Positions 1 through 64,000 of a DNA stretch of 64,000 nucleotides are shown here, piece after piece. The notes beneath the pieces are model-generated. The model saw only the letters and a list, made by a program, of their open reading frames with translations. It searched no databases and was not told where the DNA came from. The translations under genes and the position numbers were made by a program. Every line of letters begins with the position of its first letter. Position 1 is the stretch's first letter. This DNA comes from Chiua virens (Eukaryota; Basidiomycota; Agaricomycetes; Boletales; Boletaceae): the NCBI GenBank assembly GCA_019787685.1, contig JAHNUO010000057.1, positions 1-64,000 of the forward strand, written 5' to 3'.

Positions 1-704
1 GTACACGAAGTGTCGGAGTTAGTATTTGAGTCTGAAAACGACAGGTGCCATTTCACATCTGCCATGAAAGAACTCATCATGATGGTTCCCGCGACGTCGC
101 GCCCATTTCCTCTCATGACACTCGCTCATTACCTCGTGTCGCAAATCCCACCCTCTCGTTACAGCCCTCCCTCAAGATCGACGCCTTCCGGATCATTGAC
201 ATGGTCCCTCGTGCACCCATACTGGCACTCCTGGCCACCCTCAACTTGAAGACCTTGCGCCGACACTTCCTACGCCTCCTCGTCCCACGGATCATCGGCT
301 CATACCGAGTTGGCTTTGCGCCGCTCAAAGATCATCGATCTCTCTGTGTTGACTTCGTGTCGCACAGATAACGCTTTTGGACTATGTGTCCATAGGGTCG
401 CCCCGTTGCCATCTCGAATCGAGCGACGGTGGGGTTGAAGACTCTTTGAAGCGCCTCAGATATGCACCTTAAACCGACCCAGAGTCTGGATCGTAAGTTT
501 TACGCCATGTACTTAAGTACTTAACACTGATTTCTCTTTCGAGCACCAAACGCATATCTAGATCCATCCACCAAAGTATGTACAACACCAAACTTGTCAC
601 ATCACTAATAGACCTTCGGAGCAGCGCTACGTGAAGTTATACCCTCTAACCCTGTAGGACGCTTTACTGTAGTGACTACGAAGGTTAGTCTCATTTCGAA
701 AGTA
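1..704. other. no gene assigned
   Basis: Two overlapping forward frames (10-249 and 45-371) are open, but neither shows a motif, an intron pattern or a family I recognise. A truncated gene entering from the left edge cannot be excluded. The sequence at 380-700 has nothing identifiable. Confidence 0.4.
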
Positions 705-1554
705 TCATGGATGATACATACTGTCGTTCTCCTTCCGCCAGGCGATCACGCGCTCTGCACGCAGCCAGAAACTGCCACCTGACTTCATTGACTGGCAAAA
801 CAGAACTATTCTTGGGTCATCTAACTTCCGTTTCAGCAGATACTTGATCGCTTTGGGTTGACCTTCGATTTCATCCACCCACAGCAAAATCACCTTCAAC
901 GATTGACGTTGGAGGAGTGCCAGTAAGCAGTGAGTCGCCGTACCACTCATTCTCCGGGTCATTGACAAGTGTGTCAAGCGATTGAAATACTGAAGCCCGG
1001 TAGTAACTATCTCCCAAGCTGAGTCAATGGTCAGATCCAGATGTGTAACACGATGGAAGGCGGGCGTGTCAGGAAGATGCACGATGCCTGTTTGAAAAAA
1101 CAGAGCAGGATCGACCGAGAGGTACCTCAGGTCCGTGAGATTATTGAGCGCGTCGAGGATGATGTAGAATTGACGAAGGCTGTTACATTCCCCATGTATA
1201 GCGAAGTTGATCAGACGAGGGCAACGTTGGAGGAGCATTGCAACAATGTCAGGGGAGACAGACGTGCCGATTTGCAGGCGTAGGACTGTCTTCGATCCCG
1301 TAGCGAGCGAAAGTAGAAGACTTTTCGCGTTGGCTTGAGAAGAGATACTGATTTTTTTGTAAAGGATAGGCTCCATCCTTACGCAGGAAGAATTTCAGCT
1401 TCATGTAAGACGCAGTTAGGAGCCCTTACCATTCTTGTACACGACGAGCTACCCGTGAGTACTTAGCCAGTTCACGCGGCTTTCTACTCGCTAACAAAAA
1501 AACCATTTTCTCTACCTCCTCGGGCAGATCCCTTCTGTTGGAAGCCCTAGCCAT
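705..1554 (-). CDS. F-box-like / leucine-rich repeat protein, two exons
   Basis: Exon 1 (1554-1430) starts at an ATG and encodes a short N-terminal helix region containing RRDLPEEVEKMVFLL and then YSRVARRVQEW. A 52-nt intron (GTAAGG...AAG, 1429-1378) joins in frame to exon 2 (1377-705), which begins MEPILYKKISI. The order LPxE...S.V.R...W.EPILY is the usual start of Agaricomycete F-box-like proteins. The rest holds spaced leucine-rich segments (for example FNRLTHLSM, residues about 170-180), as expected of an LRR-like substrate-binding half. The protein is about 265 residues, short for the family, and a stop closes it naturally. If functional it would act as a substrate adaptor of an SCF ubiquitin ligase. 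The F-box match is weak, so the role is inference; the gene structure is well supported. Confidence 0.65.
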
Positions 1555-1740
1555 AACGATGAAAGGTGGGGGACGGAGGGTGTGCACTGTGAGTAGACCT
1601 CGGGAATGAAAAGGTAGGGATTTATTGTGTTCGATGTACTGGAAAATTTTGAATTCTATTCAGTCGCTTCGCTGGTTAGGGCCTGTCGCCAAACACCTGA
1701 TTTCTTCTGTTTTCAGACGACAAGAGGAGGCTCTGGTATA

Positions 1741-2046
1741 CCCATGGCCGTGTTATCCGGTGGCGTTGCCCGGCAGCAATTCAGGCGCCCTTCCACTATA
1801 GTACATCAAGAAGGCACTGTGATGGCCACGGTCATGCAATGTTTTGAGACAAGCGGAAGCCTTCGGTATTGCCATGGCCGTGTCATTTGGTGGCGCTGTC
1901 CGGCAGACGTCCTTCCATTTCAGTACATCAAGAAAACATTGGTATGGCCATGGCCATGCCATGCGTGTGGCGCGGCCCGGAAGCGACGCTAACACAGCTC
2001 CTTCCATTTCGGGTGGAGAGGCTCAACGGCCATGGTCGTCCAATGT
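1741..2046. repeat. imperfect tandem repeat, about 125-bp unit, 2-3 copies
   Basis: The motif CCATGGCCGTG followed by a T/C-rich stretch, GGTGGCG and CCGGCAG recurs near 1743 and 1872. A partial, more diverged copy (CCATGGTCGTCC) lies near 2031. The segment 'AGTACATCAAGAA' follows in the first two units. The open frames across it are by-products of the repeat. Confidence 0.6.
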
Positions 2047-2169
2047 GTGCGTGGCGTTCTCGCGGATAATGAAATTTGTCCAGTGAATACGTTCTTAAAT
2101 ATCTTGAGAATATTGTCGTGCATCGTTGACCTCCACTCTTAGACTGTTATCTTCGTCTCGCCCTGAACA

Positions 2170-3693
2170 ATGTCAAGTGCAGATGACTCCCCGTCCCAGA
2201 CCATTGATACTACTCTTTTGATGCAACAAGTGGCACGTCTTATCGCTTTGCAAGACCGTAGCCTGAATACTCGCAACCTCCAGTACAGATCTGAATTGCA
2301 GAGTATCTTGCAATTGTTCTGTGTGCTCGTTGACCTGACCTTTTTTTTTTGGTAGTGTTCAAAGTTTTCGTTATAAAGGACGACTCATCAGACGCCTTGT
2401 GTCTCTCCACGACAGTGTCAATGACATGTTGGCGGAGGCAGACCGACGAGCCCATGTTGCCAACGCGAACATTGTGAATCACACGGATGCGTGCGTTTTG
2501 TTTTACATTTAGTTTCTTATCAGTGTGATTGACGGCACGCCCAAGGGAAAACCGTTTGTACAAATCTTACAAGGAACTTATGCGGTGGATTCCCTCTATC
2601 CGTGACATCCCTCAGACAGAACTTGGCGATGCTCTACTACAGGTCAGAAATTTATTCCCTTGGACTTTGTGCAATAGGACTGATGTAAATGCAGCTCGAA
2701 CGAGGTGCTGACACCGGCCGCACTGATGATACCCACAGGCTTAAAGTATTTGTCGTGAACTGGCTCATGCAGCAGACACCAAAGCCTGAGCCTCCCCTCA
2801 GCGCTGAAGACAAGAGCGGGAGAGGGTTCTACAATGATGCGACAGGAAGTTTTCTGTGTCCAGTTGACTATGACTGGAACGTTCCCATGTGAGTGAACTC
2901 TGCGCCATAAACATTTCAATTGACAAGGCTATGTATTCCAACAGTCACCGGCAGAATATTCGTGACTTCCATCCCGACTTTCTCGTCACCGCGCAATCTT
3001 GGCCGGCCTTCCTGTATGCTGGTGGTCAGTCAGACCCTGCCAATCTCGACAGCGGACTGTTTAAGAACGAAATTTTAGTCAAGGCATGTTCTGCACACAA
3101 ATGTAGGTATCGTCATTGATTCTCCACTCCAGGCCTTCAAAGCCATCTTTATTTCTCCATCTTCCGCATTGGACGATGAGGGTCTCGAGCCAACCGCTGG
3201 AAAGAAACATCGCCGAGGTGATAGACGGACGCGGTCAAACGTGGCCAAACTCATAGGTATGCAAACAGTTCAGCCACGCGCCATTGCCTATGTGGCTTGC
3301 CAGGTAAATTGGTCGTTTACCGTTAACATAATTAATACCGGATTTGATGCTAATGGATTACTGACTGCGTTGCAGGTTCGTTTCGCCCTGTCCTCTGCAG
3401 GTTCTTGGGCGATCGTCGATGGTGTATTTGACACCCACGAGTTCTATGAAGCCATAGTGGAGTGGTTCGAAGAAACCAAGACTGAAGAGGACAAAAATTT
3501 CGTTGACGAACTTCTGTTATGGTGGAACAGGCGAGTCCCTCAGTTACTTCGCTTCACACATGGCAATAATGAGAGCTGCCGCGGCAGGTCGGCACTCGGG
3601 CCCACCTTTTCTTTTCGAATTGAACGAGATAATTCCGCCCAAAAGTCTGTGGCAAAGTCACTGAAGAAGCGCCGTATTTCTAGTAGTAGTTAA
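2170..3693 (+). CDS. DUF6698-like conserved Agaricomycete protein, multi-exon
   Basis: Successive exons join into one protein. It begins MSSADDSPSQTIDTTLLMQQ, then has a basic helical stretch (FRYKGRLIRRLVSLHD), then ENRLYKSYKELMRWIPSIRD, a KSGRGFYND..LLCPVDYDWN-like block, PDFLVTAQSWPAFLY, a GLFKNEILVKAFKAIFISPSSA block, RRTRSNVAKLIGMQ, RAIAYVACQVRFALSSAGSW and a final WWNRRVP segment before a basic serine tail. This block order is that of a large Agaricomycete family I know as DUF6698, of unknown biochemical function and often present in many genomic copies. About six introns of 50-60 nt separate the blocks, for example one ending ...CCCAAG before GAAAACCG near 2551. I saw no frame break. 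The family name is from memory; that the gene is intact is read from the sequence. Confidence 0.65.
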
Positions 3694-4159
3694 ACTCGTT
3701 TGGGTCCGATTCGAACGTTGTACTAGGCTATTCGAAATCACGAAGCAGAATAATCTGGTTATCTATTTGCTATCATTCGTTTGGTCGATCAAAATGATGA
3801 CGACGTGAAAACGTTTCCTTCAGTTGCCGTTACTCCCGGGATGATCCACTTTGCCTGCCATAATCATGCTACAGGTAATTATTCACTGTCGCCACCTGGT
3901 TGATCGTTCGAAAGTCTTCCTATACGTGCATATCTGACCCACTTTCACCTTCCTGACACTTATTTGAGAATGCCATCGGAGTGGTACTATTGATGAAGCT
4001 CGAGCATGAATGAAAAAGTTGGCCAGAAATGTGTGTTGGACTCGGGTTGGGAACGTTGCAAGCATCGATATCTTTGCTTAGTAAAGATATGTTTGGTACA
4101 CATTTTCGACTACCCTCAAATTAATTGGCCTTGCCCTTTACCGACTTGTGTGATAGTAG

Positions 4160-4430
4160 TACGTCTTTTCTAACTGTCCGACACTTGTTTTCAACTGTAG
4201 CTACCATTATGAGGAATATGTAAACTGTATAATTGGTATCTTCACTGACAGTCTGACATTTGTTATGCACTCAGCCTACTGTTATAAAGAATATATAAAG
4301 CTGTACCAGACTGGTCAACATTGCCGGCCATTACCAAATCCCATGATGTGTGTCATTACTGACTGTTTGATACTTATTCTTCACCAGACCTACTGTTGCA
4401 AAGTAATAATAAGACCTTTTTACCATTATA
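4160..4430. repeat. degenerate AT-rich tandem repeat, three units of about 90-110 bp
   Basis: Three diverged units share ACTG(T/A)C.G(T/A)CTGACA-TTGTT, then a C/T tract, then CCTACTGTT(A/G)-AA and AT-rich sequence, starting near 4165, 4245 and 4355. They lie directly upstream of the hydrophobin-like fragment. The remaining sequence between 3694 and 4160 shows no gene. Confidence 0.4.
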
Positions 4431-4449
4431 TAATTTAGCTTTCTTCAGA

Positions 4450-4997
4450 ATGTATTATAAGGCATTGTCAGAAAATCTGCGGTCTCGTGATAAATAGCAC
4501 CGCAGCCGCAAATGCTGTCTGCTGTGAAGACAACAACTTCGGTAAGTGATGGAAAGAATTCTTCTCTGTGTTTCATTGCCACCAGTACTCACCATTTTAC
4601 GGTAGGAGGCACCGTTGCCTTTGGCTGCGCCGCGCACAACTTCAACCCAGTCTCACCACGTGAAGTTTCGCCAGATTTGCCCCTCCCACCTCCACCTCCA
4701 CCTCCACCACCTCCACCACCACCACCACCACCACCACGGGCCCCTCCTCCCCCGCCTCCTCCCCCGCCGCCCCCGCCGCCGCCGCCGCCGCCGCCCCCGC
4801 CACCACCGCCTCCCCCACGGGCCCCACCTCCCCCGCCGCCTCCCCCGCCGCCGCCTCCCCCGCCGCCACCTCCCCCGCCGCCACCTCCCCCACGAGCCCC
4901 CCCTCCCCCTCCCCCGCCACCACCACCACCACCACCACCCCCACCTCCGCCTCCACCCCCGCCTCCGCCACCCCCGCCTCCTCCACCACACGCTTAA
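4450..4997 (+). pseudogene. hydrophobin C-terminal fragment fused to a polyproline tract
   Basis: Before and after a 64-nt intron (4542-4605) the frame reads NAVCCEDNNFGG|TVAFGC. The spacing CC-x12-C is that of the last cysteines of class I hydrophobins. The same splice position and downstream sequence occur in the secreted protein gene at 43.4 kb, so the two are related. No signal peptide or first five cysteines are visible upstream, so the 5' part appears lost or badly decayed. Instead of stopping after the last cysteine, the frame continues through NFNPVSPREVSPDLPLP into about 100 codons of nearly pure proline with occasional Arg-Ala, and stops at 4997. The tract is a (CCN)n microsatellite. 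Most likely a broken gene extended by repeat growth; a functional proline-rich protein is possible but unsupported. Confidence 0.55.
4682..4988. repeat. (CCN)n proline-coding microsatellite
   Basis: About 300 bp of CCA/CCT/CCG/CCC triplets, interrupted three times by a CGGGCC or CGAGCC (Arg-Ala) insert near 4738, 4818 and 4893. The complementary strand reads as Gly/Arg- or Gly/Val/Glu-rich frames, which are artefacts. Confidence 0.9.
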
Positions 4998-5208
4998 GTC
5001 CTCTGTGTTGACGATTGATTGTGGAGATTTAGTTTACCTGTGGTTATGCGTCCATTAGGAAAATGGAAGCTCATGACAGTGCATGTTATATTTACATATA
5101 TGATATTCACCTATGTAGCAGCACCCACTGGTATTCGAAATCTACTCATTATGTAAGTGTAAACTACGGTAGCAAATGAGCCGTCTGAATGGCACAGCTT
5201 TTTCGAAT

Positions 5209-6744
5209 GGGAACTTGAACACACTTTTTGTCGAGCAAGCACACTCATTGATTAAGTATCACAGGCCAAAAAAAGTGTATTAAGTATTACTGCTCAATGT
5301 TACTTGTAGTACTATACTGTGGTCAATTGGACTGCAGATCGCCCTACCGCCACCCACCACGAATGCTTCAACTCGTTTGTGCCCACAACACCCCTTGGCA
5401 TAGTGCAGGCAATTAGCAGCAAACACTCTGCTCGTGTCAATGCGTGACTTGCTGGATACTGCAGAATAGAGATCTGCGTTGGTGAACCCCCGGGTGCCAT
5501 GGCGTCAACCCGTACCCGCCCAACCCATGGGTACCTACCCGTTACGGGTAAACCCAGGGGTCTCTGCCAGTGGTCGGACTCGGGTTGGTGTGAACGGGAC
5601 ACGTGGACAAGGCGACAACGTGTCGCATTGTCGTCGGTTCGGGTCTCGTGTGAACCGGTGGCACCGACTCACCGAGGAGAGGAAGAGGAGAGAGAAGAGA
5701 GGAGGGGGGGTCGTCATGTCGATGAGCTCGTCGTCGTCGTCGCACATCGCGTCGTGTCCAACTCGCTGAGGTGGGAGAGGGAGAAGGGGAGGTAGAAGAG
5801 AGGAAGGGGAGTCGTCATGTCGGCGAACGTGTCATCGTCGTCGCACGTCGCGTCACGTCATCCATTGTGTCCGACTCACCGAGTCGTCGTGAAGTGAAGT
5901 GGCAGAGGAGGGAGAAGGAGGGAGAGGGCAGGGGAGGGGAGGTGCAGCACGACGACGATGATGCAACGAGCCGCGTCGTCATCGCGGCACGTTGTGACGT
6001 CGTCGCCATGTCCAAGTGGCACAAAGGGTGGGGATTGAGGCCTTGAGGTGTAGGAAGGAGGGCGAGGTGTGGGAAGGTGAGGTGTAGCACGGCTGGCCCG
6101 GGTGAACGACACACAGAGGGGAGGAGACGAACGCAACGTATGGACGATGCGACATATTGTCGCATTGTCGTCACGTCGTGTGGTGGCACGGAGAGAGGGC
6201 GAAGTGTGGGAGGGGTGAGGTGTGGGAGGGCGAGGTGTAGGATGGCGAGGGAAGAGACGAAGACGACGCGTGGACGATGCGACACGTTGTAGCATCGTCG
6301 TCATGTCATGTCGTCCTCGTCGTTTTCGTGTCTTCGCGTAGTGAGGGATAGACCAGGGCCTGTTAGAGTACATACCATTGCAGATCGCTTTTGAGGCAAG
6401 GATGAGTGCCAATATAATATAACGAGCCGGTGATCCGCGGATCAACTTGTCGGAAATCGAACCTTGAGGCGCTGGAGAAGGATGAGCGAGGTAAAGGTGG
6501 TCAGAAAATGCAGGCTGATCCTTTGACGAGCATACGTACTCATGTTGCCAGTGCGTCGTGCACCCTGGTCACATCGTGGGGTCGTTGCGCATTGAGCACT
6601 ATATTGAGCGAGGGGCGGGGGTGGCTCTAGTGTTGTGGGCACTGGGCAGAACTATCTCGAGTTGGCAAAACTTTGAACTTGACAAATCACGTCTACAGAC
6701 AATAATAAGTATATGTACGAATCGGAAAAGCCTTGTTTACCTTA
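5209..6744 (+). repeat. dispersed repeat C, copy 1 (about 1.5 kb)
   Basis: This segment matches 39945-41664 almost base for base in the same orientation, with scattered substitutions and small indels, from GGGAACTTGAACACACTTTT to GCCTTGTTTACCTTA. Much of it is a purine-rich GAGGAGAG and TCGTCGTCG low-complexity core. No terminal inverted repeats or long protein are apparent. It ends exactly where the left duplicated block (coiled-coil gene) begins. The second copy of that gene still has its 5' part (17101-17175), so repeat C appears to have replaced or interrupted the 5' end of the first copy. It is probably a non-autonomous mobile element. Confidence 0.75.
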
Positions 6745-6755
6745 CCCGAATCGTC

Positions 6756-8860
6756 CTCTCGCGAGCCCTGAGCCAGGCGTAGACTACGAACATCATACCC
6801 CTCTCTGGAGCATAGGTGGCTGCTCTACGGTCATCCTCTTTCTCCGGCCCTGTGCTCTCTCCTTCATGCCCTGAATCGTACTTGTCCACATCCCCTAACA
6901 CGATGCACGAGTCGCTTTCAATGCACGAGAGGACTACACTCTTCTGTGGTCGGGTCATGAGCACTGGCGCTACCAACGGTGTTCCTTTCCATGTTACACA
7001 GGTTACGTGTGCGCGGAACGCCACTTAAAGCACACCTATCACAAATCCGATAGGATGAACACTACGCTTCCTGGAGGACAGCGAGGCGAGGCCAATGGGC
7101 CAGGCAGAGAGGAACCGCTTACATATACAGCTTCGTCAAGAAGATCGTCTACCTACCACCTCCCGTATCTGGGGTCGTGGGCAAGGGGAATGTTGTACAA
7201 GTGCCCGCTCCCAAGTTCTCAAAGGTGATCCATGTCTCACGAAGCTAGTGTTCAGCGTAACTGACAAGTGATTTAGCACTCCCTCCACAGCAGAAAAATC
7301 ATGGATGTTAAGCATCCCGAATGTCCTTCCAGAACTTCAACAAGCCAGCGTTATTGTTCAGATCAGTCAAGAACCATGCCACGAAGAAACAGCCATGGCT
7401 TCATCGCCATCTAATCAACTAGCCAACTCTCATCGCCGCCCGCCCGGAGATTTCGGTACGTTGTCCATTACGATATTCAGATACAAGCTCACACCACTTT
7501 AGACCGACTCGCCGAAGAGATGGCTTAGCGAAGTCCTTTCCTTACTGAACGTCAAGTCCGAGGAGATTCAGCAGCGCTTGAATGCGAGCTGTCTGAGGAG
7601 CGCAAAACTTGCAGGGCATGAAGGCCAAGCTCGCTGTCCGACAGTCCTCGGAACCGACAGGTCCCGTTCTCACTGCCTGAGAAGCGGAGCACGCTCGATG
7701 GTCCGAGGAGCGCCGCAAATGAGAGAATGATTCCTCGGCGTGGAAGACGCAGCACAAGGCGATGTCCGAGGAAAGGACGAGTCTCCTAGCGCGTGTCACC
7801 GAGTTATCGGACGTAGCTGCACGAGCTGAAGAAGTTCGTATCCAGTTATCGGGATTGGAGGCTGAGCGTGTCGCCTGGATGAAGAAACGCGATCCTCTGC
7901 TGAATGCCATGACACAACAACCAGAAGAGCGAGCCGCGCTAGCCAAAGTCCGTGGGGAGCAGGACGAGGACCGGGGTGAGGTGGGCGGCCGAGATGGCTT
8001 CATGGGTCGAGGAAAAGGCCAGATGAGACAGTGAGCGTGCGTCGCTGCAGGAAAAACAAGAATCCTTATTACGTTCTTTCGAGGAAGTCCGTGCATCCGT
8101 TGTGTCGCCGAGGTCTACCACGGCTTCTGCTCAGACGGACAGACCTCTTCCGCGAACAATATGCACAAGCGTCTGCGTCCGTCAGTTCCATGCGGGATGA
8201 GAACCTAGAACTGGAGAAGAGGGTGAAGATAGCTGAGGGACAAACGCCTGAAGGTGTCGCAACGATCAAGGTATTCTACGAGGTATCTCCTTTCTCCGAC
8301 TCAGCGATTTGTATCAATGTGTGCTCACTGATATCAAGGGTCGTCTCAAGGCTTTGCACGCTGACGTGGCGCAATGGAAAGGGTTGGCGGAGCTCCTCAA
8401 GAAAAGGACGCACGGGCGAATTCGTACGAGAGCTACGCAAGTTCCTGAGACCGTGAACCTTTGCAGTCATCTAACGGCGGAAAACAAATCCCTCGACGCT
8501 GAGACACGGAAACTTGGCTGGGCGCAACAACGCAGCGTCGTCCAATGAAAATATGTGTCACAAGATCCTCTTGTTCTAGAACGAGAGGAAGTCTCTTAGG
8601 TCCAAGCTCTCGAAACTTGTGAAGATGGCTGGCAGTGGCAGCCAGGGGACCTCGCAACCCGCGCCCGTTCCACTGAGTCTCGAGGATATCGACAGTGCCG
8701 ATCAAAGCAATTTGGAGACTATGCCAGATCCGACGCCTCACTTCTCGGACCCTAGCTTTGACGACCCGACATTATTTCCGTGCATGTGGCGTCCGCAGTG
8801 GAGGGACCAGTGCCAATTCGTCTTTGATGCCAAAGAGGTGCGTTCTGTTCAAGGATCGTG
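6756..8860 (+). pseudogene. coiled-coil protein, degraded copy
   Basis: Fragments in different frames match the 17.1-19.0 kb gene: NRPLASPEP-like start, SEERTSLLARVTELSDVAARAEEVRIQL (split here), KKRDPLLNAMTQQPEE, and SVSSMRDENLELEKRVKIAEG further on. A possible C-terminal exon with SLEDIDSADQSNLETMPDP lies at about 8619-8840. Stops interrupt the region at 7530-7760 that is open in the other copy. The heptad-rich Glu/Leu/Ala composition predicts a coiled coil. The 5' end is replaced by repeat C. Function unknown. Confidence 0.6.
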
Positions 8861-9574
8861 TACGAAAGTCTTCTTTATGATGTCGTGTAGGATCTTGAGA
8901 GACATGTACAAGAACATTTTCGTGATTTGGTCACTCAATAACACCGTGGTCATGTCTCAGATGTCCTGTGTAATTTCACGCCTTGCTTTTCTATCTGGTC
9001 CCTCTATCTGGAACTGTGAGCATCGTATGAAGAAGGTAACTGCCGGTGGGTACACTGAGGGCCGTTCACAAGGGGATCACAAACCATGTTTTCCTGTGTT
9101 CTCGTTAATTTGGTCTGCTTTCGTAGTTTTCCGTCGGCTCTCAGCATCCCACGTTTCGCAGGAATGTTAAAGAACTCAACTTCCGCGTCCGTTCAATACC
9201 CCGACATTTTCCGCCATCTTCTACTTACCATTGTCGAATCGGTTCTACTGCCACTAACGATCACTTAGTAGCGGATTCAATACTGGAAAGATCCTGGTGT
9301 ACTAGTAGGTGCGATCATCGTGCTGAGCATCATATTGACTTGTTTCTTTGAGTATCATTTCGTCGCGGCAAGTGTTGTTGGTCGTTTAGTTGGAGAATGA
9401 GCTCCATTGATAACCTTCGCCTTCGCCTCTCCCCTCGCCGGCCCATGAGTCTGGGGGTCGCATCACCGATTTTAAATTTATGGGATGACTCAGAAGCAAC
9501 TCGAATTGTTCTGTTGCGCTCAACGTTCAACACATTGATACCTATCCATCAAGCCACCCGCTTCAAATCTTACC

Positions 9575-9944
9575 ATGCAGGTTGACGAGCATCAGAAAGA
9601 GATTCGGACGGTTCCGAATCCTTGTCATCGGCCGGGCCAACGCTGGCGAGATGACCCTTCTCAAGCAAATTTGTAACTCGACGGAGAATCCAGAGATCTA
9701 TGACGGAAAGGGAAGAAAGGTGCGTTTGGATGCTATCCTTGGATTTCTGATCTCGCTGGTGCACTGGTCGTCTCCAATCAGGTCGATCCGGCACAGATTC
9801 AAGAGTCTGCGGAGGTGAGTACCGGCGGGTTTACCATCGACCCTACACGGTGGTCACCATTTCACACGTCCGAAGCAGGGAGAACACAACATCGAGAACG
9901 AGATGATCTTTCGAAGCAATACTGGCTTCGTCTTTCACAACTCT
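9575..9944 (+). pseudogene. P-loop GTPase, broken copy
   Basis: Homologous to the GTPase gene at 19.95 kb. From its ATG this copy has one extra base within the first 15 codons, which shifts the frame. The intended frame resumes as RFRILVIGRANAG, but the Walker A lysine-threonine is changed (GKT to GEM). The match ends at FVFHNS, just where the other copy has the DSRG switch motif (Asp here is Asn). Unrelated sequence follows. Three independent lesions make it a pseudogene. Confidence 0.8.
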
Positions 9945-10800
9945 GTAACTTGGCCTTCTCCATGTCCATGCCTCGAGTCCGTGCTGCGCTCGACGCACGT
10001 TGACCCGCACCACCCTGGACTGGTATGCTGCCCAGCGGCGGTGGGGTCCCCGAGGGTGTCGTCGATCCAGAGCTCAAGGGTGCCGTCACGCTCGTCGTCC
10101 AAGAAGACGACGATGAGGGCCCAGTACTCCGAGTCGTCACCACCGTCCGAAATCCAGATTCGGTCCCGTTCTGCGTCGCCAAAGCGATGCTGCTCCCCGT
10201 ACTCGCAGCCCCACTCATAGTACTCGAGGTCGTACCTGTCACCGACCCCCGGGCCGCAGTGGCATTCCCAGACACGATCACGAAGTCAACCGAATAGATT
10301 ACCGTATCGGAGGGTAGTAGAGTATGCAAGCGGCAGCGTTGGAACGAGAAAAAGCAAACGACTCTGACATCCATCATCCATGTCACCCTAACACCATCCC
10401 ACATCTTGACGATCGAGATACGAGATCCAATCGACGAACCCATCACGCGCGCTGTGCTCCCCGGAAGGCATCGACTCGGCGCCGGTCCTCCACCTACCCC
10501 ACAATGCTAAATGCAATTCAAAGAACAGCAATTCAGCAGCGACCAAAGCATCACCCGCGACCCCCGAACAAGCCACGTCATCCATACCACGCTCATCAAT
10601 CAGAGACGAGAAACAGAGACACCTACTACTTCACTCCCGCTCCGAGTCTTACCACCCTCGCAGGGACCGTCACAGTCACCGAACGCGTCTTTGCCATGGG
10701 ATCCACCCCCGACGCAAGCTGCGCCAGGTACGTCTATCGCGTCGTCATCAAACACAAACATCAGCTCACATTACTTGAACGCTTGACACCGACTCACGTC
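9945..10800. other. unassigned high-GC segment with long open frames on both strands
   Basis: Frames are open on the plus strand (10025-10297, acidic and valine-rich) and on the minus strand (Ser/Thr/Gly-rich, 9862-10446). I could not decide which, if either, is coding. A third minus frame contains an acidic stretch with DDERDGTLELWIDDT that also looks protein-like. The segment sits where the second copy of the duplication carries the rest of the GTPase gene, so it is either replacement sequence or a different gene fragment. Confidence 0.35.
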
Positions 10801-10806
10801 CGCACA

Positions 10807-11112
10807 CTACAATGACACGTCGAAGACGCCCATCTCGCTCAGCGTGGGGTACTTCCAGTTTTCGATCCAGCTCACCAGCTTGGGTCGGTTCGCCGTCCAC
10901 ACCGTTGCTTGGGTCGGCTGTGTGGGGTATACAGAGCCCGAAGTGATGGGGATGCAAGTACCGACGAGGAGAATGGCATATGTCTGGAACATGCCGATGA
11001 ACATGTCGATGAACATTATCGTTCTGTTTGATATCACGTTTTTTTCTGGAATGAATGGAAGGACGAGATAGACTCTTGCCACAATCAGAAAGAGGGACGG
11101 CGGGACGATCAC
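10807..11112 (-). CDS. probable C-terminal exon of an integral membrane protein
   Basis: The frame starts with a strongly hydrophobic segment PSLFLIVARVYLVLPFI, passes through a second hydrophobic segment (MFIDMFIGMFQTYAILLVG) and ends in a soluble tail. The ARVYLVLPFI piece resembles the last helix of many multi-pass basidiomycete membrane proteins. I could not find convincing upstream exons, so this may be a fragment. It has no counterpart in the second copy of the duplication. Confidence 0.4.
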   Translation of the reverse strand: MIVPPSLFLIVARVYLVLPFIPEKNVISNRTIMFIDMFIGMFQTYAILLVGTCIPITSGSVYPTQPTQATVWTANRPKLVSWIENWKYPTLSEMGVFDVSL

Positions 11113-11149
11113 TGATGCGCAAGAGTGATAGAGCGAAATTCACGACGCG

Positions 11150-12500
11150 TCCGATCACGTGTATAAAAAATCAACCTCAATTATGATATTTGCATGCTAA
11201 GCAAGTAAACTACGCCTTTTCTCCTTCTAGGATACGGCGAGATGAGAACAGAAAACAACCAGAGCCAAGGCACCGTGCATACGTCGACACGAAGAAAGAA
11301 AATGAGAGTCCCCAGGTTCCGAAATATCAACCGCCCATCAAACGGCACGGGGATCACATCCATCCAGATAAGAGATAGCCATCCACCGTTCACAATCACA
11401 TCACGCGTTCGCTGACTTGCACAGCCCGGAGCCATATCTCCCCGGGACGGCTGTTTGTACGCGCATCAGCTCTGGGGTCACATGTAACTCCAGCGCAAAA
11501 TACGTACCTCTTTTCTCGTAAGATCCGCCACACCCGGCTGCTGTCCTTCTCCTTCTGGTTCCTAATCTTGGTGGCCAGCGACTCCGTTCTAGGCGGGAAG
11601 ACGCCAGGTCCGCAGCGCGCCTGAAGATCTGCCAGACCTTCGTGCGTTCCTTCCGACTCAAGGACAACCTTGCCGTACCAGCCGGGATCGATATAGGATC
11701 CTTCAATGTTGAGAATAGGAACTCGAACAGCGCGGGATCGAGAGTGTGCTTGCGATTGCGTGGGCGGTACAAGCGGGCGGACAGTAAACGTGGACCAGTG
11801 AACCCAACGAACAAGATCGTGCAACGCACCATGAGGTCTATGGAAGGACTGTGAGTATACTTCGAACGTCGTTGATTCAACGCGCACGTTTCTGTTCGAG
11901 CCCGATTCTGCAACAACTGTAGATTGGCCGGAATCTCGCGCCCCCATGGACTTACGTCAAGGTAGACGATGGGATTGCAATGGGGATTATGCGTCGCAGA
12001 ACCACCGATGCGAATGGCTCGATGGAAATACGGCGACAGTTCATTCACACGGGAGTATCTATAATCCAAATCCTGTCATTCCATTCATGCGTCTGAGGCT
12101 GTTCCACAATGCGAATTCAAGATGAGACGCACCACAAGATAGCTCCCGTCCTACATCAGTCGACCAAGGTTCCCTTCATCCCCGACAGCAACGTCCCACA
12201 CTATCGCCCACTCGGAAAAGTTTCAGAACACCGGAACATTTCAGTTCGGCCTCACATTCCACAACACTGGCGTCAGATAACCAATCTCTCTCAGGGGAAG
12301 GCACAAACATTCTCAATACCGGTGCGCGCCCGGGTCGATAGAGGTGATTTGAATTTGGAGACCACTGATGAGAAGCTTGAGTCCCATTCATCATTTCCAT
12401 GTGAACGATTACCAGAGTGGGAATGAGAAGAAGTGGGCGACACAGCTCGGCTAGAGACCCTGGGTTGACGGGTGCATGGACGCGAAGGTTTCGACGTCTA
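11150..12500. repeat. segmental duplication, block A (right half)
   Basis: Collinear with 25469-26890, beginning at GTCC(G/A)ATCACGTGTATA and ending in a shared GGGTTGAC(G/A)GGTGC region. This copy keeps its CpG dinucleotides; the other often has TpG or CpA at the same sites. Confidence 0.8.
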
Positions 12501-13032
12501 GGTTTCATGAACGAACCATGTCGTCCAGCATTGGGGGTTGTGCGTGCGTGTTGGCATGACTTGATAAAGATGCCAAGCTGGGGAGAGAAGTCTGTCACGC
12601 AACTTGGGGTTTGGACGCATTCAAAGTAGCTGGTGGGAGATACTGTGGGAGGACGATATGCTCGAGACCGGCATAGAGGCAGTGAAGTGGATGAAGCAAC
12701 ATTAATAGCGAGAGCCTGTTGGCATAACATGTTAGCAAGAAAATGACAGGTAACATTCCAAATGGCTTACGAGCAGGAATTGAACTGACATGTGGTGAGT
12801 CAATGGAATATAGGCGCCTGACTGAGTGTTTGACGTCATTACCTGGTACAGACGCAAGTCTAATAAGCGATGCACACAAGGGTGAGATTGAGCTGGCAGA
12901 AGTAGATGTGCTGTACGATCCGTTGGTCCTCCGAGTATCGTGGTTACTCGAAGAAAGACTGGAACTCGATCCGGGCTTCTGTGGCAGAGTGTGATGGCGT
13001 GAAGCGGACGAAGATGAGTGTTGGAAAGCCAT
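11396..13032 (-). CDS. conserved basidiomycete hypothetical protein (first copy)
   Basis: Exons on the minus strand follow each other: a Ser-rich start MAFQHSSSSASRHH (ATG at 13032), then a block with VLRMFVPSPERDWLSDA, VVECEAELKCSGVLKLFRVGD, GNLGRLMWDGSYLV, a DYRYSRVNELSPYF block, then GWYGKVVLESEGTHEGLADL, CGPGVFPPR and RVWRILREK. I recognise the general pattern (W.GKVVLE.EGT.EG, then R.WR.LR) from unnamed basidiomycete proteins, but know no function for it. Intron borders are approximate and the 3' end is uncertain. The frame appears mostly intact here, unlike the second copy at 25.8-26.9 kb. No signal peptide or membrane span is obvious. Confidence 0.5.
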
Positions 13033-13089
13033 TTGGAAATCGTATGGGTAGTTGACGAGGTCAAATTCTTTATTCCTCTCTACCAAGTA

Positions 13090-15812
13090 CAGTACACTTT
13101 GTCAAAATGCATATGGTAGTAGAGCATAAATTACATATTGCATGGGTTTTCGGGTAATTCTACAAAGGTATGCGGGCAAAATCACACATTTTGCATAATG
13201 AATAATGCATGATGTCTGGATGTAGAATATGAAGTGTGAGATACCATATTTGCAGTACAGTTACCAGGTGAATGATGGGGATGAACCGGCTGGTAATATG
13301 CCGTCTTAACTGAGATGTACCATTGATGTTATACAATCTTACGGTACATTTGGGCACAAGTGAGTAGCAAATGAATATATATTGTAATGTACATGCTACA
13401 ATAGAGCCCATGGTTCGAAGAAATCTGATGAGAAGTCCAAGTCAGGCATAGCAGCTGCATTATGATTAACCATGCCAACCGTCACAAGCACATACTGTAC
13501 ACAGCAGCACCAGCTAAATATTTAAGAGTGGGGCTTGTTTTCTGAAAATTCATTTGCGTGTACACAATCATGCCCACTGAGCTACAGAGGCGCAAACCAC
13601 GACCAAAGCCTGCACCATACAATCGGAAACCACGAGACCCAGGGGGATTTCACCACAACAGCATGCCCAGGCCTGCCACCTCTGCAAAGCCTGTCAAATC
13701 CAATAACTCGAAGCGTGAAAACCTTACCTTACACGACTGGCTCACCGTCTTCGCATTCATTGACTCTCATCCAAATGTATCCCAAGAGCGCATTGTTGAA
13801 CACTTCAAGACACGACAAGAAGGTGCCTTAGAGTTCACGCAGTCAACCCTCTCACGAAAACTGAAGGATCGTGAACAACTAGAGAAACGTGTCGAGTCAC
13901 ATCCAAATGCATTGTCTAGCAAATGCCCTCGCATTGTCACCAGTCCGGAAGTCGAGAAGGCACTGTTGTTGTGGGTGCTGTCCATGCAGGAGAAGGGAGA
14001 AACGGTAAATGGGCCAATGCTACAGGAAAAGCGAAAGAGGTTTGAGGACGAGTTTGGAGTTCCAGAGGAGAGTAGACTTGCAGGTGCCGGATGGATTGCT
14101 CCATTCTGCAATGCCTACGGAATCAAAGAATATCGGAGACATGGAGAGGCTGGATCAGTTGACATTGAAGCTGTTGCGGCAGAGCGGGTACGAGTGCAAA
14201 AGATCTTGTCGACATTTCCGCTCAAGGATCGGTTTAACTTCGACGAAACTGGCTTCTTCGCCTTGTGCGTAAATTTATCCTTTAAGTCAGCATGAATACC
14301 ACTGACCAATTTGTAGCGCACCTCCTGATCGAGGGCTTGCAACAAAGCAGATGAGTGGAAAGAAAAAGGACAAGTTCCAGATTACCGTCAGACTTGCTAC
14401 GAATGCAGATGGGAGCGAAAAGCTACCATTGTTCTACATTGGTCGAGCAAAGAAACCGAGGGCTTTTGGTAACAAGACACCGCAGTCATGCAGATTCTAT
14501 TACCGTCACAACACGAACGCTTGGATGACAGCAGAACTATTCGAAGAGTAAGTGGTCTATACTCATAAGAGTGTTGCTGGCTTACAGAACTCAGGTGGGT
14601 TAAGATGCTTGATGTCAAGATGGGCGCCCAGCAGCGTTTCATTTGTCTTCTTATCGACAACTTCTCTGGACACATGATCGCCTACAAACCACGTCATATC
14701 CAGCTCGAGTATTTTGAGCCAAAGCTCACATCATTTGTCCAACCACTTGACGCCGGCATGATCCGATGCTTCAAAGCATTGTATCGTCGTGCATTTTGCA
14801 AACATGCAATAGACCTAGATGAGGCAGGTGAACGCGACGTCTACAAAATTGATATTCGAGAGGCAATGCTCATGGCAAAAGAAGCTTGGGATATGGTCAA
14901 GCCTGAAACCGTCCAACACTGTTGGAAACATACAGGAATCCAAGCTGATTCTGGCAATCCATCCCAGGCACCAACATCCCACCCAACTCACGCCGATCCG
15001 CAGGCCTGGAGTATCCTCCGCGATTTCGCTACAAATGATGGTTTCTCACTTCCGGCTGCCAAAACTCAACTCCAAGTACTCCTTGGGAGTTCATATGTAG
15101 ATGAGCATTGGAGGCCTGCTCTCAGGGCCGTCATGGATGCAGAAGGTGATGCTGCACAAGCATCAACGGTCATCGAGAAACTTGCTACCGCAGCTACCCA
15201 CCGGACTGGGCTCACAATAAAAATCCCTGCCTTGTCGCACCAATCTTCACAGCTCATAGCTGCTGAAAAAGACCTTGAAGATTCCATTCAGCATTTAAAG
15301 GATCTCAAGCAAATTCTTGGAATACCAATGTCTGTCGACGAGTTTCTTGCACCAAAGGGAGAAGCGGAAGTCGGGCAGAGGATGTATCAGTTTGAAGGTG
15401 ATGCAGCCATTGTTGCAGAGGTCCGGCACAGAATGGCTGTCGAGCGAGGTGAGATAATTGAGAACAACTCTGACGAAGAAGACGTCCAACCTACAGTGGC
15501 ACCTATGCCACGTTCCGAGATCATCCAGCTCTGCGAGAGACTTGAGAAAGGTTGTATGACACGAAGTAATGCGAGCACCTCTCTGGAGTTACTCCGTCAA
15601 CTTCGTATGCTTCGTGGGGCAATGCGCGGTGAGGAGTTGCAGAATGCGAAGCAAACGACGCTGAGCAGCTGTTGGGGCAAGTAGTATGCATGCGTCGACC
15701 GCGGAAATTGTCACAAAACTGTCACAAATGTCACAATGTAGTTTTACATATATCTTGTTTTGCATGAGGAAATGGCCGGCGCAACTCGCATGCGTTATGA
15801 CAAAGTGTACTG
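13090..15812 (+). mobile_element. complete pogo-like (Tc1/mariner superfamily) DNA transposon
   Basis: The element is bounded by inverted ends: left CAGTACACTTTGTCAAAATG, and the reverse complement of the right end begins CAGTACACTTTGTCATAACG (15 identical bases, about 22 of 26 matching). A TA lies directly outside each end (13088-13089 and 15813-15814), the expected target-site duplication. It is 2723 bp long and carries one transposase gene in the same orientation. Confidence 0.92.
13570..15684 (+). CDS. pogo-type DDE transposase with CENP-B-like DNA-binding half
   Basis: The gene has three or four exons. Exon 1 (from ATG 13570) encodes a basic N-terminus, a helix-turn-helix segment (NLTLHDWLTVFAFIDSHP... 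STLSRKL) and a second CENP-B-type domain (VEKALLLWVLSMQEKGE, GWIAPFCNAYGI). The DDE domain follows across introns near 14265-14316 and 14549-14602. The catalytic acids are D in NFDETGFF, D in LLIDNFSGH and D in QPLDAGMIRCFK. The C-terminus (to 15684) is a long acidic and helical extension with no known domain. It is likely a nuclear cut-and-paste transposase recognising the 26-bp ends of the surrounding element. No frame break was seen, so it may be active or recently active. Confidence 0.88.
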
Positions 15813-17100
15813 TAATGCTTTGCTCTTGAGAGGTCGTGTAATTGTCATCACGTGTTTATTCCAGGTTCTATGCAAACGACTCATCTCCTGGTCGCATGAC
15901 AACATGATCCTTTTGGACATGAAAAACGACGAGATGAAGAAATTTCTGCAAGTAAAAGTCATATAGTGTAGTTTCATTGGCGAAAGAGGGTATGATTTAC
16001 GCTCATAATTCTTAGTCGTTCTCTGACATATTATTATCTTACAGGTATTCGTCACTGGCTCCCATGACGTCGGGTAGGTCGTACTTGTCCATATGATCGG
16101 CGGGTACTTAAACCACATACAAGAGGTGTACTCCTGTTCTCCTTGGTCACATCCATGGCTCTTCAATAGCTGTCCGGTCACTTGAATGGTATCCGTGCCG
16201 TCGCTCTTTCGGAGCGCATCATTGTCAGTGCGGGAGTAGATAGGCGCTGATTTTCTGGTGGCACGGACGAAGGCGGGAGAGTGGTCAGCGTGACGATCGA
16301 CGGTATTCTCGACTAGTGAGCATTTTGTTTTCGTTCCTCTGGAAGCGTGGCTGATCTTTATCTCGAAGAACGAAGAGAGACGACAACCTCTCTTGCTAGG
16401 TGGGAGGTTGCGATTTCGTTTTGAACGCCAGGTTTCACAACGTTGGTACAGCGCCAAAGAGCGTGGTTCAGTGGTTCGCAGCGAAAGGGAAGCAAACGAT
16501 CGTATGTGGCTGTATCTCGTCTTGTCGCCCCTCTTTCTGTTCAGTGCGCCACGAAGTCTGTTATTCTCCACTTGCAATGGAATGAAGACAAGGACCAACC
16601 TTCTCTTGTTGCCCCTACCAGCAGTTCAAGTACGCGATTGACTTCCCCAACTCTGCCTTCCAAACCCGCTCGCGGCATCACGGACCCGCGTACGCGTACC
16701 CTCCCATCGCTCTCAAGCTCAATGTCGTTCGATTGTCACTCCTCAACGTTGGCAGTCGGATCTTGGTATTTCTGTCAATACGACAACTCTTTCGATAGGT
16801 CCTCATCCCCCCTCTCTTCGTTTCTCTCACCTGTTCCCTGTTCAGAGATGCCATTGTCCCCGCTAGGCAGCGGAGCTATCGGCGCCGAGGGATTCTCTAT
16901 TAGATTTGGGCGCGCAGTGATCTTGATGGCCCCTCCGAAACGTATTGCCGTGTGGAGACATCAGATGCTAGAGAATCGTCACCGCTACTAAATTTAGTTC
17001 GGACGGGGGCAGAACGAAGAGTGGGTCGTCTAGACGTTTGAATTGATCCATTTTCTAACTTTTGGATAGGTTTTGATGTCCACCCACGCGGGCAAGCAAA
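15813..17100. other. no gene assigned
   Basis: A 267-codon minus-strand frame (15795-16598) crosses the end of the pogo element and has no motif. A Ser-rich plus frame (16443-16991) also lacks recognisable features. Both are more likely chance frames. Confidence 0.5.
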
Positions 17101-19000
17101 ATGTCCTGTGCTGAGCTCGACACTCTGGAAACAAAGATGGGGGAGAGCAGTGACGACAAGTTGATATTCGACTACCTGAATCGTCCACTCGCGAGCCCTG
17201 AGCCAGACGTAGCGCTCTCTGGAGCATGGGTGGCTGCTCTACGGTCATTCTCCTTTTCCAGCCCTGGACTCTCTCCTTCAAGCCCTAAGTCTTACCCGCC
17301 CACTTCCGCTAAAACAATGCACAAGTCGCTTTCGATGCACGAGAGGACTACACCCTCCCGTGGTCGGGTCATGAATACCGGCGTTACCAATGGTGTTCCC
17401 TTCCATGTTGTACAGCTTGCGTGCATGCGGAACGCCACTCAAGGGACACCTATCACAAACCCGATGGGATGGAGTGATCGATCGATCTGAATGGAGGGAT
17501 GAATGGTACGGTTTCGGACTCCCTGGAGTACAGCGAGGCGAGGCCAATGAGCGAGGCAGGGGGGCACCGCTTACAGATAAAGCTTCGTCAAGAAGATTGT
17601 CTACTCCTGTATCTGGAGTCATAGACGAGGGGAATGTTGTGCAACTGCCCGCTCCCGGGTTCCCAGGGGTGATCTGTGTTTCATGAAACCAGTGTTCAGC
17701 GTAACTGACAAGTGATTAGCACTCCCTCCACGGCGGAGAAATCACGGACGTTGAGCATCCCAAATGTCCTTCTAGACTTTCAACAAGCCAGGATTATTGT
17801 TCAGGTCAGCCAAGAGCCACGCCACGAAGGAACAGCCATCGCCATCTAATCAACTGGCCAGTTCTCATCGCCGCCCAGTCCCGGAATTTTTGGTGCGTTG
17901 TCCATTACGATATTTGGATCCAAACTCATACCACTATCCTCGTTTAGACCGACTCGGCGAAGAGATGGCTCAGCGAAGCCCTTTCCTTGCTGAATGTCAA
18001 GTCCGAGGTGATTCAGCAGGGCTTGATCCCAAGTTGTCTGAGGAGTGTAACAAGTTGCAGGGTTTGAAAGCCGAGCTCGCCGTCCGACAGTTCTCAGACC
18101 CGACAGGTCCCATTCTCGCTGCCTGGGAAGCGGAGCGCGCTCGACAGACCGAGGGTTGCAAGTGGGAGAGTGATTCCTTGGCGTGGCAGACGCAGCACAA
18201 GGCGACGTCCGAGGAAAGGACGAGTCTCCTGGCGCCTGTCACCGAGTTATCGGACGCAGCTGCACGAGCTGAAGAAGTTCGTATCCAGTTGTTGGCATTG
18301 GAGGCCGAATGTGTCGTCTGGACGAAGGAACGCGATCCTCTGCTGAATGCCATGACACAACGACCAGAAGAGTTGGCTGCGCCAACCAATGTCTGCGGGG
18401 AACTGGACGAGGACCGGGTGAAGTGGGAGGACAAGAAGACTTCGTGGGTCGAGGAAAAGGCTGGAGGGGACAGTGAGGGTGCAGCGCTGCAGGAAAAACT
18501 AGAATCCTTGTTACGTTCTCGAGGAAGTCCGTGCATCCGTTGTGTCGCAGAGGTCTGCCACGGCTTCTGCTCGGAAGGACGGACTTCTTCCGTGAAATGC
18601 ACAAGCATCCGCATTCGTCAGTTCCGTGCGGGATAAGAACCTAAAGCTGGAGAAGAGAGTTAAATAACCGAGGGACAGGCGCATGAAGGTGTCGCAATAA
18701 TCAAGGTGTTCTACGAGGTATCTCTTTTCTTCGACTCAGTGATTTGGATCAGTGTGCTCATTGATATCAAGGGTCGTCTCAATGCTTTGCAGGCTGACAT
18801 ATGTAGCCCGATAGAAAAGTTGACGGTCCAGGAGCTCTTGCAAGAATAGGACCTACGGACGAATGACGAACTTCGTACGAAAGCTGCGCAAGTTCCTGAG
18901 CTTGTGGATTTGTGGCCATATAATGGCGGAAACAAAATCCCTTGAAGCTGAGACATTGAAACATGGGTGGGCGCAACAACGCAGCGTCTTCCAACGAAAC
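17101..19000 (+). pseudogene. coiled-coil protein gene, second copy, mostly open
   Basis: It starts MSCAELDTLETKMGESSDDK (ATG 17101). The region shifts frame near 17450-17490 and resumes as RGEANERGRGAPLTDKASS, then a long clean exon runs from about 17797 to 18636. Its core, rich in Glu/Ala/Leu/Arg with heptad spacing (LDPKLSEECNKLQGLKAEL..., AARAEEVRIQLLALEAE, KWEDKKTSWVEEK), predicts a coiled coil of about 150 residues. Downstream exons present in the first copy (LKLEKRVK) are interrupted by a stop here. The protein is not a family I can name. It precedes the GTPase gene in both duplicated blocks, so the pair has moved together. Confidence 0.55.
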
Positions 19001-20295
19001 TATTTGTATCGCAGAATCCTCTTCAGACCGAGAGGAAATCTCTTGAATCTAAGCTCCGTCGGCTCTGAACATCCCACATTTTCCAGCGAATATTATCATG
19101 CGGCAATGTTGTTCCCCGACACTTTCTGCTACATCGGTTGAATCGGTTCTACCGCCACGGAGGTTCGCTGCCGAAAATATCAAGTTTCTTCCGTCGATCC
19201 TGGTCGTTTTGGCTTCCCTTGTTACTTTGTTTCCGCAATCAAAGAACCGCATGAAACCCTGATATAGGCGCAATCGTCGTGCTGAGCATCATGTCGACTT
19301 GTCTCCTTGAACCTCATTTCGTTGCTGCGCCACGGGCCAATCTGAACATCGTCATTGGTCATTTAGTTGAATGAGGCTACCCAGAGTACCTTCTCCCAGA
19401 TCTCAGCTAACGCCAGAAACGCCGAGTATGCTGGGGTAACAATGAAGTTCATGCTTCGGCTCGTGAGACAATCATCTTATTGATAGTCATGTATCTACTC
19501 TGTGTCTACGAATCGCATGACCAATCTTGTGGGACAAATCAGCCGTGAGAGCTACAACAACACGAAGGGCGTAGGAGGGACGGGTAAGCAAAATGGCTGG
19601 TATTATACACTGACGAGACGACGAGAAAAAGTGGATAAAAAAGAAAACAGAGTGTACACCTGGTGAGACGGCGATGAGAAGGCTGGAAGGAAAACCCAAC
19701 CCGTGTCCCCGTAATCAATCTCAGCAGGCCGGGCGGAGAAACAAGAAAGGAGATGGTGACCTTGACGAGGGCGAGGCGCAGGAGTTATCTAGCTCAACTG
19801 ATTAGCTTTGTGTAATCGATAACACAAACTTGGATGGGTTGTTGTGGGTTGTTGATACACGCTCTAACGAGCAAGTCGTGGGCTGTCTCTTGCGCTCTCA
19901 ACGCCATTCCTATCCATCAAGCCACCCGCTTCAATTCTTACTATCATGCAGATCGACGATATCAGACAGAAATTTGGACAGTTCCGAATCCTTGTTATCG
20001 GCCGGGCCAACGCTGGCAAGACGACACTTCTCAAGCAAATCTGTAATTCGAAGGAGAATCCAGAGATCTATGACGGAGAAGGGAAAAAGGTATGTTTGTA
20101 GGCCAACCTGGGGTTTCTGATCTCACAAGTGGATTGGTGGCCCGTGATCAGGTCGATCTGGCACAGATCGAAGAGTCTGCAGAGGTGAATACCAGGTTTA
20201 CCATCAATCCTCGTTATCACCACCTCACATGTCCCAAGCGGGGAGAACACAACATCGAGAACGAGATGGTCTTTCGAAGCAACCCCGGCTTTGTC
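17176..20295 (+). repeat. segmental duplication, block B (left half)
   Basis: Direct-orientation counterpart of 6745-9944. It includes the coiled-coil gene and the GTPase gene. Unlike block A, the GTPase gene continues uninterrupted past 20295. Confidence 0.8.
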
Positions 20296-21171
20296 TTCCA
20301 TGACTCCCGTGGGTTTGAAGCCGGTAGTGTCGACGAGTTTAACAAGATGAAGGACTTTGTCGCCGAGCGAGCTAAGACGAGATTCCTCAAGAAGCGTGTC
20401 CACGCTATATGGTAAACACACAGAGTCACTTATGGCGTGCTAACCACAACTGTTGGATAGGTACTGTATCCCGATGGATCAGATACACCGCGCTATCTTG
20501 ACCGCGGAGGAAATGTTTTTTGATGAATGTGAAACAGGAAATGGTAGGCTTTTCTTAAATGTCCATTCATTGTGTTGTTTATATTGTATTTTCGGGACAG
20601 TGCCTGTTGTGGTTGTGTTCACAAAATGTGATGCATTGCGAGTGTTGGCAGTGGCTGCCTTGACAGCCGAGGACAAGAAACTACCTGAACAGGAAAGACT
20701 TGCAAAGGTGAAGGAAGTCGAGGAAAGCATGGTAAAGAATAGTACAATTTGGGAAAGATTGCAAAAAAGGAAAAATCCCCCAAAAGTGTATGCTGAAGTC
20801 AAAGGTCTGTATGAAATTGGGGTTGATATACAGGTATCTCATTGTGTGAATTTTTTTGCAGATATGCAGAAGTGCAATGAAGGATGCAGGATTGTGCTAG
20901 AAAAGACTGCAGCTGCTTTGAATGATGAAAGTTTGGAAATGCTGTTTGTGACCACACAAAGTGCAAACATCATGCTTTGTGTGAAATATGCTGTTGACAG
21001 GTATGTGACCCTTTATTAATGTTCAGGAGTGTTTAGTGAATTACACATGATATATATCATAGAACCTTGATGCCATTCATTGCTGGCAAATTGTCTCCAG
21101 TAGGAAGATTGGATCAGCAAGAGCAAGAATCCTTGATGAGAAGAATGGGTATATGGTTCCCACATGTCAAT
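19946..21171 (+). CDS. P-loop GTPase (AIG1/TRAFAC-like), seven in-frame exons
   Basis: Exons 19946-20089, 20152-20184, 20239-20411, 20461-20543, 20601-20804, 20862-21000 and 21063-21171 join into exactly 295 codons without a stop. Motifs in order: Walker A/G1 GRANAGKTT (about residues 18-26), G3 DSRG after GFVFH, and G4 TKCD after VPVVVVF. A charged helical region (EQERLAKVKEVEES) follows and the last exon ends in GIWFPHVN. The G1-G3-G4 set defines a small GTP-binding protein of a type abundant in Agaricomycetes. Typical members end soon after a WFPH-like sequence. Here the last exon ends in phase 0 at AAT and is followed at once by donor GTAAGA and the single-codon exon array, so no stop codon is found at the expected place. 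All introns are 49-62 nt; the one at 20805 has a weak GTCTGT donor. Cellular role unknown; a signalling or immune-type role is inference. Confidence 0.85.
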
Positions 21172-21316
21172 GTAAGAAAGTGTGGAATTTGTATATGGAT
21201 GTGAAGTGCTTACAAATATTGGCAGGTAAGGAATGTGATCAAATTGAGAAATGGAGAGATTTTGATACATGTCCATTGGTGTTATGTCTGCTCTCACCAT
21301 GTTCTCTCATTCATAG
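21172..21316 (+). other. entry to the array: intron, AG|GT zero-length junction and founder-like intron
   Basis: After exon 7 a 54-nt intron (21172-21225) ends GGCAG and is followed directly by a new donor GTAAGG at 21226, with no exonic base between. The next 91 nt (21226-21316) end ACCATGTTCTCTCATTCATAG and are recognisably the array unit, with six extra bases and many substitutions in the first half. The AG|GT junction is the form of a recursive splice site. Alternatively 21172-21316 is removed as one 145-nt intron. Confidence 0.6.
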
Positions 21317-24300
21317 CAAGTAAGTGGTCTGACTGTTCTTGGAGGTCTCAGAGTGATTCTGATCCATGTCCATGTCTGCTCCCACCATGTTCTCTCATTC
21401 ATAGCCTGTAAGTGGTCTGACTGTTCTTGGAGGTCTCAGAGTGATTCTGATCCATGTCCATGTCTGCTCCCACCATGTTCTCTCATTCATAGGAAGTAAG
21501 TGGTCTGACTGTTCTTGGAGGTCTCAGGGTGATTCTGATCCATGTCCATGTCTGCTCCCACCATGTTCTCTCATTCATAGCGAGTAAGTGGTCTGACTGT
21601 TCTTGGAGGTCTCAGAGTGATTCTGATCCATGTCCATGTCTGCTCCCACCATGTTCTCTCATTCATAGCGAGTAAGTGGTCTGACTGTTCTTGGAGGTCT
21701 CAGAGTGATTCTGATCCATGTCCATGTCTGCTCCCACCATGTTCTCTCATTCATAGGAAGTAAGTGGTCTGACTGTTCTTGGAGGTCTGAGTGATTCTGA
21801 TCCATGTCCATGTCTGCTCCCACCATGTTCTCTCATTCATAGGAAGTAAGTGGTCTGACTGTTCTTGGAGGTCTCAGAGTGATTCTGATCCATGTCCATG
21901 TCTGCTCCCACCATGTTCTCTCATTCATAGCGAGTAAGTGGTCTGACTGTTCTTGGAGGTCTCAGAGTGATTCTGATCCATGTCCATGCCTGCTCCCACC
22001 ATGTTCTCTCATTCATAGGAAGTAAGTGGTCTGACTGTTCTTGGAGGTCTCAGAGTGATTCTGATCCATGTCCATGTCTGCTCCCACCATGTTCTCTCAT
22101 TCATAGGAAGTAGGTGGTCTGACTGTTCTTGGAGGTCTCAGAGTGATTCTGATCCATGTCCATGTCTGCTCCCACCATGTTCTCTCATTCATAGCGAGTA
22201 AGTGGTCTGACTGTTCTTGGAGGTCTCAGAGTGATTCTGATCCATGTCCATGTCTGCTCCCACCATGTTCTCTCATTCATAGTTTGTAAGTGGTCTGACT
22301 GTTCTTGGAGGTCTCAGAGTGATTCTGATCCATGTCCATGTCTGCTCCCACCATGTTCTCTCATTCATAGGAAGTAAGTGGTCTGACTGTTCTTGGAGGT
22401 CTCAGAGTGATTCTGATCCATGTCCATGTCTGCTCCCACCATGTTCTCTCATTCATAGCCTGTAAGTGGTCTGACTGTTCTTGGAGGTCTCAGAGTGATT
22501 CTGATCCATGTCCATGTCTGCTCCCACCATGTTCTCTCATTCATAGCCTGTAAGTGGTCTGACTGTTCTTGGAGGTCTCAGAGTGATTCTGATCCATGTC
22601 CATGTCTGCTCCCACCATGTTCTCTCATTCATAGTTTGTAAGTGGTCTGACTGTTCTTGGAGGTCTCAGAGTGATTCTGATCCATGTCCATGTCTGCTCC
22701 CACCATGTTCTCTCATTCATAGGAAGTAAGTGGTCTGACTGTTCTTGGAGGTCTCAGAGTGATTCTGATCCATGTCCATGTCTGCTCCCACCATGTTCTC
22801 TCATTCATAGTTTGTAAGTGGTCTGACTGTTCTTGGAGGTCTCAGAGTGATTCTGATCCATGTCCATGTCTGCTCCCACCATGTTCTCTCATTCATAGCC
22901 TGTAAGTGGTCTGACTGTTCTTGGAGGTCTCAGAGTGATTCTGATCCATGTCCATGTCTGCTCCCACCATGTTCTCTCATTCATAGGAAGTAAGTGGTCT
23001 GACTGTTCTTGGAGGTCTCAGAGTGATTCTGATCCATGTCCATGTCTGCTCCCACCATGTTCTCTCATTCATAGCGAGTAAGTGGTCTGACTGTTCTTGG
23101 AGGTCTCAGAGTGATTCTGATCCATGTCCATGTCTGCTCCCACCATGTTCTCTCATTCATAGCGAGTAAGTGGTCTGACTGTTCTTGGAGGTCTCAGAGT
23201 GATTCTGATCCATGTCCATGTCTGCTCCCACCATGTTCTCTCATTCATAGTTTGTAAGTGGTCTGACTGTTCTTGGAGGTCTCAGAGTGATTCTGATCCA
23301 TGTCCATGTCTGCTCCCACCATGTTCTCTCATTCATAGCCTGTAAGTGGTCTGACTGTTCTTGGAGGTCTCAGAGTGATTCTGATCCATGTCCATGTCTG
23401 CTCCCACCATGTTCTCTCATTCATAGTTTGTAAGTGGTCTGACTGTTCTTGGAGGTCTCAGAGTGATTCTGATCCATGTCCATGTCTGCTCCCACCATGT
23501 TCTCTCATTCATAGCCTGTAAGTGGTCTGACTGTTCTTGGAGGTCTCAGAGTGATTCTGATCCATGTCCATGTCTGCTCCCACCATGTTCTCTCATTCAT
23601 AGCAAGTAAGTGGTCTGACTGTTCTTGGAGGTCTCAGAGTGATTCTGATCCATGTCCATGTCTGCTCCCACCATGTTCTCTCATTCATAGTTTGTAAGTG
23701 GTCTGACTGTTCTTGGAGGTCTCAGAGTGATTCTGATCCATGTCCATGTCTGCTCCCACCATGTTCTCTCATTCATAGTCTGTAAGTGGTCTGACTGTTC
23801 TTGGAGGTCTTAGAGTGATTCTGATCCATGTCCATGTCTGCTCCCACCATGTTCTCTCATTCATAGTCTGTAAGTGGTCTGACTGTTCTTGGAGGTCTCA
23901 GAGTGATTCTGATCCATGTCCATGTCTGCTCCCACCATGTTCTCTCATTCATAGCGAGTAAGTGGTCTGACTGTTCTTGGAGGTCTCAGAGTGATTCTGA
24001 TCCATGTCCATGTCTGCTCCCACCATGTTCTCTCATTCATAGTTTGTAAGTGGTCTGACTGTTCTTGGAGGTCTCAGGGTGATTCTGATCCATGTCCATG
24101 TCTGCTCCCACCATGTTCTCTCATTCATAGCGAGTAAGTGGTCTGACTGTTCTTGGAGGTCTCAGAGTGATTCTGATCCATGACCATGTCTGCTCCCACC
24201 ATGTTCTCTCATTCATAGGCTGTAAGTGGTCTGACTGTTCTTGGAGATCTCAAACTGATTCTGATCCATGTCCATGTCTTCTCCCACCATGTTCTCTCAT

Positions 24301-24397
24301 TCATAGTCTGTAAGTGGCCAGACTATTCTTGGAGATCTCAGAATGATTCTGATCCATGTCCATGTCTGCTCCCACCATGTTCTCTCATTCATAGCTT
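21226..24397 (+). repeat. tandem array of 36 units: 85-nt intron plus 3-nt exon
   Basis: The period is 88 bp (first triplet 21317-21319, last 24395-24397; one unit lacks 2 bp near 21788). Each unit begins GTAAGTGGTCTGACTG, carries CTGATCC mid-unit as a possible branch site, and ends TTCTCTCATTCATAG. Three bases follow before the next GTAAGT. Those triplets are GAA (8), CGA (8), TTT (7), CCT (6), TCT (3), CAA (2), GCT (1) and CTT (1). In the incoming reading phase they are Glu, Arg, Phe, Pro, Ser, Gln, Ala and Leu codons; none is a stop. Up to unit 33 I count only about seven changes in all the 85-nt parts (21528, a 2-bp loss near 21788, 21989, 22113, 23811, 24078, 24183). Every acceptor is intact and 35 of 36 donors following a triplet are GTAAGT. 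Because 88 is not a multiple of three, unspliced units give no long frame. Confidence 0.95.
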
Positions 24398-24582
24398 GTA
24401 AGTCTTAGTTACAATTTATTGAATCCATCTTGTTCCCTTTAATATCCCTCAGGATGTAAGACATCTTTGAAGCCTTGTATGCAATAACATTGAATGCTCT
24501 TTCTGCTCCATTTCCATTTTCTAGCAGGTGAAACCTAATCATTCTCTTTTTTTACTTCATTTTCAACTTTATTTTCCAGGAG
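24398..24582 (+). other. three further single-codon exons between unrelated introns
   Basis: Past the array the same architecture continues with different intron sequence. Intron 24398-24452 (55 nt, ends CCCTCAG) is followed by GAT (24453-24455). Intron 24456-24524 (69 nt, GTAAGA...TTCTAG) is followed by CAG (24525-24527). Intron 24528-24579 (52 nt, GTGAAA...TTCCAG) is followed by GAG (24580-24582), then donor GTTTGT. Codons Asp, Gln, Glu keep the frame. The last two donors are weaker than GTAAGT, so this rests on pattern. Confidence 0.6.
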
Positions 24583-24637
24583 GTTTGTTGTGCTATCTCA
24601 CTTTGACCAAATCAATTATTAATGTCATTTCATATAG

Positions 24638-25161
24638 TTGCTACACTCTCCACAGGTTTTTTTATTTCTCAACTTATATTTAAATTTTGATTCTCACATT
24701 ATTTTTATATCAGGGCCAAGTTCCATATGGTGCCACAAAACACTCAACTTCCTCCAAATCAATGGTATGTGCACTATTTTCATGCTAGAACATTTCTCAT
24801 ATTACTTTGTATAATTCAGCTCCCATGGACCTTGAAACCATGGAAAAAAGTCCTTTTGTTGGGCATTGGTCAGTCTTGTTTGGTATCTCATTCCCACCCC
24901 TTCAATATCTGCATAGATTCTGCCATCATTATGGTGCACTCCTTCCATCTCCACCAGCAAGGTCATCCAGATTCAATTGCAACTACTGCCAAATTGTACA
25001 AATCATCTGGCACATGTGCCAAAGTTCAACAAGCAGTGACTCTGCTAGCTGATCAACACAATCCCAAGGATACAGAGGGGATGAAGATGGCAATCATGGA
25101 TCTGATTTCAAAGAATCTCATATGTGAGTCACACTTTTGTGCAACTGTGCAAGTTGATTAA
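24638..25161 (+). CDS. possible 3' exons of the GTPase-array gene
   Basis: After the last single-codon exon, intron 24583-24637 (ends CATATAG) can join to an 18-nt exon (24638-24655). Intron 24656-24713 then leads to exon 24714-24764 (GQVPYGATKHSTSS...), and intron 24765-24819 (55 nt, ATTCAG) to an exon from 24820. That last frame stays open to a stop at 25161 and contains TTAKLYKSSGTCAKVQQAV and NPKDTEGMKMAIMDLISKNL, which has a protein-like composition but no motif I know. All joins keep phase 0. The assignment to the GTPase gene is inference; an independent fragment is possible. Confidence 0.4.
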
Positions 25162-25318
25162 ACACACTTTAGCTATGAATATCTCTGTGTGAAAAGTTCA
25201 GTATCTTCAATGATGTCTCAACAGTGTACAATATTTCAGTAGAATGGAAACTGGTTGTAAATGTGAATTGTATGTCATTGAATTTCTTGACACATTCAGT
25301 CAATGCACAACAGTGATG

Positions 25319-25460
25319 CATCACTGAAGCATGCTGACCTTGATAATGGAATACAATCCATTTTTTGTCATTGGGGAGTGATTATCAAGCATTATCGAGC
25401 ATGTAGAATGGCATAAAATAGATTATATCACATTATCAAGGTCAGGATGTTTCAGTGATG
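25319..25460. mobile_element. MITE-like 142-bp inverted-repeat element
   Basis: The left end reads CATCACTGAAGCATGCTGAC and continues CTTGATAATG. The right end, reverse complemented, reads CATCACTGAAACATCCTGAC followed by CTTGATAATG: about 28 of 30 bases match. The inside is AT-rich and non-coding. A clear target-site duplication was not identified; a short extra palindrome (CAGTGATGCATCACTG) overlaps the left end. It lies just left of the point where duplication block B resumes similarity with block A. Confidence 0.7.
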
Positions 25461-25468
25461 TGGAATTT

Positions 25469-26890
25469 ACAACATGTCCAATCACGTGTATAGAAAATCA
25501 GTGTCAACTATGATATTTGCATACTGCTAACTGGTCGTGATCCAACTAACCTACTGAAGGAATGAAAACACTAGTGAAAGGCAAATATGAGTGCAAGTAA
25601 ACTATACCCCTTTTTCTTTCTAGGATATGGTGAGATGAGGACAGAAAACATCGAGCTGAGGCACTGTGGATATGTTGACATGAAGAAAGAAAATGAAAGA
25701 TAGAGTCCCCAGGTTCCGAAATATCAACCGCGCATCAAACAGCATGGGGATCACATCCGTCCAGATAAGAGATAGCCATTCACCGTTCACAATCACATTA
25801 CGCATTCGCTGACTTGCACAGCCCGGAACCATATCTTCCCAGGACGGCTGTTTGTGCGCGCATCAGCTGTAACTCCAGCATGAAATGCGTACCTCTTTTC
25901 TCATAAGATCCGCCACACCCGTCTGTTGTCCTTGTCCTTCTTGTTCCGAATCTTGGTGACGAGTGACTCTGCTCTGGGTGGGAAGACCCCAGGTCTGCAG
26001 TGCGCCTGAAGATCTGCCAGACCTTTGTGCGTTCCTTCCGACTCAAGGAGAACCTTGCCATACCAGCCGAATCCTTCAATGTTGGGAATAGGAACCCGAA
26101 CAGTGGGGGTGTGTTTGTGATTGTGTGGGCGGTACAGGCAGGCAGATAGTAAACGTGGTCCAGTGAACCCAACGAACAACATTGTGCAATGTGCCATAAG
26201 GTCTATGGAAGGAGTGTGAGCATGCTTCAAATGTCTGTTGATTCAATACACATGTTTCCATTCAAGCCCGATCCTGCAACAACTGCAAATTGGCTGCAAT
26301 CTTGTGCCCCCATGGACTTATGTCAAGGTAGACAATGGGATTACAATGGGGATTGTGTGTCACAGAACCACCAATGTGAATGACTCGATGGAAGTACGAT
26401 GGAGAGAACGCCAAGCTGTGGAAGTATGGCAACACTTCACCCACACAGGGGTATCTATAATCCAGATCCTGTCATTCATATGTCTGAGGCTGTTCGATAA
26501 TACAAATTCAAGATGACATGCACCACAAGATAGCTCCCATCCCACATCAGTTGGCCGAGGTTCCCTTCATCCCCGACAGCAACGTCCCACACAACATCTC
26601 CCACTTGGAGAAGTTTCAGAATACTGGAACATTTCAATTCGACCTCACATTCCACGACACCCACATCAAATAACCAATCTCCCTCAGGGGGAGGCACAAA
26701 CACTCTCAATACTGGTGTGCACCTGGGCTGATAGAGAGATGATTTGAATTCGGAGACCACTGATGAAAACTTGGGTTCCGTTCATTCTTTTGATGTGAAT
26801 GATTACCAGAATGGGAATGAGAAGAAGTGGGCAAGGGAGCTCGGCTGGAGATGCTGGGTTGACAGGTGCCTGGACGCAAAGGATTCAGAA
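25469..26890. repeat. segmental duplication, block B (right half)
   Basis: Counterpart of 11150-12500. Many differences are C to T or G to A at former CpG sites, for example (A to B) CGGGCGGACAG to CAGGCAGATAG, and CACCGATGCGAATG to CACCAATGTGAATG. An extra stretch near 25530-25590 is absent from block A. Confidence 0.8.
25798..26890 (-). pseudogene. conserved basidiomycete hypothetical protein, decayed second copy
   Basis: It matches the gene at 11.4-13.0 kb in pieces: VLRVFVPPPEGDWLFD, VGDVVWDVAVGDEGNLGQL, GWYGKVLLESEGTHKGLADL and FPPRAESLVTKIRNKK are all readable but in shifting frames. The N-terminal Ser-rich exon of the first copy is missing. Decay by CpG-type transitions is evident. 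I regard it as non-functional. Confidence 0.6.
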
Positions 26891-29213
26891 CCTGATTTGA
26901 TTCGGCCAAACACAGTGTCCTGATGTACCTGGCCTCAGACTGGGCTTGGGCATGGAGACGGAGAACCACTCACATGTAAGCCTGCGTTGCGAGTGCCAGC
27001 GCATGTATATCTGGTGTGTCGGACGTCACTGGAGTGTCCCGCTTCACTCCTTTAGGTTGCAGGTATGCGGCAGCAAGACGAGGATCTTGATATGCTGGCA
27101 TGGCCACACCATGTAGGTAGTTATGCATCACCTGTATAGCACTCCAGCATTGTTCTTTCACGGTCCTGATAAGTACCTTCCCTTCCTTCAAGCCTATACC
27201 TCCCATGTCCCGAGGCCTCAAAGAAGAGCACTCGGAGCATGTGGAGCATGACACCAGGGTCCATGTAATATGTTCATATCCCACAATGCAGGAGAATATG
27301 TGCAAGTCCCAGGCATCTAGACCAATCCTCTATTTGGCATACTTACAATTGTCAGGGGTTGGGATGTTGATACCGCATTCAGCCCGCAGGACATTTGTGC
27401 AATCTGGATAAACTCATTGCTTGGCTTGTGGGAATGCACACTTCAAATGGTTACTCTATTGAGCCAATCCACGGTCACTCGTGACAAAAACAAGTATAGT
27501 AACAGCATAGTAACATTCAGTTCATATCCTGCATCATGGAGGACATTTCCGTGAGTTTCAGTGAAGACAATGTAGATGGATGCAGCAAAGGTTTTCAGTG
27601 AGTTACTTAATAACACAACAAGCTGCGAAGCAATCTGTTGCACTCATTCTTAGCTGTGGTTCAGGCCCAGGCATCGCAGACTATAACAGCAGAACTGTAC
27701 CCATCAATTTTTTTCTTGGCCATAGGGCCCTGACTGGATAGGTAATTCAAGAATGGGTTACTGAGGTTGAGTTTCAAAGTGGCGGCACCAATCAAAGTGG
27801 AGTCTGCAAACTATATTTCTGATTGCAGTTCGGTGTCCTGCCAGGGACCCAGATGACATTTGACACTAGGACATAGCTGGTGAGAACATCGTTCGCACCG
27901 AAGGAGACCACAAGAGTGATCTCAAGTCTAGCGATAATGGCAATGTGCCAGGCCTCGGGCTGGTCTATTATCCCCGCATGCCTCTTCTTTCTCATCCCCA
28001 ATGCAACCATCTTTTACATCAATGTGAATCGACACACAGGTCAGTTTTGAGAATTTCTCATCATCTTACTGATCCTAATCACAGTAGGAACATTTCTGGG
28101 TACACTCACAAGAACGCTTAAAAGACATTCAAATTTGCAGGGCACCCATGATCAACCTGGTTGTGTTTGTGGTTGGCGGGGATATGCTCAGCACGCCCAG
28201 TCTGCGGCGGTTGCTTCCAGACTCAAATATCAATGTGCTCAGTTTTGATGGGATGTTGGTTGCTCTGATTGCTCTTGGGTTGTTGATATTGCCATGGACA
28301 AACCAAGCTTGCCCGTGGAAACAAATCACCTGCAATCACGGTCACTCTTGACCATCACGATCTTTATCCTGACATGGGCGTCTATCCACATGTGATTTCA
28401 GATGCACACTCGCACCTCGTCCACACTTTGATAGGTGAACTCAATAGATGTCTTCTTCTCTACCATGCTGTGTACCAGAAACCATGTTTGAGCGGTTCAG
28501 TTGTGATTGAAAAGGATGTTGAGCACCAGTGATGATGCATTGATATAGCACACAAGTGTGTTGAATGAGCCACAACAGGACATTACTACTTAGTGTGCTT
28601 AGACCCTGTGGTTATCGAGTATAATGTGTTACTGTCACCACTCTCATAAACCAGGAGAGGAACAGCCTATGCAGTGCTGGTAACAGTGTTGGAACTAGGA
28701 GATAGCGGCTGTATTGTCTTCCGGTGCGCACAGCAATGGCAATATATATTCGAATTCCCTGGAAAGTTCCTACAATGCTCCTTGATACATCCTGACCTGT
28801 TCATCAGTAGCCTGAAGGATGACGACTCTGCTTTTCAGACCACCACATAAACACATAAAGCCTTGTTCTCCTGGCACTCGTCAATGATACCCGTTCAAGT
28901 CTTATTTCTGCGATAACGAGTCTGCCAGGTCCCTTGCCTACCTACAGTTGACCTCCTATAATGACAATAACTTGAGGTGAGGGAGTCTGACACCTTCCCT
29001 TTGGGATCTTGATCTGTTGAAATGGCAATCACAGTGGCATTCTCAGAAACCCAGATTCACTTGAAGCTTCAAGGATCGACACAACTTCAATGAGTTGCAC
29101 CTTGACGACTATGAAGTAACAACTTGCCGCACTGACAATGTTCCCCGGATAGGTTGGTCCCTAAAGCTTGAGGCTCGAGGGACATTGTAGGAGACCTCTC
29201 ATGTCCAGTCTCT
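26891..29213. other. no intact gene; gene or element relics
   Basis: Several short frames contain hydrophobic or conserved-looking pieces (minus strand 27792-28010 with ITLVVSFGANDVLTSYVLV; plus strand 28148-28351), but no set of exons could be joined. The stretch is CpG-poor and probably decayed. Confidence 0.5.
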
Positions 29214-29719
29214 GCATCAGTAATTTTACATTTTGCTCATTTCGGCTTGCAAACTGCTTATGCAATCTTCCTGCGGCTAAGTGATCTTACAGTACGTCAT
29301 TAGTACAATTAGTCGGGTAAGACAAATAGAAAATGGCAGGATCATCTTTTCCCATCTTCTGGAGCTTATGATGAGCGTGATAAGTCATGCTCGACACAGT
29401 AAGACAAAATAGTACATTTAGACACATAGTTATACAAAGCTCGACTACAATGAGTGCGATAAGTTGCACTTGACACGGACTAGTTACAAAGTGCGACTAA
29501 GACAGAAAGTTGTGCTTGACACGGCAAGAAACAATGATACATTTAAGCATGTACTGGTTACAAAGCTCGACCAAGACAAAAAGTTCACAAATGATTTGTG
29601 AAAACAACACAACCCAAAGTTCAATTAGCAAGATAAGCAGCACTAGTTACATGAATGTGATTACTAGTGTGATCAACGCGAGAACCAGTGTGAGAACACA
29701 GAACGAGGGGGAAGGAACC
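29214..29719 (+). repeat. left terminal inverted repeat
   Basis: Inverted match to 38676-39145. Compared with the right copy it has about 36 extra bases near 29585-29620, bracketed by a repeated AAAGTTC, which looks like a small local insertion or duplication. A 60-codon frame occurs in both repeats in opposite orientation and is a by-product. Confidence 0.85.
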
Positions 29720-31563
29720 TGAGGAACAAAGACTTGCAGAATGAACTTGAATATGCGGTGGTGGCAAACACCATCCAGAGCGGCCAATGACTCCCACTTT
29801 GAAAGATGAGTGGTTATCCCAGCGCTTTGGTGGAGGCTTCCACTATGCTAGGGTCCATCTTCTTGTGCAATCCATGAGCCTGGTCATCCATAGTATGAGT
29901 AGGACCACTGGGCTTGTTCTGCAGAAGCTGAGCACATTCAGCATTGTCGAAATAGGGCACCGAGGGGACAAGACGAGATGCCTCCCGTTTCATAGTATAT
30001 ATCGATGTGACTTGAAAATGCGCTTCTGGATAAGGCTTTGGAGGCGTCTGTTGGTGAAGTTGACACAGAATCAGTCGAGAGAATTTGGGCGACTTGTTCA
30101 TATCTTTGGGGTCAGGGATATTGAAAAGGTCAATGGATACATCCAAGTTATCACATAGAGGTGCTAGGTGATATGCTTGTTGGGCCAGGGAAAAAGGAGA
30201 GAGTAGAGCATCTTTGCGAGGTCATCATGATTGTCCAATGTGCTGTTGGGGTTGGGGGGTTGGGGGACATGGTGCAGGATGTGCTCATTAGGCCAGAGAA
30301 AAGGAGAGAATAGAAAATATTCACAAGGTCGTCACAATTGTCCAATGCACTGCCGGGGGAAAAGGGAGGGAAGAGAAGGATCAAGGAACATGGTGCAGAG
30401 CTCCTTCTTGACATGCTTGTGAGTGACCGCACTCTCAAGTGCAGAAGGCCGCACACCATGTCGCAGATGGCGACATCAATCTCACGACTATGGTCAATAT
30501 TAAATTCGAGGCTGCTGAGACACAGAATGGTATGGACGAGCTGACAGACCTGTGAAACATGTCACCTGGACAACCCAATGGACTTGAATGCCAGCTTAAG
30601 TGGTCGGCGTCATTGTGTGGCACGGACATCATTAGGGGAGCACCAGCACCGCTGCACTGGCTGAGATACTGGTGCTGAGTCTTGAAGTTATCAGCAAGGC
30701 AAACATGTTGATATTCTTCTGGTGATGGACTGATCATCAAATAATAGAAGATGTGGAAATTGTGCTTGCCTGATGGGACAGCCACCATGTTGCATTCGGG
30801 TAATAGTCAAGCAACTTGATACTGCACAGATGTCCCTTGTTGTATTGAAAACAGATAGCTTGAGGAGCATTGATGGCGAGCTGGCAATTTTCTGACTTTC
30901 TGCTACCTGTTTTGCCACCAAATGTAGGTAAGTTCAATTGTGCTATGCATACTAGTCTTGTACCTAGTGATGGCAGGCTGGTTCTACATAGACGAAATAT
31001 ACAAGGTAACTTGAAGGTGTGTCCTGATACTCTGCAGCATATTTTGAAGAACAGAGTCGGTATTGGAGGACATGTACACATTTGCAATATTGATGGCCTT
31101 GACAAGGGGCGGAGGATCAAGACGTTCTTGATCATGGAGACCATGATTGTCGCAGAACACTGTGAAGAAATGAGTTGCAAATAGACTCAAGGACATGGTA
31201 AGAAGGCGACAATACAAATAGTTGCCAACAGGGGAGGGGAATGGGGTTGGGTCTTCGAGACGTTTGTAGTGCAAAACTGGTGTTAGCTCGTGATACACCT
31301 CCACTCGTCCCTAGTAAGATCCTTTAATTAGCATGGTGTATAAACTCGCAACTTGGATTTGATTCAACTCAGTACCTTGCCTGTGTGACATGCACATCAC
31401 CATTCTACATTGAACTGCATTGACGAGTCCAGAGGGGCTGGATTCAGATGGGTCATGGGGGTGTTCATTAGGTTTGTGATGTGTTACAGGCGATGTCAAA
31501 GTGGAGACCCCCGTGGGAATACAAGTGTGTGCCAGGTATATTCAGAAATATATCAATGCTATA
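29720..31563. other. interior of the element, left part, unassigned
   Basis: Open frames exist on both strands (minus 29814-30146, 30435-31180; plus 30870-31184) but none shows a motif I recognise and none joins to the transposase, whose C-terminus ends at 31564. Another accessory gene, or remnants of one, may lie here. Confidence 0.4.
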
Positions 31564-31687
31564 CTAAGAAACTAACTCGAAAGCATGATGGTCAGAAAAG
31601 TGGTTAACATAAAAGCCACGGTAGATATCTAATGAATTATCAAATGTAATGTGCTCGGGAACAAACTCGCTACCAAAGATAGGCAGG

Positions 31688-31771
31688 AGGTGGACATTCC
31701 GGACGATACTCTCAACAGAGATAACAGCAAGGTGGACATTCCAGACAATACTCTCAACAGAGATAACAGCG
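31688..31771. repeat. 42-bp in-frame tandem duplication in the transposase 3' end
   Basis: Two adjacent 42-bp copies beginning AGGTGGACATTCC differ at three positions, two of them CpG to CpA. In the transposase they repeat a 14-residue segment around HLAVISVESIV. Confidence 0.9.
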
Positions 31772-34365
31772 AGGTGCTTGGTACCATCCCAAAGGGCGGA
31801 TGGTGTGACCATCCACATCCCAGTTATCTCATCTGGCTCGTTGGCGATGTGGTCATACCACTGAATGAGAGCACAAGAATAAACTTGATGGTCAATGAAA
31901 ACGAAAGAAAAGAAGCATAGAATACATGCTACTTCCATGCTAAGCATTCCCTCCATTGTGGTGTCGGTGCTGATGAGCATGCAGTCGTATCTTGCAGCTC
32001 TGCCATGCCAGGAAGGGTTTGCCCTGATTGATTCTCACCACAAACCATTAATCCTGCTGGGATCACTTGGCGCTACAAAGCTTGCAGATGCAGAATGAAA
32101 AATCTTGACCTTGATGGGGTTAAGTAATTGAGGAGCCCTGTTGGGTGATGTAAGAGCACCGACAAATGCTTCGAGCTCGGGCTGTTCAGATAGGAACTCC
32201 CCAATAAGTACAGGCAAATCAGGAAGTCAGCTCAACAGTGAGTGCCAAGATAGACTTCGCACATCAGCGAGCTCATAAATCGTTGTGTAAGCCGATCATT
32301 TAAGGTTTGAATATACATTAGACCTACCTGGTGTTCAAGCTAGTTTTACATCAGAGTGTGCAAGTCCAAGTGACTCATCCAATGCACCTGACATTTCATT
32401 TTCATGGACATCATCAGGCACCGTTGACCGGGCTGGGTGAGTTGTTGAAGCTAATAATGGTGTATGAGAGATTTCAAATCAGTTGCTATACAAATAAAAA
32501 AGGGAATCTGAAGTGCACCCTCGAGTTCCCGTGCTTCAGAAGGTGTGGTATGTTCCAACATCCCACAAGCCTCAAAGTTGACATGGGCAGCAGCAAGTTG
32601 GGAGAGATGTTGATTTATCTGTAGAATTTGCCCAAGTGCATTGTGCTTGCTAGAGCAGCACCATGGTTTTTTGATGGTGGTGATGTGTTTTGATTTGGTT
32701 ATTGATGTCAACAACCCATTTGGTGCACCGAAGAGTCGGATCATTGATTCATAGTGTACAAGGGAGTGCTGGCAGGGGAGAGAGAATCTGTTCGGCTGAA
32801 CTCCAACCTGACGGAATATTTCACAATGTTGATGAAAGTGGGCAAGAGCATTCCTGAGTTCTTCCAAGGACTTCTCAGTGATTACATTGCATCATGCAAT
32901 CTAACAGAACTCTAAAATGGCCCGAATGATCTGCACAATATCATGCGGAACATGCCCCTCAATGGCAGGGAGGTAGACCTAATTAATCCCATGAGGCGAG
33001 TCACTGGTAGAAGAACAATAGAAGAATAAAGCTCACCTTCATCAATGCTTTTGAATCATTTCCTGTCCATTGAGAAAATCCCTGGCCGTCTGGAAATCTC
33101 CTGAGACTGGGAAATGGTGGCATGACAGCAATACTGTGATAACGTGAGAGATGATGTTCAAATCTGATCTGAATGAGATCTTACCGGCGATCGATGTCAG
33201 CTAATCGCTCCCTTGCACCAGCTTTACCATACGTAATTTCCAGATATTTCTCAACCCAGTCGACCAGATGGTCTTTGAACATACCCTTCACTAATTGATG
33301 CAGAATATCTGGGGCGATGAGCTGACAAATATCAGCTCTTGGAAATGAATATGTAAATGGCTGAAATCAATGTCAACCATGCTAGTAAATAGTATAAAAA
33401 CAAATGTACTTGCCAGGACATTGACGTCGACACCCCAATCTTCCCAGGCAACAGTGGGGATCACAACCTCCTCAGCAATTGCTTTCATTAATTCCATCGT
33501 TCGTGGTGCACCTGCTGTATCAAGGTCATGCGGAAATGCAATACACCTATTGGAGCCAGCAAAGAGTCAGAATTAGTAGCACAGATTAAGCACTGAACGT
33601 GAATGTGAACTTACTGTCCACACCAGTTCTGGACCACACCGGAGATGAGCACCTGTTCTGGATAGTCAGCAATGTATGGGCCAATTCCAAAAACAATATG
33701 GTGGTAACAACCATCAGCACAGCGTAGCAACTCAGGCGTCTCCATTCCGGGCTTGAGCAATACAAGTATTCTTGTCATTGCAGTGTGAAACAATTTCTTC
33801 TTGAATAAATGAAATGTGGGACTGTCAGCATATTTCTTTGCCGCTGCATGAGAGATAATATTAATGTGAGGCCGAGTTGTCAGTAATACTCACTTTTTGG
33901 GATCGCCAGAAATGCCAACAATTCCACTGCATTCCCATGGGCACAGCAAGTGGTATTGTGAAGGTTCCCGATTGATAGATAGACCAGCCAATAATCTTGT
34001 TGACCAGTTTCCACTGAGACAGTCATCTTGTCACTGCCTAGTATAATCGGGACAAAGGTGACGCCATGCATTTGCTCATTTTGTGCAATGCTGTCCTGGA
34101 AATATATCAGTGTGAAGCACACGACTTCTTGAAGAGAAAGAATTACTGCTTGCTCCCATGCCCAGTCTCCCGACATAAAATTTTCAAAGTGCTGAGTTTT
34201 GTCAGAGGAAACAAAATCCTGATAAGGAACATAATCCATCCGGCCATCAAAGTCTTTGTTTGATAAGATTTCTTGTATGAGACGGTGAGGGGAACGAAAG
34301 AAGAACTCATAGGACTTTGTCATCCACGAAGGCATTGTTCTGGGAGGGCGTTCACCACTGTATTG

Positions 34366-34475
34366 TAGTTTGAAACCGCTCCATGGAATGTCGCCAAGTG
34401 GGGTTGCATCAATTGTATCATAGTTTGAAACTGCTCCATGGAATGTCGCCAAGTGGGGTTGCATCAATTGTATCA
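34366..34475. repeat. 55-bp tandem duplication in the transposase gene
   Basis: Two adjacent copies beginning TAGTTTGAAAC and ending CAATTGTATCA are nearly identical. The length is not divisible by three, so the transposase frame is shifted. Confidence 0.9.
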
Positions 34476-35971
34476 TTGAGCTCGCTGTGGTTTGTAAAGG
34501 GTGGTTGAATTCCAGTGCCACTGAGAGAGCGATCCCAGAGATTACATAGCTCATTGGTGTTGTGCATGGACAGCTCAGCCTGCTTGAAAATAAACTCAGC
34601 CATTTCAAAACCAAGGCGGTGAAGGTAATAAATCCCGGCTGTAGTGCAATACTCAGGGGGATTGAAAGAAATAGAAAGAGGGTGAAGGAATGTGATTCCG
34701 TTCGACCCAGGGACAACACTGAGTTGGTGAACGACGAATAATGGTTTTTGAGTAGTCTGAGATGAATCCGGGGCGAATCCGGATTAAAACGGATAGAAAA
34801 GCGGACACAGCAGTCCAATCCGGATCGAGAAAATATGAGGAGAGCGAGAGAAAATGAACGTCAACCAAAAACAATGTGAGACAGATGCACACAGGCAAAA
34901 AGCTACTGTATTTTGTCAATACAGTGAATTTATAGTCCTCGGGAATACCCTCAGACTCATCCTAAGTAAGGATAATAATAATAAAAAAGAAGGTTTTCAT
35001 ATGGTATAAAGTTCAAGAGGCACCCAAATGTCCCTGCAAGGGCTGCGTGACATGGTCTAGCCAATGCTAAGTACGAATAAGGAGCATCAAAAATAAAATA
35101 AAAGAATCTGAGGCAAAACGGGCGCAGATACAGCAATCCGGATGAGTTTGCACAAGCAGACAGATCAGGATTGGGATCAGGTGATGACGGGGTGTGGAAA
35201 TGTACTATGCAAGCACAGGGAATACCTATTCCCTACAGCGGTCTTGGTAAGGGGTTCAATCATGTAGACCTCTCCGACATGATGGTATGTTAGGCGTGCA
35301 GAGATTTATTTGGTTCCCTGCAGCATTGTAAATTCGACCTGAAAAGGAGTTAGTAGATGATCATGGTAGCCACCTTTTTCTTACCTGTAAGCTTGTCGTG
35401 ATAGTCACGGATTACACCAGGCACTGGTTGGGTAGCTGGTCGACTCAGACTTGGAGCTGGAAGTGGAAGTGGATTCAAGGGGATAGGCTCAGAAGACTCA
35501 GGATGTATAGAAGTGAAGTCAAAGCAGTGTACTGATGATTGGTGATGCTTCAAGCCTGCCTTTGTTTTGAACCATTGGCGGCAGGCTGCATAGGGACAAG
35601 GTATTCGACAGGCTGGAAAGGCACACCGTGGAGGAGGATAGGACATGAGATTCACCAGTACTATCACCAGAATGTTACCAGAATTTTTGAATGTGTCTGA
35701 ACTGGGTCATGGGCTTTGAGGGCCCAAGGACAATTGAGGTTGTTGACAACATAATTGGGCTGTAGCTCATTGACCAGGATAGAACATGCAATGGGGGTCA
35801 AGGGTGTGAGGGTCAAGGGTTCACAGGGATGATTCGGAATCTAAGTCCGTGACATTATTGGTGTCGTGGAATTACAAAGCAGCATCACACAACTTTACCT
35901 AGTACAAACACACATTTTTCCTGTTTGTGTTACTTCATCACCCTTCCATTGAGCCAGCCTTCATCACCAAC

Positions 35972-38508
35972 ATGTCTCGCCCTGGCCCTGTTACTTGTTC
36001 AAGAAACTCGAATGCTGATCAGCATCCCCAAGAAGTAATCCAGCAACAGAAGAGGCACACCCCAGCTCAGGTAGAAGCAGACAACATGCTCAAAGAATGT
36101 GAGCAGAATGAGAAAGAAGCTGAGCGACAACGTGGCATCGAACGCCTGACCCGCATTGTCAATGAGTCAGTGCAACATGAGGAGGAGGGTTGTACTCACC
36201 CTCCCAGGCCGCGTCCTTGTGTTCTTTTGAAGGTTACGGACCGTGAAGGTACCATCCAAGCCACAGCTGGGACCTTGCAAGGTGATACTGGGATCAAGAA
36301 TGATAATCGCAGGATGGAAGGGATCAACAAACTCATGGGCAACAGTACACGTGGTCATGATCATGGTCTGGACTTGGACTCGGATGAAGAAATGATTGAA
36401 GGTAGTCAGCTTCCTGATCACGGTAAGTTGCCATGGTCATATTATTATATGAAATCTCACCGTTGTGGCAGCCATGGTTGACAACATTGACATTGAGGCC
36501 GTTGGCAATCAAGGTCACGGGGGCAAGGCAAAGCATGGGAGCACCACCAGTGGCCAGAAATGGAAGGCTCAGCCTGAGTCAGTCTTTCTTATGCTACAAT
36601 GTCCATCCTTCTCACTGAAACTGTTCTATTTTATTGGGATTTCCTCAACGAATTGCAACAACTTCGACAATCTACAAGTTCAAGTGCCGTGAAGGAGGGC
36701 TTTTCTGGTGTTGGAGATGCAAAGGATTGGGCTGGTAGCAAGCTGGTTGCTTCCAAGCCAGTTCAGAGTCTCGTGACTCAGCACCACACCAGTCGTGGCT
36801 GACACACAAGATCTGTCTCTGGTTATACTTCTGTCAGTTTGAAAAGCTTCCACTCAAATAGTAGGCATGGGACGCCCACAAGCACACGTTCAAGCACACA
36901 CACACATGCACCAACCAGTCACACCAACATCAAGCAAGTTGAGGCGCCAGTCGAATCCCAGGCTGTGAGTCCTAGCAACTATTACATAGATGATCTCGAC
37001 AAGGAACTTGATGTCCAACCACCTTCAAGTTTCCCCCCTTCACAATCCCAGAATCCTTTCCCTCCTTCACAGCCCCGGAATCGTGCTCTCCCGTCAGTCA
37101 TAAGTCTTCTATTCGTGCATCTATTGTGCGGTGAGTGGTCAATGGTGCCACAATTGAATTGTCCATACAGGAGGTTGTAGTTGCATCAGAGGAAGACGAC
37201 AACGACGTTGAATACCTCAACTCACTGCCAGTGGCATCGCAGTTATGCACATTCAGAGCTCAAGGACTTTGGCGACTTAGACGACTTGAAGGCTCAAGGT
37301 GGGACTCAGACTACCAATCAGCCTGAGCCCGAGGACAAGGTATGTTGTCGTATACTAGTACTCAGTTGTATTAAATATAACATTATGCCAACAGTTACCT
37401 GGCCCACCACCATCCAAATGAGTTCGTACGGGTGCATTGACAACACAACGCTCTGGTGGCAGTGGCACACACAAGAAATTCATCAATTTGGACCTTCCAG
37501 ACAGAGCCCTTGCTAGCAACATGTGGCGCTGGGTCAGTTGCGAGTACCCATGACAATGCATGGGGTATGGAGGACAATAAACTATGACCATCACTCCAAA
37601 AAAATTGGGATATGGTCTACAAGAACACCATTCCCCACAAGGTCAAGCTTGGTGGACCAGTGTATTATGTCGTACGTACTCTATTACTCACTTTCTCCTA
37701 CACTTCAAGTCTAGTAATGTGACCACTTCACAGTCAAAGCAAGCACTCAACAATTGGCAAGGTGGGTTCGCTGCCGCTGCCATGGCCGTTATGTGCACTT
37801 TTTTCACTGCTGACACATCGCATGAATTTGACAGTGCAGAGAACCACACAAATTTTGCAAAAGCAATGCTAATGCGACAGTGCCAATTTATATTCTGCAA
37901 AGCCGAAGAAGCTGATCACAGGGTATGTACTGTTTATCTCCCATGTAGATTGATTTTAACTATGATATCACTTTCTTTGCACTGGCAGACATGGAAAGAT
38001 ATTTGGCGGGGTCCATTCCTGCTACAGACTTTCGCACACCACTTCAACTATGTCAATGGTAAGGTCCCAGCTGTCAACACCGAACAGTTAGGCTTCAAGG
38101 CAATTGGACCACGAGGGGCCCTTGCACTCTCTTGTGCAGCAGTAAGTGTTGGTTCATTTCTCCCACATTTGTCATGCTAGTCCAGATTTGATTAATTTGA
38201 ATCCTTAGTTGACTCGGGTTTTCTCACTGATTATCGAGGGGGAAATTACGTTTTGTCAAGCTGAGTCTGTGACTGCATGGTCAGCGACCATCTCAAAGGG
38301 AGCGAAGTATGATTTTAATGAGAACAACTGGGGTTCTGTCACCCTTCATTACCTCGCACAAATTATGAGGATGACAGACGAGCAATTCAAAGTTGTTTTG
38401 GATGTGGTTCAGCCTCATGTCAAAAATGCCAAGTTACCTCCTTACCTTGACCTGTTTTCTGACGAAGATGATGAAGAGCTCTTTGCCTTCCGTTGGTCAT
38501 CATGGTAA
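35972..38508 (+). CDS. accessory gene of the Plavaka-like element, multi-exon
   Basis: It starts at an ATG (MSRPGPVTCSRNSNADQHPQ) about 300 bp from the divergent transposase start. The N-terminal half is charged and low-complexity (QVEADNMLKECEQNEKEAER, later Pro/Ser-rich PSSFPPSQSQNPFPPSQ). The C-terminal half has the conserved part: a YVV..KQALNNWQGGFAAAAM block, FDSAENHTNFAKAMLMRQCQ, WRGPFLLQTFAHHFNYV, GFKAIGPRGALALSCAALTR and NWGSVTLHYLAQIMRM. I have seen this second half as an unnamed protein that commonly accompanies Agaricomycete transposons, but I know no biochemical role. At least seven introns are needed; I did not verify every junction. It could help transposition or be cargo. The stop at 38508 is the first in the last frame. 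Confidence 0.6.
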
Positions 38509-38675
38509 TCAATCTTTTTTATCTAAACATTTGTTACTAACTTTACTCCTAGAATTATTTCTCGTCCTCAATGTGCATTATCACCTTCCGCATCAATTTG
38601 CTGACTTGGACACTATGATCACTTTTTTCTTTCTTTCTTTCATGTTCATTTCTCCCCCTCACTTCAGTGTGTTTG

Positions 38676-39145
38676 GGTTCCTTCCCCCTCGTTCTGTGTT
38701 CTCACACTGGTTCTTGCAATGATCACACTAGTAATCACATTCATGTAACTAGTGCTGCTTATCTTGCTAATTGAACTTTTTGTCTTGGTCGAGCTTTGTA
38801 ACCAGTACATGCTTAAATGTATCATTGTTTCTTGCCATGTCAAGCACAACTTTCTGTCTTAGTCATGCTTTGTAACTAGTCCGTGTCGAGTGCAACTTAT
38901 CGCACTCGTTGTAGTCGAGCTTTGTATAACTATGTGTCTAAATGTACTATTTTGTCTTACTGTGTCGAGCATGACTTATCACGCTCGTCATAAGCTCCAG
39001 AAGGTGGGAAAAGACGATCCTGCCATTTTCTATTTGTCTTACCCGACTAATTGTACTAATGACGTACCGTAAGATCACTTAGCCGCGGGAAGATTGCATA
39101 AGCAGTTCGCAAGCCGAAATGAGCAAGATGTAAAATTACTGATGC
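38676..39145 (-). repeat. right terminal inverted repeat
   Basis: Inverted counterpart of 29214-29719. CpG content rises sharply just outside its outer edge. Confidence 0.85.
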
Positions 39146-39944
39146 TGCTGCTCTTCTTACGACAGGCTACTAATAGTATCGCACATATATGTACGTCATG
39201 CTATAAAGCCTTGTTTACCTCCTACATATGGCACAGTGATGGCAATACGGTGAGCAAGAGAGCGCACAGTAACGTCAACGATGTCACGGCGCTACATTGC
39301 GACATCCTCGGAAATCCTGACCCGTTGAAATATTGGCATTCCCCAGCATCAAGCCTCAAGGATCAGAAATCAGAGTCTTTTTAATACACATAGGGCCACT
39401 TGTACTAGTTCCCACACTTACAACCAATCGAGAATCGATCTCTTTGGACACCACACAGCAATCCGTTCAGACACCCTGACATAATACCACACAACACCTG
39501 CCACTAGTAAGGGCTCTTTCCAATCCAAATACCTGTCATTTGGTTTGACATGGGCATTGACTATGGATATCCCATCGTGCGAGACTACGACAACTTGAAG
39601 AAGTCACGGTACCTATTTTCACCTGGGAAACGTTAGGGAAACGATTTGGTAAGTAATCACTCGGAGGAACGCGTACACCCTGAGGTATATGCCTCAAACT
39701 GTGCAGTTGAATTGAGGCGACGGTTAAAATGAGTTATGGATGACTCGGACCGACCAACGGGAGTGATAGTACTGCGAAAGCCAAGGCAAAAGCAGGGCGC
39801 AAGTGAGGGAAGCAAAAACTAGTAGAATAGAACGACACAAGGTTCCCTACAAATTGACAGTGGTGGTGGCAAATCCATAATAAAGGAAGCATACGGACAA
39901 TCGGCCAGGGTCCCACCTTCTCACGAGCATCCTTGTTGAGACCT
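39146..39944. other. no gene assigned
   Basis: Unique sequence between the Plavaka-like element and repeat C copy 2. Open frames are under 100 codons and show no motif. Confidence 0.5.
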
Positions 39945-42383
39945 GGGAACTTGAACACACTTTTTGTCGAGCAAGCACACTCATTGAATAAGTATCACAG
40001 GCCAAAAAAAGTGTATTAAGAACTACTGCTCAATGCTATTTGTAGTACTATACTGTGGTCAATTGGACTGCAGATCGCCCTACCACCACGAATGCTTCAA
40101 CTCGCTTGTGCCCACAACGACCCCTTGGCATAATGCAGGCAATTAGCAGCAAACACTCTGCTCGTGTCAATGCGTGACTTGCTGGATACTTCTACGCAGA
40201 GTAGAGATTTGCGTTGGTGAACCCCCGGGTGCCATGGCGTCAACCCGTACCCGCCCAACCCATGGGTGCCTACCCGTCACGGGTAAACCCAGGGGTCTCT
40301 GCCAGTGGTCGGACTCGGGTTGGTGTGAACGCGACACGTGGACAAGGCGACAACGTGTCGCATTGTCGTCGGGTCGGGTCTCGTGAGAACCGGTGGCACC
40401 GACTCACCGAGGAGAGGAAGAGGAGGGAGAAGAGAGGAGGGAGTCGTCATGTCGATGAGCTCGTCGTCGTCGTCGCACATCGCGTCGTGTCCAACTCACT
40501 GAGGTGGGAGAGGGAGAAGGGGAGGTAGAAGAGAGGAAGGGGAGTCGTCATGTCGACGAACGTGTCGTCGTCGTCGCACGTCGCGTCACGTCATCTATTG
40601 TGTCCGACTCACCGAGTCGTCGTGAAGTGAAGTGGCAGAGGAGGGAGAAGGAGGGAGAGTGCAGGGCGGGTGACGTGCAGCACGACGACGATGCAACGAG
40701 CCGTGTTGTGGCGTCGTCGCCGTGTCCAAGTGGCACAAAGGGTGGGGGTTGAGGCCTTGAGGTGGAGAAAGGGGGGCGAGGTGTGGGAGGTGAGGTGTAG
40801 GACGGCTGGCCCGACGGTGAACGCCACGTATCGACAATGCGACACGTGTCGCATCGTCGCATCGTCACGGTCGCCGCCGTGCATGGGTGAACGACACGCA
40901 GAGGAGAGGAGACGAACGCAACGTGTGGTGGCACGGAGAGAGGGCGAAGTGTAGGAGGGGTGAGGTGCGGGAGGGTGAGGTGTGGGAGGGCGAGGTGCGG
41001 GAGGGCGAGGTGTAGGACGGCGAGGGAGGAGACGAAGACGACGCGTGGACGATGCGACACGTTGTAGCATCGTCGTCATGTCATGTCGTCCTCGTCGTTT
41101 TCTTGTCTTCGTTGGTTTGTCGTCATGTCGTTGTCATCATGTGAGGTGTAGGTGCCAGATGCCAGTGGAATTTTTCAGGATGTAAGGGGGGAACGTGGTG
41201 AGGGATAGACCAGGGCCTGTTAGAGTACATACCATTGCAGATCGCTTTTGAGGCAAGTATGAGTGCCAATATAATATAACGAGCCGGTGATCCGAGGATC
41301 AACTTGTCGGAAATCGAACCTTGAGGCGCTGGAGAAGGATGAGCGAGGTAAAGGTGGTCAGAAAATGCAGGCTGATCCTTTGACGAGCATACGTACTCAT
41401 GTTGCCAGTGCGTCGTGCCAGTGCGTGTTATCGTGTGTCCATTCATGCGTCGCGGAAGGGGTGGATTGGGCTACCCTGGTCACATCGTGGCGTCGTTGCG
41501 CATTGAGCACTATATTGAGCGAGGGGCGGGGGTGGCTCTAGTGTTGTGGGCAGAACTATCTCGAGTTAGTTTGGTATGCTTGCCTCTTTTAGACGGGCTG
41601 GTCACCAGACTAATCTCGAGTTTGCAAAACTTTGAACTTGACAAATCACGTCTACAGACAATAATCAACTATAATTACGGATAATCCAAACCACTCGACG
41701 ACATCAACAACCCCGCATCCCATACTTCACCATCCTGCTCATCATGAGCAACCGCCGCCGCTTCATCATCAGGTGAGGTAAAAGCCCTTTGTCAACCCAA
41801 TCCAACTTGTTGAAACTGTAAGTGGTGCCTCCTAATACACCTCCGAGTCCGAGTCTGAGTCCACCACTAATAACTTTTCTGGTTCGGCCCGACGCACCCG
41901 CTCAACAAAGCGATAAGAGTACCGGGACTGAACCAGTTGAACCAGATAGGAGAAATCGCAGCCATAGTAGTAGCACCACAGCTAACCGACCCCTCAGTAC
42001 CCCTAACAATTATAACAGACTCATGATACGCCATAGACGGCCTCACCACCCACCTTTAAAAATGGGAAGACAATGGATGGATAAATGTCGCACAGCCACG
42101 TATTGCACAACGTGTCCTGCAACACGTCCTGTCATGTTCCTGTTCCCTCATCGTGCAGTGTGTGAAACCACGTAGGCTGGGCCGCCATGGTCCTAACTTC
42201 TATCCAATATCTGTCAGCAGCCTGAGCCTGAGGGACTCGGACAAGTGATCTCATTTGGTTTATTGTAGAAGTGCCCGTGTTTGCAAGTCTTATCACAGAG
42301 ACTCATCACAATCGGGGACCGCACCGCACGTAAGTTTTCCGACATAAGTATATGTACGAATCGGAAATGCCTTGTTTACCTTA
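39945..42383 (+). repeat. dispersed repeat C, copy 2, interrupted by a 677-bp insertion
   Basis: Matches 5209-6744 from 39945 to about 41664. The last 42 bp of the repeat (GTATATGTACGAATCGGAAA...) reappear only at 42342-42383. The intervening 41665-42341 is absent from copy 1 and must be a later insertion, or a deletion in copy 1. It holds one proline- and threonine-rich frame (41822-42175) without known motifs and no obvious inverted ends. Confidence 0.75.
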
Positions 42384-43415
42384 GGACCGACATTTATATA
42401 AATTTACATTGCCCCCCCTTACCCAGGACCAATTCCGCGTAAAACTTCGCCACAATTGATATCCTCCTTGGAGTCCTCATGCTGAAACGCTGAAACGCTT
42501 GTGTTCCCAGGACCCTGCATCAAACTTAAGCTTCAAGGATCGGCACAATAATACCCATTAATAAAACCACCCTATTGATACTTTATTCGGAGTAATTGTG
42601 TGAGGACGCACGGCTTCAGGTAATTTTGCTCAGCCCTTATCGTGCGACGTCACTGTTACAAAGCTGAGCGTTGAGTGGCGGCCCCGGAGTCAGCCTGTCG
42701 TACCAGTGTCAATTGTCATCTAGGCCCAGGTCACTACTAGGACTCCGTCTAGGAGAGCGATCAGAAACACAGTCCGTAGACTCCACTCTGATTCGTACCG
42801 TTCGAACTTATAATCCATTCTTGATTTGGCCTTTACCTGTCCGGTCGGACCCTGGCTACGCAAGACTCAGTGGATACGGTCCTACTGCTGTACTCCACGA
42901 CGCACTGGGAACCATAACTAAGTATGAATATAACTGATCACGTCGCCCTTGTGTTATCGACCCAGTGAAACATTTTCATCCACAGTTATCTTCACTGGAA
43001 GTCGCGGGAATTCTGCTTCATGATGCAGGAAATCAACTTGGTGTTACAGGACTTGTTTTCGTCGCGAGGGACCGTCCACCAGCTCAAATAGAGTGGTCAT
43101 TTCAGGTATGCATTTACACAACTTGAAGCAGAGCAACGAATGTTATCTATTTCTTAAAGATTGCAACTGATTGCGGTACCAAAACGTAGTACCTTCCTGT
43201 TACTCCATCATACAGGCCATGGCCTGCGATGACCGAGGCCTTGGGACTTCACACAGGTGACGTGTAACACTGCATGGTCTCCCAGAATGTTTTTCTTCGT
43301 AAGGCTCGGGCGCAGCGTTGACGCAGTACAAATATGACCTACCTCGTAGCATCGTTAACCCACACAATCTCAGTCAGTCTCATCATTTCCAGAATTATAG
43401 TCTTCCTACACCACC
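42384..43415. other. no gene assigned
   Basis: No recognisable coding sequence. A short stretch CTTAAGCTTCAAGGATCGGCACAA near 42528 resembles one at about 29061, hinting at another dispersed repeat. The last 100 bp form the 5' region of the secreted-protein gene. Confidence 0.4.
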
Positions 43416-43852
43416 ATGTTTGTCAAAGCAAACATTATCGCAATCACTCTCGCACTTGCTGTTACCACTCTTGCAGAGAGTGACGCTGTGGATATTACCT
43501 ATCCTAAGGTTCAGTGTCCAAGTGGTCTCACTGGCATGCGCTGCCAGATCTTGCGTCCAGCCAGCAAGATTAGACTCAGCTTTCTTAGTCACGATACGGA
43601 TTTCAATAAAGAGACTTTCCAAAGACTTCTCGACCTTGGCGGTGATGTTTGCTTTGAATGCGATCTAACTGACGGGTGGTGGGTCGCATTTTCCACTACC
43701 AAGAGCTTCACTTCTGATCAAATCTATAGCCCAACAGCTGTTTGCTGTAAAGGCCAATCCTGTAAGTAACTCTTCTTCGATGTTTCATTGACACCGGTGC
43801 TCACTGTTTTGTGATAGTCTTCAAGGGCTTTGGTTGCGCCCCTGCAAACTAA
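43416..43852 (+). CDS. small secreted cysteine-containing protein, distant hydrophobin relative
   Basis: Exon 1 (43416-43761) begins MFVKANIIAITLALAVTTLA, a clear signal peptide with likely cleavage after Ala-20. A 56-nt intron (43762-43817) joins to exon 2 and a natural stop, for 126 residues. The mature part has seven cysteines: two spaced singles (VQC, MRC), a C-x2-C, then CCKGQSFFKGFGC and the end APAN. The final CC...C and the splice position match the hydrophobin-like fragment at 4.5 kb. The class I hydrophobin pattern (eight Cys with two CC pairs) is incomplete because the first CC doublet is absent. It is likely secreted or cell-wall associated; hydrophobin function is doubtful. Confidence 0.75.
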
Positions 43853-45184
43853 TGCTCCTGTTCCTCGTTTATTTCCATTGGATATTAATAGTGGAGATTT
43901 GGTTAACCTGTGATTACCGTTGTGGAACATGTAGTTGTCACCTGAATCCCCACACCTGACGTCTTTCTTATCTGGGCTGCTGAGTGTCTGAAGTAAGGCA
44001 CTAGAAAAGGTCTGAATCTGTGGTAAACAACCATACCCGCTCATTTGCGACCCAAGACAATCATCACGGTTTTGCCACTCTGCTAGAAATCTCTATGCAG
44101 CCGTGGCAACGTCACCGCAAGTGATCCCGGTGTCATCGACTCGGCAGTGAAACATTATCGCAGCCATCGAGTCCGATCAACCAAAGTGCCAGTGAGACCC
44201 TGAAACTTCAAATAGTTCCCACATCAATCGTGAATTCCCTATGGTCTGTCGAAAAGCAAAGCACTCCACGAAAGCCTACATTTCTTTCTCTACATAACTC
44301 TTACAGAATCACCAGAATCCGGATCAATCGACTAAAGTAATCGAAAGTATTCAGAGATGATCTCCTATCACATATGATTATCCTCATGCATCCCACAGCA
44401 CGGCATGACGAATTGCTCACACCAGGCTCCTCGTCTAACTCGATGGAACCAACACGTATGACTCAAGGGTGACGCGATGTCTTCCTTTATCATGATTCTT
44501 TATACAGTACTCACCACTGGCAGAAACGCTTCCTGAGCGCCAGAGCGGTGGACGAAAGGCAACACACATTCTAGATCAGGAATAGTGCATATCGACTCGG
44601 AGCCACGCTCGGGTAAAGACGTACATGTCGCGTCAGACGACATGAAATGAGACCGAACATGCAACCGAACTCTGTTGTATTCCGGATCGATCAATCTTCT
44701 AATTTCGATGTACATACCGATGCACTTGACGACCATCATCATATTCTTGGACGGGAACCACCGCCTCACTGGCATCCGACAATCATCTAACCAAACATGA
44801 ATGGATATGTAGCGTCGACGATCTAGCTGATTCGTAATTATCATCGAGGGTCCGTAACTGTACTATGGAGCATTCAAAACTACAAACAAGTCCGAGTCCA
44901 CGGCTTTTCGTTCTACTGCGATTACGTTTCGTGATTCTGTCCAAGGCATCTCGACATCAAAGGCGAAAGCAAACATGAGAAAGGAAGAACGAGTCCATCA
45001 CGATCTCATTCTCGACGTCACCCACAAGGCATCTGAAACGGTGGCACGTCGAGCGTTGGAATGACAAATGTCGTTGCAGGGTCAGTAGGCCCCAAAGCGT
45101 ATAGGGCCAGCCTCGTGTCCCCGCATGCACGCGCGAATTGATCATGATCATAAAAAAGAAGAGAAAGACGCCGGTCCGTGAAAC
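43853..45184. other. no gene assigned
   Basis: A minus-strand frame at 44500-44844 is open for 114 codons but shows no motif. It could be a further exon of the truncated membrane gene to its right. Nothing else is supported. Confidence 0.4.
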
Positions 45185-46075
45185 TCACACCAAAAACGTA
45201 CTCGGCGGGTGTGCCGCGGCGAACGCATCCCATAGCGCGTCCTCCCCCATATCTCCGCCGCGTTCGGTCCCCACGTCGCATACAAATAGCGAGCGCAGGT
45301 TGAGCGTCAGTCGACAGCCAATCATGGCTTCCATCGCCGTCGGGAAGCCTTCCGATACCTCTACCCATTGGCTCTGGTGTGCGTGCGTCACTTCAACTTG
45401 TTGTACCTAGCGCAAGTATAGGACACGTACCCCGAGATAGCGTTCGAGGAGAACGCTGGTGATGAACGCCAGCACGAGGCTGCTCGTGACAACACGATCA
45501 GGACACGTTTCCGTCGGCGATGAAGACGTACGAGATAAAGTATGTCACGTTCCCCATGACGAGTGCGTCTGCGATATAGACGCCATCCAACCGCTTGGCA
45601 CGGTATCCAGACACCCAATGACTGACACTATACCACAGCGCAAGCAGACAGAGCACGCCGTCGTACACGATGACGGGCAGCCACACGATGTATTGGTGGA
45701 AATATGATGGCGTGTCAAGGCTTGTGCAGATGTACAGCCCCGGTTCGATTTCGTTCGTGACTGTCAGAGACAACATCGGGAAAGTGGTTAGCGCAGTTGG
45801 ACGAGTGACGGACGCGCGGAGACGTACTTATGGAATGTGTGATAAAGAATATCAAGATCGTCGACATGGCTGCAATCTCACACACGTAACCTAAAATCAT
45901 GATCGCAAGAACGATCCTCGATCCATGGTACAATGCGTACAGCCGTACTTGAAGCATCACTTCAAAAGGTCGGCGATGGATGCAAGGGAACAACAGAACG
46001 TAGGACATACGCTGGATCAGGAATAATGCAAGCACGATGAGCATTGCTTGCGTAGAGATGTACACTTTGCCTTGA
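45185..46075 (-). pseudogene. DUF6533-type integral membrane protein, 5'-truncated
   Basis: Minus-strand exons give hydrophobic segments in the family's order: STQAMLIVLALFLIQR, then LQVRLYALYHGSRIVLAIMI, GYVCEIAAMSTILIFFI, GLYICTSLDTPSYFHQYIVW, VYDGVLCLLALWYSVSHWV, and the late EGFPTAMEAMIGCRLTLNLR block. The complete relative at 53.5 kb has an N-terminal domain with LYDH...ITFDREVDDIW that I could not find upstream of 46075. The gene may be a 5'-truncated pseudogene, or its first exons may be too diverged for me to see. Multi-pass membrane protein of unknown function. Confidence 0.6.
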
Positions 46076-47927
46076 AGGAGGTGAGAGATCCGGGAGCGAA
46101 TGCCTCATCGCCTTTTTACTTACAGCTGTGGATGACGGGTCAGCTCAACACATCCATGATGTCGACGCCAGAAAAGGACGCACAACTGTCATCATGATGT
46201 TATCAGCATATCGAATTCCAAGGGAGCGTGCAAAGACCGGCATACATTCACACTTTGGGGCTCCCCTCCAAAGAAAGCTAACGACTTAAAGGTTGACGAG
46301 CGCCGACGGGAGTAGATAAATATATCCCCACCGATCATATTCAAACTAAAGGCGGCGCACTCAGCTGAGCGGCCCTACACAAACAAAACGCCGTTGACAA
46401 ACTCACATTGATATTGCATCACCAACGTAGCGGACCTAGTACAACAATATATCCATTCCAAAAATGCACGACATGAAGATTGAGCCAAGACATACGAGTA
46501 GGTATGTGATGCTTCCAAACGAACAAGGATGGGTCTACCATCACACACAAGGTCATGGCTACGACAAAGAGGACCGACGGCTGTGTGCTTACCCAGATAT
46601 GATCGACCTTGTGATCGAAAGCGTCAGTCTACATGGGCGGAGAACGGTACCGAGTTCAGATTCTCACCTCTCGATCGAGCGAAATGACTGGGGGACCCAA
46701 TCAGCTAACCGTTTCAGGACTCGGACACAGAACGCTGACCATGGTCGTACAACACAACAACTGCGCCCGCCGCTGTGAAACGTGTTTTCCTCGTGACAAA
46801 GCTGCCAAAAGTAGCAGAAGAAGAGGCTGACTTTGACATGTCCGGATGATGTGGACCACATTTGCAGCCTGGATATAGTCCGCCGCGGAGACAACCGCCA
46901 TAGGAGAGGAATGTGATGATCGACTCGGGGCGAGACAAGAAATGACCGTTTCTGTTACGATCTGGAATTTATACCCTTCTCAAGCGCGATTGTAACCATG
47001 ATGCGTGTCGAGAAGAACGAATAAAAATTACGGACATACGTTCCTTTGGTCGCCACATTCACCCAAAGTAGAGATCCGAAAGAATATGGCACCTCAGTAT
47101 GCCTGAGAAACCTAGTATCTTCCGTGAGCTCAGGCCTCAGATCAGGCTGAATTGGACCAGAAACTAGTGATTGTGTTCTGAATCTTACCTTTTATGTTAG
47201 CGTACCTGCTTCTTCCAAGTCTCACGCATCAACGTGTCCTCGCTGTCAGGCAAATTGCCACTAGATCACAGATAAGCAGCCCAATCTGAGAAAGGTATCA
47301 GAATCCACTCGTCACACTTTCCGAATGGCTTGTCTGATTTTTACGTGTCACTATCGTTCCGAACAAACAGAAAGTCATACCATGCGTACTTCCGCACGAA
47401 GTCGTGGTCGTTAAAAAGCTGAAACATTCGTCGAGTACCAACAGATGAGTCATCCTACGATAAGGTCGGATATTGTCGCATTTTCCCGTAACGCGATCAC
47501 CTCGGATTCCGTCGCTCGATACTGTATTCGCTCCATACATATGCCGTCAGAATGATTCTAACCTGCCTATCATCTTGATGTTCGCATACCCATGTTGATC
47601 ACGTTTCGTGAACAATCTTCCACTTCCTCACCACGGGCATCTTCACCGTTTTTTTTCAGTTTCTCACCAGGGATGTCGTTCATCCTTCCGGTTGGGAAAG
47701 CACTGGCTCAAAAGATACATCGCGCGTGAAGCAATCTGGTTTCATGCAATGATCACAATCATAGTGACATATAAGACACATGTCGTGCACGCATACGCAA
47801 TGTAACGGGACCAGCTATACATAAGAGGAAGAATAGGCCCGGGAGATGGGTTTCACCGGTTCTGAAGAAAGAGGATGAATGAGCCAGGAGGCAAAACGAG
47901 GCAAAGGCGTGAGTGCGGAGAAGGATG
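46076..47927. other. no gene assigned
   Basis: Only short frames (the longest 104 codons at 46464-46778) without motifs. This stretch separates the truncated membrane gene from RPS29. Confidence 0.5.
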
Positions 47928-48239
47928 TCACACCTTGACGAAACCAATTGCAGCCGATTTTTCACGGAAGCACTGACGGCAGAGATCGAGGCCGTATTTT
48001 CGGATGAGACCTGCTTGGTGTGCGCAGAGGCGGCTGCAAGTATGAACACCCGTCGCGGTGCGTATGCCATACAATGAGGCGAGGTTGTCAACGTGGGTAA
48101 CGATACCAACAATATCAAGCACATTCACAATCAGAGATGTTGAACTGGCGACAAACAAAGACAGAGACACTACTCACCACTGACGACTGCCCTTACCATA
48201 CTTGCGGGGACGAGAGAACCACACAGCGTCGTGCGTCAT
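47928..48239 (-). CDS. RPS29: 40S ribosomal protein S29 (uS14)
   Basis: Exon 1 (48239-48178) encodes [20 protein letters not shown] followed by the start of a split codon. An intron (48177-48034, GTGAGT...TTGCAG) joins to exon 2 (48033-47928), which reads [20 protein letters not shown] and [15 protein letters not shown]. The product is 55 residues, close to the usual 56. The four zinc-binding cysteines form two C-x2-C pairs. It is a core small-subunit ribosomal protein that sits near the mRNA entry/decoding side of the 40S head. A short extra 3' exon encoding one or two residues is possible. As a housekeeping gene it marks the start of conserved gene space to the right of the mobile-element region. 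Confidence 0.95.
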
Positions 48240-48673
48240 CTTTTAGAATATTCTTTCTTGAGATGTCTTTGTATATGAGTGTATTCGAACTTGGCGAAGA
48301 TGGGACTCACCTTGCAACGTCGAGGGGAAATACAAAGTCGATGAGGACGACATGTCCACTTTGGGAAAGAACTGTACAGGTGGCTGAAATAAAGTTCAAG
48401 CTGTTCGGGAAATGCCGTTTGTACCTCGGTTGTACTCCAAGATCAGAATTCGATTGCTACTGAGTTACAGTAATACAGAATCGGCAGATACTACGAACAC
48501 GAATCAACACATCATACATAGCCCATAATACTTGAACACACAATGACTACGAGCCAAAACTATCAATACATTCACCGAATTCAAGCCCATTCCAAAGAGT
48601 CCGAGCTCGCAGAACATGATCAAATAAGCCAACGCGAAAACGAGAACGCAAACTAGGCGATACCTTGTCGTTA
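48240..48673. other. intergenic region, RPS29 upstream to PIL1 3' end
   Basis: No coding sequence recognised. It should contain the RPS29 promoter near 48240-48400 and the terminator of the PIL1-domain gene near 48600-48670, but no specific motif could be assigned. Confidence 0.4.
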
Positions 48674-51601
48674 TCAATGCTTCTCCAAATCACTCACATA
48701 TCTGCCCACACTATACCCCGCACTGTCCCCGCTGTACACGCCGATATAATCAATATTATCCCCTCTCTTCATGTCCAACTCCTCGTCCGATATCCGTGGA
48801 TCTGGGTTCACGACCGACAATCTCGCTTTCGACGGTCCAGACGAAGGTGACACAGATCCCGCCACGGGTTTCCGCGGCATCAACGGACTCGTATCCGCAG
48901 GTCCATGCTCGTACCCACTCGGGGAACGCATCTGTTGTCTTCGGAACGCAGCGGCTGAGATCGTCCGTGGGCCCCCAGTTGGACTCGGAGTCCCACCAAC
49001 GCTGTTCAACGACGACGTGGAATAAGCCATAGAAGGAGACGAGAATGGTGGCGCTGGGCGAGGATATTCGGCAGGCGGAGCGCGGAGTATGGGGGATATT
49101 GACCCGGGCGTCTCGCCCGAGGCGGAATACCCCCGGACGTGTCGCGTCTCCATCATCGATGTATCTCGATTCGCAAATGGTGGATTGGGAGGAGGTAAAA
49201 TTGGAGATGACGGGACGGAGCTGTAAGGTGTTCTACCTGAGGGTGAAGGGGGGACAGCAAAATAACTCTGAGACGACGGTACTGTTCGGTGCCCCGGGGG
49301 TGGTGAACCCTTTGGCGTGGCATACGCGCTCGAGGACGGTGCCGCCGCACTAAATGCCAACGCGTCCAACTCGCGCGAGACTTCCCGCGCTGCGGCCGCA
49401 TTGCGCGCCCGATCGTCCGCTGATTCGTCTGTCCGCATATCATCATAGTCTTCTTGGCCCAACCCAGTACTCTGGTGTTCGTGCGTTGGGCGGGCCACGT
49501 CTTCAGCGATAGCTGGGGGTGGGACGCGGGATATTCGCCTTTGACTCCCTGCGCGTGAAATTGTTGCGCCATCGCCCGTGTTGGGTGTCGCATCCATCGA
49601 CACAGTTCTTTGAATAGGCGTCGAAACGTTCTCGTCCTGCTCTGGGGTGATTGTGTTGGCACTTGCCTCTCCGCCTTGCTCCGAGAAAGATGTGTCTTCG
49701 ACGCGATGCTTACCGTCCCTACCGACCACTTCTTCTTCCTCCAGCGACTGCCTATCATGGTCGTAAGCTAAGTCGTCCTCCTCTTCCCCATCCCGTTCCG
49801 AGGAAGAAGTAGGTCGCTGTGAAGGCACACGCGCGCTCGACGATGCCGGACGATCAGAATGAGCACCATCCTCACCCTGACCCATTCTATCATCCCAAGC
49901 CCTAATCGCAGCCGGTGCCGCACCCGGAGGGAGGGTCGGAGGTGATGTGCTCCGTCGTGTCGCTCTTCTGGGCATTCGTTCCCCTTCCTGGCTGAGCGGA
50001 GGCGAACATACATATCCGTTTGACACGGGTGCGTGCGGTTCACTCTGAGCGGATCGCCCCACGGTTCCAGCGATAAGTTCATATTTTGGTACAGGTTCGT
50101 CGGGGACGTGGTGTCCAAGTGAAGTAGCCTCGTCAAGGGTAAAGCCACGTTGAGACTGAGAGAGGGCGTCGGCAATGGACGCCATCAGTGATTGATTGTC
50201 CTCAGTCTGTGGCACCCCACCGTCATGTGGCGCGGAAAGCGGAACAGGTCGTGTGGGACCCAGAGATGACGACGCCAAGGGGTGTTCACGCTCTCTGTGC
50301 GTATTCGCAGGTAGAGAGGAAAACTGAGGGGGAGCGTGCCCTGTTACCCCGAGTTCGTCGGCCGAAACACGCCTGTTCTGTAATATAATGCATGGGTCAG
50401 TTGTGCATACTCAACGTGTGTTACATGAGGGCAGAATATATGAACACCAGCCTCCAGGCAACAGCAAGGCAGCATAGATACGGGACATACCACAGGTGGT
50501 GGACCGGGAGGTGGGTTATATGCACCCAAAGTGAGTTCACTGCCCAATGAAGGAGTGGGAAGAAAGGGAGATTCAGCGGTATCATCTTGAGCGGTTGAAT
50601 GAAAAGGCTGAGATGCGAGGGCAGAAGTGGGGGTGCGTCCAGAAGGATTACCAGAAAAGGAGACCTGCGACACCGCACGTTCTACCTCGGTAACAAGGTT
50701 ACTTACACGACCATGCGCATTATAATACGCACGGGGAAGACCAGGTTGTGTGCCATCCTCGGGAATGAACTGCGTGGTAAGAGGAAGGGACGAGCTCAGG
50801 TATATGCGTTTACAAGATGTGTCGACTTGCCTGTATCACCTGTCTACCGACTTCGCCTACAATCTAAGATATTGCGCTGAGGAAAGCAGATAGGAAGCAA
50901 GAAAAGACAGACGCACCAAGCCCTTTTCGCAACACTCGACGAGACCACCAAACTTGAAGCCCATCCAGTCTTTTGCACACTTGCGCTTATAATCGCCCAA
51001 TTCGGCCTCCTCTCGAACGATTTCCCCATCCATGGCCCGCATTTCGTCGCGTAACTTGTTGAGAGTGTCTGTTTGCACACCGAGGTTCTTGTGTTCGGGG
51101 CTCATCTTATGGAGCTTCTTTTCGGCAGCCTCGGCGGATGCGCCGACACGGCGACGGCGACGACGGAGGTCATCGAGCGCTTCTTCGCGGGTTCGGACGG
51201 ATTTCATGTTGTCCCGAACACTGTGGTGGAGAGACGAGTAGGTCGAGATAGCTGCTGCAAAGTGGGATATGATCTTCGACGACGCAGTGAGAACGTCCTG
51301 CGAGACAAAAAATCAGACGGTTTCCCCGTATACCGTTCAAGGCATTGACATACACCAAGATCATCCCCTTCGCCTTGACCCCATGCTCGGAGCGCGTCCC
51401 CAGCCTTGAGAAGATCTACCCTTAGCTTTTGTAACCTGGAAAGCAACGTCAATGGTAGGCAAGAACACGCGGTTCGACGCACGACGTGAGGACTGTCTTT
51501 TCAGCGGTAATAAGGTCTTGTAGAGGTCGGAGGTCGGAATTGCCTGCGAGTGCAGGTAAGGTGGTATTGTGGGCGATCTTGGTAGCGGCAGACTTGAACA
51601 T
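48674..51601 (-). CDS. eisosome component, PIL1/LSP1-domain protein
   Basis: The start is ATG at 51601, encoding MFKSAATKIAHNTTLPALAG then LRPLQDLITAEKTVLTS. Later exons give LQKLRVDLLKAGDALRAWG, GEGDDLGDVL, the helical EEALDDLRRRRRRVG... KKLHKMSPEHKNLGVQTDTL, DWMGFKFGGLVECCEKG and FIPEDGTQPGLPRAYYNAHG with RVSNLVTEVERAVSQVSFSG. This is the banana-shaped PIL1/LSP1 BAR-like domain that assembles under plasma-membrane furrows (eisosomes). A last exon of about 530 codons adds a Ser/Pro/Glu-rich disordered tail ending SVGRYVSDLEKH, typical of the long basidiomycete branch of the family, and probably phosphoregulated. About six introns; the one near 50810-50920 has ambiguous borders. No lesion seen. 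Confidence 0.85.
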
Positions 51602-53467
51602 GGTTATCGTCCACAAAGAGACTGGCTAAGGAGCGGAGTCGTTTTGTCGTGTGCATTCCGCAGCGAGCTTCTGTCTGCACAGCATTGTCACGGAATGAAT
51701 AGGAGAAGTCACGGTCAGTGTTTCACCAGCCTGAGGTTTGCAAGATCACAGTGCCTGGCATTGCCATCCAGTATTGCCCAGCAAGACCCAGACATGTAAA
51801 GGTAAAATCCTGCGATTTCGAAGGAACTGCGCGACATAGCTGGTCCTTTTATACTTTGCCGAGGCGTGCTTTTCACAACCACGTCACTACACTCTGCGAG
51901 TGTCCCAAATGGCCGTAGTAGCAGCCTGACTACATAGCCTCTCACTGTGTCATAAAGCGCTGTTCGACTTGCAGAAGCCTTAAAGAATATTCGACCCGGA
52001 AACACCCTCAGCAGTTTCATTGAAGATGCGCTCGAATCGCCGGAAAACTAGTATGCTATTGGTACCTACTCCCACATTTCATGAAGCCGCCATGATCCAG
52101 ACACAGCACAAGTGCACACATGAAGCAGGTGGCCTTTGCCGATGACCAGTCACATCTCATGGTGAGATGAAGCGCCTATGTCAATGAAATTCGATAAGAC
52201 CGATTTTGGCATCCTTGTGGCTCTGCGAGGAACTAGCGAGTCCTGGTCCCTTACCATCTAAATCATCATGTTCCCCTGCTAACTCCATCAAGTATGTATG
52301 GGTGCCAAACGGTCGTAGCTAATCCAGATGAGGCGATGCAATGAGAGAGTTTTGTCTCCGGCATTTCCGAGGTTTTAGGATCCCCCGTTATTTTGACAAC
52401 TCGAGCGACTCACTACCATTTCTCAAGTGCACATTATAAATCTCCTTCGAAGGGTCGTCTATCGGAAGGTACACTACGAAATTCGAATCGATCTTGTTCC
52501 TAGCTTACATACAGTATATGCCAGAGTTCCCTACTTTGACCACTTCGCCGTCATAACGTTTCCCTACTTGTTTCGCTCAGCATGAGTCATAACTGCGCCC
52601 AGAAAGCGCTGACGTTTTAAGCTCGTCGAGGTCAGTCACATAACGCTTCGGCAGTCTCGTTCTTATTCCTCTGAATCGACTCCGAACTTGTGCATTTCGC
52701 TTCAAGTTCCCGATCACAGCCGACATTCTGTTCTCAGCGGGATCCTACTCGCCAAGGCCGATTGAGATATACACAACGAAATAAAGAGACCCCACAAAGA
52801 CCACAGGGTTGCTGCCAATGACATGATACAACTCCGCGACGTGTGCCCCTGCCTAGTGGACTTGGCCAGGGGATATCTGTAAGTACTTCCTCTTTATCCC
52901 GCCAAGTTGTCGTGATGGCGCAGATTGTACGGGTAGGCTATATCCAGAAACGATCTTGGATGGAGGGGGAAAAAACGTAAAGCAAGACGTGCAGAAATAC
53001 CTCGCATGATGATCTTGATGATGATGGCAGCGGCGTGATCTTCTAGTCTAGAGTCGAAATAGATTAAGGTCAATCCGAACAAGATACCCCAGCTAACCCT
53101 ACAATTGCTCTCAGTGAGTCATTATTCACCTATATTGTTTATTGCCTCAGGTTCCACACCTAATGCCCTGAGGGCCTGAATTGATGTGGTCAACACAGGG
53201 GCGTATGACAATGAGAATTTGTTGAGATGCTATGCATCCGAGGAACATTCGATGAATAATTATACCAAACTTACTTGGTGGCGCTCAGTCGATCGATTCC
53301 CCACGGCTATATCAGCAATCATGCATTGATGCGCAACAAAGTATGTAAGTCATTGTCGCCCACCGGCCGCCCTGGAGCCGAATTGTGACGAAGTCCAAGC
53401 TATATAAGCGATCCGCGATATCGCCCGCCCGATGCTTGCCCCTTTTCGTAGCACTCATTAACCCGAC
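51602..53467. other. no gene assigned
   Basis: All frames are short. A minus frame at 52894-53082 has a hydrophobic piece but no partner exons. It probably includes the divergent promoters of the two flanking genes. Confidence 0.5.
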
Positions 53468-55201
53468 ATGGGTGACATCGCAGCAGATTATCTGCAAGCT
53501 GCCTTTGTTGTTCAGGTTACGCGGGCTTGTCAAGGTCGGTCTCCCTTTTGCTATCGTTTGAGCCTTCGTCACCAATCACTTCACAGCGGCTACTTCTACT
53601 GTCATATTGTATGATCATGGCGAGTTCTGGGTGCACTCTGTGATCTTGGTGCTGTACTAAGTTTGCACTTAGCTATCACGTTTGATCGAGAGGTATGGGT
53701 TTGCGCCGTTAAGCATCTCTTTGGGCTGACAGACTGATCTAATAGGTTGATGATATCTGGGTCAGTATTTAGCTGGTAATCTGATTCGATGACATCACAA
53801 CTTCGCTTGCAATAGACTCACCCCCATTCCTTCGGATCCATAACTTATATCCTCGTATGCCGCATCAGCCCTCTTATCCCTTAAGGGAGGTTAAATGTCA
53901 CGTTCTAGATTCGCTATATCGGTGACGGACTCGCCATGTGAGCATTTTACGACCTTTGTCGTGACAACGCTCAATGTACCGGGTTTAGCCTGAGCATTTT
54001 TTGTAAGGATTGTTTATCCGCTACCAAGGCATCCACTGAGGGGTTAAATAGCTTTCCTCGGTGGCAAGAGTATTCACACTCAAAAAGTATGTAGATTTTT
54101 CCGTACTCTTGGATGTCGTTTGTTGATTACATGACAGTTGTGCGTCTCTCCGAGTCTGTTGTTATTAGCGGAAACCAATCCATGGATATTCGAAATGACC
54201 AATTACTCACAGTTGTGAGTAGATACCGACCTTGTATTTCATCCGTCTCATCCCTTCCAAGGTGAAGCATACTATTTCCTTCAATCCTGGCTAGGTATTC
54301 TACTAGTGCTTCTGACCCAGCGTGCGTCTTAAGAAATCCTTGGGTACTATCGGCGGTTGACTCTCTTTCCAGTGATGCTTCAGGCTCGTGTATATGCATT
54401 GTACCGGGCGTCGAGGGCCATTCTCACTTTCATGGTCTTTGGTTATCTGTGTGAAATTGCAGCCGTCGCGGGTGTCCTCAGTTTCGTTGACAAGGATTCG
54501 CAAAGTACGTGTGCACTGCGTCTTCTTCGGCCCTTGACATTTACGGATCCATGAACAACGCAGTCACCAACGAGCTTTTTTCGGGGCTGTATATTTGTTC
54601 CGATGTACAAGGCCCATCATTCTACCAACTGTACATCTTCTGGCTGCCCTTTATCATATTCGACAGCATTCTCTGCTTGCTGGCCTTGTGGCATGGGGTC
54701 AGCCATTACATGGCATACCACGCGAAACGGATCGATGGGCGTAATCTTGCAAGCGTCCTCATCAAAGGCAATACAGGTTACTTCATTTGGTACGGCATCA
54801 GCGTTACGTCTGCCTTGATCACAACGCTGACGTGGCATGAACCATTGCCTCGTGTCCCCTGTATCACTCCATCTTTATGTAAACGGCAGTATAATATTGA
54901 CGGCCGTCGTCAATATCTTCCTAGGTCAAATCTTGGGGGTACTTGTTTTTCACACTTTCCAGACAAACTGTCAGCTGACTCAAAGTACCCTGTGCGATTG
55001 TAGCATCTATGGCTACAGATCTCAGACGCATTTCCGGCACCAATGCAAGTGGTGATCGGATGTCGATTGATTCTCAACCTCAAATCATCTCTTGCCAAAG
55101 ATGTTGAAAACAAAGTGCAAAGTCAGGTTCAGAGTGACGCCCCGCAGTGGCTGCCCCTTGTACCACTGAGTCCACGCACGGTGCACTCCGAGTCAGTGTA
55201 A
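53468..55201 (+). CDS. DUF6533-type integral membrane protein, complete, about eight exons
   Basis: From ATG 53468 (MGDIAADYLQAAFVVQVTRA) the exons join through introns of about 50-60 nt. They give ATSTVILYDH, ITFDREVDDIW, THPHSFGSITYIL, IRYIGDGLA, the MLQARVYALYRASRAILTFM segment, GLYICSDVQGPSFYQLYIFW, FDSILCLLALWHGVSHYM, KRIDGRNLASVLIKGNTGYF and VNGSIILTAVVNIFLGQ. The last exon (to TAA at 55201) holds SDAFPAPMQVVIGCRLILNL. The LYDH...TFDREVDDIW block is the DUF6533 signature of a very large Agaricomycete family of about seven membrane spans and unknown function. One donor (near 53617) may be a GC donor. A related truncated gene lies at 45.2-46.1 kb. Confidence 0.75.
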
Positions 55202-56790
55202 GTTATTGTATATGTATATTTATCACGCGACACCTTGTTGTACCAGTCAGTACGACCATTGATACCGATGGAGCCACGCATGGTTTTTGACGCATAGACG
55301 AATGCTAGAGTTTGAGTGGTGCATGGGTGGCAGGACAGTGCTTGGAAACGGACTGCGGATAGTACGTATGTGGAGACACGACAGCGCGCCGGCGGACAGA
55401 TCGCTCGAAACCGATACGCCCCTGTCCCTAATTACGTCCAGGCCCCGGGAATGTCAAAGTAATGTTACACATCCACAGGCGAGAACGCGAACGAACCGGT
55501 GGCTGCGAGCGCGAAGTTCTTCGCCTAATATGTACTGCCAGGAGTCTTTACAGACCGTCAATTGTCCGACCATTGAGTATGGTCTTCACCTTCTTTGTGT
55601 TTTGACTTGCCTCAATCGACAGAGGAAGCGGATTCAGGTTACAGTAGTCGCACAAAGTATTCATATTGATCCGTTCCATTAGGATCAAATGATTAGATCC
55701 CAGTGAATGAATTGTGGAAGTTAGTCCGAAGAAGCCTGGGAACTGAATTTCCTGAACGATCTCTCACACAGCCACTAGTAAAATTATGGGTAGATATCTT
55801 GGCCGTGGCAAATCCACTAGTTCACCCTCCGTCACTTTTTGTAGAGTCAAATACGAAAAACTCTCTGCGAAAAGAACTCACCTTATTACAAATTGCACTC
55901 CATTGATAGTCGCTGTTCACAAATCCCCCACTAAATCTGATCTTCCGACCAAGTTGCCGTGCTTCAGCGGTAGCAGGAATTATTGATAGGTATGTATAAC
56001 ACAGCTAAAACCTATTCGATCACTTTGCATGTCGACGACTCGTCGTCCAATCTATTTGACCACTGGGGTCCGACGCGCCGTGGCAATGGAGTCACTCAAC
56101 GAAGCCCAAGACAACGCAAACGGCAACTTCCACTTGTACTTAGATCCAGGTTGAAATCGAAGTCGAGACGTTCTGAAAGAGAGACCTGAAGAGGTGGAGC
56201 TTCTGACTCGCAACGCAGGTTCCAACAGGTACTCTGCACAAACGATAGACTTGTGTGAAGAAATGCGGGTACCTCCTGAGCCACGATCAACGATAACGAC
56301 CAGTTTCTAGGGTGAAAGGTCCATGGTACACCCTCATCTTTCATACTTTCTGTCTCTTGACATCGACGTCGTGGACTTTCGCATATTATGAGGCGACTGA
56401 CATAAATGACACCACCGCACTCACGAGAGCGTTCTCTCACTAAGACTCACCCTTCAAAGACCCACGCGGTACTGGTCTACATACGCTCGCCGAGGTCCTG
56501 AGACTTTCTCTTCACAGTGAATCATATCTGTTGTCCTTGCGGTTCTATGTAATATTAACTGGTGAGCCGCCATATTGACAGCATTCTATAACAGATCTAG
56601 ATTCTAGCATTGACAAAGCGTCCATTACAATACAGGTCCGTAAGGTCGCAAAACATTAACGAGTCCAAGTGCTCATATGACGTCCACAGGTAAGATTGTA
56701 AAGTGCCAACACTGTGACTAGGGCTTGTGTGCGCAGCGCTGAAACGTGTTCCTCCGGGGATTTAGAATCCAACTTTGTCGAAAAGGCGGG
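55202..56790. other. no gene assigned
   Basis: Open frames of up to 131 codons (55287-55682 plus; 56096-56440 minus) show no motif or exon partners. Nothing can be supported. Confidence 0.5.
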
Positions 56791-58024
56791 TCAAAGAGAG
56801 GAACCAGCTGTCGTGTTCATCAGAGACTCAGTGGTGTCTGCATTGATTGTCAAATCCAAGTCCACCGTCGTCAGGATCTGTGTGGCTCGAGGAGGCGTCG
56901 GCGTGTTAGAGACCTCGTCGTCTTCGCCACTGGAACGCCTTGACGGTGACGTGATCGCTTTTTCAGGGGAACGGGAATGCCAGAAAACTCGATAGATGTA
57001 GGTAACGACGACGGCCAAGTTGCAGAAAACCATGAATCCAGCGACCTAGGGAAACCTTTCTCACTTATTCACGAGAGAGCAAAAAAGCTAAATCGTACCT
57101 CCATGTCGCCCATTATCTCTTGGATCCCGCTCTGACCACCAACCAGCTGACAAATAGAATGTGCCACTGACAACGTGCACAGAAACCTGCTGACTGAGAA
57201 TAGCCACAAGATCATTCTGTGTTGTGTTGACGGGAGCTTGACTCTCCAAAGAAGCTTGAATGAAAACGCGAGTGTCGTCATGTCTGCGACAAAACTAGCT
57301 AGCGCGAAATCAGATTGGTAGCTTGTGAAAGCACATGTTGAATGAAATACGTACTCGTGATTTCAAAAACGACTACAAACAGTGGTATGACGCAACTTGC
57401 CCTCGTACTCGCGGAGAGAGCGCTTGCCTTTGGGTTGGCAAGGCAGCACCGAATTTGTAAACTGAGGGCGACTACCCAGACGACAAAGAAGCAGGCTGAG
57501 ACTGCGAGCATAATGCGACGTAAATGAGTCCACAGGGTGATCCTTATGATCGAGAATATTAGACTCATGCGCACAGACCTAGTGACGAAGAGTTGATCAT
57601 TGAATCCGGATGAATTGCTCCAGAATTGAACGCACGAACCATACAATACATGTGAACATGTATATTTCAATTCTTCCAACGATGATACGTAACCCATACT
57701 GTTCTGTGCCTAGATTGTCAGCAATTGGTGTTTACTTCGGGGTTGACAAGACTGGAAACGCTTACTCGAGTCGGATGTGATAAGCGCGCAAAGCATGGAC
57801 GTTACCGTGCAAAACATTGCAACTGCTGCCCACATGTCCTCCCACCAAAATTGTCGCATCTTCCACCGGAGTCCCAGCCGAAAAAGCGCAAGCAAAACTG
57901 CCAGACCTTTAATGACGTTGAACGCAACTGAGAATTGTCAACGACATGGTTCAATCCAAACCAGGAGAGCGCCGTCGCCGTCAGAGGGAGACTTACTTCC
58001 GACTGCTATAAAATTGATCGACAT
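56791..58024 (-). CDS. seven-transmembrane-type integral membrane protein
   Basis: Start ATG 58024 (MSINFIAVG). After an intron, the next exon reads IAFNVIKGLAVLLALFRLGL then RWKMRQFWWEDMWAAVAMF and CTVTSMLCALIT. Further exons give RIEIYMFTCIVWSVRMSLIF, IIRITLWTHLRRIMLAVSAC, FFVVWVVALSLQIRCC, CVIPLFVVVFEI, LAFSFKLLWRVKLPSTQHRM and a last span LAVVVTYIYRVFWH, then a hydrophilic Ser/Thr tail (TPTPPRATQILTTVDLDL) to the stop at 56791. Phases agree at the junctions I checked, near 57930, 57770 and 57600. The LFR..RW....WWEDMWAA pattern is that of fungal rhodopsin-like or SAT4-like membrane proteins. Ligand and function unknown. Confidence 0.7.
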
Positions 58025-58915
58025 GGTTGATACCCAGATAATTTTCTGTTTGCCGAGGGGCGTTCATCAGTCCCAAAGTTCCAGCCTGAGGAAGTTAAGG
58101 TCGATGATCAGTATGGCTGTGATTTGGAAATTCGATTACGCACTGCTGACCACTGCGATGACCTGTCAGCGGATATAGGTTATTCCGATATTAGTATACT
58201 TATTTCGTCGGGTCCTGGCCATTGACAAGTCAGAATTTCCCGGAGGAGAGGTCCGCATCAAAGTTAGTTATTTGCGCCCCAAGTTGGAGGATTCCAAAGC
58301 ACGAGTATTCGAGTAGTAATATGGCTGCAGAATTGTCGATATGACAATCGGCATGGCTCTCCTCGAGTCTTTCGACTCTTCAAGTTTTCATGCTAATTAC
58401 ATACATAACCGACTCGGACGCACTTCTACTTGGAAAAACGCGGTACTCCAACGCCGTGCGTGAAAAATGATTAATCCATGTCACATGAGGTCATGAGCGC
58501 TCAGCGCTCAGAGAGCTTCTTCGAGCGAGCTGAAGCCTGGACGAGACTCGGAATCTTGACTCCAGGGTTATCACGCCAATGGTGAGTTGTAAACAGTGTC
58601 AATGTCATCTATACTTATATCCATGACCACCAGCACCCCTTGGGTAGGTAGTACAGTGGAGGCTAATCATCCATCCTGGCGTTGAGTCAACATATGGTTC
58701 CCCTAATGAGCCGTTCGCTTCGCGTTTACCGCATTGTTACCTTCATGTAATGATGTGGCACACATATCATGATGCCACACCTTTAAGCCGTCTGGACACT
58801 TGGACGGCCTTAATTGGCTCTCGTCCTTTGAACTTTGAAGCACTCCTTGAACGCGGTGTGAATAGATTTCATGCTGAAGGGCTGCAAGCAAAAACCGAAA
58901 TCATAGGAGTACATA
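58025..58915. other. intergenic region between the membrane-protein gene and the PKS gene
   Basis: No coding sequence recognised. It contains the upstream region of the membrane-protein gene and, near 58850-58915, the 3' end region of the PKS. Confidence 0.5.
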
Positions 58916-61900
58916 CTAGTATCGCACTACCTGCCGCGTCTCGCGTCTCCATCCAGTTTCAATGCAATCCACGAGTTCCTGAGATTCGAAAATTGTCCAA
59001 TGGTTTCCCGGCAAGTCAAGGACGGTGGCACGTGGGAATACTTGGCGTACACCAAGGTCATTGTTACGCCATAGCGCTCGCTCGGCACCATCGACAGAGA
59101 GTATGATACCCTCAGATGCGATGACCAACGTTACTGGAGCGCGAACAGGTTTCAGCCAAGCGATCAACAAGTCGCGTGCCACTGAGGGACAAAATGGTTG
59201 TTCCGAGGGGAACAAATCAAACAAAAACTCGTATGCAATGGTAATGATCTGCTTGAAGGTGCCTATGCACCGTTGCATGGACAACGAAGCAGGGCCGTCG
59301 TTGACAGCCATCTTGTAGTCTTCCACCGCCTCGGAGAAATAGGATGCTTGATCGTACATGGGAATCAGATCGTTCAGGATGCGGCGTACGACGTGTGGTG
59401 TCGCAGAGCGACGTTGAATCGACTCATCGTTGATGATCATCTTGTCAGTGACGAACAAGAGTGGAAAATGGTCTAGGACAATGAGCTGTACCACGTCGTC
59501 ACCATTTGTTTCCAATAGTTTGACGATAGCAAACAAGATGATGGAGGTCCCAGAGTATCCCCCGAGACGATATGGACCACGTGGCTGGTGAGCCTTTATT
59601 TCGTTGTAATACCACCGTGAGATGGTGTCGATGGAATTGAACGGTGCTCCAGAGGAGACCCTCAGTGCCCAGAAAGCCGTTGTGAACATGCGGACGAACG
59701 GGATGAAGACGTCTATCTCTCCCCATCCGCCATGTAAAAGGATGAACGGCGGGTCATCCTTGTCCACAAACTTCACCAATACACGGTCACCCCTTTGAAT
59801 CGTCTCCAGCGTCCATTGCTCGTCTTCCCCCGTCTCGTACTCAAGGGTGGAGAGTGGCCCACGGGAAAGTTTCCCTTCAAGATCGGCTAGTGTGCTTTCC
59901 CCAAGCAACTGGATAGATGATACGGTGACATACGGCCGGAGAGCAACAGATAGTTGACCGGCCGAAAGGGAGTCCAAACCATATGATGTCAACGGGACAC
60001 CGGGCAACAATTCTGCAACGTCGAGGCCAAGACAGCGAGACACGATGCGACACAGAGCATTGACGGGATCTCCCTCTACACTCTTTGCAAGGCTGCGGCG
60101 TTCGCGCACAAGATGGCCATACAAATGAGAGAACCCCATGTGATGCTGCACTTGATCCCAATCGAAGTTAGGAATATACACATCGAACGATCCGTCCTTG
60201 AGTTTATGAAGGCCGTCTTCGATATAGTCACAAAGCTCTACGTGCAGAAGTGCATTCAGCAGTCATTCGGATGTGTGGACCGAACATGGACTTACCTCTC
60301 GCGGTGAATGCCCATGGAATCAGATGCTTGAAGTGATCGACATGGCGGGAAGAGCTGAGCTTCTTCCCAGTGATTGATGCAGTATCGATTATGGCGGGTG
60401 CAACGATGGCGAACGCGTTTGCGTACTTGCGCATCTCACCTTCTAGCGCCGTATTAGCGCTGTAAACGATCGATCAGAACACATTAGGGATGAGTGGTGG
60501 ATGTATACCTTGCGTAATTGGTCTGACCGATGTTTCCGAAAGTCGAAACAGACGAAAATGCAATGACAAAGTCGAGTTCTTGGAGTGGAAGACATTGTTC
60601 TAGTGCTCTGAAAGCATGGATCTTTGGTACGTGACATGCGGTAAAATTTGCCTCCGTCTGATCAAAGAAACTCGCATCAGAAAGAACTGCAGCAAGGAGC
60701 ATGCAGCCAGCTATTCTGTGAGATATTCCTGAAAAGACATCTAGGAGCGCATCCTTCGAGGAGGCATCCGTAGCGTGTAAGGTCAGCGTGAGATCGGGTC
60801 TGGATTCCAAGTAGTGAAGCATCCGCGTCGCAAGTTTGTCCCCAGCCTGTCTCAGCGAATCTCGCCCAGAACGAGAAGTTAGGACTAGATGACGAGCACC
60901 TCTCTAGTGAATGCATTAGTCACAGAGACAAAAGTTTTATTTTACACTTACATCGTACATCCATACAGATATATGCAAACCCAAGCTCCCTACGCCGCCG
61001 AGGAGTACATAAACCTCGTCGGGTTTAAAGAGCATGTCTGGAATGGCTGGTTGCGGGTACGAACTCAAAGAAGGCCGTGTCAGTATGGGTCCTGCAATCT
61101 CCCATTCTATAGTCGCCACATTATCCACCGAGAATCGGAGTATCTCTGAAACTAGTTGAGGCTCGTACAGAATGCATCGCCTTGCGTCATGGCATTCGTT
61201 CCAGTAAATGTACCGAGCAGGGCCCGGAGCAACTGTGGAAAGGATGGAATCTTCCTTTGGGCGATGGGAAACCAGGACATCATCTGCAGTCAATCGGAGC
61301 TTCAAAACATCGACCGGGGAGGCAGTCGATAGAAGACGATGGGGTGATACTCCACACATAGTGAACGCTTGAAACATCATTTTTCCGCGATCCAATTCCG
61401 CGCCTTCCAGGATCACGCGGTACGGAAAGTCACTCGCTCCGGCGCTGAGATAACGCGAGCCGAGGATAGACCCAGCGATCAAGCAGGCCGGCAAGACCTC
61501 GCACAAAAGCTCCAGGTTTACATTATTGCATCCGAGCTGATGGATCGCGGTTTTATGCACCACGACTCTTGTAGCTGCGGCATTGGCGTCCTCAATGTAT
61601 GCGACGGTGGCCACCAAGCTTGCTCCTGGGTCCTTTTCCTCAGGACATTCAGCATTCATGACGCAACCAATTACGCCATGTAAGCCGCCAGCGAATGGTT
61701 TGCTGATTAGGACTGAGATTTCTACGTGATTCGGAGAGGGAAGACACGCCGTCGCCGGCGAGTACATAGAGTAGGATATTGAAGAGGGCCCTGGAAGCTC
61801 GACAATCCGGGGGACTAATACCTCCAACCCCGCCGTGACGACGAGCTCCGGTTCGATCCCAGCGATGCCAGATAGTTGCTGAACCACTCTAACTTGTTCT

Positions 61901-64000
61901 TCTTCGGGACCTGCTTGCATAAACGTGATCTGAGTGATGTCCCAAAGTGGGAATTCGCATCTGAGGGACTTTATCAAGCCACGAGCCCCATCAGAATCCG
62001 ATCCCAGGAACGTAATAATCCAAAGCTCGGCCGTGCGGTTGATGTCTAGGTTTCGGAGTGCATCTTGGATGTCTATTTCAAAAAACAGCGAGTAACGCAG
62101 AATTCGCATTTGATGTGGGCGTACGCGATCGATTCTTGAAAGAGAAAGGCAAGGCATCTGGCTCAAAACAACTTCGAGAAGTCTCTCCTTCAAAGAACAC
62201 CTGAGGATGACGGATCGGATGTTCGGAAGAAAACGGCTGTAGGGAGGGTCTACAGGGCTGGAGGACTCTTGGATTGACGTACTGGCGTCTTGCACGAGCA
62301 CGAGTGCACCGCCGGGAAGGAGGAGGGTGTATAGTTTTTCTATTTGGGAGTGGTGGAGATGCGCTCTAGAGAATGGGTTAAACGCCACGAGGTCAAATCC
62401 CAAGCTTCTTCCGAGGCCTTTGCCAACGAGTTCCACGAGGTTTCGGTGGGAAATCGGTCGGAAAGATGGGGGTAAAGTGTCTGTCGGTGGTGTTGCTGCA
62501 GCCGTACTGTAGAATACCTGTAACGAAATACCGCGGTTCTTGATTCTGGACAATGATCGGAGCAAGAATTCGTGTTCTAAGGAGACATGAAATATCCGGA
62601 TTGGAAACGTTCGAAGACCACTGACCATCATCGATCACAAGAGCCCGGATGACCCTTTTCCCACATATCTCAGTCGCATGATTGACGACAGCCAGGCATA
62701 GGCGAGTAAGACACTACGACTGCGTTGAGTGTCTTATAATGAATCGGAATGGACTACGTCTCACGTGTTCGTAGTGCACAAGATTCAAGTCCCCGTAAAG
62801 AGGTTCTACCTGCGGGTCACATGGGGCACGTGAATTAACATTTGCTGAAGGTTGGAGGCCACATGTCTCATTGCTTCGGTTGAAGAAGGTTGCTTGCTCA
62901 GTGGTCCGGAGCGTAGAGAAATCGATTGGGGATGGTATTCCGAAAGACTGATGGATTACTCCGTACCTTGAGCTCACACCCTTCACGGGTACAAGTAAAT
63001 GTCGCTGCACGGTGAATCTATTCAACGAGCATATCCATTTACCATCTGGTGTCATTATGTTCAAATCGCTGACAATGCTATCTGAGAGAGCGGTTGAATC
63101 CTCATTCGATATTCATGAGCTACAAGACTATAGGACTCACCAGGTAGCCACCGTATTATCGTCGCATGAACACACAGACTCTCGAAAGCGTGATGCGCAC
63201 GGTCTCCATCGAACAGCTCAATGCTTTCCAAATGTGAAGGTAGGTAATATGCATTCGGATCAGCATCCAAAGTATAGGAAACGTGGACCAGCACGTGAAA
63301 GCAGGCATCGAGGACCGCCGGGTGAATGATATATTGCCCTGATCTGTCAAGTCAATAGGCTGAGGATATGTTGGTACTGATGATCGTGGAAAGGGGTGGC
63401 AAACCTTGGTAAATCCTCCGAGTTTCCTCTGACCTCGACCACAGCTTCATTGTTGCCAACATAGACTCGCCTAACCCTGCGGAAATAGGGTCCATACTGA
63501 GCAAAGTACTGCAAATCTGCATAAAAGTCTATCATCCTCATCAGCAGAGGTTAAAACAAGTGGGAGGAGAGCCAACCCACTCTCCGACGATGTGTCTAGG
63601 AGCTGGCATCGTTGAATCACTTCATTGATATTTGTCACTGCATGGGGCAAGCAGGGGTCCGTACTCATGAACCCATTTACATGCGTATGTTTATGATCGG
63701 TAGTGACCTAGAGCGGTAATGGGAACGTTTCAGAACACGATATTGGAGCTCCATACCTCAACTTTGCTCGAAGGTGCCACAGACCGCTGCGACTCCACGG
63801 ACCATTGATGTCCATCAATCCTTAGATCGACGGGTATTGGGTCCTCGGCCGCAAGCGAAAGAATATTGACAAAGTTCACATTCCATAAGGTTCGCGCGCC
63901 AGCTTCAAATACCTGTGGAGAGTCGAGATCTGCCTCATCATACTGTACGTTTCAGGACCCACCATCTCCAGAAACCCTGCGGCTGCCATTATTGGCTCTT
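58916..64000 (-). CDS. reducing type I polyketide synthase, 3' part (DH-MT(degenerate)-KR-ACP-TE)
   Basis: The gene runs leftward; its 5' end (KS, AT and the start of DH) lies beyond the right edge. DH: VFEAGARTLWNVNFVNIL (about 63900) and HPAVLDACFHVLVHVSYTLD (about 63270), ending GKWICSLNRFTVQRH. MT-like region (62700-62280): GKRVIRALVIDDG in place of the SAM-binding GxG motif, then GFDLVAFNPFSRAHLHHSQI and LLLPGGALVLVQDAS, so methylation is unlikely. A long spacer (62280-61100) is ER- or structural-KR-like but has no clear NADPH motif. KR: VLLGGVGSLGLHI (nucleotide binding), then FSSVSTFGNIGQTNYA with catalytic Ser and Tyr. ACP: GLDSLSAG with the phosphopantetheine serine (about 60000). 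TE: GYSGTSI nucleophile and GNHWTIFES His, stop at 58916. It would build and release a partly reduced polyketide in the cytosol; product unknown. Introns are short, for example near 62630 and 60950. Confidence 0.88.

Follow-up and report, generated by a model that had tools for sequence, protein, structure and literature searches.

In the bolete Chiua virens, a gene for a P-loop GTPase carries an array of 36 triplets, each bounded by an acceptor and a donor splice site and separated from its neighbours by almost identical introns, and the same anatomy recurs in a large family of GTPase genes of this genome. We consider it very probable that the array is coding, with the single-codon exons being spliced and translated into a fast-changing linker between the GTPase domain and a conserved C-terminal domain. 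The introns of such arrays are kept nearly constant, while the codons between them differ widely within one gene and among genes that are otherwise almost the same.

A predicted array of single-codon exons inside a GTPase gene

The sequence examined comprised a 64-kb window, by which we mean the whole stretch of 64,000 nucleotides that was analysed, together with the Chiua virens genome of 48.3 Mb. The host gene of the window array encodes a P-loop GTPase, with a Pfam match to MMR_HSR1 (PF01926) of 25.1 bits against a cut-off of 21.9; its relative P0004 scores 21.8 bits, just under the same cut-off. Solved structures returned weak P-loop matches only, the best of them (E = 8e-4) for the GTPase Der and Arl3. 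Among the homologue proteins listed, the best match to the window gene has 88% identity over 88% of the query, and none matches at full identity. An Rfam and tRNA scan of the 64-kb window found nothing. The parts of the gene are listed in Table 1. The 54 nt between exons 2a and 2b (20185–20238), which are missing in homologues, are probably an intron within GTPase exon 2. At the entry to the array, the sequence cag/GTAAGG between the 54-nt and the 91-nt part could possibly act as a zero-length exon (ratchet site).

Table 1. Predicted parts of the GTPase gene and its array, with positions in the window.
Feature	Position	Strand	Basis or remarks
GTPase exon 1, P-loop GRANAGKT	19946..20089	+	GTPase matches, Pfam, sequence
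GTPase exon 2a	20152..20184	+	homologues P0001 and P0002 without the following 54 nt
GTPase exon 2b, HDSRGFE switch region	20239..20411	+	
GTPase exon 3	20461..20543	+	
GTPase exon 4, TKCD motif	20601..20804	+	
GTPase exon 5	20862..21000	+	
Exon 6, last residues WFPHVN, phase 0	21063..21171	+	
Entry intron(s)	21172..21316	+	54 nt ending cag, then 91-nt diverged relative of array intron
Array, 36 single-codon exons, 35 introns of 85 nt (one 83 nt)	21317..24397	+	
Likely additional diverged single-codon exon GAT	24453..24455	+	AG-GAT-GTAAGA
Tentative candidate single-codon exon CAG	24525..24527	+	weak donor GTGAAA; sequence only
Tentative candidate single-codon exon GAG	24580..24582	+	weak donor GTTTGT; sequence only
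Exon GQVPYGATKHSTSSKSM 3' of array, phase 0	24714..24764	+	
C-terminal domain exon a	24820..24868	+	
C-terminal domain exon b including stop codon	24917..25161	+	

The window array begins with a triplet at 21317 and ends with one at 24395–24397. A recount bore out the initial annotation in its 36 single-codon units, its eight triplet values (GAA 8, CGA 8, TTT 7, CCT 6, TCT 3, CAA 2, GCT 1, CTT 1) and its near-identical introns, 26 of the 35 introns between triplets being identical. The uniform intron length of 85 nt that it had given held in part: one intron has 83 nt, and the one that leads into the first triplet, starting at 21226, is 91 nt long and a diverged relative of those in the array. 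Across units 1–33 there are six substitutions and a single 2-nt deletion; the final two units have 4 and 5 substitutions. The array introns start with GTAAGT (one with GTAGGT) and end with CATTCATAG. Tandem Repeats Finder (TRF), run on the window, reports a period of 88 with 35.5 copies.

The alignment of the C-terminal domain to P0004 (42% identity over 103 columns, E = 2e-23) starts directly after the array. As the array is flanked by two conserved gene parts, it lies inside the gene and would encode a linker. The C-terminal tail proposed in the initial annotation is thereby replaced by an internal linker that a conserved domain follows.

Genome-wide distribution and splice-site conservation

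The annotation had also suggested a genome-wide search as a way to see whether the locus belongs to a system. The pattern CATTCATAG-NNN-GTAAGT has 1323 matches in 48.3 Mb and none in the reversed control, so a chance origin is excluded, and when the spacer has 2, 4 or 6 bases there is no match genome-wide. With 3 nt between AG and GTAAGT, all 1323 would by their size fall among the microexons (at most 30 nt between splice sites). A GTPase query of the genome returned 265 matches, which cluster, for the matches listed, into about 70 separate loci. Complete listings were made for two codons, CGA and TGG (106 places in 34 loci), the other triplets being counted; without exception, the 87 CGA and 19 TGG units sit on the strand of a GTPase match and no more than 7.4 kb downstream of it. 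Of the nine array places among the pattern matches listed, eight adjoin a GTPase match, and the remaining one, L049 on contig C3, has the C-terminal domain downstream.

Array-length sequence was read for 27 loci (the window and L039–L064) and shorter stretches for another 13; L049–L053 were chosen for known array units and the remaining fetched loci for their GTPase match. Arrays of at least 8 units are present in 22 of the 27. The other five are L041, L048, L049, L057 and L062, some of these stretches being incomplete; L049 has a few units only, and in L041 the C-terminal domain is present but no array. The C-terminal domain is present in 19 of the 27 loci. The family of about 70 loci mostly follows a plan of GTPase, array and C-terminal domain. 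A scan of viral contigs for the intron start gave 14 stretches with one match each and no array.

Across the 27 loci, 414 of 437 occurrences of CATTCATAG are followed by GTAAGT at exactly 3 nt, and the remaining 23 have no GTAAGT within 40 nt. In 22 of these, a different plausible donor stands at 3 nt (GTAGGT, GTGAGT, GTATGT, GTAAGG, GTAAGC or GCAAGT, the last as in GC-AG introns, which are known to work); the single exception, ATAAGT, is found in L063, a locus that also holds stops. Junctions between neighbouring intron-core matches read AG-NNN-G[TC]R in 499 of 501 cases, a figure with some bias left in it, as the intron-core profile was trained on units found via their splice sites. The old arrays of L039, L040, L047 and L052, with an intron diversity of 0.12–0.21, have the same anatomy as the young ones. 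We read the splice sites of the arrays as being under selection.

All exons are whole codons, so that skipping would keep the frame and a variety of isoforms is possible. Splicing might then pick varying subsets of exons and make many linkers from each gene, which would add to the coding explanation rather than replace it; we regard this as possible but rather doubtful. The symmetrical exons and the near-identical splice sites speak for it. Short fungal introns, however, are usually spliced by intron definition, which favours neighbouring sites, and with such isoforms the fast codon change at the DNA level described below would be less needed. A precedent is offered by the micro-exon genes of Schistosoma, which are described as making variants by exon skipping (PMC4015677).

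Stop avoidance, reading phase and codon alphabet

Stops are rare among the triplets. The 1323 genome-wide triplets include four, all TGA, and CGA, one transition away from TGA, occurs 87 times. In a set of 589 triplets from 22 loci we found three stops against 48.2 expected from each array's base composition; none of 2000 permutations was as low as three, the minimum being 34. Among the arrays fetched, stops are contained in L050 (one) and L063 (two).

Counted by phase, stops amount to 3 of 649 in phase 0, 1 of 606 in phase 1 and 80 of 606 in phase 2. Phase 1 is as stop-free as phase 0 because a T at base 2 almost invariably has another T after it, and the raw counts exclude phase 2 only, so that the choice of phase 0 is decided by the upstream exon. 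In 25 of the 26 loci with the motif WFPHxx (38 loci given), the first donor after it is in phase 0. L047 has no donor within reach of WFPHxx, and motif matches away from arrays (L043, L062) are likewise without one. In the window, all 36 triplets are sense in phase 0 (phase 1 is also stop-free, phase 2 is not). The initial annotation was therefore right that they are sense codons in the phase of the upstream gene, which is delivered by the exon ending WFPHVN. The predicted linker of the window gene, placed between the GTPase domain and the conserved C-terminal domain, reads QPERREEREERFEPPFEFPERRFPFPQFSSRFRASL.

The arrays draw on a narrow set of codons. Among 708 triplets from 32 loci, the probability that two units of the same array encode different residues is 0.83, and the probability that units encoding the same residue use different codons is 0.064 (0.023, or 16 of 695 pairs, in homogenised arrays). 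In these 32 loci Leu is written CTT in 95 of 102 cases, Glu GAA in 82 of 84, Tyr TAT in 80 of 81, Asp GAT in 57 of 57 and Phe TTT in 47 of 47. The third bases of the arrays are A or T in 95% of cases; in the window GTPase exons 1–4 the four third bases are used about evenly. Avoidance of NAG as a competing acceptor may explain part of this bias, but not the missing NNC. That synonymous variants are almost missing would be expected under a mutational or splicing constraint just as much as under selection on the residues.

Linkers in related proteins

Among the best 120 of 1533 homologues, all those that are named come from boletes and kin, the order Boletales. Seven transcript-like proteins are encoded on contigs of 1.1–1.9 kb with a single open frame across the intron sites of the window gene, and they are so probably derived from spliced RNA. 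We compared the first 30 linker residues of these seven, and of eleven genome gene models, with the array composition, both groups having been picked by hand for having a linker. In four of the seven (P0121, P0034, P0086 and P0071) the stretch after WFPH is closer to the array composition than any window of the protein's own body. In P0023 and P0127 the linker ranks in the top 3% of the body windows, and the closest relative, P0004, fails the test, with 19% of its body windows scoring equally well. None of the eleven gene models beats all of its own body windows, the closest being P0106 at 1.2%.

Other proteins from short contigs end at or shortly after WFPH. A query with residues 260–446 of P0034 (linker and C-terminal domain) returned only P0034 and P0023, and Pfam found no domain in P0121, in which the N-terminus is missing and the linker and C-terminal domain are present. 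Of 90 proteins with the motif (156 fetched), 42 have V[RSGK] directly behind WFPHxx, where the background is 1.3%, as would be expected if gene models run into a GTAAG-type donor and miss the next exon. P0071 ends with EVSFF and P0017 with GAGVSCALWHMAEKW. Judged from the protein letters, these ends resemble spliced codons followed by a retained intron, which would fit removal of the introns from the 5' side.

The earlier proposal that the locus specifies one residue per exon gains support from the exact 3-nt length, the stop avoidance, phase 0, the splice-site conservation and the linkers of four of the seven transcript-like relatives, and the codons are predicted to be spliced and translated in Chiua virens.

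Hypervariable codons on constant introns

The pairwise diversity per base of the window array is 0.646 in the exons versus 0.0103 in the introns, calculated for a chain that includes the GAT site (37 units, nine kinds, 34 of modal length). The concentration of variation in the triplets, which the annotation had set against an ordinary minisatellite, is thus clear in the window. In 11 homogenised arrays the three exon bases have diversities of 0.64, 0.62 and 0.47 versus 0.006–0.025 in intron segments; put more simply, the introns are about 98% alike and the exon bases differ in 47–64% of pairs. A link of the diversity to the exon edge was rejected, as the intron diversity of these 11 arrays shows no increase towards the exon (0.0158 at bases 7–16, 0.0164 inward and 0.0056–0.0251 before the acceptor).

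These data bear on the possibility that the array is a minisatellite within one large intron, removed whole, in which the triplets would be meaningless. The tandem period of 88 and the very high identity are what such a repeat would have, and with phase 0 on both sides the removal of the whole array would leave the frame intact. However, the variants of a minisatellite spread over the whole unit, and in the window and the 11 homogenised arrays they sit in the exon bases. Such a repeat also fails to account for the four stops in 1323 triplets, the lack of spacers of 2, 4 or 6 nt, the splice sites retained in diverged arrays (intron diversity 0.12–0.21) and the clearly matching linker at the array position in four of seven transcript-like relatives. 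We judge it very unlikely.

Closely related genes present the same contrast. In L056, 26 introns share one sequence, and the 28 triplets fall into nine kinds. Five paralogues are 97.4–99.1% identical over 1270 upstream bases and 98–99.5% identical in their array introns; their first codons agree at 26 of 100 positions over ten pairs, which are not independent, versus 15.9 by chance. About three quarters of the codons therefore differ between genes that are 1–3% different elsewhere. A gapped alignment of the paralogue codons leaves a weak order, with 8 of 300 shuffles reaching the summed score, and this comes mainly from two pairs.

As to the source of this variety, the initial annotation had proposed permutation by unequal exchange. 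Ten paralogous arrays, five of them covered only at the first 7–12 codons, share 114 two-codon, 11 three-codon and 1 four-codon words versus 108.1, 18.3 and 2.4 in shuffles, and adjacent identical codons are not in excess (114 versus 107). Block-wise unequal exchange was rejected as the source of codon order, there being no excess of shared words. Stepwise point mutation was rejected as the sole source: among 58 codons that differ at equal positions in seven pairs of near-identical paralogues (one pair, L029–L028, being partly out of register), 40 differ by two or three bases, with a mean of 1.79 base differences versus 1.96 for random positions. Replacement from a pool fits these multi-base changes better than stepwise mutation does. 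Taken together with the absence of shared codon words, they suggest that exchange of single units fits better than either blocks or stepwise mutation.

The identical introns around unrelated codons in L056 would also be expected if a continuous linker with old codons had been interrupted after each codon by introner-like copies, and introners are described in fungi (PMC4457414, PMC9860276). For this, introns would have had to insert behind each single codon, and in phase 0 every time, and the genome has no two-codon exon of the pattern. Moreover, the codons are not old, because paralogues of 97–99% identity already differ in about three quarters of them. Copies of this kind would be dispersed in unrelated genes; the 106 fully listed places (87 of 87 CGA, 19 of 19 TGG) and all nine array places among the matches listed are in the GTPase family and not scattered. 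An invasion of this sort has very little chance of being the explanation. Tandem repeats are often misassembled, but an assembly or sequencing artefact is a negligible prospect given the many contigs, the several array types and unit lengths, the old diverged arrays and the intact flanking exons.

Discussion

In the explanation that we prefer, each unit would consist of a complete short spliceosomal intron and a one-codon exon in phase 0. With 3 nt between donor and acceptor, there is too little room for them to be recognised across the exon, and we infer that recognition takes place across the intron and that the introns are probably removed successively from the 5' side. Every removal would join one codon to the growing upstream exon and leave the next GTAAGT adjoining it, and the product would be a low-complexity linker between the GTPase domain and the C-terminal domain. 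At the DNA level, the data are best accounted for by a pool of units that are exchanged, within and among genes, through short gene conversion tracts. The units would then behave as a recombining population in which introns stay similar inside a gene and between close paralogues, and selection would maintain the diversity of the codons, so that linkers differ even in nearly identical genes. The linker may have a role in recognition or signalling.

A bolder reading is that the arrays are a dedicated system for diversification at the level of codons, with a small alphabet of codon cassettes, nearly one per residue and ending in A or T, that is rewritten so quickly that genes of 97–99% identity share a quarter of their codons, introns that act as a scaffold for recombination or targeting without leaving a trace in the protein, and GTPases that are individually labelled for self/non-self or symbiont recognition. 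We offer this as a speculation that is more likely wrong than right.

Should the codons be spliced and translated, dozens of genes in a single genome would spell out part of their protein with a separate exon for every residue. The exons would have a size at the limit of recognition by the spliceosome, providing a natural test of sequential splicing via 3-nt exons, and the introns would be seen to serve as a scaffold for rapid protein diversification. It would also be explained why many Boletales gene models of a large family stop after the same WFPHxx motif. Exons of 3 nt may be missed by gene finders and RNA aligners.

Several known systems share single features with the arrays. Coding minisatellites and high-identity repeat arrays in fungal recognition genes are tandem, evolve in concert and have few variable sites, and their unit is exonic. 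In contrast, 85 of the 88 bases of the Chiua virens unit are intron, and one codon per unit would reach the protein.

The primary paper on micro-exon genes (MEGs) is reportedly that of DeMarco 2010. The known exons of MEGs are longer than one codon, and we know of no MEGs with homogenised introns and hypervariability confined to the exons. Of the systems compared, MEGs come closest to the arrays in plan, through their serial small symmetrical exons, which can be removed without a shift of frame; the arrays differ in having exons of exactly 3 nt and a GTPase as host gene. In Schistosoma mansoni, MEGs are described as having long series of very small symmetrical exons, believed to be a source of protein variety, and their products appear to be secreted (PMC4015677).

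In size the closest parallels are single tiny exons, which have been described as a 3-bp exon in Drosophila homothorax (PMC7392893), a 1-nt exon in Fusarium CYP621A (PMC12940212), small microexons in plants (PMC8831610) and a microexon in Trichoderma Xlr2 (PMC11121469). Going by these descriptions, they are like the arrays in that tiny exons can be spliced, filamentous fungi included, and unlike them in being isolated in ordinary genes rather than present by the dozen with hypervariable codons. Introners are the counterpart for the introns, as near-identical introns multiplied within one genome; they are described as inserting into many genes genome-wide, some with target-site duplications (PMC4457414, PMC9860276), whereas the array introns are in tandem, at a fixed 3-nt spacing and in one gene family. 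In the open-licence literature, no title or abstract start among the matches listed dealt with tandem or single-codon exons. As far as their descriptions go, none of the systems compared here combines tandem one-codon exons, constant introns and hypervariable codons.

Codon composition of the arrays

Codon usage was examined in 708 triplets taken from the arrays of 32 loci, in which a residue is almost always represented by one and the same codon, A or T predominates at the third base and A is rare at the first. When the triplets of array loci were joined, phase 1 was no richer in stops than phase 0.

The longest array among those seen, that of the GTPase-family locus L039, comprises about 75 single-codon exons across 7 kb, and Q, L, E and R are abundant in it. 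At another locus, L041, the C-terminal domain is present without an array, and it is perhaps an array-free member of the family.

Among the single-codon triplets of the whole genome four are TGA, located in the array loci L050 and L063 and at position 1529933 of genome contig C8. CGA and TGA are separated by a single C-to-T step. Since L063 carries a broken donor in addition to its TGA triplets, this gene may be decaying.

Features of the window

The acceptor–donor junction at the entry to the window array could possibly represent a zero-length exon or a ratchet site. The open frame containing KQGEHNIENEMIFRSNTGFVFHNS, about 10 kb upstream, looks like a broken relic of the array-bearing GTPase family.

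Features located in the window
Position	Strand	Feature	Remark
4680-4989		CCACC-type repeat	several frames open
9819-10220	+	open frame	contains KQGEHNIENEMIFRSNTGFVFHNS
13546-15684	+	two open frames	transposase-like
21223-21231		cag/GTAAGG	acceptor abutting donor, immediately 5' of the array
58916-62634	-	long open frames	polyketide synthase-like

The transposase-like frames resemble a transposase of the pogo/Tigger type, with CENP-B-like and DDE regions, and the minus-strand frames resemble a portion of a polyketide synthase, with reductase, carrier and thioesterase regions.
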